Of a stretch of DNA of 55,873 bases, positions 1 through 55,873 are shown in pieces (position 1 is the first letter of the stretch; each line of letters starts with the position of its first letter). The translations under genes and the position numbers were made by a program. The notes beneath the pieces were generated by a model, which was given only the letters and a program-made list of their open reading frames with translations, had not been told where the DNA came from and did not search any database. The DNA is from an archaeon (GTDB lineage Archaea > AGJL01 > Methanococci > Methanococcales > Methanocaldococcaceae), in NCBI GenBank assembly GCA_024278985.1, contig JAJRSC010000017.1:1-55873 (forward strand), read 5' to 3'.

Positions 1-1
1 A

Positions 2-262
2 ATAAAAGCAGCAGCTGAAAAAGCTGCTGAAAATATCCAAATAGCATTGAGAGATGTACAAGATGTTGCATCTATCTCCGAGGAGTTTGCAGCAACCGCT
101 GAAGAACTAACCGCCTCTACTGAAGAACTAAATGCTTCAATTGAAACATTTAAAGGAATTATAGAAAAAGTTAATCTAATAGCAACTGAAGCAGAGGAAT
201 TATCCAAAAGATTTAAAGTTCCATGTAAAGAAAATATAAAACCTGCAGAATCAAAGACTTAA
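2..262 (+). CDS. Methyl-accepting chemotaxis protein, C-terminal fragment (5' end outside window)
   Basis: The open frame runs from the window edge to a TAA at 260-262, so only the last 86 or so residues are present. They form the Ala/Glu/Ser-rich amphipathic helix typical of the return arm of a chemoreceptor signalling hairpin; the stretch SISEEFAATAEELTAS is characteristic of MCPs. Known family role: relays a sensory signal to CheA/CheW at the membrane. The sensor and membrane segments lie upstream of the window. No che gene is visible here. The last 12 bases overlap a small convergent gene. Confidence 0.8.
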   Translation: MKAAAEKAAENIQIALRDVQDVASISEEFAATAEELTASTEELNASIETFKGIIEKVNLIATEAEELSKRFKVPCKENIKPAESKT

Positions 263-427
263 TTTTTCTTTAATCTTATAATTTAATTCTTTCAATTTTT
301 TATATAACTCTTCATAATCATCAGTTTTTAAATTAAGTTTTTCTAATAAATCAATAATAGCCTCAAAATGTTCCTCAGTATGTTCAAGGGTATGTAATAA
401 CTTTTTAATTAATCTATCTTTTTCCAT
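251..427 (-). CDS. Small hypothetical charged helical protein (58 aa)
   Basis: An open frame of 58 codons starts with ATG at 427-425 and ends with TGA at 253-251. It is preceded by a good ribosome binding site (GGGAGAACC then ATG) and its start overlaps the end of the pantoate kinase gene by 19 bases, which suggests translational coupling. The protein is rich in Lys, Glu and Leu, has a His-bearing segment (LLHTLEHTEEHFEAI) and is predicted to be two helices with no membrane segment. I do not recognise the family. Its last 12 bases overlap the 3' end of the convergent chemoreceptor gene. Confidence 0.55.
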   Translation of the reverse strand: MEKDRLIKKLLHTLEHTEEHFEAIIDLLEKLNLKTDDYEELYKKLKELNYKIKEKLSL

Positions 428-1212
428 GGTTCTCCCTTATTATATATCTTGCATACAATAGGGTTTTTTAATATGGAGATGGCATCATTTAAATGTTCTT
501 TTTTAACTATACAAAATAATGTTTTTCCAATCATTGATTGAGATGCTCCTACTGTAAAAGATAAGTCTTTACATAGTTCTTTTATTTTATCATCTATTAA
601 GTTAGTCCTTACTGCAAACTCATAAGAGAGTTTTATAAAATTCTTTATTGTAGGATTTAATAATAATCTATCTAAAATTTCTTCTCCAATATAGTTAATT
701 CTTTGAACATAATCAGGATTTATTAAAATATCTTTTGTATGCTTTTTACCAAGAATTTCAACAATTATATAATAATCATCTTCAATTATACCTCTTTTTA
801 TACTTGCTGGAAATCCAGGGGTTAATCTGATTACAAATCCTCCAATCTCTTGAGCTATAACATCTCCTAAACCTGTTTTACATTCAACCTCAGCAATATG
901 AGCAGTTTCTAATCCTAAATTAAGATTTTTTGATAAAGCTAAACTACAAGCTCCAGACATTCCTAAGCCAGAACCTAATGGAAATGGAGAAGAAAAATAT
1001 ACATCAAAAAGATTATCTACCTTATTTAATATTTTTTTTACTGGACAAATATCAACTCTTTCATTGTTATAATATATTTTCCCAGTTCCATTTTCTTCTA
1101 TATAAACTTCAACACCTTTATCTACTGTTAGCCCTGCACCAGTTGAACCTGATTTTAAAGGAGAATTATCTAAATGTATTGTAAAAAATCCTGTTATATG
1201 TGCCGGTATCAT
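409..1212 (-). CDS. Pantoate kinase (GHMP family, archaeal CoA biosynthesis)
   Basis: A 267-residue GHMP-superfamily kinase. The ATP-binding glycine loop is visible as PLGSGLGMSGA at residues 78-88. In archaea this family phosphorylates pantoate to 4-phosphopantoate, replacing the bacterial PanC/PanK route to coenzyme A together with phosphopantothenate synthetase. The N-terminus (MIPAHITGFF) matches the archaeal pantoate kinase pattern. Its ATG directly abuts the TAA of cbiX upstream, so the two are co-transcribed and probably coupled. The M. jannaschii counterpart (MJ0969, from memory) also sits beside cbiX. The assignment rests on family resemblance; other GHMP kinases such as homoserine kinase are less likely. 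Confidence 0.8.
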   Translation of the reverse strand: MIPAHITGFFTIHLDNSPLKSGSTGAGLTVDKGVEVYIEENGTGKIYYNNERVDICPVKKILNKVDNLFDVYFSSPFPLGSGLGMSGACSLALSKNLNLGLETAHIAEVECKTGLGDVIAQEIGGFVIRLTPGFPASIKRGIIEDDYYIIVEILGKKHTKDILINPDYVQRINYIGEEILDRLLLNPTIKNFIKLSYEFAVRTNLIDDKIKELCKDLSFTVGASQSMIGKTLFCIVKKEHLNDAISILKNPIVCKIYNKGEPWKKID

Positions 1213-1623
1213 TTATCTCCCAAATGCTCTATCAATAACTATATCAACAATTCTATCATCAGCACCTAAAGGTTCTCTATATATTATTTCAACATCTTCA
1301 GGAATATTAATTTTCTCATGATGATGGTGGTGATGGTGATGATGCTCTTCTCCATCATCTTCAATTAATCCCAAAATTTTTGGAATATCTCTTGTTGTGT
1401 GAATTCCATGAGCTAAAAAAACAGGGACAACAATAATTTTTTTAGCTCCTTTATCAATTGCATTTTTTATTGCTTGAGGAATTGTTGGTTCATTAAACTC
1501 CATTAAACCAACTTCAACAATTGGAAAAATATTTTTTTCCTTGATTTTTTCAGCTATCTTTAAAATAAATTCTTTACTATAGGGTAATCTACTACCATGC
1601 CCTACCAATACTAATGCCTCCAT
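1213..1623 (-). CDS. cbiX: Sirohydrochlorin cobalto/nickel chelatase, small type (CbiX-S/CfbA)
   Basis: A 136-residue short-form chelatase that works as a homodimer. Residues 1-20 carry the family start with His9 in VGHGSR; a second conserved segment, FLAHGIHTTRDIP, supplies His72 and His75 for metal handling. The product inserts cobalt (B12 route) or nickel (first step of coenzyme F430 synthesis, where it is called CfbA) into sirohydrochlorin. A run of nine histidines at residues 94-102 forms a metal-binding loop, as also known from the M. jannaschii protein. Start ATG follows GGTGAAGGT. It is the first gene of a minus-strand unit with pantoate kinase. Confidence 0.9.
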   Translation of the reverse strand: MEALVLVGHGSRLPYSKEFILKIAEKIKEKNIFPIVEVGLMEFNEPTIPQAIKNAIDKGAKKIIVVPVFLAHGIHTTRDIPKILGLIEDDGEEHHHHHHHHHEKINIPEDVEIIYREPLGADDRIVDIVIDRAFGR

Positions 1624-1764
1624 ACCTTCACCATTTTAATAATTATTATGAAAAAAATAATGTTAAAGTAATATATTAAACTTATGATTTAAAAAGTAAG
1701 AAAAATAGAATAATATTATAATATTTGTGAAATATAAAAAATAGATAAAAAAATGGAGATTAAT

Positions 1765-2193
1765 TTATTTAAAGTATCTATCTAATAATCCTTTTAATAT
1801 TCTTGCATGTCTTGCTTCGTCTCTACTTGATTCATCAAAGAAGTCATGTGCAGGGTCTATATCTAATTCTTTAGCTTTTTTAGCAGCTTCTTTTTTCTCT
1901 TTGTTAGCCATACATTCTCCTTTTAACATCATTTCAAGGTTTTCTTTTAAATTGTCAGATATTACTCCATTCATTTCAGCAAAGTGTGCTGCATGTTCTG
2001 CTTCTTCCATAGCTATTTTTATTAATGCTGCAGCAACTTCTGGTAATCCTTCTCTTTCTGCATGTCTTGCCATTGCTAAGTACATTCCAACTTCTTTACA
2101 TTCTCCTTCAAAGTTTGCTTGAACAACTTTTTCTAATTCTGTTCCTTTTGTAATTCCTATTTTGTGTTCATTTATTAAGTCTAATTTTTCCAT
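1765..2193 (-). CDS. Rubrerythrin-like ferritin-fold protein lacking rubredoxin domain
   Basis: A 142-residue protein consisting only of the four-helix di-iron ferritin-like domain. Ligand patterns are visible: [23 protein letters not shown] (ExxH), and a C-terminal [14 protein letters not shown] (ExxxH-type). Full-length rubrerythrins carry an additional C-terminal rubredoxin domain of about 40 residues, which is absent here, so electrons must come from a separate rubredoxin. Expected role: reduction of hydrogen peroxide in the cytoplasm of a strict anaerobe. It is monocistronic, with a strong GGTGATG ribosome site and a clear promoter upstream. Confidence 0.87.
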
Positions 2194-2248
2194 ATCTTCA
2201 TCACCTTTTCATTATTTATTATCTATTTAGATAATACTAAAACATTTA

Positions 2249-2275
2249 GCATATAAATTTTTCGTTCGAATTTCG
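2249..2275 (-). promoter_or_regulatory. Promoter of the rubrerythrin gene with TTCG/CGAA cluster
   Basis: On the minus strand a TATA box (AAATTTATATGC) at 2260-2249 is preceded by a BRE-like CGAAAA. Immediately upstream lies a cluster of TTCG/CGAA words (2261-2275), unusual in this CG-poor sequence. The box lies about 60 bases before the start codon. The extra CGAA words next to the BRE are where a redox repressor could act; that part is inference. Confidence 0.5.
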
Positions 2276-2307
2276 TTAAAAAATATACTTATTTATAATG
2301 GAATTAG

Positions 2308-3210
2308 TTATAATTTTGAAATGTATTTTATGATATTAGCCATAGCAACACAGCCATCTCCAACAGCTTTAGCAACTTGCATAACTCCCCCACAAACATC
2401 TCCAACAGCATAAACACCTTCAATATTTGTTTTGCAATTTTTATCTGTCTTAATGTAGCCTCCCTCTGTTAGTTCAATTCCACTATTTTTTAAAAAATCA
2501 GTATTGGGAATATGTCCTAAACTTATAAATATTCCATCAGCTTTAATTTCTTTAATTTCTCCATCAACGTCTATTTTAACTCCTTCAGCTTTTTCTTTTC
2601 CAAAAATTTCTAATGGTTTGGCATTGTATACTATTTCTAAATTATTTATTTCTTTTAATTTATCTAACATAATTGGCTCAGCTGCTTTTAATTTTGATTT
2701 GTCAGTTATAAGAATGATTTTTTTGGCAATGTCTTTTAAGTTTATAGCACTCATTATTGCAGGAGTATCTCTCCCTATAACTATAACCTCCTTACCTAAA
2801 TAAAAGAAGGCATCGCACATTGTACAATAACTAACTCCTCTCCCAATAAATTTATCCTCGCCAATATTCAATTTTTTTGGTCTTGTTCCAGTAGCTATAA
2901 CAATAGTTTTTGTTTCATAAGTATTTTTATTTGTTATAACTTTGTAAGGTTGTTCTTTTATATCCAATCCAACAACCTCCTCATAAATAATAGGTAGTTT
3001 AAACTTTTCAGCATGATTTTTAAATTTCTCAGCTAATTCTATACCTCTAATACTATCAAATCCAGGATAATTTTCTACAATTCCAGCCTCAGCAATTCTT
3101 CCCCCTGCATTTTCTTTTTCTAAACATAATACTTTTAGCTTTCCTCTCATAGCATAAATTCCTGCAGTTAATCCACCAGGTCCAGCACCTATAATAATAG
3201 TATCATACAT
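2308..3210 (-). CDS. trxB: Thioredoxin reductase (probably F420H2-dependent type)
   Basis: A 300-residue flavoprotein of the low-molecular-weight thioredoxin reductase family. The FAD-binding GAGPGG is at the N-terminus, the redox-active CTMC disulfide at about residues 129-132, and the second FAD motif (YAVGDVCGG) near the C-terminus. M. jannaschii has a homologue (MJ1536, from memory) reported to use reduced F420 rather than NADPH; whether that holds here is inference. I chose ATG at 3210 rather than the GTG three codons earlier because GAGTGAT is well placed for it; the start then overlaps the TGA of tiaS (ATGTATGA). Confidence 0.9.
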
Positions 3211-4471
3211 TTTTATCACTCAATAAATCAATTAATTGTATTGGCTTACTTAAATGTCTTCTTGCAGTTCCAGGAACTTCATAAAAACCAGGGTTAATAT
3301 CCCTCTTGATTTCTATCTTTTTTGGCTCTTTAATTATTTTTTTACATTTTCTACACTTATATCCTGTCTTTTTACCTTTTGCTTTTAATGTTCCTCCACA
3401 AAATGGGCAAGTTTTATCTAAAATAAATTTTTTTTCTAATTTTAAAATTTTAATTTTTTCTATATTTATAGTTAATGGCTTTTCTCTAACAGTTCCATAA
3501 ACTGCAATATAATCTCCAGCTATTAACTTTCTTATTATATCCCTAAATCCTTTAGTTGGTTCATAAGCAATACAATCAATTTCTCCCGTACTATCAGACA
3601 ATCTAAATATTACATGTCCTCCCTCTAAATTTGTTGGTTCTTTTATAATCTTTCCATAAACTATAACTCCAGTGTTTGGATAAATATCTTTAATTTTAAA
3701 ATGTCTTAGATGGACATCAGTCCCATGGTTTGTTTTAAATATCATAAATCTCTCAGGCTTTTCACCTTTAACTAAAAAATAGGCATCAATCAAATATTTT
3801 ATGTCTATCCCTCTAATCCCATATAAAACAGGGCATTTTGTATTTGGAGTTATAAGGACTTTTTTATTTTCATAATCATAGTTATCATATGTGTATGGAA
3901 AGGTTTCTTTATCCATTTTTATAACACTTTCCTCATCAATAATCCTTTTTTTTCCCCACATCTCTCTTTTTCTATATGCAATTAATTCATATGTATATGG
4001 AGGATTTGAAGAAATAGCTCCTAAAGCTCCAATAATTCCCCTACCAAGTTTAATTTTTATATATTCTCCTTTAATCTTTTTTAATATTCTCTCAGCATAA
4101 TTTATATCAACTATATCGTAAAGAACTTTTTTATAGTAGTTTTTTAAGATTTCACTATTTTTTTTATAATTTTCAGAAGATAAAAAGACAATTCCTGGAT
4201 TTGTGTTAGGAGAGGATAGGTCAGAATATTTTTCCACATAATTGATAACAACATTTTTTATAAATTCTTCATCCCCTTTTTCAGCATTTAGTATTTGTAA
4301 AGCAACTCCACCATTTCCCCTGGTTTTGTATTTAACCATAGGATTGAATCTTATAAGTTTAGGAATATTTAGAAGATATCCATTATTTTTTAGTTCATCA
4401 TAGATAAGTGTAGCTAAGTATGTTGTACAATACTTTTCTCTGCTATCTGTATCATCAATTCCTATAAACAT
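3203..4471 (-). CDS. tiaS: tRNA(Ile2) 2-agmatinylcytidine synthetase TiaS
   Basis: A 422-residue enzyme that attaches agmatine to C34 of the CAU anticodon of tRNA-Ile2, so that it reads AUA codons, a heavily used codon in such an AT-rich genome. Residues 4-10 (GIDDTDS) start the kinase-like TCKD domain, a ferredoxin-like segment follows, then an OB-fold (about 270-350: [11 protein letters not shown] and following) and a C-terminal zinc ribbon with CPFCGG and CRKC. Start ATG is preceded by GGTGGAATT. The first 10 bases overlap the end of the upstream PLP-fold gene; the 3' end overlaps trxB. Confidence 0.92.
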
Positions 4472-5370
4472 AATTCCACCAAAATCTTAATTATTTCCCT
4501 TAAATTTTCTTTTAAATCTTCTAATTGTATTTTTTTGGTTTCAAATACCACCCCTTTTTTTAAAATTCTTTCATAATTTGGGCATAATGTAGTTAAAGAT
4601 TTTTTATTATCCAATTTTATTAATGAATTTATATTTTTAGATAGTTCTTTATTATTTTTACATCCAATAAAAACAGATAAACTTTCTTTATCCTTAAATA
4701 GTGTGTTTAATCTTCTTTTAATTTTAAAATTACACTCAACATACCCCTTATACACTTTTTTAGCATTTAAAAGTTCTTCTTTTAATAGTGAAAAATAGTT
4801 TATAGTTTTGTAGGTTTTAGTTAAAATATTGAGTTCATTCTTAAAATTGTTATATATTTCCTCTTTAACTCCTATAAATCCTCCATATTCACAATTTAAT
4901 ATTTTTGGAGACCCTGTTGAAGCAACAACAATATCACCATAACCACAATCTCCTCCTATTTTTCCTGAAATGTCTTCAATAAAAAATAATTTATTATCTT
5001 CAGCTATCTCTTTAATTTTTTTTAAATTATTTTCTGTTAGATATCCAGGGAGAGATGTTATAATAAATGGTAAATTTTTATAGTTAATTTCTTCAACAAC
5101 TCCCAAATTTGTTTTAATTTTTTCTATATCCATTTCTAAAATATTTGGATAATTTAAAAAACCTCTCCATCCTCCCATATCAGGAATTAAAATTTTCTTA
5201 TATTTTCTAACCAAAAATATAGAAATAAAAACTCCTGCAGAGCCAGATGGTAAGAAAAAGAGTTTATAATCTTCTTTTAACAATGAGTTTATAATTTCTT
5301 CTACTTCTTCCTTATTTCCTTCCTTATTTACTAATCCATATATATTTGGCCTTCTATGTCTTAGATACAT
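4462..5370 (-). CDS. Fold-type I PLP-dependent aminotransferase-like protein (DegT-like)
   Basis: A 302-residue protein that resembles the DegT/DnrJ/EryC1 branch of PLP enzymes. [12 protein letters not shown] (Asp133 as the partner of the PLP ring nitrogen) and [17 protein letters not shown] (Lys156 as candidate Schiff-base lysine) match the order and spacing of that family, and [11 protein letters not shown] near residue 41-50 resembles the phosphate-binding segment. It is shorter than typical sugar aminotransferases (about 360-380 residues), with a reduced C-terminal domain. Substrate unknown. It lies between a DUF2124-like gene and tiaS on the same strand, with a 10-base overlap to tiaS. 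Ribosome site: GGAGTAAG. Confidence 0.6.
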
Positions 5371-5382
5371 AAAACTTACTCC

Positions 5383-5838
5383 TTACACAATTATTTTAAA
5401 CTCAATATATCCATCTATTAAATAATCAAATTTTATCTCTTTATCCCATCCATATTTTTGAAATACTGACATAAAACATATACCAATTAAAAGTTTTGGA
5501 TTCATCTCCTCCAAAAATGTTTTTACCTTATCAATGCTTACCCCATGTTTTGGCATGGCTAAGCCACCAAATAATACAACACAGTCAGATTTTGGAAGGT
5601 CTTTTATATTATCCAACTTTATTATTTTCTCATTACTATCAAACACTAATTTTTTTGCTTTACTAATCTCACAATTTGGAATAAAATAACTTTCAATATC
5701 TCTGACAGAATATCCAAACAACTCTACAAATGGCTGACATACAAATGAAGAACCAACAAAAATAATACTTTTAACATTATTATTCTTTATAATTTCTCTA
5801 AAACTTTTTAGTAGTGGAACTAATCCCTTATTGTCCAT
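5383..5838 (-). CDS. Uncharacterised methanogen protein, DUF2124-like
   Basis: A 151-residue cytoplasmic protein with a Rossmann-like alternation of strands and helices: SIIFVGSSFVCQPF near residue 25-38, DCVVLFGGLAMP around residues 85-96, and a Cys-containing LLIGICFMSVF. From memory it matches the methanogen-restricted DUF2124 family, whose function is not known. No membrane segment or signal peptide. Start ATG follows GGTAGGAAAAT. Only 12 bases separate it from the thymidylate synthase gene upstream and from the PLP-fold gene downstream, so all are likely one transcript. Confidence 0.6.
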   Translation of the reverse strand: MDNKGLVPLLKSFREIIKNNNVKSIIFVGSSFVCQPFVELFGYSVRDIESYFIPNCEISKAKKLVFDSNEKIIKLDNIKDLPKSDCVVLFGGLAMPKHGVSIDKVKTFLEEMNPKLLIGICFMSVFQKYGWDKEIKFDYLIDGYIEFKIIV

Positions 5839-5850
5839 ATTTTCCTACCT

Positions 5851-6519
5851 TTAAATATATTCTTTGAATTCAGGAAAGTTTTTAATTATATAATCTTTAT
5901 CTCTTTCTATATATATATGAGCACTAACGGAGATATGAGTATAGTTTTTTAATTTAATTCCTAATCTTTTAGCAACTTCTTCCCCTAAAGTTATTAAACC
6001 AATTGCATTTGCTGGAAACGCTAACAATATATCATTACTTCTAAATAAAACTGTTTGATACAAATTATTATCTCTTATCAAAAATTGTATATACTGTAAG
6101 CAAGGCACAGAACCTCTATCATCCTTAGATATTTCAATATCCACCTCTGGAATCCATGTAATTGCTAAGGCTCTTCTACTATTTTTTTGTTCCTTTAACT
6201 TATTAACAATAAAATCAATCTGATTAACTCCCTTATATTTAAATAACCTCTCATGATAATCATATGAAAATTTTGTTTTTGAGCCATATAATAAATTATC
6301 TGTGTAGTTTTTAACAAATTCCTCTCCTAATGGGTATTTATTAGGAACTCTTTTAAGTTTTGGGTTTGTTATTTCTACAACTACATTTAATATTTCTTTT
6401 GTTACTTCTCCAAACTCAGTTTCTACAGTATTTCCATCCTTTAATATCTTTTCAACTAAGATATTATATGCTGACTCAACAGATGGTTTTTTAATTAATA
6501 TAGCCATTGTTATCAACAT
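5851..6519 (-). CDS. thyA: Thymidylate synthase, archaeal ThyA type
   Basis: A 222-residue short archaeal form of ThyA that methylates dUMP to dTMP, probably with a methanopterin-type one-carbon donor. The active-site cysteine is seen in GSVPCLQYIQF (Cys140), followed by the nucleotide-binding segment FRSNDILLAFPANAIGL and HISVSAHIYIERD. Two candidate starts exist (residues 1 and 5); an AGGAG lies 12 bases before the first. It heads the minus-strand run thyA-DUF2124-PLP-tiaS-trxB and is divergent from the radical SAM gene across a 59-base gap. Confidence 0.85.
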   Translation of the reverse strand: MLITMAILIKKPSVESAYNILVEKILKDGNTVETEFGEVTKEILNVVVEITNPKLKRVPNKYPLGEEFVKNYTDNLLYGSKTKFSYDYHERLFKYKGVNQIDFIVNKLKEQKNSRRALAITWIPEVDIEISKDDRGSVPCLQYIQFLIRDNNLYQTVLFRSNDILLAFPANAIGLITLGEEVAKRLGIKLKNYTHISVSAHIYIERDKDYIIKNFPEFKEYI

Positions 6520-6578
6520 AAAATTTATGTGCTCCTAATTATATATCTCATTGTAATATAAATAATTGAGGTAAATTT

Positions 6579-7568
6579 ATGGAACCTATTGCAGTCTGGT
6601 TAAAAGAAGATATATATAGAGATTTTACAGCAGGAAAAGCATTAACAATAATATTAAAAACCTCAGGATGTTCATATAGAAGATGTGTTTTCTGTTCTTA
6701 TTATTTAGATGCTTCAGAAAAACAACCAACACCTGAGGAACTTATAAACCAGTTTGAAAAAGCATTATCCAAATATAATTTAAAAGATTTAGATACATTC
6801 TCAGTTAAGATATTTACCTCAGGTAGTTTTTTGGATGATAATGAAGTTTATAAAGAGGTTAGAGAATATATATATAAAAGGTTATCAGAATTTGAAAATT
6901 TAAAGGAACTTTCTATAGAATCAAGAGCAGAGTTTATAACAGAAAAAAAATTAAAAGAAATTAGGGAATATTTAGATATAAATGTAGAAATTGGTTTGGG
7001 AGTTGAAACAGCAAATGAAAAGCTTAGACAACTTTTAAATAAAAATTTAAGTAATAAACAGATTGAGGAAGTTGTAAAATTGGCAAATAAGTATAATATA
7101 GGAATTAAGGCATATCTCTTAATAAAACCACCATTTTTAACAGAAAGATTGGCAATAGAAGATGCAATAAAATCTGCAGAATACTGTATTAAAATAGGAT
7201 GTTCAAGAGTATCATTCTGTCCTGTTACAATACACAAAAACACAATATTGGAATATCTTTGGAGAAAAAAACAATATAGACCAGCATATATTTGGAGTAT
7301 TAGAGAGATTTTAACCAAAATTAAAAAAGATTATCCTAATTATTTGGTTATGGTTGATACTTCTGGTTTAGGAACTAAAAGAGGACCCTATAATTGTGAA
7401 AAATGTAACAAAGATTTTAAAACTGCAATAGAAAGATATAACATAACTCAAAATATAGATTATCTAAATATTAACTGTGAATGTAAAAAATTTTGGGAAA
7501 TATTTAAAAAGAAAGAAATTATCCCTATTCAGGAATCTTATCTTTTGGAGCCACTACACTCAATTTAG
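6579..7568 (+). CDS. Radical SAM protein, probable archaeosine biosynthesis enzyme RaSEA
   Basis: A 329-residue radical SAM enzyme. The cluster motif is CX4CX2C (Cys31, Cys36, Cys39 in CSYRRCVFCS), the spacing seen in the archaeal RaSEA/TIGR01210-like family rather than the usual CX3CX2C. SAM-binding features follow (LSIESRAEFI, EIGLGVETAN). A C-terminal CEKC and CEC suggest an additional metal site. RaSEA works with ArcS to make archaeosine at tRNA position 15; that specific role is inferred from family resemblance. The last 44 bases lie antisense to nikR. Confidence 0.65.
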   Translation: MEPIAVWLKEDIYRDFTAGKALTIILKTSGCSYRRCVFCSYYLDASEKQPTPEELINQFEKALSKYNLKDLDTFSVKIFTSGSFLDDNEVYKEVREYIYKRLSEFENLKELSIESRAEFITEKKLKEIREYLDINVEIGLGVETANEKLRQLLNKNLSNKQIEEVVKLANKYNIGIKAYLLIKPPFLTERLAIEDAIKSAEYCIKIGCSRVSFCPVTIHKNTILEYLWRKKQYRPAYIWSIREILTKIKKDYPNYLVMVDTSGLGTKRGPYNCEKCNKDFKTAIERYNITQNIDYLNINCECKKFWEIFKKKEIIPIQESYLLEPLHSI

Positions 7569-7950
7569 CTAATTTAACACCTTTAATAGTTGAGATATTA
7601 TTTTTTAATTCAATTATTTTTTTTGCATCTCCAGAGATAATAATTATTTCTAAGCAGTTGTCCTCATCTAAATGTATATGTAAGTTGGCCATTATAACAT
7701 CTTTATATTTATGTTGAAGGTCTGTCAATTTTTCCAAAATTTCAGGGGCATGATGGTTGTATATAACTGATAATGTTCCTACTCTCTCCCCTTCTAAACT
7801 TTTTAGCCATTTATATTTTATAATGTACTCTCTTAAAGCATCTCTTATTGCTTCACTTCTACTTGCATAACCTTTTTCATCAATAATTTTATCAAACTCT
7901 TCCAATAATTTAGATGGTAAGGATATTGAAATTCTTTCCATATCACTCAT
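7525..7950 (-). CDS. nikR: Nickel-responsive transcriptional regulator NikR
   Basis: A 141-residue repressor with an N-terminal ribbon-helix-helix DNA-binding domain (ERISISLPSKLLEEFD and ASRSEAIRDALREYI) and a C-terminal ACT-type nickel domain. The four square-planar Ni ligands are all present with the expected spacing: His80, His91, His93 and Cys99. In a methanogen it would control nickel uptake for hydrogenases, methyl-CoM reductase and F430. ATG follows GAGGGTATAAT. Its 3' end overlaps the radical SAM gene by 44 bases on the opposite strand. The promoter region is shared with the divergent gene at 8026. Confidence 0.93.
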   Translation of the reverse strand: MSDMERISISLPSKLLEEFDKIIDEKGYASRSEAIRDALREYIIKYKWLKSLEGERVGTLSVIYNHHAPEILEKLTDLQHKYKDVIMANLHIHLDEDNCLEIIIISGDAKKIIELKNNISTIKGVKLAKLSVVAPKDKIPE

Positions 7951-7980
7951 ATTATACCCTCTAATAAATATTAATAAATA

Positions 7981-8002
7981 ATACTTTATATAAAAATAGT
8001 AT
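7981..8002. promoter_or_regulatory. Candidate operator and TATA box between nikR and the DUF2121-like gene
   Basis: An inverted repeat ATACT-N12-AGTAT (7981-7985 and 7998-8002) brackets the TATA box TTTATATA (7986-7993) that lies about 35 bases before the plus-strand start at 8026. A dyad over a TATA box next to a regulator gene is typical of an autoregulatory repressor site; NikR is the obvious candidate. The TATA element itself is well supported, the operator is a guess. Confidence 0.35.
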
Positions 8003-8025
8003 ATAAATTTTTATTAAGTGGTAAT

Positions 8026-8910
8026 ATGACATTAATTATATGTTATTATGGAGCCAATGGAGCTGTTATTGGTGGAGATAGAAGACAAATATTTTTTAGA
8101 GGGAATGAAGAAAAAAGAGAAATTTTAGAAAAAAAACTTTATTCAGGGGAGATAAAGAGTGAGGAAGAACTTTATAAAATAGCTGAAGAGTTAGGAATTA
8201 AGATAATTGTTGAGGATAATAGAAAAAAGGTATGGAAGGTTAATGATAAAGTTGTAGCTGGAGAAGTTAGAAGTTTAGGAATTGATGCAAAAAGAAGAAG
8301 AGTTTATGCAACAAAGAAAAAATGTGTTATTATTGATATATTAAATGATACTGTTATTAAAGAAATATTTAAGGAAGGTTTTGGGTTGGTTGTATTTGGA
8401 AATAAATATTTAAAGGAAAAAGTTGATGAAGAACTTAAAAATAAGGCAAAACTATTCCCAATGATGAATATTAAAGAGATAGAAAAAGTAATATCAGAGT
8501 TTTTTGAAAAATATAATTGGCATCCAACATTAAGTAAAGAATATGATATTTTATCAGTTGATAAAGAAGAAAAAAACTTTAATAATATAGTTAAGGAAGA
8601 TATAAACAAATTGTTTAAATACAGAGAAGAATTAAGGCAAAAATTAATAGATTTTGGTAAGGTTATGAATATAGTAAATAAAATTGTTAAAAATGGGGAG
8701 ATTGGAATAGTTAAAGATGGAAAACTTCATCTATATGATGATTTTATAGCAGTTGATTCAATTTCTCCAAATCCAAATAAGTATAAAGTAATTGATATTA
8801 TTGGAGATATAAAAGATGGTGATATTATCATTATAGAAAATGGAGATATGAAGATTAAGAATACTAATAAAAGAGTCCATACAAATTATATAATCTGTTA
8901 TAAATTTTGA
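8026..8910 (+). CDS. Uncharacterised archaeal protein, DUF2121-like
   Basis: A 294-residue protein restricted, as far as I recall, to methanogens and relatives. Its N-terminus, [19 protein letters not shown], looks like the first strands of proteasome-type Ntn-hydrolases (compare the GxVxAADRR pattern of proteasome subunits), but the N-terminal nucleophile Thr/Ser/Cys is not obviously exposed, so activity is uncertain. A middle helical region (about 130-230) and a C-terminal strand-rich region follow. It lies 12 bases upstream of the MinD-like ATPase gene and is surely co-transcribed with it. Confidence 0.6.
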
Positions 8911-8922
8911 GGTGAGTTTTTA

Positions 8923-9705
8923 ATGGCCATTGCTATTGCTATTGCTTCTGGTAAGGGAGGTACTGGAAAAACTACAATAGCTGCAAATCTTGCAGTTGCT
9001 ATGGCTAAATTTGGTAAAAAGGTAGCTGTTTTAGATGCTGATATTGCTATGGCTAATCTTGAGCTTATAATGGGTTTAGAAGGAAAACCAGTAACATTAA
9101 ATGATGTCTTAGCTGGAAGAGCAGATATAAGAGAGGCAATTTATGAAGGTCCTGAGGGTGTTTTAGTTATTCCTGCAGGAGTCTCATTAGAAAAGTTTAG
9201 AAAAGCAAAACCAGAAAAGTTGGAAGAGGTTTTAAAAACAATTCATGATATGGTTGATATATTAATTATTGATTGTCCAGCTGGAATTGGAAAAGAAACA
9301 TTAATAGCTATTTCTGCTGCAGATGGATTAATAGTTGTTGTAAATCCAGAAATATCATCTATATCTGATGCTTTAAAAGTCTTAGCTATTACTAAAAGAT
9401 TAGGAACTGATATTATTGGAGCTATAGTTAATAGAGTATCTAATGAAAGTACAGAATTAAGTGTTAAGGCAATTGAAACAATTTTAGAAGTTCCTGTTAT
9501 TGGTGTTGTTCCTGAAGACCCCAATGTTAGAAAAGCAGCAGCATTTGGGGTTCCATTAGTAGTTATGTATCCTGATTCTCCTGCCTCTCAAGCGATAATG
9601 GAAATAGCTGCTAAGTTAATTGGTGTTAAATATGAACCTAAAATTAAAAAGAAAAAAGAAAGTTTTATTTCAAGATTACTTAAAGGATTGTTTGGGAGGA
9701 GGTAA
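8923..9705 (+). CDS. minD: MinD/ParA-family P-loop ATPase
   Basis: A 260-residue ATPase with the deviant Walker A motif KGGTGKTT at residues 11-18, the switch segment VLDADIAMANLELIMGL, and Walker B-like DILIIDCPAGIG. The C-terminal tail is strongly basic (KIKKKKESFISRLLKGLFGRR) with an amphipathic helix that resembles the membrane-targeting sequence of MinD proteins. No MinC or MinE gene is near. Role in cell division or polar positioning is inferred. The start follows GAGGTGAG. The next gene begins 3 bases after its stop codon. Confidence 0.85.
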   Translation: MAIAIAIASGKGGTGKTTIAANLAVAMAKFGKKVAVLDADIAMANLELIMGLEGKPVTLNDVLAGRADIREAIYEGPEGVLVIPAGVSLEKFRKAKPEKLEEVLKTIHDMVDILIIDCPAGIGKETLIAISAADGLIVVVNPEISSISDALKVLAITKRLGTDIIGAIVNRVSNESTELSVKAIETILEVPVIGVVPEDPNVRKAAAFGVPLVVMYPDSPASQAIMEIAAKLIGVKYEPKIKKKKESFISRLLKGLFGRR

Positions 9706-9708
9706 GTC

Positions 9709-9882
9709 ATGATAATACTTTATGTTATAGTAGCAATTAGTATACTTCTAAATATTGTTTTAGCAATAAAGGTTTATCAACTACAACAAGAGTTAAATAA
9801 AATTAAAAGAGCTACAATGTTAACAAAAGAGGAGGTTGAAAAATTAAATGAAAGATTAAGAAAATTAAAGTTAGGGGGATAA
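9709..9882 (+). CDS. Small single-pass membrane protein with coiled coil (57 aa)
   Basis: Translation from ATG at 9709 gives 57 residues, ending in TAA at 9880-9882. Residues 2-20 are a hydrophobic membrane segment (IILYVIVAISILLNIVLAI), followed by a charged helix (QQELNKIKRA, then EEVEKLNERLRKLKLGG). The MinD stop region supplies a GGGAGGAGGTAAG ribosome site just upstream. The spacing of 3 bases on both sides shows that it belongs to the MinD operon. I do not recognise the family; a membrane anchor or partner for the MinD-like ATPase is a reasonable guess. Confidence 0.75.
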   Translation: MIILYVIVAISILLNIVLAIKVYQLQQELNKIKRATMLTKEEVEKLNERLRKLKLGG

Positions 9883-9884
9883 TT

Positions 9885-10571
9885 ATGAAAAAATTCTTAT
9901 TCTTAATTTTTTTTCTTTTTCTTTTAACATCTTATGCTCAGGAAATATATATTGTTCCTGAGAAACCATATCTTAATCAGTCTGTTTATGTAATTTTTGA
10001 ATATTATACTGATAAGCCACTTCAAAATTTTAATTTAACAGTTTCTTCAGATGGAGGAGTAAAGTTTTATAATTCCTCAGTATATTATGCGGGAATAGCA
10101 GAAAATGCCCAGATTTTAAAAATATTTAAAGGAAAAGCAGTAGATTGGGGAAAACATTATATATATATTGATTTATCATATGAAACAGAAGGAGTAACTA
10201 TTAAAAAGAGAGAAGTTAAAGAGATTTATATTCTAAAACCAGAAGTAATTACCAAAGTAATAACTAAAACTGTCTATATATATGTAAATCAAACTAACAA
10301 AACTGAAAATACAAGTGAAAATTTAAGCTCCACAAATACATTTAAAAATAACACTCAAAATATAAATAATACTCAGAATATTGTAGATTTAACTAATTCT
10401 GTTAATATATCTATTAATATAGAAAAAAATACTACTACTAATAACAACACAACGGTAACCATAGGGAATACTCAAGAAAATAAAATTATATATGCAATTC
10501 TTTACTCAATTTTTGGACTCTTATTAGGAGTTGGGTTTGGATATGCAATAATATATTTAGCAAAAATCTAA
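9885..10571 (+). CDS. Secreted, C-terminally anchored Asn/Thr-rich surface protein
   Basis: A 228-residue protein of unknown family. Residues 1-18 are a signal peptide (KKFLFLIFFLFLLTSYA, cleavage probably after Ala18). Residues 19-130 look like an Ig-type beta domain. Residues 135-195 are rich in Asn and Thr with many N-glycosylation sequons (NQTNKTENTSENLS, NTTTNNNTTVT), a likely glycosylated stalk. A membrane helix near residues 203-225 (ILYSIFGLLLGVGFGYAIIYLA) anchors it. It is the last gene of the DUF2121-MinD-57aa unit, two bases after the previous stop, linking an internal ATPase to an external protein. Confidence 0.75.
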   Translation: MKKFLFLIFFLFLLTSYAQEIYIVPEKPYLNQSVYVIFEYYTDKPLQNFNLTVSSDGGVKFYNSSVYYAGIAENAQILKIFKGKAVDWGKHYIYIDLSYETEGVTIKKREVKEIYILKPEVITKVITKTVYIYVNQTNKTENTSENLSSTNTFKNNTQNINNTQNIVDLTNSVNISINIEKNTTTNNNTTVTIGNTQENKIIYAILYSIFGLLLGVGFGYAIIYLAKI

Positions 10572-10690
10572 AAATAATATTATTTTTAGTAAAGTTTTAA
10601 TATTATGTTATATTAATTTTAGAGGAAACTTAATAATAAATTCTACTTTTTTAATTATGGAGTTTTATTATTTTAAGAGAGGGGATTTTT

Positions 10691-12517
10691 ATGGCTAAAA
10701 AAAAGAAACAAAATATTCCAAAACTTAGATGTCCTATAATTAGTGTTTTAGGGCATGTTGACCATGGAAAAACATCATTACTTGACAAAATTAGAGAAAC
10801 AAGAGTAGCCAAAAGAGAAGCTGGAGGAATGACTCAACATATTGGAGCAAGTGAAATTCCTATAGATGTTATTAAAAAGGTTTGTGGAGATTTATTAAAA
10901 ATGTTAAAAGCTGATTTAAAGATTCCAGGAATTTTAATGATAGATACTCCAGGACATGAGGCATTTACATCATTAAGAAGAAGAGGAGGAGCATTAGCAG
11001 ATTTGGCCATATTGGTAGTAGATATAAATGAGGGTTTTATGCCACAAACATATGAAGCATTAAATATATTAAAACAAACTAAAACACCATTTGTTGTAGC
11101 AGCTAATAAAATAGACCTCATTCCAGGATGGAACTCAAAAGAAGGACCATTTATATTAAACTTTAATGAGAAGGTTCAACATCCTAATGCATTAACTGAG
11201 TTTGAAATAAGACTGTATGAAAATATAATAAAACCATTAAATGAGCAGGGATTTGAAGCTGATTTATATAGTAGAGTTAAAGATGTTGCAAGAACTGTAT
11301 CTATAATTCCAGTATCTGCTAAGACTGGAGAAGGAATTCCTGACTTATTAATGATGGTTGCAGGATTAGCTCAGAAATTTTTAGAGGAAAGATTAAAATT
11401 AAATGTTGAAGGTTATGCAAAGGGGACAATCTTAGAAGTTAAAGAGGAGAAAGGTTTAGGTAAAACAATAGACGCCATAATATATGATGGTATAGCAAGG
11501 AGAGGGGACTATTTAGTTGTAGGTTTGCCAGATAATAAAGTTTTAGTTACAAGAGTAAAAGCTTTATTAAAACCAAAACCATTGGATGAAATGAGAGACC
11601 CAAGAGATAAGTTTAAACCTGTAAATGAAGTTGTTGCTGCAGCAGGAGTAAAGATAGCAGCACCTGATTTAGATAATGTTATTGCTGGATGTCCTATTAG
11701 GATAGTTCCAAAGGATAAGATAGAGGAAGCTAAGGAAGAGGTTATTAAAGAAGTTGAAGAGGCTAAGATAGAAGTAGATGATGAGGGAATAATTATTAAA
11801 GCAGATACTCTTGGCTCTCTTGAGGCTTTAGCCAATGAACTTAGAAAGGCAGGTGTAAAAATAAAGAAGGCTGAAGTTGGAGATATATCTAAAAAGGATA
11901 TTATTGAAGCTGCATCTTACTTGTCAGATAATCCACTAAATGCTGTTATTATTGGATTTAATGTAAAACTTCTTCCTGATGCTGAGAAAGAGTTGGAAAA
12001 ATATAAAGGAGTAAAAATATTCTTAAATAATATAATTTATAAATTAGTTGAAGACTTTACTGAGTGGATTGAAAAGGAAAAGGAAAGAATGGAAAGAGAG
12101 AAATTTGAAAAATTAATAAAACCAGCAACTTTAAGAATCCTTCCAGATTGTATATTTAGACAAAAAAATCCTGCAATTTGTGGAGTTGAAGTAATTGAAG
12201 GTACTTTAAGGGTAGGAGCTCCATTAATGAGAGAGGATGGTATGGAGTTGGGATATGTAAAAGAGATTAAATATAGAGGAGAAAATGTAAAAGAGGCAAA
12301 AGTTGGCCAGGAAGTTTCTATTTCAATAGATGGAAGATGTACATTAAAGAGACATGTAGATGAAAGAGATTATCTTTATGTAAAAGTGCCTGAGGAGCAT
12401 GTTAGAAAATTATATCATGAATATATTAATAAATTAAGACCAGATGAAAAAGAGGCCCTCCTCAATTACATAGAATTAATGAAAAAAATAACTGGGAATA
12501 TATTCTGGGGAAGATAA
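10691..12517 (+). CDS. infB: Translation initiation factor aIF5B (infB)
   Basis: A 608-residue archaeal IF5B, the GTPase that promotes ribosomal subunit joining. G-domain motifs: GHVDHGKTS near residue 21-29, the switch II DTPGHEAF, and NKID. Domain II follows, then the long helix region and the C-terminal beta-barrel (about 490-608). The protein is co-linear with family members without interruption; the M. jannaschii orthologue carries an intein in the G domain, which is absent here. A GAGAGGGGAT ribosome site precedes the ATG. It starts a dense plus-strand run reaching to the NAC gene. Confidence 0.95.
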   Translation: MAKKKKQNIPKLRCPIISVLGHVDHGKTSLLDKIRETRVAKREAGGMTQHIGASEIPIDVIKKVCGDLLKMLKADLKIPGILMIDTPGHEAFTSLRRRGGALADLAILVVDINEGFMPQTYEALNILKQTKTPFVVAANKIDLIPGWNSKEGPFILNFNEKVQHPNALTEFEIRLYENIIKPLNEQGFEADLYSRVKDVARTVSIIPVSAKTGEGIPDLLMMVAGLAQKFLEERLKLNVEGYAKGTILEVKEEKGLGKTIDAIIYDGIARRGDYLVVGLPDNKVLVTRVKALLKPKPLDEMRDPRDKFKPVNEVVAAAGVKIAAPDLDNVIAGCPIRIVPKDKIEEAKEEVIKEVEEAKIEVDDEGIIIKADTLGSLEALANELRKAGVKIKKAEVGDISKKDIIEAASYLSDNPLNAVIIGFNVKLLPDAEKELEKYKGVKIFLNNIIYKLVEDFTEWIEKEKERMEREKFEKLIKPATLRILPDCIFRQKNPAICGVEVIEGTLRVGAPLMREDGMELGYVKEIKYRGENVKEAKVGQEVSISIDGRCTLKRHVDERDYLYVKVPEEHVRKLYHEYINKLRPDEKEALLNYIELMKKITGNIFWGR

Positions 12518-12519
12518 AT

Positions 12520-13146
12520 ATGAAAAGAATTATTGCTACAAAAGTAAGTGGAGATGATGAACTTTTAGAGTTATGTAAAGTGTTGGAAAAGGTAGGTTTA
12601 GATTGTATTGTAAAATCAAAAAATAAGAATGTAAGAGTGTATGTATTTGGATATGATAAAGAGTCATTAATTGAAAATTATAGAACTGTTAGGACTATCA
12701 TGGAGAAGATTAAAAGAAAATACAACAAAGATAAAGAAGGTCTTTATAAATATTATTTATCTGAGTTGAAATATCCTGTAAATAAGGAGTTAGTTATAGA
12801 CACTTTAAAAGCTTTAAATTATAGAGTTATTTATGATGAAGATGAAAATGCTATAAGAACAGATATTCCTTTAAATGAATTTAACAAAACCTTAGAGAAC
12901 TTACATAATATAATGAGTGAATTAAGATTCTCACCACTTGGTTCTAAGCCAGTTAAAAATTTAGTTGTATTGGTTTCATACATTAAAAATAAACCTGTTG
13001 ATGAAGTTATAGAAGAAGCTTTAAAAAAAGGATTTTTAAGAGAAGAAGAAAATGGAAAAATAGTATTAAATAAAGATATTAATTTAGCAAAAAAATGTTT
13101 ATTGGAGGGAGAAGATGGAGATAAAAATATTGGAGAGAAAAAATAA
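12520..13146 (+). CDS. Uncharacterised archaeal protein, DUF2067-like
   Basis: A 208-residue soluble protein of mixed helix/strand content, with no membrane segment and no catalytic motif that I recognise. From memory it resembles the DUF2067 family of archaeal proteins. Pattern: an N-terminal alpha/beta unit (residues 1-70, with a basic stretch IMEKIKRKYNKDKEG) and a second unit with VIYDEDENAIRTDIPL. It begins 2 bases after the aIF5B stop and its end overlaps rpoL by 32 bases, so it is embedded in a translation/transcription operon; a role with nucleic acid is possible but not shown. Confidence 0.6.
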   Translation: MKRIIATKVSGDDELLELCKVLEKVGLDCIVKSKNKNVRVYVFGYDKESLIENYRTVRTIMEKIKRKYNKDKEGLYKYYLSELKYPVNKELVIDTLKALNYRVIYDEDENAIRTDIPLNEFNKTLENLHNIMSELRFSPLGSKPVKNLVVLVSYIKNKPVDEVIEEALKKGFLREEENGKIVLNKDINLAKKCLLEGEDGDKNIGEKK

Positions 13147-13423
13147 TTTATTAGAGATTGAATTAGTTGGAGAAGACCATTCCTTACCAAATCTATTAAA
13201 AGATATTCTTTTAACAAAAAAAGGAGTAAAAATGGCATCTTATTCTATAGACCATCCTTTACTACACCCTGAAACTGGAAGATATATAAGTAATCCAAAG
13301 ATGACAATTATAACAGATGATAATATTGACCCTGTAGAGGTTTTAAAAGAGGCTTTAAAAGATGTTATTAAAATGTGTGATACAGCATTAAAAGAACTTG
13401 AAGAGCAAAAAAAGGAGCTATAA
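13115..13423 (+). CDS. rpoL: DNA-directed RNA polymerase subunit L (RpoL/Rpo11)
   Basis: A 102-residue orthologue of eukaryotic RPB11/AC19, which pairs with RpoD to nucleate RNA polymerase assembly. The family signature is clear: GEDHSLPNLLKDILL, then SIDHPLLHPETGRYI. The ATG follows TTGGAGGGAGAAG, and the gene overlaps the preceding DUF2067-like gene by 32 bases in another frame. Its TAA is directly followed by the ATG of the prenyltransferase gene. Confidence 0.95.
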   Translation: MEIKILERKNNLLEIELVGEDHSLPNLLKDILLTKKGVKMASYSIDHPLLHPETGRYISNPKMTIITDDNIDPVEVLKEALKDVIKMCDTALKELEEQKKEL

Positions 13424-14221
13424 ATGAAAGAATATTTTCAATTAATTAGAATTAAAAATTGTATAATGGCAGGTCTTGCTGGAGTTGTTGGGTATTTAAT
13501 AGCTAACAATACTTTAGGATTTAATATAATATATGTGTTTTTGGTTATATTCTTCATATGTGGATTTGGAAATATTATCAATGATATTTTTGATATAGAA
13601 ATTGACAAAATTAATAAACCAAATAGACCATTGCCATCAGGAAAAATAAAAATTAAAGAAGCTAAGATATTGGCAATTATCTTTTTATTGTTAGGATTAG
13701 TAATTTCTTTATTAATTAACATATATGCCTTTTTATTAGCAATAATAAACTCTCTCCTTTTATATCTATATGCTAAGAAATTTAAGAAGTATAAGCCAGT
13801 TGGGAATATTATTGTTAGTTATTTAACTGGTTCAGTTTTTTTATTTGGTGGATTAACTGGGAAAATAGAAAGAGTAATAATATTATTCTTATGTGCATTT
13901 TTAGCTACATGGTGTAGGGAGATAGTAAAAGATTATGAAGACATAGAAGGAGACAAAAAAAACAATGTTATAACATTACCTATATTATTTAAAGAAAAAT
14001 CTTTATATTTTGCATCTTTTTTGTTATTTTTAGCTATATTATTAAGTTTTTTACCCTATATCTGTGGAATTTTTAGATTAAAATATTTAATAACAATTAT
14101 AATATGTGATGTATTTTTTATATATGTGATAATAATATTACTTAAAGATAAAGATGTAAAAAGAGTTTCAAATATCTTAAAGCTGGTTATGTTTTTGGTT
14201 TTATTAGCATTTTTATGGTGA
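13424..14221 (+). CDS. UbiA-family prenyltransferase: digeranylgeranylglyceryl phosphate synthase
   Basis: A 265-residue integral membrane enzyme with about eight hydrophobic segments. Two Asp-rich prenyl-diphosphate sites are present: NDIFDIEIDKINKPNRPLPSG (about residues 50-70) and KDYEDIEGDKKNN (about 168-180). The NDIxDxEIDxxNKPxRPxPSG form is that of the archaeal DGGGP synthase, which adds the second geranylgeranyl chain to the archaeal membrane lipid precursor. TAAATG links it directly to rpoL upstream, and its TGA is 8 bases before the NAC start, whose ribosome site overlaps it. Confidence 0.85.
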   Translation: MKEYFQLIRIKNCIMAGLAGVVGYLIANNTLGFNIIYVFLVIFFICGFGNIINDIFDIEIDKINKPNRPLPSGKIKIKEAKILAIIFLLLGLVISLLINIYAFLLAIINSLLLYLYAKKFKKYKPVGNIIVSYLTGSVFLFGGLTGKIERVIILFLCAFLATWCREIVKDYEDIEGDKKNNVITLPILFKEKSLYFASFLLFLAILLSFLPYICGIFRLKYLITIIICDVFFIYVIIILLKDKDVKRVSNILKLVMFLVLLAFLW

Positions 14222-14229
14222 TGGTAATT

Positions 14230-14592
14230 ATGTTTCCTGGAAGAATGAACCCAAAGATGTTAAAGAGAATGCAGAAGATGATGAAAGATATGGGAATGGA
14301 TGCTAAGGATTTAGATGTTGAGAGAGTTATCTTTATATTTAAAAATAATGAAGAGTGGATTTTTGAAAATCCAAAAGTCCAAGTTATGGATGTTTTAGGA
14401 ATAAAAACATATTCTATAACTGGAAAACCAAAGAAGATAAAAAGAGAGGAAGAAGAAACAAAATTAGAAATTACTGAGGATGATGTTAAAATAGTTGCTG
14501 AACAATGTAATGTATCCGAAGAAGAAGCAAGGAAAGCTTTAGAGGAATGTAATGGAGATATTGCAGAGGCTATACTAAAGCTTTCTCAATAA
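14230..14592 (+). CDS. nac: Nascent polypeptide-associated complex protein (archaeal NAC)
   Basis: A 120-residue archaeal NAC that forms a homodimer on ribosomes and shields emerging chains. The N-terminal MFPGRMNPKMLKRMQKMMKD is the basic ribosome-contacting helix, the central NAC domain contains PKVQVMDVLGIKTYSITG, and residues 83-120 form a UBA domain (AEQCNVSEEEARKALEECN). The in-frame ATG at 14215 was rejected: GGTGATG at 14217-14223 is ideally spaced for ATG at 14230, and MFPGR is the conserved start. The 3' end overlaps the convergent gene by 18 bases. Confidence 0.93.
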   Translation: MFPGRMNPKMLKRMQKMMKDMGMDAKDLDVERVIFIFKNNEEWIFENPKVQVMDVLGIKTYSITGKPKKIKREEEETKLEITEDDVKIVAEQCNVSEEEARKALEECNGDIAEAILKLSQ

Positions 14593-15033
14593 TTCATAAG
14601 CTTTTTTAAAATCTCCAGTCTTTAACAATGCTTTTTCAACATCTTCCTTTTTAAATCCTTTTTTAGTTAAAATTTCAACAGATTCTTTAAACCACTGACT
14701 ATTTTTTAATATATATTCTGCAAGTTCCATTTTTAACTTCATATATTCCTCAGGAGAAATATTATTAAGTTGAAGTTCATAATCTCTAAATGGACATGGT
14801 TTAGTTATTTTACAACACCAAACTAATGACCCAAAGCATGTATTTCTACCTAAACCTAATTTTGTTTTTTTACCAAATTCTTCTTTTAATTTTATATACT
14901 CTTCAGGTGACATTTTTAAAACTTTTAGTGCATCATGAATAGGACAATATTTTAGAGGGGGACAACAAAAAGCTAAACCTCTTAAATCTCCTCCTCTACA
15001 TATATGTGATGGATAACTCAATTTAATCACCAA
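14575..15033 (-). CDS. Cys-rich methanogenesis-marker-9-like protein
   Basis: A 152-residue protein with two Cys-rich motifs in tandem: CRGG with CCPPLKYCP (residues about 12-32), and NTCFGSLVWCCKITKPCPFRD (about 64-83). Each is followed by a similar helix (SPEEYIKLKEEFG, SPEEYMKLKMELA), indicating an internal duplication that probably binds an iron-sulfur cluster or zinc. From memory it corresponds to a methanogen marker domain of unknown function. The C-terminal 35 residues look like a UBA-type three-helix domain (KKGFKKEDVEKALLKTGDF). Convergent with NAC. Confidence 0.6.
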   Translation of the reverse strand: MVIKLSYPSHICRGGDLRGLAFCCPPLKYCPIHDALKVLKMSPEEYIKLKEEFGKKTKLGLGRNTCFGSLVWCCKITKPCPFRDYELQLNNISPEEYMKLKMELAEYILKNSQWFKESVEILTKKGFKKEDVEKALLKTGDFKKAYELLRKL

Positions 15034-15146
15034 AGACCTCTCTATATTTTTAAAATTTTATTTATAAAGTAAAATCCCTAAAAATATTAAATTAAAAATA
15101 TTAAATTTTTAATAAATAAAAATGACAATTCTTTATAATCTTTAAT

Positions 15147-15758
15147 TTATTCTTTATAATCTTTAAAAATATCAATATCTTTTTTTTGCCAAAGTTCAAA
15201 TTTTGCCCTTTTAACTTTTTGTCTTTCTCCTTCTAAAAATTTATATGTTCTTGCATGAGAAGCTCCTTTTAAAAGCATTTCAACAGCTTCCTTGGCAATA
15301 TAGACATTGTCATGTTCTCCAACAATTGCAACAGTCTTCCCATACACTGATACATTTGTATCTGTTAAATTTTCAATATATCTTCTTGATTTTCCTTCTT
15401 TACCAATAACTCTACCTTTTAATCTTCTAATTGCATTTTCAGAACTTGCATAGTCATCTATATTAATAACTTCTAAAGTATAGTTATCTGATAGTAATTT
15501 TAAAGCAATATCTGGATTAAATCCTCTTCCTATTGCTCTAACAATATCTTTTGCTTTCCAAACAGCTAAAGGTTCCTTTGTTTCATCTGTACTGTAAATA
15601 GTAACAGTTCCATCAGAATCAATCTCTAATTTTACTCCTAATTCTTTTTCAATTGTCTTTTTTATATTCCCTCCTTTCCCTATTAAAACACCAACTCTAT
15701 CCTTAGGAATTTTTAAAATTTCAATATTTTTATTATAATTTACACCACTGAAAACCAT
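15147..15758 (-). CDS. KH-domain RNA-binding protein (archaeal Dim2/Krr1-Pno1-like)
   Basis: A 203-residue protein with two KH domains. The first carries VGVLIGKGGNIKKTIEKEL; the second has the variant GRVIGKEGKSRRYIENLT, typical of the archaeal/eukaryotic Pno1/Dim2 family that assists maturation of the 3' end of 16S/18S rRNA with the Nob1 nuclease. The C-terminus is basic (GERQKVKRAKFELWQKK). The start was placed at ATG 15758 because GGTGAATATT precedes it directly; an upstream TTG would waste that site. An 18-bp copy of the 3' end of the gene is repeated just after the stop codon. Confidence 0.85.
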   Translation of the reverse strand: MVFSGVNYNKNIEILKIPKDRVGVLIGKGGNIKKTIEKELGVKLEIDSDGTVTIYSTDETKEPLAVWKAKDIVRAIGRGFNPDIALKLLSDNYTLEVINIDDYASSENAIRRLKGRVIGKEGKSRRYIENLTDTNVSVYGKTVAIVGEHDNVYIAKEAVEMLLKGASHARTYKFLEGERQKVKRAKFELWQKKDIDIFKDYKE

Positions 15759-15780
15759 AATATTCACCAAAAAATAAAAA

Positions 15781-16125
15781 TTAAATCATTGTCTTTATTT
15801 TTTCTGCAGCTCTTTTTAAAACTATTCTAATCAATCCCAAATTTACTCTTGGTTCTGTTAAAGCAATTAAAATTCCTTCTCCTGCATCTACCATAACTAT
15901 TTTTCCATAATCTCCTTCAATCATTGCCTGAGTAAGATTTCCTATTCCTACCTCTGAGGTAGTCCTCTCTGCAGCTCCATATGCTGCTGAAGCCATTGCT
16001 CCAATAAGTTCAGAATCCATATTTCCCGGGAGTTGAGAAGCAATAACTAATCCATCCTTACTAACAACCATACTGCCATTAATTCCCTCAGTTTTATTAA
16101 TCTCAATTAAAACTCTATCAATCAT
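15781..16125 (-). CDS. Roadblock/LC7-domain protein
   Basis: A 114-residue single-domain roadblock protein (alpha/beta, about the normal length). Typical segments: GINGSMVVSKDGLVIASQLPG and a C-terminal helix. Members act as dimeric platforms for small Ras-like GTPases, as in MglB-MglA in bacteria; archaeal partners are mostly unknown. Start ATG at 16125 follows GAGGTAGAAAT, preferred over an upstream in-frame start. It lies downstream of a coiled-coil protein gene on the same strand (57 bases apart), which suggests that the two act together. Confidence 0.85.
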   Translation of the reverse strand: MIDRVLIEINKTEGINGSMVVSKDGLVIASQLPGNMDSELIGAMASAAYGAAERTTSEVGIGNLTQAMIEGDYGKIVMVDAGEGILIALTEPRVNLGLIRIVLKRAAEKIKTMI

Positions 16126-16182
16126 ATTTCTACCTCTTGTTTTATTCAATTTTTATTATAGTTACTTTATATTTTAAAACTT

Positions 16183-16950
16183 TTATATATTATTTTTTAT
16201 TTCATTTATATACTCATCGATTTTTTCGTTTAGTTCATCTACCAAATTAATTGCTTTCTCTATACTTTTAAAATCTCCAGATTCAACAAGTTTTCTAATT
16301 TCTTTTATTTGGCTGTAAATTTCCCTTATTAATTTAATCAAATCTACAACTGTAATACCACTATTTTCAAGAATATCCTCTATTTTTTCAGAGAGATTAC
16401 TAATTTTTTCATTTGCTAATTCTACTCTTTTATCCACTATGTCTATTTTTTCAGAGGTATTTTTAATACTATCATTTACTATATTTAATTTTTCAACAAT
16501 TTCAGATTTAGAGGTTTGGATAATACTGTTTAATTTATCTACTACTTCTTTCAAATCTTGTTTTGGAGCTTCAAGTTTTTCTAACCTTTCAACAACTTTA
16601 TCCAGTAATGTTTTTATATTTGAATAATCTGATTTTTTTAGATAATCAAGAATCATATCTAATTTTTTGTTAATTTGCTGAATATCTTCTTTTATATATA
16701 TTGAGGTATTTTCATTTTTAGCTTTAATTTCAGCTATTTTATTACATAAATTATCAATTTTGTTAGTTTTTTCATTATTATTTTCTTTATTATTATCCTT
16801 ATTTTCCTCTTTTTTTATTTCCTCATCTTTTTTTATTTCATTTTCTTCTTTTCCATTTTCTTTAGATGTTTGATTTTTTAGTGTCTCTAAAAGTTTAGAT
16901 GTTAATGACTCCAATTTTTTAGCCTTGTCACTTAAATTATTTGCACTCAT
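16183..16950 (-). CDS. Coiled-coil protein of unknown function
   Basis: A 255-residue protein that is almost entirely helical. Residues 1-30 are a helix, residues 30-70 a low-complexity Lys/Glu/Asn linker (KEENKDNNKENNNEK), and residues 70-255 show heptad-type repeats (KLDMILDYLKK, VVERLEKLEAP, LNSIIQTSKSEIVEKLN). No signal peptide or membrane segment. ATG follows GGGTGGGGTTG. I do not recognise a family. Position immediately upstream of the roadblock gene suggests a scaffold or adaptor, for example in chemosensory, polarity or cytoskeletal function. Confidence 0.7.
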   Translation of the reverse strand: MSANNLSDKAKKLESLTSKLLETLKNQTSKENGKEENEIKKDEEIKKEENKDNNKENNNEKTNKIDNLCNKIAEIKAKNENTSIYIKEDIQQINKKLDMILDYLKKSDYSNIKTLLDKVVERLEKLEAPKQDLKEVVDKLNSIIQTSKSEIVEKLNIVNDSIKNTSEKIDIVDKRVELANEKISNLSEKIEDILENSGITVVDLIKLIREIYSQIKEIRKLVESGDFKSIEKAINLVDELNEKIDEYINEIKNNI

Positions 16951-17068
16951 ACTACAACCCCACCCTTTCCCAATACATTATAATCTATTTTTAATAACAA
17001 TTATATTATTTACTTTAAACTATAATTTTTTACTTTTTATTTTATAAATTTAAATATATGGTGAGAGA

Positions 17069-17620
17069 TTGTTAGATTTATCACACTTTCTTATAAACTT
17101 TTCCTATCCAGGAGATTATGGTTTAAAAATTGATGAAGAAATTGATGAATATATAACCTCAAAAATATGTTTTTCTACCCATTTATCAACTCATATAGAT
17201 TATCCTAAACATGTTCATCTTAAAAATAATAATATTGATGGAGAAATTATTAAAGGTTTAGGATATTGTGTAGAGCTAAAAAACTTAAATAATATTCCTG
17301 AGGATGTTGAGATTCTCCTTATATATACAGGATACTCTAAATATTGGGGAAAAAAGGAATATTTCAAATTTTGTCCTAAAATTGACATAACAAAACTTAT
17401 AAACAAAAATATAAAATGTGTAGGAATTGATGCCTGTACTATTGGAGATTTTGAAGAGCATTATCTTTTATTATCAAACAATATATTAATAATTGAAAAT
17501 TTAAACTCTAATTTAAAGAAATTAATTAATAAAAGATTTCATTTTTTAGGTGTTCCTTTAAAAATTAAAGATGTCGATGCTTCTCCAATAAGATGCTTAG
17601 TTATTAAAATTTATGGTTAG
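17069..17620 (+). CDS. Cyclase/kynurenine-formamidase-family metal hydrolase
   Basis: A 183-residue protein of the cyclase family (PF04199, KynB-like). The metal-binding pattern HxxTHxDxPxH is visible as STHLSTHIDYPKH near residues 37-49. The family hydrolyses amides or lactones; the substrate here is unknown, and tryptophan degradation is unlikely in an autotrophic methanogen. The start is TTG at 17069, positioned 4 bases after GGTGA; the nearby ATG at 17058 is out of frame. It stands alone between the coiled-coil gene (divergent) and hmd. Confidence 0.75.
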   Translation: MLDLSHFLINFSYPGDYGLKIDEEIDEYITSKICFSTHLSTHIDYPKHVHLKNNNIDGEIIKGLGYCVELKNLNNIPEDVEILLIYTGYSKYWGKKEYFKFCPKIDITKLINKNIKCVGIDACTIGDFEEHYLLLSNNILIIENLNSNLKKLINKRFHFLGVPLKIKDVDASPIRCLVIKIYG

Positions 17621-17662
17621 TCATATAATATTTTTTAATAGTTATTAATATTTGAAACAAAT

Positions 17663-17677
17663 CGAAAAATATATTAT
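17663..17677 (+). promoter_or_regulatory. Promoter of hmd (BRE plus TATA box)
   Basis: CGAAAAAT followed by ATATATTA forms a BRE/TATA pair about 60-70 bases before the hmd start, giving a leader of about 35-40 bases. The CGAAAA element also precedes the rubrerythrin and rpl12 TATA boxes in this window, so it is the local BRE form. Confidence 0.55.
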
Positions 17678-17734
17678 ACAGATTATACAGTAAAAATAAA
17701 TAAATAATATAGAAAATTCTAAGGTGAGCTAAAT

Positions 17735-18769
17735 ATGAAATTGGCAGTTTTAGGAATTGGATGTTACAGAACCCATGTAGCTGCAGGAATAACTAACTTT
17801 ATGAGAGCATGTCAAGTTGCTAAAGAAGTAAATAAACCAGAAATAGCTTTAACCCACTCATCTATAACAATGGCTGCAGAATTAAAATATTTAACTGATG
17901 CATTTGATAAAGTTGTAGTTTCAGACCCATGTTTTAAAGAAAATCCTGGATTGGTAATTATTGATGAATTTTCTCCAGAAGAAGTTATGGAAGCTCATTT
18001 AAATGGAAATCCTGAAAGTATTATGCCAAAAATTAGAGAAGTAGTTAAAGCTAAAGCTAAAGAATTACCAAAACCACCAAAAGCTTGTATTCATTTTGTC
18101 CATCCAGAAGATTTAGGTTTTGAAATAGCAGAAAATGATAAAGAAGCAGTTGAAGATGCAGATGTTATATTAACATGGCTACCAAAAGGTAAAAAACAAC
18201 CAGATATTATTAAAAACTTTGTTGATGCAATTCCAGAAGGGGCGATAATAACTCATGCATGTACAATTCCAACAGTTAAATTTGCCAAAATATTAAAAGA
18301 AGACTTTGGTAGAAAAGATTTAAATGTAACTTCTTACCACCCAGGATGTGTTCCTGAAATGAAAGGACAAGTTTATATTGCTGAAGGATATGCTACAGAA
18401 GAAGCATTAAATAAACTTTATGAATTAGCTAAAAAAGCAAGAGGAAATGCTTATAAACTACCTGCTGATTTAATAAGCCCTGTTTGTGATATGGGTTCAG
18501 CAGTTACTGCTGTTGTTTATGCTGGTTTATTAGCCTATAGAGATGCTGTAACTAAAATATTAGGAGCTCCAGCTGATTTTGCTCAAATGATGGCTGAAGA
18601 ATCCTTAGAGAAATTATTAAAACTAATGAAGAGTAAAGGAATCTCCAATATGGAAGAAGTTTTAAATCCAGCTGCTTTATTAGGAACTGCTGACAGTATG
18701 TGCTTCGGACCATTAGAAGATATATTACCAACAGCTTTAAAAGTTTTAGAAAAATATAAAAAGGAATAA
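17735..18769 (+). CDS. hmd: H2-forming methylene-H4MPT dehydrogenase ([Fe]-hydrogenase)
   Basis: A 344-residue enzyme that reversibly reduces methenyl- to methylene-tetrahydromethanopterin with H2, using the iron-guanylylpyridinol cofactor, in the CO2-to-methane pathway. The key residues are in their known places: Cys176 (THACTIPT), the iron ligand, and His14 (YRTHVAAG), the catalytic base. The Rossmann start LAVLGIGCYRTH binds the guanylyl part. Codon choice is that of a highly expressed gene. GGTGAGCTAAAT precedes the ATG. hcg cofactor genes are not in this window. Confidence 0.97.
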   Translation: MKLAVLGIGCYRTHVAAGITNFMRACQVAKEVNKPEIALTHSSITMAAELKYLTDAFDKVVVSDPCFKENPGLVIIDEFSPEEVMEAHLNGNPESIMPKIREVVKAKAKELPKPPKACIHFVHPEDLGFEIAENDKEAVEDADVILTWLPKGKKQPDIIKNFVDAIPEGAIITHACTIPTVKFAKILKEDFGRKDLNVTSYHPGCVPEMKGQVYIAEGYATEEALNKLYELAKKARGNAYKLPADLISPVCDMGSAVTAVVYAGLLAYRDAVTKILGAPADFAQMMAEESLEKLLKLMKSKGISNMEEVLNPAALLGTADSMCFGPLEDILPTALKVLEKYKKE

Positions 18770-18818
18770 ATATATAAATATTCTTTAAACTATTTTTCTC
18801 AATTTTTATAATTTTTTA

Positions 18819-18833
18819 GAAAATTATATATAT
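18819..18833 (+). promoter_or_regulatory. Promoter of the uL1-uL10-P1 operon
   Basis: GAAAATTATATATATT matches an archaeal BRE/TATA element and lies about 75-90 bases before the uL1 start, predicting a leader of roughly 50 bases. The ribosome site AGGAGGAGAAAGT immediately before ATG 18908 is very strong. Confidence 0.5.
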
Positions 18834-18907
18834 TTGAAAGCTATTTTTATAGGATTTATAATTTTATTGTCTCTATTTTTGAAACACTTAAAGTAGGAGG
18901 AGAAAGT

Positions 18908-19567
18908 ATGGACAGAGAAGCAATATTAAAAGCAGTGAAGGAGGCTCGCCAAAAGGCGAAGCCGAGAAACTTCACACAATCATTTGAATTTATTGCTACA
19001 TTAAAAGAAATAGACATGAAAAAACCAGAAAATAGAATTAAGGCAGAAGTTGTTCTTCCTCATGGTAGAGGAAAACCTGCAAGAATAGCGGTAGTTGGTA
19101 CAGGAGATTTAATAAAACAGGCAGAAGAATTAGGATTAACTGCAATAAGAAAAGAACAAATTGAAGAATTAGGTAAAAATAAAAGAGAATTAAGAAAATT
19201 AGCTAAAAATCATGATTTCTTCATTGCCCAGGCAGATTTAATGCCATTAATTGGTAGATACTGGGGGGTTATATTAGGGCCAAGAGGTAAGATGCCTAAA
19301 CCAGTTCCAGCAAATGCAAATATAAAACCATTAGTTGAAAGATTAAAAAAGACAGTTGTTATAAATACAAGAGACAAACCATATTTCCAAGTTTTAGTTG
19401 GAAATGAGAAAATGACTGATGAGCAAATTGTTGATAATATAGAAGCAGTATTAAATGTTGTTGCACAAAAATATGAAAAAGGACTCTATCATATTAAAGA
19501 TGCTTATGTAAAATTAACAATGGGTCCTGCTGTTAAAATTGAAAAAGAAACTAAAAAGAAAAAATAA
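18908..19567 (+). CDS. rpl1: Ribosomal protein uL1
   Basis: A 219-residue uL1 with the conserved segment [13 protein letters not shown] (about residues 134-146) and a Lys-rich C-terminus. It forms the mobile L1 stalk on 23S rRNA and in methanococci also represses its own operon. The first 25 codons contain a GC-rich hairpin (separate entry) that fits the mRNA copy of the L1 binding site. It heads the uL1-uL10-P1 operon, with 33 bases to the next gene. Confidence 0.97.
18935..18975 (+). promoter_or_regulatory. Probable L1 autoregulatory mRNA hairpin inside the uL1 gene
   Basis: The outer stem GTGAAG (18935-18940) pairs exactly with CTTCAC (18970-18975). An asymmetric internal loop (GA on one side, GAGAAA on the other) separates it from an inner stem GGC/GCC and CGCC/GGCG closed by AAAA. 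The stretch is far more GC-rich than its surroundings and uses rare Arg CGC and Ala GCG codons. In Methanococcus vannielii and relatives, L1 binds a structure mimicking its 23S site about 30 bases inside the coding region; here the stem starts 27 bases after the ATG. Confidence 0.8.
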
Positions 19568-19600
19568 ACAATAATAAATAAATTTTAAAAGGTTGAGAAT

Positions 19601-20611
19601 ATGGAAACCAAAGTTAAGGCTCATGTAGCCCCTTGGAAATTTGAGGAAGTTAAAACATTGAAGGGGCTTATTAAAAGTAAGCCAGTTGTGGCATTAGTAG
19701 ATATGATGGATGTTCCAGCTCCTCAACTTCAAGAGATTAGAGATAAAATTAGAGATAAAGTTAAGCTTAGAATGTCAAGAAATACATTAATAGAAAGAGC
19801 TATAAAAGAAGCTGCTCAAGAATTAAACAATCCAAAACTTGCTGAACTTGCAGATTATATTGAGAGAGGAGCTGCAATATTAGTTACTGATATGAATCCT
19901 TTTAAACTTTACAAGATGTTAGAAGAAAATAAAAGTCCTGCACCTGTAAAGGCTGGACAAATAGCACCTTGTGATATTAAAGTTGAAAAAGGACCTACTG
20001 GAATACCACCAGGACCATTTTTATCAGAATTGAAAAGGGCAGGAATTCCTGCAGCTATAGAAAAAGGTAAAATTGCTATAAAAGAGGATAAAGTTGTTGT
20101 AAAGAAGGGAGAAGTTGTTTCTCAGGATGTTGCAAATGTTTTAAACAAACTTGGAATTAAACCAGTTAAAGTAGGATTAAATATTTTAGCTGTTTATGAA
20201 GATGGAATAATCTACACACCTGAAACTTTAAAAGTAGATGAAGAAAAAATATTATCAGATATTCAGCAAGCATATCAGCATGCAATGAACTTAGCATTTA
20301 ATATTGCATATCCAGCAAAAGAAGTTTTACCATTACTTATACAAAAGGCATTTATCAATGCCAAAGCTGTTGCTGTTGAAGCATGTTATGTTACAAAAGA
20401 TACTGCTGCAGATGTCTTAGGAAAAGCATATGCTCAAGCATTAGCATTAGCATCTAAATTACCAGATGAAGCACTTGATGAAGAAATAAAACAAAAACTT
20501 TCTTCAACTCCTCAACAGGTAGAAACTAAAACAGAAGAGAAAAAAGAAGAAGAGAAGAAGGAAGAGAAGAAAGAGGAAGATGCTGTCAGTGGATTGGCTT
20601 TATTGTTCTAA
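19601..20611 (+). CDS. rpl10: Ribosomal protein uL10 (P0, acidic stalk base)
   Basis: A 336-residue archaeal P0/L10. The N-terminal globular domain binds 23S rRNA ([13 protein letters not shown] is characteristic), the insertion domain contains [10 protein letters not shown], and the long C-terminal helix binds P1 dimers. The tail is the acidic [20 protein letters not shown] hinge with the terminal LLF element that recruits translation GTPases. The start follows AAAGGTTGAGAAT. An internal promoter after this gene may raise P1 output. Confidence 0.97.
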
Positions 20612-20628
20612 CCGAAAATTATATATAA
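20612..20628 (+). promoter_or_regulatory. Internal promoter before the P1 (L12) gene
   Basis: CCGAAAAT followed by TTATATATAA starts immediately after the uL10 stop codon, giving a near-ideal BRE/TATA pair about 85 bases upstream of the P1 start. It would allow extra P1 transcripts, as needed because several P1 dimers bind each uL10. Confidence 0.6.
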
Positions 20629-20705
20629 TGTTTTTATAGATATTGAAACCTAAAATATTTTCTTAAATTTAATATATAAAATATGAAACACATGGAGGTG
20701 TAAAA

Positions 20706-21014
20706 ATGGAATATATATATGCAGCTTTATTATTACATGCAGCAGGAAAAGAAATAAATGAAGAAAACTTAAAGGCAGTTTTATCTGCTGCAGGAGTAGA
20801 AGTTGATGAGGCAAGAATTAAGGCATTAGTTGCAGGATTAGAAGGAGTAGATATAGATGAAGCAATAGCTAATGCAGCAATGCCAGTTGCAGCTGCACCT
20901 GTAGCTGCACCTGCTGCAGGAGAAGAAGAGAAGAAAGAAGAAGAGAAAAAAGAAGAGAAAAAAGAGGAAGATATTGGAGCAGCTGCTGCTGGATTGGCAG
21001 CTTTATTTGGATAA
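20706..21014 (+). CDS. rpl12: Ribosomal protein P1 (archaeal L12)
   Basis: A 102-residue acidic stalk protein. The N-terminal dimerisation helices (residues 1-60) start [20 protein letters not shown]; an Ala/Pro hinge and a charged [16 protein letters not shown] segment follow, ending in GLAALFG, the GTPase-contacting tail also present at the end of uL10. The ribosome site GGAGGTG lies 5 bases before the ATG. The gene ends 12 bases inside the convergent nucleotidyltransferase gene. Confidence 0.97.
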
Positions 21015-21995
21015 ATCCTTTAACTTTATATATTCATTAATAGCTTCCCTTGTAGTTCCAACTACAACTCTTTTATAATCGTTATTTACTAATTCTAATT
21101 TTCCTCTAACAACTATTTTTTCTCCTTTAAATGCTTGTCCTGAATATGTATGTGTAAAAGAAACAACTTCTTTTATGCTATCATCATTATAACATTCTAT
21201 TTTATAAACTGCAGGATTATCAAAAATAAATGAATCATCTAAAACTTCTCCTTCAATCTTAATAAATCCTAAATTTTTATATTTTGTTCCATATTTTTCT
21301 TTTATATCTTTATATTCTCTTACATATAGTAAATCAAACATTGTATTATCAATAACTCCCCTGTTGTATTTTCTTTTTTCATAAAAAATAAACTCTTTAA
21401 ATGATAACTCATTATTTTTTATTCTCTTTTCATAAGCCTTTTTCCAAAAATCAACTGAGAGAGGATTAATTTTTTTGTCTTCTATTGCTTCTTTTAAGGC
21501 GTATCTTGCTTTATTAAAGTTTTCTCCATAAACAACAAAATCAATATCTGAATTATTAGATGATAAACCTATCAAGAGAGAGCCAGTAACACCCATACTA
21601 TATATTGAAACTCCATAATCTTCTAAAATTAAAGCCAACTTTCTACATTTTTCTTCAAGGGAATTTTTTGGATTATCTATAATTTCCAATAATTTATAAT
21701 TAGGATAATAAACATCTTCAACATCTTCCTTATTTATAGCATGCATAAGAACATCTATATTTTCATCAAAAAATAGATACTTTTTAAAATTATCTTCTAA
21801 AAATTTATATGCTGTTTCTGTATCTGGAATTTTTATATATTTTTTTCCATTAATTTCTCTTATTAATCCTTTAAAGTTTGCTAAGTCATAGGGAACATAT
21901 CTTAAAAAAGCATATATTTTATTTGGAGGATGAACATAAGAATTTACTGCAAAGTATAAACCTTCTATAGTTCTAATAAAATCTCTTATTCTCAT
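21003..21995 (-). CDS. Nucleotidyltransferase-fold protein of unknown role
   Basis: A 330-residue protein with a polymerase-beta-type nucleotidyltransferase motif: GS at 138-139 followed by Asp150 and Asp152 ([21 protein letters not shown] region). N-terminal 100 residues appear to be a winged or RNA-binding module; the C-terminal 100 residues are strand-rich with a possible OB fold (GYGEVL-type segment and [13 protein letters not shown]). No exact family is recognised; a tRNA- or nucleotide-modifying role is possible. Its first 23 bases overlap the end of the tyrA fusion gene, indicating co-translation. Confidence 0.65.
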
Positions 21996-23313
21996 ATCTC
22001 AACTCTCCCCCTATGTTTCTAATTATTTCTATAAACTTGGATTTTAATTTATTTAATTCATCTTTTTTATAGGAGTATATTCTAAATGTTACACTTTTAT
22101 ATCCATTTTTTATTTTATCTCCTTTGTAGATATCTATAATTTCAATATCAAAGATATTTTTTAACAACTCTAATATTATGTTTTCATCAATATTCTCCCT
22201 GAATAAAACAGAGATATCATAATATTTTTTTGGTAAATACTTATCTTTTAACTCCTTTAATTCAGAGTTAAAATAAATTTCACTTCTGAGTAGATTAAAT
22301 TTTTCTTCTTTACCATTTTTTTCTAATATTATATAGTCTCCTTCAACATTTTTTAATATTCCAAAATGTATATTTCCACTTTCTAAGTTTTTAACAGCTA
22401 TCTCTTTATTTATATTCTTCTTTAATCCTTCTATCTCTTTAGATAAAGCAAATAAGGCCTTATCTGAGTAATATATTCCTCTTTTTGCTTCACTACCAAA
22501 GTGTTTGGCAGCATCTTTCATAATCTTAACAAACTCTTCTCTATCTCTCTTTTTAACAATATTACTAATTTTCATAGCTTCATTTAAAAAAGTGTTATTA
22601 ATTTCCTCAATCCTTGGATTGAACATTTGTATATCTGCATATAAATAAGGATTTTGTCCTATAATTCTTCCAATGATAGAAAGCATAAGTTCATATATTG
22701 GAGATGCAAATTCTCTTGATTTTTTTATATCAACATTTAACTCTTTTAATGTAGATGCTAAAGATATAAAAGTAAAATGTGTTAAACCTTGAACAACTCC
22801 CATAATTTTATCATGCTCCTCAGGAGAAATAATAATAATCCTTGCCCCTTCTTCTTTTAAAAGATTATAAAGCCAATTAAACCACCTACTCTCCATATGT
22901 TTTTTAGAAGGAGTTAAAATAACTACTTGCCTCTCAAATGAGGGTGCAGTTGGCCCAAACATTGGATGAGTGGGAATAACAGTTACACCTTCTTTAGCAT
23001 ACTTTTCCATTGTTTTAGAAGGAATCTCTTTTATAGATGTTACATCCATTAATAAACAGCCCTTTCTAACATGGGGAGCAATCTCTTTAATAACTCTCTC
23101 AGTAACATTTATGGGAACAGAAACAATAACTACATCTCCCTCTTTTGCTGCTTTAATGTTATCATTTGTAAATTTAACTTTTAACTCCTCCTCTACTTTT
23201 TTTCCTTTTTCAACATCTCTCCCAGTTACAATAACATCAAATCCTTTATTTTTAAAAAATCTTGCTAACCACTTCCCTAATCCATCAGTTCCTCCAATAA
23301 TAGAAATTTTCAT
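21973..23313 (-). CDS. tyrA: Prephenate dehydrogenase TyrA with C-terminal extension
   Basis: A 446-residue protein. Residues 1-275 form the NAD(P)-binding prephenate dehydrogenase of tyrosine synthesis: ISIIGGTDGLGKWLARF, the PTHPMFGPTAPSF substrate loop and the helical dimer domain. Residues about 280-446 are extra; they contain a helix region, a small beta unit (SGNIHFGILKNVEGDYIILE) and a C-terminal segment like the ferredoxin-fold anticodon-binding/PheT-type domain (KNGYKSVTFRIYSY). ATG at 23313 was chosen because GTGAGAAAA lies directly before it; the longer frame would run into the upstream protease gene. Confidence 0.85.
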   Translation of the reverse strand: MKISIIGGTDGLGKWLARFFKNKGFDVIVTGRDVEKGKKVEEELKVKFTNDNIKAAKEGDVVIVSVPINVTERVIKEIAPHVRKGCLLMDVTSIKEIPSKTMEKYAKEGVTVIPTHPMFGPTAPSFERQVVILTPSKKHMESRWFNWLYNLLKEEGARIIIISPEEHDKIMGVVQGLTHFTFISLASTLKELNVDIKKSREFASPIYELMLSIIGRIIGQNPYLYADIQMFNPRIEEINNTFLNEAMKISNIVKKRDREEFVKIMKDAAKHFGSEAKRGIYYSDKALFALSKEIEGLKKNINKEIAVKNLESGNIHFGILKNVEGDYIILEKNGKEEKFNLLRSEIYFNSELKELKDKYLPKKYYDISVLFRENIDENIILELLKNIFDIEIIDIYKGDKIKNGYKSVTFRIYSYKKDELNKLKSKFIEIIRNIGGELRYENKRFY

Positions 23314-23324
23314 TTTTCTCACTT

Positions 23325-23897
23325 TTATAAGATAATCCCTGGGAACATCATTATTATAAATAATGGAATAGCTACCACTACCCATATTAGTGGATTCCAA
23401 AGTATAACCTTGGAACCATCAAAGGGAGGTATTGGAATCATATTAAATCCAGCTAAATAAAAATTAATATATGCCCCAAATATTCCCAAAAAATGTAATG
23501 ATGTTGATATATTTGCTAATATTAAAAAAATAATTGCTAAACCAACATTAGTTAATGGCCCAGCTAAGGCAATTATACCACTTTCTTCAGGAGTTAAATA
23601 ATCTTTATAAATATATACAGCTCCAGGGGCTATAAAAGTAAATTTTAATATGATTTTTAATATTAAAGCAATTAATAAACCTTCATACCATGCTCTAAAC
23701 TCACTATATGCTCCAAAATATCTGGCAACAAATCTATGCATTAACTCATGAAATATAAACCCACTACCCACTGCAATTAAAGCAATAATAATATTTGACA
23801 AAGTTAAATATGGATAGGCAAAAATAATAGATATAATAATAACAGATACTAATAAATCAATTATTTCTCTTTGTGAAAATTTATATATATTACTCAT
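23325..23897 (-). CDS. Membrane M50-family site-2-type metalloprotease
   Basis: A 190-residue integral membrane protein with four to six hydrophobic segments. The zinc site is HELMH (His50, Glu51, His54), and the third ligand is the Asp of IPIPPFDGSK (Asp160). This small form, without PDZ or CBS domains, belongs to the intramembrane protease group represented by the M. jannaschii S2P structure. The substrate is unknown. The start follows AGGTGCTTAAATT; the stop is 11 bases before the tyrA ATG. Confidence 0.88.
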   Translation of the reverse strand: MSNIYKFSQREIIDLLVSVIIISIIFAYPYLTLSNIIIALIAVGSGFIFHELMHRFVARYFGAYSEFRAWYEGLLIALILKIILKFTFIAPGAVYIYKDYLTPEESGIIALAGPLTNVGLAIIFLILANISTSLHFLGIFGAYINFYLAGFNMIPIPPFDGSKVILWNPLIWVVVAIPLFIIMMFPGIIL

Positions 23898-23912
23898 AAT
23901 TTAAGCACCTCT

Positions 23913-26240
23913 TTATTTATATTCTGCAGTTAAAACTTCTCTAATTTTCTTAGCTCTTTCTTTTCCAACACCTTCAACTTCCATTAATTCCTCTTCTTTT
24001 GCAGTAAATACTCTCTCAACTGTCTTAAAATGCTTTAATAAATTTTTAGCCAAAGCACCTCCAACATCTGGAAGTGACTGAACAATAAATTCCTGTCTTT
24101 CTTTTAAAGATAAAGGCTTTTTTCCAGTTCTTATTATTATTGGTCTTTTCTCTTTTATCTGTTCCTTTTCAGCTATTTTTAAAATATAGTTTATAGTTTC
24201 ATTTATATCTTTTGTAAATATTATAGGTATTCCAAAATCTAAGATAACTGTTAAAATAGCACCAATAATTGCATTTTCATGTAATCTTTTTTTATAGTCA
24301 CCTTCAATTATTAAAATAGGTTTTTCATAATGATTTTTTAAACTTTTTAATTGATTAAATAATCTCTTATCTATAATAGACTCTATAAAATCATCCCCTG
24401 TTTTTCTTTCAATAACTACCCTATCACTTACAACATAATCACCAATTTCTAAAGATTTTATTTCAACATCTACCCCTTTCTCTAAAAAATACTTTGCAAT
24501 TCCCTTTTCTCTTACATCTACAACAATTTTTATATTTTTTATATTTTTGTTATTGTTATTCTTAGTTTCCTTCTCTTTTTCATCTTTTTTTATATTCTTA
24601 CTTTTTTCCTCAGCTAATTTTAAGAAATCTAATATTGTTTTTGGTTTTTTAGTTTCTTCCTTAGGAGTCTCTTTTTTTTCATTTTCAACTTTTTTTATTT
24701 CTACTATCTCAACCTTATCTCCTTCCAACTCTACAATTTTACCATATTTTTCTTCAAGTTTCTTTTTAGCAGTATTACATATAACTCTTAATATTTTTTT
24801 CATTTCTCTCTCTTTATAAAGAGCAGCTCTATAATAAGCTTCATCAGTTGTCCCTTTGGCTATAAGGACATAACAAACTCCTCCCTCTCCTCTCATTGCT
24901 CGACCTCTTCTTTGAATTAACCTAATCTCTGAAGGTACAGGCTCATAAAATATTATATAATTCACTGCTGGAATATCTATTCCTTCCTCTGAGACACTTG
25001 TAGAAACTAAAACATTACCCTCTTCTTCAAATTTTTTAATAGCTTCTATTTGTTCCTTTTGACTCATTCCTTTTCCATCTCTCCCAGCTTGACCAATAAA
25101 TTTAATTGCTTTGATATTTTCTTTCTGTAGGAGATTAACAATTTTATCAACAGTTGCCCTGTATTGTGTAAAAATAATTATTTTTTCATCCTTATTTCTC
25201 TCTAAAATTTTTTTTACTAATTCCAAAACTTTATTTAACTTTGGATGTTCTATTTTTATAAGTTTTAGATATTCAACAGCTCTCCTAATTTTTTCATCTT
25301 CTAAAATAGATTTTGCTGATTTACTTCTCTGTTCATTTAATTTTTCTATATAGTTGATAAAAATATCTTTCCCCTGACTTTCTAATAGCTCTTTACCATG
25401 CATTAACTTTAATACCTCTGAACAAACTCTAATTAAATAATACTTTATATTATCATCATAAGCAAATAATTTTGGCTGTAATTCTAATAAATCTGTTTTT
25501 GTAACTTGTATTGAATTAATTGCTCCATACTCTTTTAAAAATTTTAATCTTTCTTTTATAGCTTCATTAATAAGTTTTAAAGCTTTTTCAAATGGTTTAG
25601 GAAGTTCAACCCTTACAGGAATTAACTTAACTTTTGCAATATACTGCTTAACATCTTTATCATATTCATCTCTCAACTCAATATGTTTAATACCTAAGTT
25701 CTCACAAATTTCCATAACTTTATCAACATCTGCCCCTGGAGATGCTGTTAAAGCTAAAACATGACACTTATCTTTAAAATTTTTTGCTACAAAAGCATAG
25801 GCATGATTTCCAACTGTATGATGAGCTTCATCAGCAATAAATAAAACAAAATCATCTGGATTAATTCTTTTTGCTATTAAATCATTTTCTATAACCTGAG
25901 GAGTAGCAACTATTATTTTTGCCTTTTTATATAATGTTTCCCTTTTTTTAGGAGGAATTTTTCCAGTTATTGCTATTATTTCATCTTCATTGAAATTTAA
26001 TATTTCTTTGAGTCTTTTACAATGCTGCTCTACCAGAGGCCTTGTTGGTGCTAAAATTAAAACTTTACCATCTTTTTTAGATAAAATTCCTGCTATAACT
26101 AAAATAGCAATTGCTGTCTTCCCTAATCCTGTTGGAATAACACATAAAGTATTTTTTTTTAAAGCATTAGCTGCTATCAGCTGCTGATATAATCTTGCCT
26201 CTAACTTGTTTGGTTTTATTAATGGATGTTCTATATACAT
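23913..26240 (-). CDS. hef: Hef: SF2 helicase fused to XPF/FANCM-type nuclease
   Basis: A protein of about 775 residues. The N-terminal two-thirds is an SF2 helicase of the FANCM class: VIPTGLGKTAIAILV (Walker A, near residue 35-48), ADEAHHTVGNHA (DEAH box), and motif VI QRRGRAMRG. A charged linker near 535-570 follows, then the nuclease core with ERKTGDDFIESI and a C-terminal helix-hairpin-helix tandem (LPDVGGALAKNLLKHF, GVGKERAKKI). It processes stalled replication forks. The nuclease core appears intact. An upstream in-frame ATG (26255) lacks a ribosome site, so ATG 26240 is preferred. Confidence 0.93.
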   Translation of the reverse strand: MYIEHPLIKPNKLEARLYQQLIAANALKKNTLCVIPTGLGKTAIAILVIAGILSKKDGKVLILAPTRPLVEQHCKRLKEILNFNEDEIIAITGKIPPKKRETLYKKAKIIVATPQVIENDLIAKRINPDDFVLFIADEAHHTVGNHAYAFVAKNFKDKCHVLALTASPGADVDKVMEICENLGIKHIELRDEYDKDVKQYIAKVKLIPVRVELPKPFEKALKLINEAIKERLKFLKEYGAINSIQVTKTDLLELQPKLFAYDDNIKYYLIRVCSEVLKLMHGKELLESQGKDIFINYIEKLNEQRSKSAKSILEDEKIRRAVEYLKLIKIEHPKLNKVLELVKKILERNKDEKIIIFTQYRATVDKIVNLLQKENIKAIKFIGQAGRDGKGMSQKEQIEAIKKFEEEGNVLVSTSVSEEGIDIPAVNYIIFYEPVPSEIRLIQRRGRAMRGEGGVCYVLIAKGTTDEAYYRAALYKEREMKKILRVICNTAKKKLEEKYGKIVELEGDKVEIVEIKKVENEKKETPKEETKKPKTILDFLKLAEEKSKNIKKDEKEKETKNNNNKNIKNIKIVVDVREKGIAKYFLEKGVDVEIKSLEIGDYVVSDRVVIERKTGDDFIESIIDKRLFNQLKSLKNHYEKPILIIEGDYKKRLHENAIIGAILTVILDFGIPIIFTKDINETINYILKIAEKEQIKEKRPIIIRTGKKPLSLKERQEFIVQSLPDVGGALAKNLLKHFKTVERVFTAKEEELMEVEGVGKERAKKIREVLTAEYK

Positions 26241-26274
26241 AATTATCAAACTCATTATTTAAAATTTTAAATAA

Positions 26275-27450
26275 TTAAAATTCTTCAAATTCCTGATTTC
26301 TTCTTTTTCTTCTTATAATATATAATATAAAAATTATAACAATTACTCCAATAACTAAATAGATAGGGTTTAATGTTTCTTGTTTTTCTGATTTTTTAAC
26401 TTGTATATTAAATACTTTTGTAATATTATAGAAATTATGATAATCATCAAAATATGTTACTCTTACTTTAATTGGAATTTTTCCAAATTCATAAATGTCA
26501 AAAACTGAAGTATCATAATCATCTTCATCCAAATCTCCTATATATCTTGTATAATTTTTTCCATTTACTGTTAATGTCATAACACAATGCCTAAGCTTTG
26601 AAGACCCTCTATTTGCAATTCCAATAGTTATTTCTACATAATTCCCTTTATTTCTTACATCATCTAAGTAAATATATGGTTGATTTTTATAAATCTTTTT
26701 TAAAACTCTTATATTCAAAGGGATAGTTTGATTATATTGACTTCCATCCTCTCCAATCCAAAATAATTTTGCATTAATTGAATATATTCCATCTTCAATT
26801 TCTGGAGTAGCATATATTTTTATTGGGATGACATATTGATTACCTGCTTTTAGACATCCAATAAAAATTGAACTACCTCCTAAAATGTTAATTTTATCAT
26901 TTCCAATTAAATAGAGATTTAAATATTTTGCATCTCCAGTTCCAACATTTTTTATATCTAATTTTATAGTTTCAGTTTTTCCAGGAATTATTGAAGTATC
27001 GTTTATATTTAATTGAAAACTTGCTACCCCATAAACAGGAAGATAATAAACTTTAGTAAGTTCATAGTGATGAATTATTTTTTCCCCATTTTCTTTCTCA
27101 ACCTCATCATAACTTACTTTTACATCTATCCTATAATCTCTTGAAGGAGCATTTTCATCAACATGTAATTTAAAATATACTGTATCTGATTCTCCAGGAT
27201 TTAAATGGCTAATTATAGCCTTTCCCTTAATGGGATTAACTTGTTTTAGTTCAAAAGGATAATGTGGAGTTATTTCAACTACTACATTTTCAACTTCATT
27301 ATCATAATTATTATTGGTTATTTTAACCCATAAATCTACATCATCCCCAGGATGAATAATATTTGGCTGGTATTGAATTTCATCTATTTGGATAGCAGAG
27401 ATTGAAGATAATCCTACAAACATCAAAATTATTAAAAATTTTTTAAACAT
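26275..27450 (-). CDS. Secreted CARDB/COG1361-like surface protein with C-terminal anchor
   Basis: A protein of about 391 residues with an N-terminal signal peptide (MFKKFLIILMFVGLSSISA), several Ig-like beta domains of the CARDB/NPCBM-like type (GDDVDLWVKITNNNYDNEV, IKLDIKNVGTGDAKYLNLYL, VEITIGIANRGSSKLRHCVM) and a C-terminal membrane helix with a basic tail (IGVIVIIFILYIIRRKRRN). M. jannaschii has a similar gene next to the same ABC transporter genes. It is divergent from the permease gene across 98 bases that hold an inverted repeat. GAGGGAT suits the ATG at 27450. Confidence 0.75.
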   Translation of the reverse strand: MFKKFLIILMFVGLSSISAIQIDEIQYQPNIIHPGDDVDLWVKITNNNYDNEVENVVVEITPHYPFELKQVNPIKGKAIISHLNPGESDTVYFKLHVDENAPSRDYRIDVKVSYDEVEKENGEKIIHHYELTKVYYLPVYGVASFQLNINDTSIIPGKTETIKLDIKNVGTGDAKYLNLYLIGNDKINILGGSSIFIGCLKAGNQYVIPIKIYATPEIEDGIYSINAKLFWIGEDGSQYNQTIPLNIRVLKKIYKNQPYIYLDDVRNKGNYVEITIGIANRGSSKLRHCVMTLTVNGKNYTRYIGDLDEDDYDTSVFDIYEFGKIPIKVRVTYFDDYHNFYNITKVFNIQVKKSEKQETLNPIYLVIGVIVIIFILYIIRRKRRNQEFEEF

Positions 27451-27486
27451 CATATCCCTCAAAATCTTTTATTACTGCTATATAAC

Positions 27487-27507
27487 ATTATAATTAATAA
27501 TTATAAT
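27487..27507. repeat. Perfect 10-bp inverted repeat in a divergent promoter
   Basis: ATTATAATTA (27487-27496), one centre base, then TAATTATAAT (27498-27507) is an exact dyad. TTATAAT words recur at about 27500-27507 and 27525-27530 within the same gap. The position between two divergently read genes for a surface protein and an ABC exporter makes an operator plausible, but low sequence complexity makes chance a serious alternative. Confidence 0.4.
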
Positions 27508-27548
27508 ATATAATAGTATAATAGTTATAATATATTAAGGGGAAATTT

Positions 27549-28736
27549 ATGAAAGTTGAAGATATTGTTATTTTTGCATTAAAAAATATAAAACAAAAAA
27601 GAACTCAAAGTTTATTAACAATCATTGGAGTTGTAATTGGAGTTTTGGCAATGGTTGTTTTAATATCTTTAGGTTATGGTGTTCAAAATTATATACATGA
27701 AGAAATGATGAAAATGGGTTCAAATAAAATAACTATTCTTCCAACAAAACAGTTGGGAATTCCTCCCTCACATTTATTTACCAAAAAAGATGTTAAAGCT
27801 GTTGAAAATGTTAAAGGTGTTGATACAGTTGTGTATGGTTGGTATGGTGGATGTGAAATAGAATATGATGGTGAAAAAAGATTTGTATCCTACTATTATG
27901 CAACTCCATCAAGATTAAAAAAAGTTTATGAAAATAGTGGTTATAGTATTGAAAGTGGTAGATGGTTAGAAGATAATGATAAATATGCATGTATTATAGG
28001 TTATGGAACAGCTCATAACTTATTTGATAGAGAAATAAAAGTTGGTGATGTAATAAAAATTAAAAATAAAAAATTTAGAGTTGTTGGAATTTTAAAAGAA
28101 GTAGGAAATCAGCAGGATGATAATTCAGTTATTTTAAATATAAATGTTGGAGAAAAACTGTTTGGAAATGAGGGAAAATATAACTTTATCATTGCATCAG
28201 TAAAAGAAGGGGAAGATGTTGAAAAGGTTTCAGAAGATATTAAAAAAGCTCTAAAAAAATCTTTTGGAGATGAAGAGTTTTCTGTTTTAACAGCAGAATA
28301 GTTAGCAAAAACTGTTAATTCAGTTCTTGGTGCTATAACAATATTTGTTGTTGGAGTTGCAGCTATTTCATTATTGGTTGGGGCTGTTGGCATCTCAAAC
28401 ACTATGCATATGAGTATTTTAGAAAGAAGGAAAGATATAGGAATATTAAAGGCTTTGGGAGCAGAAACAACAGATATTTTAGCAATATTTATTATTGAGT
28501 CTGGATTTTTAGGATTATTTGGAGGAGTTATTGGTTTAATTTTGGGAATTTTATTAGCAAAAGGTATTGAAATAGTTGCTCATAAAATGGGTTATTTAAT
28601 GGTTAATGCCTATATCTCTTATGAGTTAATTGTTGGAATTTTAGCATTTTCATTTTTAGTTGGTGTTATTAGTGGTTATTTCCCAGCAAAAAGTGGAGCT
28701 AAATTAAATCCAATAGAGACATTGAGAGGGGAATAG
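27549..28736 (+). pseudogene. MacB/FtsX-type ABC exporter permease, interrupted by one in-frame TAG
   Basis: The 396-codon frame encodes a complete permease of the MacB/LolE type: one membrane helix at residues 20-45, an extracellular MacB_PCD domain to about residue 245, and three C-terminal helices (the FtsX domain). The frame is open on both sides of a TAG at 28299-28301 (residue 251, context VLTAE-stop-LAKTVNS). Conservation after the stop is normal, including AVGISNTMHMSILERRKDIGILKALG. A single C-to-T change from CAG (Gln) would explain it. It is either a recent nonsense mutation or a sequence error. The neighbouring ATPase gene is intact. Confidence 0.85.
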
Positions 28737-28739
28737 ACT

Positions 28740-29414
28740 TTGATAAGAGCTGAAAATGTTTGGAAAATTTATGGAAGAGGAGAGGCAAAAACAATAGCCT
28801 TAAAAAATATTAATTTGGAAATTGAAGAGGGAGAGTTTGTTATGATAAGAGGACCCTCTGGATGTGGAAAATCCACATTATTAAATATTTTGGCTCTTTT
28901 AGATGTTCCAACAAAGGGAGAAGTTTATTATAAAGGAAGAAAAACAAGTTTAATGAGTGAAAATAAGAAAGCAATTTTTAGGAGAAAAATAAGTGGATTT
29001 ATTTTTCAGCAATTTCATTTAATAAAAACATTAACAGCTTTAGAAAATGTTGAACTTCCAATGATATTAGACGAGAAAGATAAATATTATAGGAGAAAAA
29101 GAGCAAAAAAATTATTAGAAATGGTTGGTTTAGAAAATAGATTAAATCACTATCCTCATCAACTAAGTGGAGGACAACAGCAAAGAGTAGCAATAGCAAG
29201 AGCTTTAGCCAACAACCCTAAAATAATATTTGCTGATGAACCAACAGGAAATTTAGATAGTAAAAGTGGAATTACTGTTATGGAAATGTTAAAAGAATTA
29301 AATGAGAAAGGAATAACAATAATTATGGTAACTCATGAACAAGAATTAGAAAGATATGCTTCAAAGATTATTAAATTGAGAGATGGAGAAATTATAGAAA
29401 TTGTTAAGAAATAG
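28740..29414 (+). CDS. ABC transporter ATP-binding protein (MacB/LolD type)
   Basis: A 224-residue nucleotide-binding subunit, close to the structurally known M. jannaschii MJ0796. Walker A GPSGCGKST at 38-46, Q-loop Gln90, signature LSGGQ at 142-146, Walker B FADEPTG with the catalytic Glu167, H-loop His in VTHEQ. The start is TTG, supported by GAGAGGGGAA just upstream; the gap to the permease frame is 3 bases. It would power the mechanotransmission exporter encoded by the upstream permease, if that gene is functional. Confidence 0.93.
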   Translation: MIRAENVWKIYGRGEAKTIALKNINLEIEEGEFVMIRGPSGCGKSTLLNILALLDVPTKGEVYYKGRKTSLMSENKKAIFRRKISGFIFQQFHLIKTLTALENVELPMILDEKDKYYRRKRAKKLLEMVGLENRLNHYPHQLSGGQQQRVAIARALANNPKIIFADEPTGNLDSKSGITVMEMLKELNEKGITIIMVTHEQELERYASKIIKLRDGEIIEIVKK

Positions 29415-29418
29415 TTTT

Positions 29419-30297
29419 TTAGATATATTTTGATAATACTATATTATCCCCAACCTTAACATTTAAATTTTCAGCAACAGGATTACACTTAGCTTTTAAA
29501 ATAAAATAAACTTTTTTATCCAATTTATACTCTGGTAAACTTTCATAATTTCCCATACCTTTAGCAATAATAATATCTGAACTTTTTAATTCTTCTTTAA
29601 ATTCTTCTGAACATTCTTCTAATAAGATTCCTATAACATCTAAACCAGTAGTTATAACTCTTGCTACCTTATCAATTCCTGCAAAAATAGCATCCTCCAT
29701 AGTAGCATCATTTAAAATAGGTTTTCCTTTAACTACTGCTACAACTTCTTTATTATATTTTTTAATTTCTTCTATTAGAAGTCTATCAAAAATTATTTCT
29801 CCTGCATTATCACATATATATAAAACCTTCTTAACATTTGGATTTTTTAAATCATTTAATAACTCATTACTATGGTCTATAGTTAGGTCTTCATTTAATG
29901 TCTTTAAAATTAACTTTTCAAAATCTACATTTGTACTGTAAGCTCCAAAATCGATAACATTTCCTGCTATAGTGGCTAAGATAATTTTTTTTAATCTTTG
30001 ATAGTCATCGTTAATATTACACTGTTGTCTAACAAAATCTAAATATTTCATAGCTATGTTATTTGCTCTTTCTTTTAATCTTTTATATGGGTCCGGACAC
30101 ATAGAGATTTCTTTAAGATATCTATGAACTTTAGTACCCATCCATGCGGGTACTACATTTTCTCCATAGTTTTCTTTTATAACATCAAAACATTCCTTTA
30201 TATATTTAAATTGTAGTTTTTCATTAGAAGTTATTTCTTTACATGCATCTACCACTTGCCTAACTATACAGATAGCACATTCTGGTTTAATTTTCAA
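29419..30297 (-). CDS. DUF89 family metal-dependent phosphatase
   Basis: A 292-residue protein of the ARMT1/DUF89 damage-control phosphatase family, archaeal branch. An N-terminal Cys pair (Cys7 and Cys10 in PECAICIVRQ) is followed by a helical bundle; the active site shows the DNAGE signature (ICDNAGEIIFDRLL). Members remove phosphate from damaged or surplus sugar phosphates with Co/Ni/Mn. The start is TTG, preceded by GGTGAAAAT. Only 4 bases separate its stop from that of the convergent ABC gene. The true substrate is unknown. Confidence 0.8.
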   Translation of the reverse strand: MKIKPECAICIVRQVVDACKEITSNEKLQFKYIKECFDVIKENYGENVVPAWMGTKVHRYLKEISMCPDPYKRLKERANNIAMKYLDFVRQQCNINDDYQRLKKIILATIAGNVIDFGAYSTNVDFEKLILKTLNEDLTIDHSNELLNDLKNPNVKKVLYICDNAGEIIFDRLLIEEIKKYNKEVVAVVKGKPILNDATMEDAIFAGIDKVARVITTGLDVIGILLEECSEEFKEELKSSDIIIAKGMGNYESLPEYKLDKKVYFILKAKCNPVAENLNVKVGDNIVLSKYI

Positions 30298-30417
30298 ATT
30301 TTCACCAATAAAATATTTTATAAATCATAAAAAGGATTTATAAACAAACTATTAAAAAGTTATGTGATGTAATATATTTAAAATAATTTAAATAACTATT
30401 ATTTAAGGTTGAATAAT

Positions 30418-30981
30418 ATGGAATTTAAAATTGCCATAATTGGACCAGAAAATTCAGGAAAATCTTCATTAATGAATGCTCTTTTTGGAAAATATATATC
30501 ATATGTTTCAGAAGTTGGGGGTACTACTAAAAACCCAGTAAAAAAATACTGGGGGAAAATAAAGATTGGAAAGGCTAAAAAAAACCCTATAATTGTAGAT
30601 ATTATATTTGTTGATTTAGGTGGATTATATACAAAAGATGATAAACTTTCTCCAATTTTAACACCTTCAATATTAAAAAAAACTTATGAAGAGATAGATA
30701 AAGCAGATATGATAATCCATGTTGTTGATGGAACTGTTGGTTTATTAAAAAATTTTGAAAAATTACATTATCTACTAAAATTTAGATACAACAAACCTAT
30801 TATAGTAGTCATTAATAAATCTGATTTATTAAATATTGAAGAAAAGGAAAAGCTTAAAAATTATGTTGAAAATAGATTAAAGAATAAAGTTTTATTATTA
30901 TCTGCTAAGACTGGAGAAGGTTTAGATGAATTAATAAACATCTTTCATCATTATTTAAAAAAGGTGGACTGGGATGTTTGA
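30418..30981 (+). CDS. Era-like small GTP-binding protein
   Basis: A 187-residue GTPase domain with no extra domains. P-loop GPENSGKSS (residues 9-17), GGTT as the switch I threonine, DLGG as G3, NKSD as G4, and SAKTGEG as G5, so all five motifs are present. ATG at 30418 fits AAGGTTGA better than the TTG three codons upstream. The gene overlaps the SepF gene by 8 bases, so the two are translated together. Without an RNA-binding KH domain this is not Era itself; a role in cell division alongside SepF is possible. Confidence 0.8.
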   Translation: MEFKIAIIGPENSGKSSLMNALFGKYISYVSEVGGTTKNPVKKYWGKIKIGKAKKNPIIVDIIFVDLGGLYTKDDKLSPILTPSILKKTYEEIDKADMIIHVVDGTVGLLKNFEKLHYLLKFRYNKPIIVVINKSDLLNIEEKEKLKNYVENRLKNKVLLLSAKTGEGLDELINIFHHYLKKVDWDV

Positions 30982-31432
30982 GTTTTTAAAAAAAATATTA
31001 AAAGGAAATAATGGTTCTGATGTAAAACCAGAGAGTATAAATGTTGAGGAATATTTACAAGAGATAGAAGAGTTAAATGTTGAACCAGAATCTGAGAAAC
31101 TTATTATAAAGGTTTGTGATGTATATGATGAAAATGATGCTATAAATGCTTTGGTATTGGTAGAAGCAGGATATATAGTTATAGCAAAAATCCCAAATAT
31201 TGAAAAAGAGGCTGATGATGAATTTCTTGAATTATTAAAAAAAGTTAAAAATGAAGTTACAAAAATGGGAGGATTATTAGCTCTTTTAGGTAATGAATAT
31301 ATGATATTAACACCAAAAAATTGTTTAATTGAAAGAGTTAAAAAAGAAATTCCAACTGAAAATATTGAAAGTGAAGAAAATGAGCAAATTGAAAGAGATA
31401 TTATTAAAGAGAAGATTACAGTTAAAAAATGA
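30974..31432 (+). CDS. sepF: SepF-type cell division protein
   Basis: A 152-residue archaeal SepF. The N-terminus MFEFLKKILKG is the amphipathic membrane-binding helix, and the core domain (about residues 55-130: ALVLVEAGYIVIAKIPNIEK, MGGLLALLGNEYMILTPKN) is the FtsZ-tail-binding fold. In methanogens SepF anchors FtsZ to the membrane. The start follows GGTGGACTGGG, overlapping the GTPase gene. An ATGA overlap with a possible trpC start exists at its stop codon. Confidence 0.85.
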   Translation: MFEFLKKILKGNNGSDVKPESINVEEYLQEIEELNVEPESEKLIIKVCDVYDENDAINALVLVEAGYIVIAKIPNIEKEADDEFLELLKKVKNEVTKMGGLLALLGNEYMILTPKNCLIERVKKEIPTENIESEENEQIERDIIKEKITVKK

Positions 31433-32177
31433 GAAAAAAATCAATATTATAGAAAAGCTAAAAAATTATATAGAGTATGATATTGACAAAAAAAGAAAAT
31501 TTAAACTATCAAAAGCTATAAAATATGCAAAAGATAGAAATCCTATAATAACTGAAATAAAGCCTGCTTCTCCATCTAAAGGAAAAATTAAAGAAATTAA
31601 TGAAAAAAATATATTAGATATTGCTAAGGCAATGATAGAAGGGGGATGTATTGGCATATCAATTTTAACAGAACCAAATTATTTTAATGGTAGTTATAAA
31701 AATTTAATATTAGTTAGAAGGTTTGATATTCCTATTTTAATGAAGGACTTTATTATTGATAAATATCAGATTGATATAGCAAATGAAATTGGTGCTAATG
31801 CTATTTTACTAATAGTTAAGGCTTTAGGAGATGATTTAGGTAAGTTTTTAGATTATGCAGATGATTATAAATTGGAGTGTTTAGTAGAAACACATAATGA
31901 GAAAGAAATTGATATTGCCCTAAATTTTGGAGCTAAAATAATAGGGATAAATAATAGGGATTTAGATACTTTAAAAATAGATTTATCAACAACTGAAAGA
32001 TTATCTTCACTAATTCCTAAAAATAAAATAAAAATATCTGAGAGTGGAATATACAAGAGAAATGAATTAAAATATGTTTTAGAATGTTGTGATGCTGCTT
32101 TAATTGGTTCTTCTATTATGGAAAGTAACAACATTATGGAAAAGGTGAAAACTCTTGTTTTCCCACCTTTCAGATAA
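31380..32177 (+). CDS. trpC: Indole-3-glycerol phosphate synthase (TrpC); start uncertain
   Basis: The (beta/alpha)8 barrel enzyme of tryptophan synthesis: [14 protein letters not shown] carries the substrate lysine, followed by [27 protein letters not shown] and [11 protein letters not shown]. Translation from ATG at 31380 gives 265 residues with an unusual 17-residue N-terminal extension overlapping sepF by 53 bases. The expected start would be the ATG overlapping the sepF stop (31429, ATGA), but that frame is shifted by one base in a run of seven A's. Either TrpC uses 31380 here, or one A is missing from the sequence. Confidence 0.85.
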
Positions 32178-32187
32178 AGGAGTTAAT

Positions 32188-32616
32188 ATGGTTGATATAT
32201 CCAATAAAAATAATATTTATAGGGAAGCAATTGCAGAGGGATATATAAAATTAATGCCAAAAACAATAAAATTAATAAAAGAAAATAAGATAAAAAAAGG
32301 AAATATTTTAGCAACTGCCCAAATAGCAGGAATCTTAGCAGTTAAAAAAACTTATGAAATAATCCCCCTCTGCCATCCTCTTCCAATAACATCAATAGAT
32401 ATTAAATTTGAAATTTTTGATGATAGAATAAAAGCAATTTGTAAAGTTAAGACAACATATAAAACAGGCATTGAAATGGAGGCATTAACAGGGGTTAGTG
32501 TTGCATTATTAACTATTTGGGATATGGTTAAGAGCATTGAAAAAGAAAATAACTATAAAGAAACAGAAATTTATGGGATAAAAGTAGTTAAAAAAGTGAA
32601 GGAAAATGGATATTGA
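32188..32616 (+). CDS. moaC: Cyclic pyranopterin monophosphate synthase MoaC
   Basis: A 142-residue enzyme that converts the MoaA product to cyclic pyranopterin monophosphate, the second half of the first step of molybdopterin synthesis (used for tungsten/molybdenum formylmethanofuran dehydrogenase). Motifs: [25 protein letters not shown] and [20 protein letters not shown] with the catalytic Lys region near the C-terminus. The start was set to 32188 because AAAGGAG lies 7 bases before that ATG. It starts 10 bases after trpC and overlaps scpA by 11 bases. Confidence 0.93.
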
Positions 32617-33184
32617 GTTATGGGTTAGAATTATTAAAGAAGGAATAAAAACAAAAAAAATTAATCCTTGGGATATAAATATTGAAGAAGTGGCAGATTT
32701 TTATATTAATAAAATTAAAGAACTTAAAAGATTTGATATAAAACTATCAGCAGATGTTATTTTAGTGGCAAGTATTTTATTAAGGATGAAATCAGAATAT
32801 TTATACAATCAACTAAATCCTAAAAAAGAAAAAAAGGTTAAAAAAAGATGTAAAAAAGAAGAAAAAATAAATGAAGAAAAACTTATAAAAAATGTAAAGA
32901 GAGAATTAAAAAAGATAAAAAAGAAAAACACTAAAAAAGAGGTAATAATTTATAATATTGATGATATTGTTGATGAGATGATTGAAGAGGAAAATATTGA
33001 GAAAATTATAGAAGAACTTTATAATATAATATCTAAGAAGAGGGAAATCATCTATCAGGAAGTTTTTAAAAATAAAGATGATAAGATTAAATACTTTATT
33101 CCTTCTTTATATTTAGCTTATGAAAACAAAATAGAAATTATTCAAGAAAATATTTTTGATGAAATAATACTAAGAAAAAAATAA
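32606..33184 (+). CDS. scpA: Segregation and condensation protein ScpA
   Basis: A 192-residue archaeal kleisin: the N-terminal segment [28 protein letters not shown] and [19 protein letters not shown] are characteristic of ScpA, which bridges SMC heads. The middle (residues 70-110) is a Lys-rich linker and the C-terminal winged helix binds the SMC cap. No SMC or ScpB gene is in the window. The gene overlaps moaC by 11 bases and is followed after 21 bases by the CooC-like gene. Confidence 0.85.
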
Positions 33185-33205
33185 TAATTAATTTTGTGAG
33201 TATTT

Positions 33206-33943
33206 ATGAAAATTGCAATTGTTGGTAAGGGAGGAGTTGGAAAAACTTTTATTGCCTCTCAACTTATAAAACTCTTTTCAAAAGATAATTTTAAAGTTAT
33301 TGGGGTAGATTGTGATAATAATCCAACATTATCTTTAAATTTTGGAATTGAATATATTAAACCATTATCTGAAAGGGCAGATATAATAGAAGAAAGGACT
33401 GGAGCTAAGCCTGGAAGTTATGGCTCTATTTTTAAAATTAATCCAAAAGTTGATGATTTAATTGACATACTTGGAAAGAAAGTTAATGATAACATTACTT
33501 TAATGGTTATGGGAACTATTGAAAAAAGTGGTCAGGGATGTATTTGCCCTGCTTCAGTTTTGTTAAGGAGATTATTAAGACATTTAATATTAAAAAGAAA
33601 TGAAGTTGTTATTTTGGATATGGAGGCAGGATTAGAACATTTTGGTAGGAAGGTATTAGAAAATATTGACTTATTAATAATAGTAGTTGAACCAACAAAA
33701 AAATCAATTCTAACAGGAAAAAGATTAAAAAAATTGGCAGAGGACTTAAATATAAAAAATATTAAGGTTATTATAAATAAATCCCATAGTAATATTAAAG
33801 AAATTGTTGAGAAAGAAATTGGAGAGGTTATTGGAATTATTCCCTATAAAGAAGAAATATTTAAATCTGAATTTAGTGGGGAAAATATAGAGATTCCTGA
33901 GATTAAAGAAATATATAATAACATTAAAAAAACTATTTTTTAA
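33206..33943 (+). CDS. CooC-like nickel-insertion ATPase
   Basis: A 245-residue P-loop ATPase of the MinD/CooC group. Walker A is GKGGVGKT (residues 7-14), and a CxC motif occurs in GQGCICPASVLLRRLL, the metal/dimer site of CooC proteins. Such proteins load nickel into CO dehydrogenase; the acetyl-CoA synthase/CODH of methanogens is a plausible client. No CODH gene is close. The start follows TTGTGAGTATTT. Its last 11 bases overlap the 3' end of moaA. Confidence 0.82.
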   Translation: MKIAIVGKGGVGKTFIASQLIKLFSKDNFKVIGVDCDNNPTLSLNFGIEYIKPLSERADIIEERTGAKPGSYGSIFKINPKVDDLIDILGKKVNDNITLMVMGTIEKSGQGCICPASVLLRRLLRHLILKRNEVVILDMEAGLEHFGRKVLENIDLLIIVVEPTKKSILTGKRLKKLAEDLNIKNIKVIINKSHSNIKEIVEKEIGEVIGIIPYKEEIFKSEFSGENIEIPEIKEIYNNIKKTIF

Positions 33944-34829
33944 AATATGGTTCTCTCCTTTTTATACATTCTAAAAAATATTTTTCTAAATCTTCTCCAT
34001 TTCTTAAAGGAGTTAAAATATCTACTAAATTATCATTTCTTAATAAACATGGTTTTAAATATCCATCTGCTGTTAATCTTAACCTTGTACAGTGCATACA
34101 AAACTCAGAGTTGTCCATAGGTCTAACAAATTCAACCTCAACATCATTCTCTAAAATATATCTAACTCTATTATGCATTTTTCTCCTATATGATATTTTT
34201 TTAGCTCTTTTTTTAATTTTTTCCTCAACATTATCCAAAGAAATATAATATTTATCCTTTATTAATTTATCTTTTAGCAAAAATTCTATAATTTGCAAAA
34301 TAGCTCCAATTTCTTTACAGAAGTTTAACATATCTTCAAGTTCCTCAATATTAATTTTCATAGCTAAAAAATTAATTTTTATTGGATAAAAATATTTGGA
34401 TGCTTCTTTTAAACCTTCAATTACATTCTCTATATTTCCCCCAGTTATCATTTTATATTTTTTTTTGTTTAGAGTATCTAAACTTACATTTATTCTATCT
34501 AATCCAGCAATTTTTAATTGTTTAAAATATTTTTTTAAAAGAGTTCCATTTGTTGTTAATGCAATTTCTTTAATCTCTCTAATATTTTTAATTCTTTTAA
34601 TTATTTTTATAATGTCCTTCCTAATTAATGGCTCTCCACCAGTAATTTTAATTTTTCTAACTCCAAACTTTGTAGATACTCTAACAATTTTTTCAATCTC
34701 TTCAGGAGTAAGTTCTCTATTATTATCAAAAAATTGACCTTCATTATGACAGTAAAAACAGTTTAAATTACATCTCTTTGTTATTGAAATTCTTAAAGAC
34801 CTTATCTCTCTTCCAAATCTATCTCTCAT
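33933..34829 (-). CDS. moaA: GTP 3',8-cyclase MoaA
   Basis: A 298-residue radical SAM enzyme that opens molybdopterin synthesis from GTP. The N-terminal cluster is CX3CX2C (Cys20, Cys24, Cys27 in CNLNCFYCHNEG), and the C-terminal cluster is CMHC with GYLKPC (near residues 246-263), which binds GTP. The usual C-terminal GG tail of bacterial MoaA is replaced by REPYFKK, as normal in archaea. The ATG follows GGTGAAAT. Its position convergent to moaC-scpA-cooC places both first-step genes within 2.6 kb. Confidence 0.93.
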   Translation of the reverse strand: MRDRFGREIRSLRISITKRCNLNCFYCHNEGQFFDNNRELTPEEIEKIVRVSTKFGVRKIKITGGEPLIRKDIIKIIKRIKNIREIKEIALTTNGTLLKKYFKQLKIAGLDRINVSLDTLNKKKYKMITGGNIENVIEGLKEASKYFYPIKINFLAMKINIEELEDMLNFCKEIGAILQIIEFLLKDKLIKDKYYISLDNVEEKIKKRAKKISYRRKMHNRVRYILENDVEVEFVRPMDNSEFCMHCTRLRLTADGYLKPCLLRNDNLVDILTPLRNGEDLEKYFLECIKRREPYFKK

Positions 34830-34886
34830 ATTTCACCAAAAAAAAAGATGGTAAATAATATTTAATAGAATATTTAATAATTTATA

Positions 34887-35570
34887 TTATTGTTCTTTAT
34901 TCTCTTCTTTTTTTTCTTCTTTTTTCTTTTTAAATGTCTCTATAAATTTAACTTCATCAATATCATCAAATCTTTTAAATATTTCTTGGACAATAGCTAA
35001 CTTTATTCTTGGGTCTAATGGAGGAATCTCTATAATAACAGTGTTATCTTCAATTTTAACAGTAGATACAACTCTTGGAGCAGCCATTTTAACAATTTCT
35101 TTTATTATATCTTCTTTATTTTCAATAATTTCCTCTATTTTTATTCTATATTTTACTTCCTTTCCAGCTAACTCATGATTAAAATCAACTAACACTCTAC
35201 CACTGTTTATACTAACAACTCTCCCTGTTAATCCATCAACAGTTATAACCATTCCCTTAAATGGTGTTAATCCTCTTTTTTTAAATTCAGATAAAGGAAT
35301 TATTTTTATTTTTGATGGGTCTCTTTTACCAAATGCCTTTTCTGGAGGTAAAATAACTTCTCTCTCTTCTCCTACATTCATCTCTAAAATTACCTCATCC
35401 AACCCTGGAAGAATTTGTCCCTCTCCAGCAAATATTGCAACTGGACCATATACAATTTTTGGATTATATATTCCTGCTTCTTTGGCTTTTTCTTCATTTG
35501 TTGTATCAAATAACTTATCATCTACATATCCATCATAACTAACCTTAACTAACTTACCTTTTTCAACCAT
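34887..35570 (-). CDS. FKBP-type peptidyl-prolyl isomerase with chaperone domain
   Basis: A 227-residue archaeal long-type FKBP: the FK fold ([22 protein letters not shown] and [16 protein letters not shown]) with the IF insert domain that gives SlyD-like chaperone activity, plus a C-terminal extra domain (residues about 150-215) ending in a charged [13 protein letters not shown] tail. Cytoplasmic, no signal peptide. Start ATG at 35570 was preferred because AGGGGATTGGAT precedes it; the TTG two codons upstream lies within that site. Confidence 0.88.
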
Positions 35571-35628
35571 ATCCAATCCCCTAAAAAATTTTTATTTAGT
35601 GTGAAAGTCAAACCTAATATATAAATGT

Positions 35629-37275
35629 TTATTTATGAGCATAGCAACAAATGGTAATTTCATCATCTTTTTTATCTATTCTACAAAACCCAAATCTTTC
35701 AAATTGTATAATCTCATCCTCTTTAACTTCCCTAAAATCTTTTTCTGCATATCCTTCTTTAATTTCTCCAGATGGCATTAAAACCTTAACTTTATTAATA
35801 TTATCAACAGGAATCCAATGGATAATTTTAGCCTTATTTTTCTTGGCTATTTTAAAATCATCTGAATGATATCTTGCTATTATAATATCATCAATTTTTT
35901 CAACAACAACATTAAACAACTCCATCAATCTATACATTTTTCCTTCTTCAATTTCATCATTGACAACATAAACCTCTCCATTAAATAAAAGTTCCCTCTC
36001 ACCAAATTCTTTCCTATCTGGATGTTTTCTTAACTTAACTACTCTTTTATCTGCATCTTTAACAACCATTTTTTTTGGGTTCCATACAAAGAAAAATCTT
36101 TTTGCTTCTTTATCTATAAGTTCCTTATTAATAGCATAAAGATTTTCCCATGAAAATTTAACATCAGCTGGCTTAATTCCAATATCTAACATAATTTTAT
36201 ATATTGCCTCTGGTTTAATTCCTCTCCTTTTTAAAGCTCTTAAAGTTCCTAATCTAATATCATCCCAACCACTATATACTCCTTCTATAATCCCCTTGTA
36301 AATCTGGGAAGTACTTAAAACAGTATCCTCTATTTTTAATATTCCATAATGTATAAACTCTGGAATATCCCAATTAAAATATTTGTAAATATATTTTTGT
36401 TTTTCAGTATTTACTATATGGTCTTTTCCTCTTAAAACATGAGTAACCCCTAAAAGATGGTCATCTATTGGAACAGAAAAATTCATTAAAGGATAAACAT
36501 ATTTATCTCCAACTCTTGGGTGATGTGTTTTTTCTATTCTAAATATTGGAAAGTCCCTTATAGAAGGATTCTTATGTTTTATATCTGTCTTTAATCTAAC
36601 TACTACATTATCAATTTCTCCATTAAGCATTTTTTTCCATAATTCTAAGTTTTCCTCTATATCCCTATCTCTACACTTACATGGAAGTCCTTTATTTCTT
36701 AATTCTCTAAATGATTCTTGTGAACATTCACAAACATATGCTAATCCTTTTTTAATTAACTCCTCTCCATATTTGTAGTATATATCTAATCTATCAGATT
36801 GAATAACTGTCTCATCAACTTTAATATTTAACCATTCTAAATCTTCCTTTATCATATCGTAGGCATCTTCTAATACCCTTTTAGGGTCTGTATCTTCTAA
36901 TCTTAAAATAAATTTTCCATTGTATTTTTTAGCAAAGTAATCGTTTAAAACAGCTGCCCTTGCATGACCAATATGTAATGGTCCAGATGGATTTGGAGCA
37001 AATCTTAAGATTACTTTATCCTTAACATTTGGTAAAACTAAATCCTTTTTCTTTTTCTTTCTCTCTATTTTTATATTTTTAGATATTTCATTTAATTCTT
37101 TTTCACTTAAGTTATTAACTTCTTCAACAATTTTCTCAACAATAGGTAAAATTTCTTTAACTTTTTTCCTATATTCAGGATTTTCTGATAAAAACAAACC
37201 TAAAACTTTCTTTGTATTGGCAGTTCCATATTTTAATCTATTAATTATTGCTATCTCTCTAATTTTATTTTCCAT
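35629..37275 (-). CDS. gltX: Glutamyl-tRNA synthetase, archaeal (non-discriminating) type
   Basis: A 548-residue class I synthetase of the archaeal GluRS/eukaryotic GlnRS branch. The HIGH motif is seen in [17 protein letters not shown] and the KMSKS counterpart is [11 protein letters not shown] Cys cluster in the insertion ([15 protein letters not shown]) probably binds zinc. The C-terminal half has the beta-barrel anticodon domain rather than the bacterial alpha-helical cage. As usual in archaea it should charge tRNA-Glu and, with GatDE, feed tRNA-Gln. The ATG overlaps the stop of the upstream K+ channel by one base (TAATG). Confidence 0.95.
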
Positions 37276-38276
37276 TATTCTCCCTCTAAATATTTTTTTA
37301 ATTTTTCTAAATGTTCTCTCTTTCCAAATGCATAGATAATATCTCCAATATTTAACTCAATATCTGGAGGTGGGCTTGTAATCATTGAATTTTCTTTTTT
37401 TATAGCTAAAATAATAGCTCCAGTAAGTTCTCTAATTTTAGAGTCCTTAAGTTTTATTTTATCTAATTTAGGATTTTTTAAAATAAATCTTCTAATCTCC
37501 ATATCTTCCTCATCACTTGCAATTAAAGAATGAACAAACTCAATAATATCAGGATTTAAGGCTATCCTTGCAATTTCCATTCCACCTACTACATAAGGAC
37601 ATACTGCCCTATCAGCACCTGCTTTTATTAGCTTGTCTAAAGTAGAAGGCCTATCAGCCTTAGCAACAATATATATATTAGGATTTAGTTTTTTAGCAGA
37701 TAAAGTTATAAAAACATTTTCAGCATCAGAACCAACGACAGAAACTAACCCTCTCGCCCTTTCTATTCCTGCCTTTATAAGAGTTTTATCTAATGTAGCA
37801 TCTCCAACAATACAGACAATATTTTTATCATTTTCTATAAGTTCCTTTATCTGTTCTTCACTTTTATCAATAACTACAAAAGGAATTTTATTTTTTCTTA
37901 GTTCTTCAATAATAATTTTACCTAATCTTCCACATCCACAAATAATATAATGATTTTCCATTTTTTTTAATTTCTCTTCCATTTTTTTCAACCTAAAATA
38001 TCTCCTAAAATGGCCTTCTATAATAAATGCTGCCAAATTACTTAAAGTATATGCAACAGTTCCTACACCAAGAAAAATATATATGATAATTGATAACTTA
38101 CCAAAAAATGTTTTTGGAGTATAATCTCCATAACCAACTGTTGATATTGTAACAACTGAAGTATATAAAGATGTAAAAAAATCCCAACCTTCTGTTATTT
38201 CTAAAATTATTGCTTCTATAATAATTAAAAAAATTAAAAATATAACTCCAAATTTTATTTTATCAAATGTATCCAT
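37275..38276 (-). CDS. Two-TM potassium channel with RCK (TrkA-N/TrkA-C) domains
   Basis: A 333-residue MthK-like K+ channel. Hydrophobic helix 1 ([17 protein letters not shown]), the pore loop with selectivity filter TVGYGD, helix 2, then an RCK domain ([17 protein letters not shown], Rossmann) and a TrkA-C domain near the C-terminus. Ligand (Ca2+ or nucleotide) gating is expected. It lies 13 bases downstream of the voltage-gated channel gene, so the two channels are made from one transcript. Confidence 0.9.
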
Positions 38277-38289
38277 TTGTTTCCCTTAT

Positions 38290-38898
38290 CTATTTTTCTA
38301 AAGCTTTTTGTAAAGTAGTTAATAGACCTGATATAAATATTAAGACTGAAAATATAATTATCAACTTTCCAAATGTTGTTACAGGTGTGATATCCCCATA
38401 CCCAACAGTAGTTATTGATATTGTTGTAAAATAAAAAGCATCAAAAAAGTTATTTATCTTTGGATTTTTTCCATATTCTGCTATCCAAATAAAACATGAA
38501 CTAATAAAACAAATAATTAATATTGTCAAAAAATTCATTAATGCTGGTTCTTTTATTTCCCTTAACTTTATTATTCTTAATAGTACCAAAATTCTAATAA
38601 GGTTAATTACTCTAATTCCAATAAATGCCTTTGTGGAGAATATTTGGAGGGTATATAAAATAAAAGCAATAACAACAACAGCATCAATAACATTATATAT
38701 ATTCTTAAAGAAATTTATCTTATCTTCTGCATTTTTAAATTCATATATAAATCTGATTGTAAAATATGTTATAGAAAGGTAGTCAAATATAATTAATATA
38801 CTTTGATATTTAAAATTATAGGTTGATAGTATAAAAGATATTAAGATTTCCAATGTAAAAATTAAATCTAAGATATCTAAAATCATTTTTTTTCTCAT
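38290..38898 (-). CDS. Voltage-gated potassium channel (MVP-like)
   Basis: A 202-residue six-transmembrane channel. The S4 voltage sensor RVINLIRILVLLRIIKLRE has regularly spaced arginines, and the pore has TTVGYGD. Its length and layout match MVP of M. jannaschii (MJ0139, from memory), which opens on hyperpolarisation. A short cytoplasmic tail (residues 195-202) follows S6. The start follows GAGGATAGTT. It forms a pair with the downstream RCK channel gene. Confidence 0.9.
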   Translation of the reverse strand: MRKKMILDILDLIFTLEILISFILSTYNFKYQSILIIFDYLSITYFTIRFIYEFKNAEDKINFFKNIYNVIDAVVVIAFILYTLQIFSTKAFIGIRVINLIRILVLLRIIKLREIKEPALMNFLTILIICFISSCFIWIAEYGKNPKINNFFDAFYFTTISITTVGYGDITPVTTFGKLIIIFSVLIFISGLLTTLQKALEK

Positions 38899-38981
38899 AA
38901 CTATCCTCTATTGGTTAGGTTTAGCATACCATTTATTTTATTAAATCTCACTTATTATGATATTAATAATGCTAATTGCTA

Positions 38982-38994
38982 ATTTATTTATAGA
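38982..38994 (+). promoter_or_regulatory. Promoter of the hemerythrin gene
   Basis: TTATTTATAG-type AT-rich box (ATTTATTTATAGA) lies about 45-57 bases before the ATG at 39039, leaving a leader of about 20-25 bases that contains the GGTGAT ribosome site. Confidence 0.4.
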
Positions 38995-39038
38995 TAGAAT
39001 ATCTTATATTTATTAAAATCTATTATGGTGATACTTTT

Positions 39039-39473
39039 ATGACAATAATAAAATGGTCTAAAGAGTTTGAAACTGGAATTAAAGCATTTGATGAAGAACA
39101 TAAGTATTTAGTTGAAACTTTAAATAAAATATATAACCTATTAAAAGAAAGAAAAAGAGATGAAGCTAAAAAAATACTAAAAAATAATATTATTAAATAT
39201 ACAGAAAAACATTTTAAACATGAAGAAGAAATTTTTAAAAAATATGGATATCCTGAATTAGAAAGGCATAAAAAAATACATGACCTTTTTATAAAAACAA
39301 TAGTAGAAAAAGAACTACCAAAAATAGATAAATCAGATGAAGAGTTTAGAGCTGTAATTTCCTTTTTAGTTGGATGGTTGATTATGCATATTCAAAAATC
39401 TGATAAAAAATATGGAGAATGGTTAAGGAGTAAAAATATAGTTATAGATGAGGAGCCAGTTAAGATAGATTAG
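39039..39473 (+). CDS. Bacteriohemerythrin-like oxygen-binding protein
   Basis: A 144-residue single-domain hemerythrin. The di-iron ligands are recognisable: His in FDEEHKYL, the pair HFKHEEE, His in [11 protein letters not shown], and the C-terminal [11 protein letters not shown] (HxxxxD). The family reversibly binds O2 between two irons, here most likely as an oxygen scavenger or carrier to FprA. GGTGATACTTTT precedes the ATG. The stop codon overlaps the 3' end of the convergent lipoprotein gene by 4 bases. Confidence 0.92.
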
Positions 39474-40135
39474 GTTATTTTAGATATATACTCGCACCAA
39501 GAGTTCCAAAAGTTATATGTATCTTTATTTAGTTGATTACTCTGTAAAATTATATACCAATCTCCAACTTTTCTATAAAATGTATAACTGACATTTTTTC
39601 CATCTATTGATATAAATTCATAAATTATAAAATATCCATATTTATCTTGTTGAATGTATTTTTTAACATTGTTATATTTGTATGCATCAGCTAAGTTAAT
39701 TGGTTTTTTTGTTACAACTAATGTATAATTTTTATATTTCTTTATTATAGTGTCCTTTAATCTTATTTCATCACTATAATTTAAATTAGGAAATATCTTT
39801 TCAACATTATTAATATATTTATATTGGAGGTTATATTGAATATTATTAGCATGTTTATTTGTTATGTTGGAACTATTTTTAATTGATATATTTATATTTA
39901 CATTATTTTTTATGGATTTTGCTGTAATGTTAGTTTTTATTAAATTAGTTTTTATTAAAGTTGTTGTACTATTTTTATTTTTTTTAAAGTTAGATTGATT
40001 ATTATAATTATATATATAAGATTTATCAACATTCTTATTGGCATTATTAAACTCAATACTTGTTAAATCTAAACATCCACATAATAAGATAATGCTTAAA
40101 ATAATGCTTAACAAAAGTATAGCAATCCTCAACAT
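39470..40135 (-). CDS. Putative Asn-rich lipoprotein of unknown function
   Basis: A protein of about 221 residues with a signal peptide and lipobox-like ILLCGCLDL (Cys at about residue 20-21 of the shorter form). Residues 30-100 are low-complexity, rich in Asn, Lys, Ser and Thr with many NxS/T sequons. Residues 100-220 look like a folded alpha/beta domain ([50 protein letters not shown]), similar in style to NTF2-like surface domains. Start chosen at ATG 40135 beside GGGTGAT. It is expected to sit outside the membrane. No family recognised. Confidence 0.65.
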
Positions 40136-40291
40136 ATCACCCAAATATTTAAATTAATAAATGTCAGAAAAAAATAAATATTAGTTAAAATTATTTGATG
40201 AGATACTTATAGATGATATTATGGTCATAACTATCAAAAATAAATTTATGTTTAACTCTTTTATATAAATTATTATGTTTGAGGGATTAAC

Positions 40292-40528
40292 TTGAAAGTG
40301 CTTGAGCATGAACTCGTACCTAAGCATGAAATAGTTGATAAAGAAGAAGTTGAGAAAATTCTAAAAAAGTATAATATTAAGATTCAACAGTTACCTAAGA
40401 TTTTTGAAGATGACCCTGCTGCTATGGAGATTGGTGCAAAAGAGGGAGATGTTATAAAAATCACAAGAAAAAGTCCTACTGCAGGGGAAATTGTTGTTTA
40501 TAGATTAGTTATTAAAAGAATAGTATAA
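40292..40528 (+). CDS. rpoH: DNA-directed RNA polymerase subunit H (RpoH/Rpo5)
   Basis: A 78-residue orthologue of the C-terminal part of RPB5. Signature: [22 protein letters not shown], then [22 protein letters not shown]-type segment. The start is TTG, with GAGGGATT 8 bases upstream; there is no in-frame ATG before the conserved region. It heads the RNA polymerase operon, followed after 22 bases by rpoB2. Confidence 0.95.
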
Positions 40529-40550
40529 AACTTTTTTTGGTGAAATTAAC

Positions 40551-42041
40551 ATGAAGGAATTAGTAGATGCTTATTTTAAAGAACATTCTCTTATAGAGCA
40601 TCAAATAGAGTCATTTAATGATTTTATAGAGAATAGATTACAAAGAATAGTTGATAATGTTGGCATTATTGAGACAGATGTTAGTGAATATAAAATAAAA
40701 CTTGGTAAAATTAGAGTAGGAAAGCCAACAATTAAAGAAGTTGATGGCTCAATAAGGAACATTACTCCAATGGAAGCAAGAATAAGGGACTTAACCTATG
40801 CAGCTCCAATATATTTAGAGATGACAGCATTTTATGAAGAAAATAATGAAATTATAGAAGTTGATAGTATTGAGGCATATATTGGAGAACTTCCAATTAT
40901 GTTGGGTAGTAAGTACTGTATTCTTCATAATCTAACTGATGAGGAAAAAATTAAGTTAGGAGAAGACCCAAAAGACCCATTAGGATACTTTATAATTAAT
41001 GGAACTGAGAGAGTTTTAATTACTCAAGAAGATTTAATACCAAATAGAATTATAACAGAATTTACAGAAAAAAATAATAAAAAAATAGCATTGGCAAAAG
41101 TATTCTCTACAAGACATGGATTTAGGGCTTTATGTTCTGTTGAAAAACATCCTAATGGATTATTGTATGTTAATGCTCCAAACTTACAACAGATACTATT
41201 AGTTATTATATTAAGAGCTTTAGGTGCTGAAACAGATAAGGATATTATTGAATCAATAAATGACCCAAGATTTGTTATGGAACTTCTCTTAAATATTCAA
41301 GAGATTAGAGAGGAATATAATATAAACACTAAAGAGGAAGCATTGGAATTTATTGGTAAAAAATTAGCTCCTGGACAAAGTAAAGAGTATAGAATAAAAA
41401 GAGCAAAAAGTGTTATACAAAATCAATTACTTCCACATTTAGGAGTTTATTAAGAGGATAATTCAAAAAAAATAAAATTCTTGGGCATAATGGCTAAAAA
41501 TGCTCTTGAGTTATATTTTGGTTACAGATCTGAAGATGATAAAGACCATTATGGATTTAAAAGGGCTAAATTAGCAGGAGACTTAATGGAGGATTTATTT
41601 AGAAATGCATTTTCTTATTTAGTTAAAGATATCAAAAAACAACTAAATAATCAAATACTTAAGAAAAATAAAAAATTCTCATTAAAGGCATTAATTAGAA
41701 GTGACATTATTACCGAAAGAATTAGACATGCTATGGCTACAGGAACATGGGTTGGAGAAAGAACTGGAGTTAGTCAATTATTAGATAGAACCAGTTATTT
41801 AGCAACAAATTCACAATTAAGGAGAATTGTTTCCCCACTTTCAAGGTCTCAGCCACATTTTGAGGCAAGAGAATTACATGGAACTCATTGGGGTAAAGTA
41901 TGTCCATCTGAAACTCCAGAAGGTCAAAATTGTGGATTAGTTAAGAATTTTGCATTATTTGCAAAAATAACAAGACATGAAGATGATTCAAAGATAATAG
42001 AATTCTTAAAATCATTTGGAATTACTGAATTTAAGTTATAA
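40551..42041 (+). CDS. rpoB2: RNA polymerase subunit B'' (RpoB2), interrupted by one in-frame TAA
   Basis: The 497-codon frame matches the normal length of methanococcal RpoB2, the N-terminal part of RNA polymerase subunit B (protrusion, lobe and start of the fork). Ordinary conserved sequence runs on both sides of a TAA at 41451-41453 (context LLPHLGVY-stop-EDNSKKIKFLG): upstream GYFIINGTERVLITQEDL, downstream GYRSEDDKDHYGFKRAKLAG and TSYLATNSQLRRIVSPL. One base change (for example GAA to TAA) would account for it. The gene is essential, so sequence error, readthrough or a natural extra split are the options. A downstream restart at ATG 41490 has no good ribosome site. Confidence 0.9.
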
Positions 42042-42054
42042 ATAGGGTGAAATA

Positions 42055-43953
42055 TTGGCTGAGGCAAATATATATGTTAATGGAAAATTAGTAGGTAAGA
42101 CTGACAAACCTGAAGAATTAGTAAAAGAAATTAGAGAAAAAAGAAGGAAAGGAGAATTACCAAGATATACAACAGTTGTTTATTATGAGGATAGTAATGA
42201 TATCCATATAAATACAGATGCTGGAAGGATTGTAAGGCCTTTAATAGTTGTTGAAAATGGTAAACCTAAATTAACTAAGGAACATATTGAAAAACTTAAA
42301 AAAGGAGAAATAAGATTTGATGATTTAGTTAAAGAGGGAATAATTGAATTTTTAGATGCTGAAGAAGAAGAAAATGCTTTAATTGCTACATCTGAGGAAG
42401 AATTAACAGAAAAACATACTCATCTTGAACTTGACTGTTTAGGAATATTAGGAATAGGGGCTGGAATAGCTCCATATCCTGAGCATAATGCCGCTCCAAG
42501 AATTACTATGGCTGCTGCAATGGGTAAACAATCTTTAGGATTCCCAATGAGTAATATAAAATGGAGAATGGACACAAGAGGGCACTATCTTCATTATCCA
42601 CAGGTTCCTATTGTAAAAACAAAACATCAGGATATATTAGGATTTGATGAAAGACCTGCTGGACAAAATTTTGTTGTTGCTATTATGAGTTATGAAGGAT
42701 ACAATATGGAGGATGCTATAGTATTCAACAAGTCAGCTATAGATAGAGGTTTAGGAAGAAGTACATTCTTTAGAACATATGATGCCTGTGAAAGAAGATA
42801 TCCAGGAGGACAAATGGATAAAATAGAAATTCCTGATAAAGGAGTAAAAGGATACAGAACAGAAAAAGACTATAGATTATTAGAAGATGATGGTATTGTA
42901 GCAGTTGAAAGTTATGTAGAAAGTGGAGATGTATTAATTGGAAAAACTTCTCCACCAAGATTTTTAGAAGAGTATGAAATTTCTTTACAAGTTAAACCAC
43001 AAAGAAGAGATTCTTCAGTAGTCGTAAGACATGAAGAAAGAGGGTATGTTGATAAAGTTATTTTAACTGAAACAAGGGAAGGAAACAAATTAGTAAAAGT
43101 TAAAGTTAGAGATTTAAGAATTCCAGAATTAGGAGATAAATTTGCTTCAAGACATGGACAAAAAGGGGTTATGGGTCTAACTGTTCAACAGGAGGATTTA
43201 CCATTTACTGAAAGTGGTATCGTTCCAGATATTATAATTAATCCTCATGCAATTCCTTCAAGGATGACAGTAGGACAACTATTAGAGATGCTTGGAGGTA
43301 AAGTTGGTTCATTGGAAGGTAGAAGAGTAGATGGGACAATATTTAGTGGGGAAGAGGAATTAAGTTTAAGAGAGGCATTAGAAAAACTTGGATTTAAACA
43401 CTCTGGAAGAGAAACAATGTATGATGGTAGAACTGGAAAAAAGTTTGAAGTAGATATATACATTGGAGTAATTTACTATCAAAAACTTCACCATATGGTT
43501 GCTGGAAAAATACATGCAAGAAGTAGAGGACCTATACAACTATTAACAAGACAACCAACAGAAGGTAGAGCAAGAGAAGGAGGGTTAAGATTTGGAGAAA
43601 TGGAAAGAGATGTTTTAATTGGACATGGAGCTGCTTTATTATTAAAAGAAAGATTAATGGATGAATCTGACCCTTATGATGTTTGTGTTTGTGAAAAATG
43701 TGGAGACTTTGCAATATTAGATTATAGAAGAGGACTAAAATACTGTCCAATATGTAATGAAGTTGAAGAACTACACTCATCTAAAAAAATACCATTTATT
43801 AGAATACCATATGCCTTTAAGTTGTTACTTGATGAGTTAAAAAGTATGTGTATTTTACCAAATTTAAAAGTTAGAGATAAAGTTGAATTACAGGACTTTG
43901 AAGGTATAGAAAATATAAACAAGGAAGAAAAAGGGGATAATAATGATAGCTAA
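42055..43953 (+). CDS. rpoB1: RNA polymerase subunit B' (RpoB1)
   Basis: A 632-residue C-terminal part of subunit B, the usual methanogen split form. It holds the catalytic-wall and clamp segments: [36 protein letters not shown], and a zinc site near the C-terminus (CVCEKCGDF with YCPICNE). The start is TTG, preceded by AGGGTGAAATA. The last 11 bases overlap rpoA1. The split between B2 and B1 falls at the canonical site for methanococci. Confidence 0.96.
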
Positions 43954-46630
43954 AAAAGTACAATCTAAATATGAAATAGAAAAAGAATTAAAGGCTATAA
44001 CCTTTGGATTATTATCTCCAGAATATATAAGAAAAATGTCCGCTGTTAAGGTAGTTGTTCCTGATACTTATGATGAAGATGGTTATCCAATTGAAGGAGG
44101 ATTAATGGACCCAAGAATGGGAGTTATTGACCCTGGATTAGTTTGTAAGACTTGTGGAGGAAAAATGGGAGATTGTCCAGGACATTTTGGACATATTGAA
44201 TTAGCAAAGCCAGTTATACATGTTGGATTTGCAAAGACAATATATAAAATATTAAAAGCTGTTTGTCCTCACTGTGGAAGGGTTACATTACCATATAATA
44301 AGAGAGAAGAGTTTATAAAAAAAATGGAAAAACTTGAGAGAGATGGAGGAAATAAATGGGAAGTTTGTGATGAAGTATTCAAAGAAGCTGCTAAAGTAGC
44401 AATATGTCCATTTTGTGTAGAGATTAAATTTGATGTCAAATTTGAAAGACCTTCAACATTTTATAAAGTTGAAAATAATGAATTAAAAAGATTAACCCCT
44501 GTAGATGTCAGAGAAATCTTAGAAAAAATTCCTGATGAAGATTGCTATTTAATTGGGATAAATCCAAAAACATCAAGGCCAGAATGGATGGTTTTAACAG
44601 TTCTACCAGTACCTCCAGTTACAGTAAGACCATCAATTATATTAGAAAGTGGAGAAAGAAGTGAAGATGATTTAACCCATAAATTGGCTGATATAGTTAG
44701 AAACAATAATAAATTAGAGGCTTATATTGAAGCAGGTTCTCCTAACTTAATTATTGAAGATATCTGGTGGAACTTACAATATTTAATTGATACATACTTT
44801 GATAATGAACTTCCTGGAGTACCTCAGGCAACACATAGAAGTGGAAGGCCATTAAAAGGTTTAGCTCAAAGATTAAAAGGAAAAGAGGGAAGATTTAGGT
44901 ATAATTTAGCTGGAAAAAGAGTTAATTTTTCTGCAAGAACTGTTATATCCCCAGACCCATGTTTAAGTATCAATGAGGTAGGAGTTCCTGAAGAGATAGC
45001 AAAAGAATTAACAGTTACTGAAAGAGTTACAAAATATAACATTGAAAAATTAAAGAAATTAATATTAAATGGACCTAAAAAATATCCTGGAGCAAATTAT
45101 ATTATAGTTTATAGACCTGGAAGAGATGGGTCAATTACTGAATATAGAATAAGATTAGATGATGAAGAGAGAAGAAAATACTGGGTTGAAAATATTAGAG
45201 AAGGAGATATAGTTGAAAGACATTTATTAGATGGAGATATTGTTCTATACAACAGACAGCCGTCTTTACACAGAATGTCCATTATGGGTCATAGAGTTAG
45301 AGTTTTACCATATAGAACATTTAGACATAATTTATGTGTATGTCCTCCTTACAATGCTGATTTTGATGGAGATGAAATGAACCTTCATGTTCCACAATCA
45401 GAAGAGGCAAGAGCTGAAGCTGAGGCTTTAATGTTAGTTGAAAAACATATTTTGTCTCCAAGATATGGGGCTCCAATTATAGGGGCAATACATGACCATA
45501 TATCTGGAGCATATATATTGACATCAAGATACTTTACTAAAGATGAGACAACACTAATATTAAGAGCTGGAGGAATTAAAGCAGAATTATGGGAGCCGGA
45601 TAAAATAGAGAATGGTGTCCCTCTATATTCAGGAAAAAAAATATTTAGTAAAGCTCTTCCAAAAGGATTAAACATTAAATTTAAAGCAAGAATTTGTAGA
45701 AAATGTAAAGAATGTAAAAAAGAAAATTGTGAATATGATGCCTATGTTGTAATTAAAAATGGAGAGTTAATAAAGGGAGTGATAGATAAAAATGCTTATG
45801 GTTCTGAGGCTGGAAAACTATTAGATGTTATTGTTAAAGAGTATGGATTTGAAGCAGGAAGGAAGTTTTTAGATTCTGTAACAAAGATGGTTATTAAGAC
45901 AATAATGCTAAAAGGATTTACAACTGGAATTGATGATGAAGACTTACCAGAAGAGGCATTAAAAGAAATTGAAAAAGTTTTAGATGAAGCTGAGAAAAAA
46001 GTAGAGGAAATTATTGAAAAATACAAAAGAGGAGAACTTGAACTTATTCCTGGGCAAGATTTAGAACAATCAAGAGAAACACATATTACAAAAGTTTTAA
46101 GAGAGGCAAGAGATAAAGCTGGGGAAATTGCTGAGAGATATTTAGGGATGAACAACCATGCTGTTATTATGGCAAGAACAGGGGCAAGAGGGAACATTTT
46201 AAACCTTACTCAAATGGCAGCATGTTTAGGACAGCAGTCAGTTAGAGGTAAAAGAATATTTAGAGGTTATAAAGATAGAGTTTTACCACACTTTGAAAAG
46301 GATGATTTAGGAGCAAGAGCTCATGGATTTGTAAGAAGTAGCTATAAAAAAGGATTATCTCCAACTGAATTTTTCTTCCATGCTATTGGAGGAAGAGAAG
46401 GATTAGTTGACCAAGCAGTAAGAACTGCTCAATCAGGATATATGCAAAGAAGATTAATTAATGCACTTCAAGATTTAAAGGCAGAAATTGATACAACTGT
46501 AAGAGACTCAAGAGGTGTTATGATACAATTTAAATATGGAGAGGATGGATTAGACCCAATGCTAACTGATAAAGGAAAAATAGATATTGATAGAATAATA
46601 AACAAAATTAAGATGAAGTATGAAAATTAA
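43943..46630 (+). CDS. rpoA1: RNA polymerase subunit A' (RpoA1)
   Basis: An 895-residue subunit with the catalytic [12 protein letters not shown] motif carrying the three Mg-binding aspartates. N-terminal zinc site: [17 protein letters not shown]; a second site at [12 protein letters not shown]. The C-terminus ends at the normal A'/A'' break ([18 protein letters not shown]). The M. jannaschii gene has an intein here absent. The expected next gene, rpoA2, is not present: a kinase gene on the other strand follows, overlapping 23 bases. Confidence 0.96.
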
Positions 46631-47225
46631 CCTTATAAAATTTTGCAAAATCTTTTATAAATTTTATATCTTCTTCTTTTAAATTTAATTTTTCTCTTAC
46701 GATATTTGCTATTTCTCCACCAACAAACAACATAGCTAAGGAAGATGTTAAATTTTTAGTAGTCTTCTTTTCTTTTGCCTTTTCAAAGTCTATTATATAT
46801 ACTTTATTGTTAGATATTAAAAAATGCCTACCTCCTTGTATCTCTTTATGCTCTATATTTAGAATATCTAATTTTAAACATATTTTTAAAATTTGCTCAA
46901 TAATATTTATTAACTCCTCTTTATTTAAAGAAGAAATAATTTTTTTTAATTCTTTTCCATTAATATATTCCATGATTATGTAGTCTTTAGAATAATCATA
47001 TACTTTTGGAGCAAAACCATATTTTTTTAGTTTATTTAAAAAATAGACTTCATTTAGTAGATTATTTTTTGGGGCATCTTTTCTTGGAACTTTTATAGCA
47101 ACTAATTTATTTCTATATATTCCTTTTAAAACTACCCCCCTATGACCTTTTCCAATAACCCCCAAAATTGTAATATCTTTATTTTTCAAATTTTTTAGAA
47201 TATTATTATTAACTAATTCTAACAT
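46608..47225 (-). CDS. Small eukaryotic-type protein kinase-like protein
   Basis: A 205-residue single-domain kinase. The glycine loop is [13 protein letters not shown], the ATP lysine is in VAIKVP, the catalytic loop is [12 protein letters not shown] (with Glu in the usual Asp position), and DFEKA replaces the DFG motif; hinge [11 protein letters not shown]. The size is like Bud32/RIO-type archaeal kinases, but the HRD and DFG changes leave activity in doubt. The start overlaps the hisB stop (ATGTTAG). Protein substrate unknown. Confidence 0.75.
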
Positions 47226-47791
47226 GTTCCCTTAGTGCTTATTATTCCTTTTCTCTTATCTATTTTAGTGGCTAAATCTAAAGCTACCCCAAATGCCTTA
47301 AATAATGCCTCTACTTTATGATGCTCATTTTCCCCAATAACTTCATAATGTATATTTAATCTTCCATAATTTGCCACTGACTCAAAAAAATGATTTATAT
47401 TTTCTGTTGATAAAGTTCCTATATATTCTCTTCCTGGTTTATAATCAGATAAACAATAACTTCTACCACCTAAGTCTATACAAACTGTAGCTCTTGCATC
47501 ATCCATTGGAATTATAGCCCAACCAAATCTAAATATATTCTTTTTCTCAATCTTACTTAAAGCCAATCCTAAAGCAATTCCTACATCTTCAACTGTATGG
47601 TGGTCATCAACTTCTAAATCTCCCTTAACCTTAATTACTAAATCAAAACATCCATGTTTAGCAAAACTTTCTAAGAGATGGTCAAAAAAAGGTATGCCAG
47701 TGTCTATACTGTACTTCCCAGTACCATCTATATTTATTTTCAAATAAACATTTGTCTCTAAAGTTTCTCTAACAACCTCAAATATTCTCAT
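47219..47791 (-). CDS. hisB: Imidazoleglycerol-phosphate dehydratase
   Basis: A 190-residue HisB, step six of histidine biosynthesis. The two Mn-binding repeats are clear: [19 protein letters not shown] with [14 protein letters not shown], and later [27 protein letters not shown] precedes the ATG. It is the only his gene in the window and lies between the helicase gene herA and the kinase gene in one minus-strand run. Confidence 0.96.
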
Positions 47792-47795
47792 CTAC

Positions 47796-49277
47796 TCACC
47801 CAAAGGCCTCATTCTCAAAAGTGTTATTTTTTAATTCTTTATCTTCTTTAACTTTATTCCATAATTCAACTAAATCAATGTCTTCTCCTTTATATTCTCC
47901 ATCAAATTTGTCAATCTTTACAATAGCAGGAATCTTAATACATGGCCCTAAAATAATTGCTTCTCCAATGTTTAAGGAGGTTAATTGTTTCATTAAATCC
48001 TCACTTAAAGCCTCTGATGAATATTGAACATGTTTTTGATCTGATGGTTCTATTAGTTTAGATATAATTAGGTTGGAACATTGTGATAATACATTAGGGT
48101 CTAATCCTTTTGGTCTTTGACTAACCAATCCTAAACCAACTCCAAATTTTCTTCCTTCTCTTGCTATTCTTCCCAAATAGTATTTTGCCCTTGTATTTCT
48201 ATCTTTAGGAACTATAAGATGAGCCTCTTCAAAAATTAGAAATATTGGTTTAGCATTATCTTTTCCTTCTTCATAAATTATTTTTTTTCTATTGTCTAAA
48301 ATCTGCTTTGAAATGTAAGATATAACTACATCAGCATCATTTTCATCCAATTCTTCAAGTGGTAAAACATTTATTGTATTTTCCTTTATTTTCTCTACAG
48401 GATTGTAGTTAATTGTTATTATTTTTTCTTTAAATTTCTTTAAATTTTCTAATCTAAAAATTGCTGTTTGAATACTACTTTCATCTTTTCCTTCTTCTAA
48501 ATAACTTTTCAATACATTTATAACTTCATCTATAAATTCTGAAGCATTTGTAAAATCTTTTTCTTTTTTAGATTTTTTAACTTCATCTAAGGCCTTCATT
48601 ATATAAGGTCTTTGCTTAGTTGCCTGCTTATCTACTCCTGCTAAATCACAAAAATCTTCTTCAGCAATTTGATAAATATTTATCTTTGGCTGTATAACAT
48701 TTATATCTAAGTTTAGAGAATTACATTTCATATTTTTGAATTCTCCATGCATATCAAATATTAGAACAGTAGCATTTAATTTTTTTAGTTCTTTTACTAA
48801 AACTGCTACAGTGTTAGATTTACCCATCCCTGTCATTGCTAAGATAGCCAAATGTCTTGAACATAGTTTATTTGCATCAAGTTTAACCTCAACATCTTCT
48901 CTTGTTACTAATGTCCCAATTCTAATATGACCATCTCCAAAAACTTTTTTTAAAATATTTATATCAGCTAAATAAACCTCAGTTCCAGGTTTTGGGGGAA
49001 TTCTTGGAAGTTTAAAGTTATTTATATCTCCCAATACTTTTATTTTTCCAATAATATAATAGTTATCATCAATAAACTCCTTTAATTTTTCTAAGTGATT
49101 AACATCAAAAATATCCTTCAAAGCCTCACTTCCATATAATGTATTTTCAATCATACCCAATACATTGTAATTATCATATTTTATAAGGGCATAATCCCCT
49201 ATCTTAGGAGGTTCTTTAGCCAAAAATGTTAATTCATCTATTCTTGTTTCTCCAAAAATATAACCTATCATTTTCAT
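47796..49277 (-). CDS. herA: HerA-type bipolar DNA helicase/translocase
   Basis: A 493-residue FtsK-HerA ATPase. The N-terminal HAS-barrel (residues 1-95) is followed by Walker A MTGMGKSNTVAVLV (about residue 150), Walker B IFLIFEEAHLIVP, and the downstream arginine segment GRIAREGRKFGVGLGLVSQRP. HerA with NurA resects DNA ends for recombination; nurA, mre11 and rad50 are not seen here. Its start overlaps the stop of the COG1325 gene by ATGA; GAGGGATTAGA precedes it. Confidence 0.92.
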   Translation of the reverse strand: MKMIGYIFGETRIDELTFLAKEPPKIGDYALIKYDNYNVLGMIENTLYGSEALKDIFDVNHLEKLKEFIDDNYYIIGKIKVLGDINNFKLPRIPPKPGTEVYLADINILKKVFGDGHIRIGTLVTREDVEVKLDANKLCSRHLAILAMTGMGKSNTVAVLVKELKKLNATVLIFDMHGEFKNMKCNSLNLDINVIQPKINIYQIAEEDFCDLAGVDKQATKQRPYIMKALDEVKKSKKEKDFTNASEFIDEVINVLKSYLEEGKDESSIQTAIFRLENLKKFKEKIITINYNPVEKIKENTINVLPLEELDENDADVVISYISKQILDNRKKIIYEEGKDNAKPIFLIFEEAHLIVPKDRNTRAKYYLGRIAREGRKFGVGLGLVSQRPKGLDPNVLSQCSNLIISKLIEPSDQKHVQYSSEALSEDLMKQLTSLNIGEAIILGPCIKIPAIVKIDKFDGEYKGEDIDLVELWNKVKEDKELKNNTFENEAFG

Positions 49278-49684
49278 TCTAATCCCTCAACAATCTTACC
49301 ATGTTTTGTTCTTGGTGCAATATCTTTAATAATCTCATCAATATCTTCATTTTCATCAGCAGATATTTTAACAAATATCCCTCCATGTGTATCAATATCA
49401 AAATTAACATTTCTTACAAATGCTGCCTGCTTATTTAGATAAAATTTAGTTGAATTTTCATCTTTTCCTTCTTCTAAAATTAACCTTGCAGTGTCTAAAA
49501 TTGCCTGCTTTCTTATTAATTCTTTAAATTTTTCAACATTATTACCTAAACCTTCAAAATATCCATAATAATCATCTTCCTTAAAATACTCTAATTTTAT
49601 TTTAGGTAAAATGTTTAATATAGCTTTTTTTACTTTATTTTTATCTTCAGTTGGTTTTACTTTTGCTCTTACAAAGACTTTCAT
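49274..49684 (-). CDS. COG1325-family RNA-binding protein (exosome-associated prediction)
   Basis: A 136-residue protein with a KEOPS/exosome-type RNA-binding fold (PF01877-like): KVFVRAKVKPTEDKNKVKKAI at the start and a conserved KQAAFVRNVNFDIDTHGGIFVKI. From memory it was predicted as an exosome subunit; function not proved. The ATG at 49684 fits the ribosome site TGTGATAAAG, so it was preferred to the upstream GTG. Its 5' end overlaps the UPF1-like helicase gene by 38 bases. Confidence 0.75.
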   Translation of the reverse strand: MKVFVRAKVKPTEDKNKVKKAILNILPKIKLEYFKEDDYYGYFEGLGNNVEKFKELIRKQAILDTARLILEEGKDENSTKFYLNKQAAFVRNVNFDIDTHGGIFVKISADENEDIDEIIKDIAPRTKHGKIVEGLE

Positions 49685-51611
49685 CTTTATCACAACTTTT
49701 GGCCCATTTTAACATTTCATTATATACTTTATCTTTTTTTAAAAGTTTTTCATTTCCTATTAGTATTAACTTCCTTTTAGCCCTTGTTATAGCAACATTT
49801 AACCTTCTTAAGTCCTTTAAAAATCCAAAGTTTTTAGTTCTAACAAATGATATTACTATTGCCTCATTTTCTCTTCCCTGAAATCCATCAACTGTATTAA
49901 CTTCAACATCTATTTTATTATCTTCAAATAATCTTCTTAAATACCTAACTTGAGCATCATATGGAGTTATAACACTTAAAGGAATATTATACTTTATCAA
50001 TTTTTTAACTACTTCCAAAACCTTATTTGCCTCTTCAATATTATAATAGGAAGGAGAATCTTTATCTTTTCTTTCCTGTCCATCCACATTAATAAATTGA
50101 ACAGGTTTTTTATTTATAATATCTTTGTCTTCTTCATCAACTTTATCAACTAAATCCATAAGATTTATGTTTTTAACACTTTCATCAGCTTTAAGTTTAT
50201 TATTGTAAAACATTCTATTTGGGAATTCCATAATCTTTTCATTCATTCTATATTGAATTTCTAAAATTGTAGAAAATTCAGGATATTTATTTATTAGTTT
50301 TTCAAACAATGTTTTTTTTAGTTCCTCGTTATCACTTAAAACAGTTGGAGGTAGTTGTTTATGGTCTCCAGCCATTATTAATTTATCACCTCTTACTATT
50401 GGAATTAAACAACTTGGTTCCATTGCTTGACTACCTTCATCAATACATACAACATCAAAATGATAATCCTTTAAAATATCTGACCCTGCCATTGAGTTGG
50501 TAGATACAACAACCTCAGCATCTTTTATAATATCCTCAACTATTTCCTCCATCAGTTTATTTATCCTATCTACAATTTTTTTTATTTTTATATTTTTTAA
50601 TATCCATTTAGCCATACTTTCAATTTTTTCCTTTGGAACTCCTCTTACACTCTTCCCTTTTTTAGCATATTTAATTATCTTTTCATCACTTAGTCCTCTT
50701 TTCCATTTAGGTGATGGTTTTGTATATTTATCTCTCTCTTCTTTTAATACTGTTATTTTAGCCCTTAACATTTTTATTTCTTCATATTTTTCATGACACT
50801 CTATAAGATATGGCAGAGAGTGTTGAATTAATTCTTTATTTATCCTTGTTGGATGTCCTACTCTAACAACCTTTAAATCTGGATACTTTTTTAATAGATA
50901 TTCTAAGATATTATCAGCAGCTGTATTTGAGTCAGCAGTTGCTAAAACCCTATGTTTATTAAATCTAACTTCTTGATATATTACCTCTGTTAAAGTTCTT
51001 GTTTTTCCAGTACCTGGAGGACCATGAATAAGATATAAATCTTTACTTAAAATTGCATTTTTAACAGCTAATTTTTGAGACTCATTTAAATTTTTGTCAT
51101 AAAATTCAATATTAATTTCCTCCTTTAAAGATTTTTCAGGTTTCTCTAATCCTAAAATAATTAAAGCTAATCTTTCTCTTCTCTCAACAAACTCCTTTAA
51201 TGCTTCTTTCATTCTTTTAAATGTAATATCATTAACATACAAATCTAACCTAACTCTCTCCCTAAAAACCCACCTTGGGATATCTAAATCAAAAGCAACA
51301 TCTATAAAGTTTTTTCCTACATAAATAACATTTCCATATAATTCACTTTTTAATGGCTCTCCTTTACTAACTAATACAATATCTCCTGGAGATATTTCTG
51401 TTTTTATTGGTTTTCTTCTTCCAAATCTTACCAATTTACACCCTAAACTTTCTCCTAAAAATTTACCTTTTAAATTTAAAATAGCCCTTCCTACTTCTTC
51501 TCTCTTATTCCCTAACTTTAAAATTTCATTTTTGTGAAATTCTATTTCATATTTTCTTTCTAATTCTATTAAGTCTGAAAATTTTTTATAATAATAGTCA
51601 AAAATATTCAA
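49647..51611 (-). CDS. UPF1/IGHMBP2-like SF1 helicase
   Basis: A 654-residue superfamily 1 helicase. The N-terminal OB/stalk region (about residues 1-165) is like that of IGHMBP2. Walker A is GPPGTGKTRTLTEVI (about residue 197-208), Walker B CIDEGSQAMEP, and motif VI LNVAITRAKRKLILIG. Acts on RNA or DNA; the cell role in archaea is not established. The start is TTG at 51611, since GGTGATATAT lies in front of it; a GTG three codons upstream would fall inside that site. Confidence 0.87.
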   Translation of the reverse strand: MNIFDYYYKKFSDLIELERKYEIEFHKNEILKLGNKREEVGRAILNLKGKFLGESLGCKLVRFGRRKPIKTEISPGDIVLVSKGEPLKSELYGNVIYVGKNFIDVAFDLDIPRWVFRERVRLDLYVNDITFKRMKEALKEFVERRERLALIILGLEKPEKSLKEEINIEFYDKNLNESQKLAVKNAILSKDLYLIHGPPGTGKTRTLTEVIYQEVRFNKHRVLATADSNTAADNILEYLLKKYPDLKVVRVGHPTRINKELIQHSLPYLIECHEKYEEIKMLRAKITVLKEERDKYTKPSPKWKRGLSDEKIIKYAKKGKSVRGVPKEKIESMAKWILKNIKIKKIVDRINKLMEEIVEDIIKDAEVVVSTNSMAGSDILKDYHFDVVCIDEGSQAMEPSCLIPIVRGDKLIMAGDHKQLPPTVLSDNEELKKTLFEKLINKYPEFSTILEIQYRMNEKIMEFPNRMFYNNKLKADESVKNINLMDLVDKVDEEDKDIINKKPVQFINVDGQERKDKDSPSYYNIEEANKVLEVVKKLIKYNIPLSVITPYDAQVRYLRRLFEDNKIDVEVNTVDGFQGRENEAIVISFVRTKNFGFLKDLRRLNVAITRAKRKLILIGNEKLLKKDKVYNEMLKWAKSCDKDESLCKSKSKTN

Positions 51612-51677
51612 ATATATCACCTATCTAAAATAAAAAATCTCCAAAAAATAGTTTTAATTTCAAAAAAAAGAAAATAG

Positions 51678-51783
51678 TGCCGAGGGGGGGATTCGAACCC
51701 CCGACCTCCCGGTTTCCCAGGAGCCCAGCCATAGCTGGGAATCCGTATGAGCCGGGCGCTATAACCAGCTAAGCCACCTCGGC
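51678..51783 (-). tRNA. Elongator tRNA-Met (CAT) with a 32-nt intron after position 37
   Basis: Read on the minus strand, acceptor GCCGAGG (51783-51777) pairs with CCTCGGC (51685-51679), with discriminator A at 51678 and no encoded CCA. The D arm is GCTTAGCTGGTTATAGC, the anticodon stem CCCGG/CCGGG, and the T arm GGGGG-TTCGAAT-CCCCC. The anticodon loop is CTCATA + A, interrupted after A37 by an intron (51745-51714) with hairpin CCCAGC/GCTGGG. M. jannaschii also has an intron in its elongator tRNA-Met. Its body sequence matches that tRNA type rather than initiator or Ile2. Confidence 0.93.
51714..51745 (-). other. tRNA-Met intron
   Basis: A 32-base insert between positions 37 and 38 of the anticodon loop. 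It contains a stem CCCAGC/GCTGGG with the loop TATG. Removal by the archaeal splicing endonuclease needs a bulge-helix-bulge at the exon junctions; I could not confirm the exact bulges by eye. Confidence 0.75.
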
Positions 51784-51811
51784 ACAGTAATAAATTTAAA
51801 ATTCATAAGTA

Positions 51812-51820
51812 GTATATAAA
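51812..51820 (-). promoter_or_regulatory. TATA box of the tRNA-Met gene
   Basis: TTTATATAC on the minus strand lies 29-37 bases before the tRNA 5' end, the expected distance for an archaeal promoter of a leaderless stable RNA. Confidence 0.55.
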
Positions 51821-51853
51821 ATTTTCTATTTTTTGTAATAATTTTAAATATAG

Positions 51854-51874
51854 AAAATATATAATACGAATTCG
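51854..51874 (+). promoter_or_regulatory. Candidate fprA promoter with CGAATTCG palindrome
   Basis: A TATA-like stretch (AAAATATATAATA) is followed at 51867-51874 by the palindrome CGAATTCG. The fprA ATG is about 110 bases downstream. Rare CG-containing words next to a TATA box also occur upstream of the rubrerythrin gene, where a similar CGAATTTCG is found. Shared control by a redox regulator is inference. Confidence 0.35.
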
Positions 51875-51986
51875 GTAATTTTCTCCTAAAAAATATTACT
51901 AAATTCAGACCAAAAGAATAATATAGATACTCCACTAAGATATTATAATGACAATTAAAATAAAATTAAAAAAAAAGGTGGAAAAG

Positions 51987-53228
51987 ATGAAAGCAGATGC
52001 TATAAAAATCGCAGATAGAGTATATTGGGTTGGAGTCTTAGATTGGGACATAAGAATGTACCATGGATACACCTTAAAAGGAACTACATACAATGCTTAT
52101 TTAGTTTTCGGTGATGACAAAGTTGCTATCATAGATAACACATACCCAGGAACATCTGCACAAATGTGGGGAAGAATTAAAGATGCATTTGAAAAAGAAG
52201 GAAGAGACCTTAAAATTGATGTAATTGTCCAAAACCACGTTGAAAAAGACCACTCTGGAGCTTTACCAGAATTACATAAAAAATTCCCAGATGCACCAAT
52301 TTACTGTACAGAGGTAGCAGTTGAAGGTCTTAAAAAGCACTACCCTTCATTAAAAAATGCACCATTTAAAGTTGTTAAAAGCTTAGATAGTATTGATTTA
52401 GGAGGAGCTACATTAACATTCTTAGAAGCTCCATTATTACACTGGCCAGATTCAATGTTTACCTTCTATGCTGAAGAAGGTATATTATTCTCAAATGATG
52501 CGTTTGGACAACATTTATGTTTCCCAGCACATAAAAGATTTGATAAAGATATTCCAGAATATGTATTAATGGATGCTAATCAAAAGTTCTATGCAAATCT
52601 AATAACTCCATTATCTAAATTAGTATTAAAGAAATTTAAAGAAGTTATTGACTTAGGATTATTAGAAAAAATAAAAATGATTGCTCCATCACATGGACAA
52701 ATATGGACTGACCCTATGAAAGTTATTCAAGCATATCAAGACTTTGCTACTGGAAAAGCAGCTAAAGATAAAGCAGTTATAATATATGACACAATGCACT
52801 ACTCAACTCAAAAAATGGCACATGCATATGCTGAAGGTTTAATGAGTGAAGGTATTGATGTAGTAATGTATTTCTTACATGAAGATGAGAGAAGTGAAAT
52901 TGTTAAGGATATATTAGATGCTAAAGCAGTTCTCTTTGGAGCTCCAACAATCTATGATGAGCCATACCCATCATTAGGAGATATCATTTACTACCTAAGA
53001 GGATTAAAATTCAATAGAACAGGATTCAAAAGATTAGCTTTAATATTTGGTTCAATGGGAGGAAATGGTGGAGGAGTTGACATATTAGCAGAAGAAGTAG
53101 CAAAATGTGGATTTGAAGTTGTTGATAAAAATGAACTTTACTATGTCCCAACTGAAGATGAATTAACAAACTGCTACAACCAAGGTAAAGAGTTAGCTAA
53201 AAAAATTAAAGAGTTAAAGATTGAATAA
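51987..53228 (+). CDS. fprA: F420H2 oxidase (flavodiiron protein FprA)
   Basis: A 413-residue flavodiiron protein that reduces O2 to water with reduced F420. The metallo-lactamase-type domain has the di-iron ligands ([10 protein letters not shown], the HxExDH motif, and [11 protein letters not shown]), and the flavodoxin domain begins near residue 250 ([18 protein letters not shown]). The in-frame ATG 13 codons upstream was rejected: AGGTGGAAAAG lies directly before ATG 51987. Codon usage is that of a highly expressed gene. With rubrerythrin and hemerythrin it forms the oxygen defence of the cell. The 3' end overlaps the NAD kinase gene by 15 bases. Confidence 0.93.
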
Positions 53229-54899
53229 ACTATCTTTTAACTTTTTATAAAAGTTTTTTCCTTTTATAAAATAGCTATATTCATCAGATTTTTTTAAAAT
53301 AACATTATCCTTTTTTGTTATTTCTTTTTCTATATTTCCATCAATAGCTATTAATGCTGATTTATTACTTTTTAACTTTATTCTTATTTTATTTTCAGAA
53401 GATATAACTAATGGTCTTGAACTTAACTTAAATGGACATATTGGAGAGATAATAAAACATTTTATACATGGCTCAACTATAGGGCCTCCAGCACTTAATG
53501 AGTATGCTGTTGAGCCGGTAGGTGTTGAAACAATTATTCCATCTGCCCTAACTTCCTCTACAAGGACATCATTTATATAAATCTCAAAATGTAATATTTT
53601 AGCAGGATTTTTAGTTATTATTACAACATCATTTAATGCTGAAGGGAGTTTCTTATTATTTACAATACATGATAATTTTAATCTTTTTTCAATTTCATAC
53701 TCTCCTTTAATAACTTTATCTAAAATTTCCTTTGCTTCTTCTTTTTCAAATTCTGCCAAAAATCCAATTTTTCCCATATTTATTGGAACTATTGGGATGG
53801 CATTGCCATTTGCCAATCTTGCAGCTCTTAAAATAGTTCCATCCCCTCCAATAGCTACAAGATGAGAAACTTTTTCTATATCTATAACTTCTCCACTTAT
53901 ATAATTTAATAAATGCTCTTCAATATAATAAGGAATATTCTTACTTTTTAGAAAGTTTATAAGTTCCATAGCTAACTTTATTGCTTCATAATTATCTTCT
54001 CTAACAACAAAACCAAAAGATAATGGCTTTATGCTCCATTTGTTACCAAATATTGGAACTAATTTTTTATGTAGTTCTTCATTTGCTAAAATTAAAGATG
54101 TTTTGGATGAAATAGATATTGGTAAAGATATCTCTCTCCCATTTTTATTTGTTATCTTTGCTCCAGCCTCTTTGCATATTATATAACTTCCAGCTATATC
54201 AAATAATCTGGCTGATTCATTTAGGTTTATGTATGCATCTAATGCTTTACTTGCTACAAAACACATTTCTAAAGAGATTGAACCAAATAACCTTATTCTT
54301 CTAACCATCTTTTCTTTTAAAAATTCCAATAAGTCATTTGAGAGTCCATAAACAAATAAACCAATTGAAGCATTTTTTAAATTTTTGATATCACTAACCT
54401 TAAGATTAATATCTTCATCATCATTTTTTAAAAAAGCACCTTTATTTTTTACAGCATAATAAACTTTTCCTGTGGCAAGATTCTTAACTACACCAATATA
54501 AATATCATTTATTGTATAATTCTTTTCAATATATTTATTAATAAATCTTTCATCACTATTTTTTAAAATTTTTTTATCTTTCTCTTTAACCTTAATAATT
54601 CCAACAGATGTTGAATATATAGGAATCTGTTTTAATGCATTGTATGTTCCATCTATTGGGTCTAAAATATATATATACTCAGGTTCTCCTAAAACTTTTA
54701 TTCCTATTTCTTCACTAAGTAAAATTCCCCCATATTTCTCCAAAATATTAATGGCTATATTCTCAGCAATTAAATCAATCATTTTAGTAGGAGTCCCATC
54801 AGCTCCAATTTTTACAGTTTTATCTGCTTTTTCCCAGCCAATAATTGGTTTAATTTTTTTATCAATTTCATCAACTAACTTAAACGCTATTTCTAACAT
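53214..54899 (-). CDS. Bifunctional inositol monophosphatase-type phosphatase / NAD kinase
   Basis: A 561-residue fusion. Residues 1-260 form a lithium-sensitive IMPase/FBPase domain ([10 protein letters not shown] with Asp80 and Asp83, SEEIG, and LFDIAGSY), and residues 270-561 an NAD kinase with GGDGT at 351-355 and the [17 protein letters not shown] binding segment. The M. jannaschii counterpart (MJ0917, from memory) is a bifunctional NADP phosphatase/NAD kinase, a rare pair of opposing activities in one chain. GGGTTGAATA precedes the ATG. Its 3' end overlaps fprA. Confidence 0.93.
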
Positions 54900-54913
54900 T
54901 ATTCAACCCTTTT

Positions 54914-55459
54914 TTATAGAATCTTATAAACACCATTAATTTCAAAAATTTCTCCCATTTCTTCAAGTTCTTTAATATATTTCTCAATCTCATCCTCTGG
55001 TAGTTTTAAAATTTCACATAATTCTGAAAATGAAATTCCTCCAAAATCTTCAATAATTTTTAAAATCTTCTCTTTTATTTCTACTGGTTCCAAGATTATA
55101 ATGTCATTATCTTCTGCATATTCATCTTTTTCTAAAATATATTTTCTTGTGATTTTTATCTCTATATCTCTTAATTCTTTCCATTTTTCATTTCTTTCTT
55201 TTAATATTTCCACTAATAGATATTTATTATTTTCTTCAATTCTTGGTTTTCCTATAATATCATATATTCCTTCTTTTTTTATCTTTATACCACTTAATTC
55301 TACTCCCTCTAAAAGTATCTTATTATTTTCTAACTTTACATTTCCCAATAATCTAACTCTTCTCAACTTCTTACCTTCTAAAATTAAAGCATTATCAATA
55401 ACAGGATTTTCTAAAAATTCATTTGGATATATTTTATATGCTGGTTCTCTTCTTTTCAT
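54914..55459 (-). CDS. OB-fold plus winged-helix protein (RPA-associated-like)
   Basis: A 181-residue protein. Residues 20-100 look like an OB fold (LRRVRLLGNVKLENNKILLEGVELSG and YDIIGKPRI), and residues 125-181 like a winged helix (KILKIIEDFGGISFSELCEIL). This order is that of RPA32/RPA-associated proteins that bind single-stranded DNA in archaea, but I cannot confirm the family. GAGGAGATTTAA precedes the ATG, which abuts the stop of the upstream methyltransferase gene, so the two are co-expressed. Confidence 0.6.
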   Translation of the reverse strand: MKRREPAYKIYPNEFLENPVIDNALILEGKKLRRVRLLGNVKLENNKILLEGVELSGIKIKKEGIYDIIGKPRIEENNKYLLVEILKERNEKWKELRDIEIKITRKYILEKDEYAEDNDIIILEPVEIKEKILKIIEDFGGISFSELCEILKLPEDEIEKYIKELEEMGEIFEINGVYKIL

Positions 55460-55873
55460 TTAAATCTCCTCAACATTAACAAATAAGCATTTTAAATATT
55501 CTGTACCTTTTGAAGTTATAGGGTGGTCTGGAGCTTGTGTTCCTATTTTAACAATTCTTGGGTATTTTTTAGCTTTTAAAGAGGCATCTATAACCAAGGC
55601 CTTAAAATCCTCCATACTAACTGGTTGAGAGCAGGAACATGTAACCAATACCCTATTTGTAATCTTAGCTCCTAACCTATTTAAATAATGATATCCTTTA
55701 ATAGCATTTTTTAAAACTTTCTTTGATTGAGCAAATGCTGGAGGGTCAAGGATAGAGATATCAAAGGATGTATTTTTATTTAAAAACTCTTCTAAGACAG
55801 AGAAGGCATTACCCTCTATAAATTCATATCTATCTTTAGGGATATTATTAAGTTCCATATTTTCCTCTGCCAA
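55460..55873 (-). CDS. RlmI-like class I methyltransferase, C-terminal part (5' end outside window)
   Basis: The frame is open to the window edge, so the N-terminal PUA and most of the Rossmann start are missing. The visible part has the motif IV segment LDPPAFAQSKK and the Cys motif VTCSCSQPVSMEDF typical of RlmI/YccW-type rRNA m5C methyltransferases, ending in GTQAPDHPITSKGTEYLKCLF. The predicted TTG start at the edge is not the true start. It is directly followed by the OB/winged-helix gene. Confidence 0.82.
   Translation of the reverse strand: MAEENMELNNIPKDRYEFIEGNAFSVLEEFLNKNTSFDISILDPPAFAQSKKVLKNAIKGYHYLNRLGAKITNRVLVTCSCSQPVSMEDFKALVIDASLKAKKYPRIVKIGTQAPDHPITSKGTEYLKCLFVNVEEI

Follow-up and report, generated by a model that had tools for sequence, protein, structure and literature searches.

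Two described situations come closest to a gene for an RNA polymerase B subunit that is interrupted by a stop codon. The first is the natural archaeal split of rpoB into the two genes rpoB2 (subunit B'') and rpoB1 (subunit B'), which is normal for the genus under study here. The second is the base-level consensus error of draft genomes, associated with low read depth or with G>T and C>A artefacts of the damage type; G>T artefacts have been described as resulting from oxidative damage outside the cell (PMC12390751). A literature search for split rpoB genes or stop codons in draft genomes yielded nothing directly relevant.

The window analysed here, a stretch of 55,873 nucleotides (contig JAJRSC010000017.1), originates from a draft genome of 1,106,849 bases in 30 contigs with an estimated completeness of 85.78% (G000). 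Its rpoB2 gene is located on the forward strand (positions 40551 to 42041), starts with ATG at 40551 and ends with TAA at 42039-42041. As noted in the first-pass annotation, the sequence carries a single in-frame TAA at 41451-41453, corresponding to codon 301. The frame is open on both sides of it as was claimed, although the 196 codons beyond the TAA and the total of 497 codons given there both include stop codons: 300 codons precede the internal TAA and 195 follow it before the normal stop. The assignment to RpoB2 is based on full-length homology within the genus and on the conserved order of the adjoining genes rpoB1 (42055 to 43953, forward strand) and rpoA' (subunit A'; 43943 to 46630, forward strand), both of which are intact. 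In three other genomes of the genus (G004:C1:974606-978625, G008:C28:25559-29581 and G013:C1:1539135-1543157) rpoA' is matched in two separate parts that lie about 1.3 kb apart within a single open frame of 1346 aa. The gap corresponds to an in-frame insert, which may be an intein.

Each of the 13 other genomes in the genus encodes an uninterrupted RpoB2 sharing 70-76% identity over about 491-496 aa with the frame described above, which agrees with the earlier statement that its total length is the normal one. The claimed conservation of both halves was likewise borne out, as the 20 residues before and after the TAA share 65% and 80% identity, respectively, with the complete genome of the genus that served as reference (G001). 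The gene is present in a single copy in the draft. At the site of the TAA 12 of the 13 relatives encode Lys and one (G003) encodes Glu, so that the comparison with relatives proposed in the first-pass annotation returned a sense codon in every case; about 80 other archaea also have a sense codon and no stop at this site. Judged by this homology the TAA is an interruption of one homologous chain, beyond what would be expected by chance.

The first-pass annotation had also considered a genuine extra split resulting in a B subunit in three pieces, the third of which would start at TTG 41481 or ATG 41490. Such a break could be tolerated considering that the TAA falls between PHLG and KKxxFLG, where archaeal sequences vary, and that the B subunit of the genus is already composed of two parts. 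However, in contrast to rpoB1, which is preceded by its own ribosome site before TTG 42055, the TAA would be an additional break without a ribosome site, and none was found at the two candidate starts. The predicted duplex energies were +2.6 kcal/mol for TTG 41481 and -2.4 kcal/mol for ATG 41490 compared to -7.4 for rpoB2, -8.5 for rpoB1 and -6.2 for rpoA', calculated against an assumed archaeal anti-Shine-Dalgarno tail, a measure with only modest power to tell true starts apart in this genome; they are in accordance with the earlier remark that no good ribosome site was visible. A new start would furthermore cost about 10 residues, the conserved KKIKF among them, and neither the 13 genomes of the genus nor the approximately 80 other archaea show a split at this site. 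Taking furthermore into account that such a split would leave unexplained 32 similar stops in other genes, several of them within universal motifs, a real extra split seems extremely unlikely.

These further stops were detected in a comparison covering 1.08 of the 1.11 Mb of the draft (98%) with the complete genome of 1.60 Mb. The ORFs of the complete genome were searched against the draft using tblastn, and in-frame stops were recorded if at least 50% identity was found over 20 residues on each side and no gap was nearby. This procedure revealed 38 clean isolated stop sites, five of which (C1:9306, C1:9462, C17:8237, C4:47895 and C5:194) were left out as spurious ORFs or apparent ORFs of rRNA regions, a judgement that does not affect the outcome. 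The remaining 33 isolated in-frame stops (22 TAA, 9 TAG and 2 TGA) are located in well-conserved genes, most of which are named by NCBIfam. The affected genes encode three aminoacyl-tRNA synthetases (IleRS, ileS; TrpRS, trpS; LysRS, lysS), the ribosomal proteins uS2 and uL5, SUI1, GatA (gatA), DNA topoisomerase I (topA), RadA (radA), an ATP-dependent DNA ligase, aCPSF1, FtsY (ftsY), PurA, PurD, PurT, CoaBC, dihydroxy-acid dehydratase (ilvD), a member of the isopropylmalate/homocitrate synthase family (LEU1), the tyrosine decarboxylase MfnA, the hydrogenase VhuA, CheA, the methyl-CoM reductase component A2 and others. Examples are the loci L097 (C1:13302), L127 (C5:72914), L166 (C17:67736) and L122 (C3:50370).

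The reverse comparison of the draft ORFs with the complete genome produced seven sites, none of them in a real gene: six belong to ORFs that overlap, or run antisense to, another ORF with homology, and the seventh falls where no ORF is listed. The same test hence returns 33 lone stops in the draft versus 0 in the complete genome, and a frameshift count, which is weaker and uncurated, gave 9 versus 4. The rpoB2 TAA is thus nothing out of the ordinary within its own assembly. The window itself contains a second lone stop, a TAG at 28299-28301 (forward strand) at a position occupied by Gln in the complete genome, in a gene for a MacB/FtsX-like ABC permease (about 27537-28736) that is 88% identical to its counterpart there; this TAG is probably the same kind of error as the one proposed below for rpoB2.

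No gene of the draft carries more than one lone stop, and the number of stops per contig fits chance (simulated p = 0.84). Conserved places are struck as often as others, with a mean identity of 78% in the flanks of the stops versus 76% for whole genes, and several stops reside inside universal motifs such as HVTL*GGTGLVHT in IleRS and DTTLRDGE*TPG in the isopropylmalate synthase family. Among the stops reachable in one step, Lys, Leu and Tyr sites account for 2 of 25 compared to about 61% expected under uniform substitution and the codon usage of the draft (p = 3.5e-8). Where the codon of the complete genome is one step away, the changes comprise six G>T, three C>A, three C>T and one A>T; the first three types make up 12 of the 13 cases, and the lone A>T is the rpoB2 site.

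The first-pass annotation had further offered readthrough of a genuine nonsense codon, which would involve a suppressor tRNA or leaky termination throughout the genome. The frame after the stop indeed remains open and conserved, and many essential genes would require the same rescue. However, reassignment of one codon to one residue with a matching tRNA does not describe the data, as TAA, TAG and TGA are all represented and stand at sites of 12 different residues, including Glu, Gln, Gly and Ser, which points to a mutational pattern rather than to one amino acid. Moreover, a search of 98% of the draft, which recovered an incomplete set of 21 tRNAs, detected no suppressor tRNA with the anticodon TTA or CTA that would read UAA or UAG, and TGA appears to be read by tRNA-Sec only. 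The gene for this tRNA-Sec (anticodon TCA; L112, G000:C16:12697-12784, minus strand) is the sole one with a Sec-type TCA anticodon. Readthrough of the rpoB2 TAA is therefore left without support and seems very unlikely, and it would be just as surprising if a methanogen tolerated stops in dozens of essential genes, B'' included, by general readthrough.

Alternatively, the nonsense mutations could be real and stem from a sampled cell or sub-population that was damaged, dying or a mutator, as might happen with a single-cell amplified genome. This would be compatible with the damage-like spectrum of changes, and with one amplified cell as the source, lesions of the template would enter the consensus. 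Nevertheless, the joint loss of IleRS, TrpRS, LysRS, uS2, uL5 and RNA polymerase would be inviable, so that the lineage itself cannot carry these mutations, and this explanation appears scarcely credible.

Within the genus, internal stops in IleRS, the methyl-CoM reductase component A2, aCPSF1, PurT and RpoB2 occur only in the draft genome; since these genes were picked for having a stop there, the result indicates that the relatives are intact and says nothing on rate. PurT (L122, G000:C3:49695-50870) shares 94% identity with the complete genome compared to a gene median of 73.5%, which might reflect strong conservation of the gene, its recent exchange or a mixed bin. Dihydroxy-acid dehydratase was left out of the genus-wide check. 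Its aligned stretches contain one stop each in G002:C1:40685-42355, G003:C1:637442-639112 and G012:C1:420373-422031, where the alignment may run into upstream DNA.

Unique changes at invariant sites were counted in RpoB2, IleRS and component A2. For RpoB2 a special acceleration or decay was considered and dropped, as G003 shows a similar count to the draft (33 vs 44), which is in line with the earlier statement that the gene shows no decay. For IleRS, in which the divergence of the draft is comparable to that of G003 or G012, 36 unique changes compare to 35 and 41 in two equally divergent genomes, a comparison of little power. Radical mismatches between the draft and the complete genome in conserved stretches amount to 520, among which the approximately 32-44 expected from errors are too few to be discerned.

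With 33 lone stops in conserved and mostly essential genes of the draft, the rpoB2 TAA is therefore almost certainly a base error of the assembly. Based on the assembly sequence rather than on reads, we assign a probability of roughly 0.93 to the reading that it represents a base-level consensus error, the option of a base-call error in the first-pass annotation being the one that gains support from such stops throughout the genome. In common with consensus errors of draft genomes, the stops represent isolated substitutions, mostly away from G and C, that hit genes which must be intact and no gene more than once; similar lesions are randomly scattered over unrelated essential genes, while the complete relative has none. 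This conclusion is based on how many stops there are, how they are spread and which genes they hit; without general readthrough no living cell could bear them. As the deduced changes mostly replace G or C, the presumable cause would be damaged or amplified template DNA, low read depth, or both. A counter-point is that the simplest change in rpoB2, AAA to TAA, is an A>T and falls outside the prevailing types (G>T, C>A and C>T), unless the lineage had Glu, as is the case in G003, or Gln at this site.

Where a draft genome shows a single stop within an essential gene, this should thus be weighed against the number of similar stops elsewhere in the same assembly. Equal suspicion is merited by the remaining lone stops and unusual residues of this draft, among them the TAG at 28299. 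For the organism, the TAA in rpoB2 almost certainly signifies neither a broken nor a split polymerase, and there is no need to invoke stop readthrough or a B subunit in three pieces. The living archaeon most likely has a sense codon at 41451-41453 and would produce B'' as a single, ordinary chain of about 496 residues.
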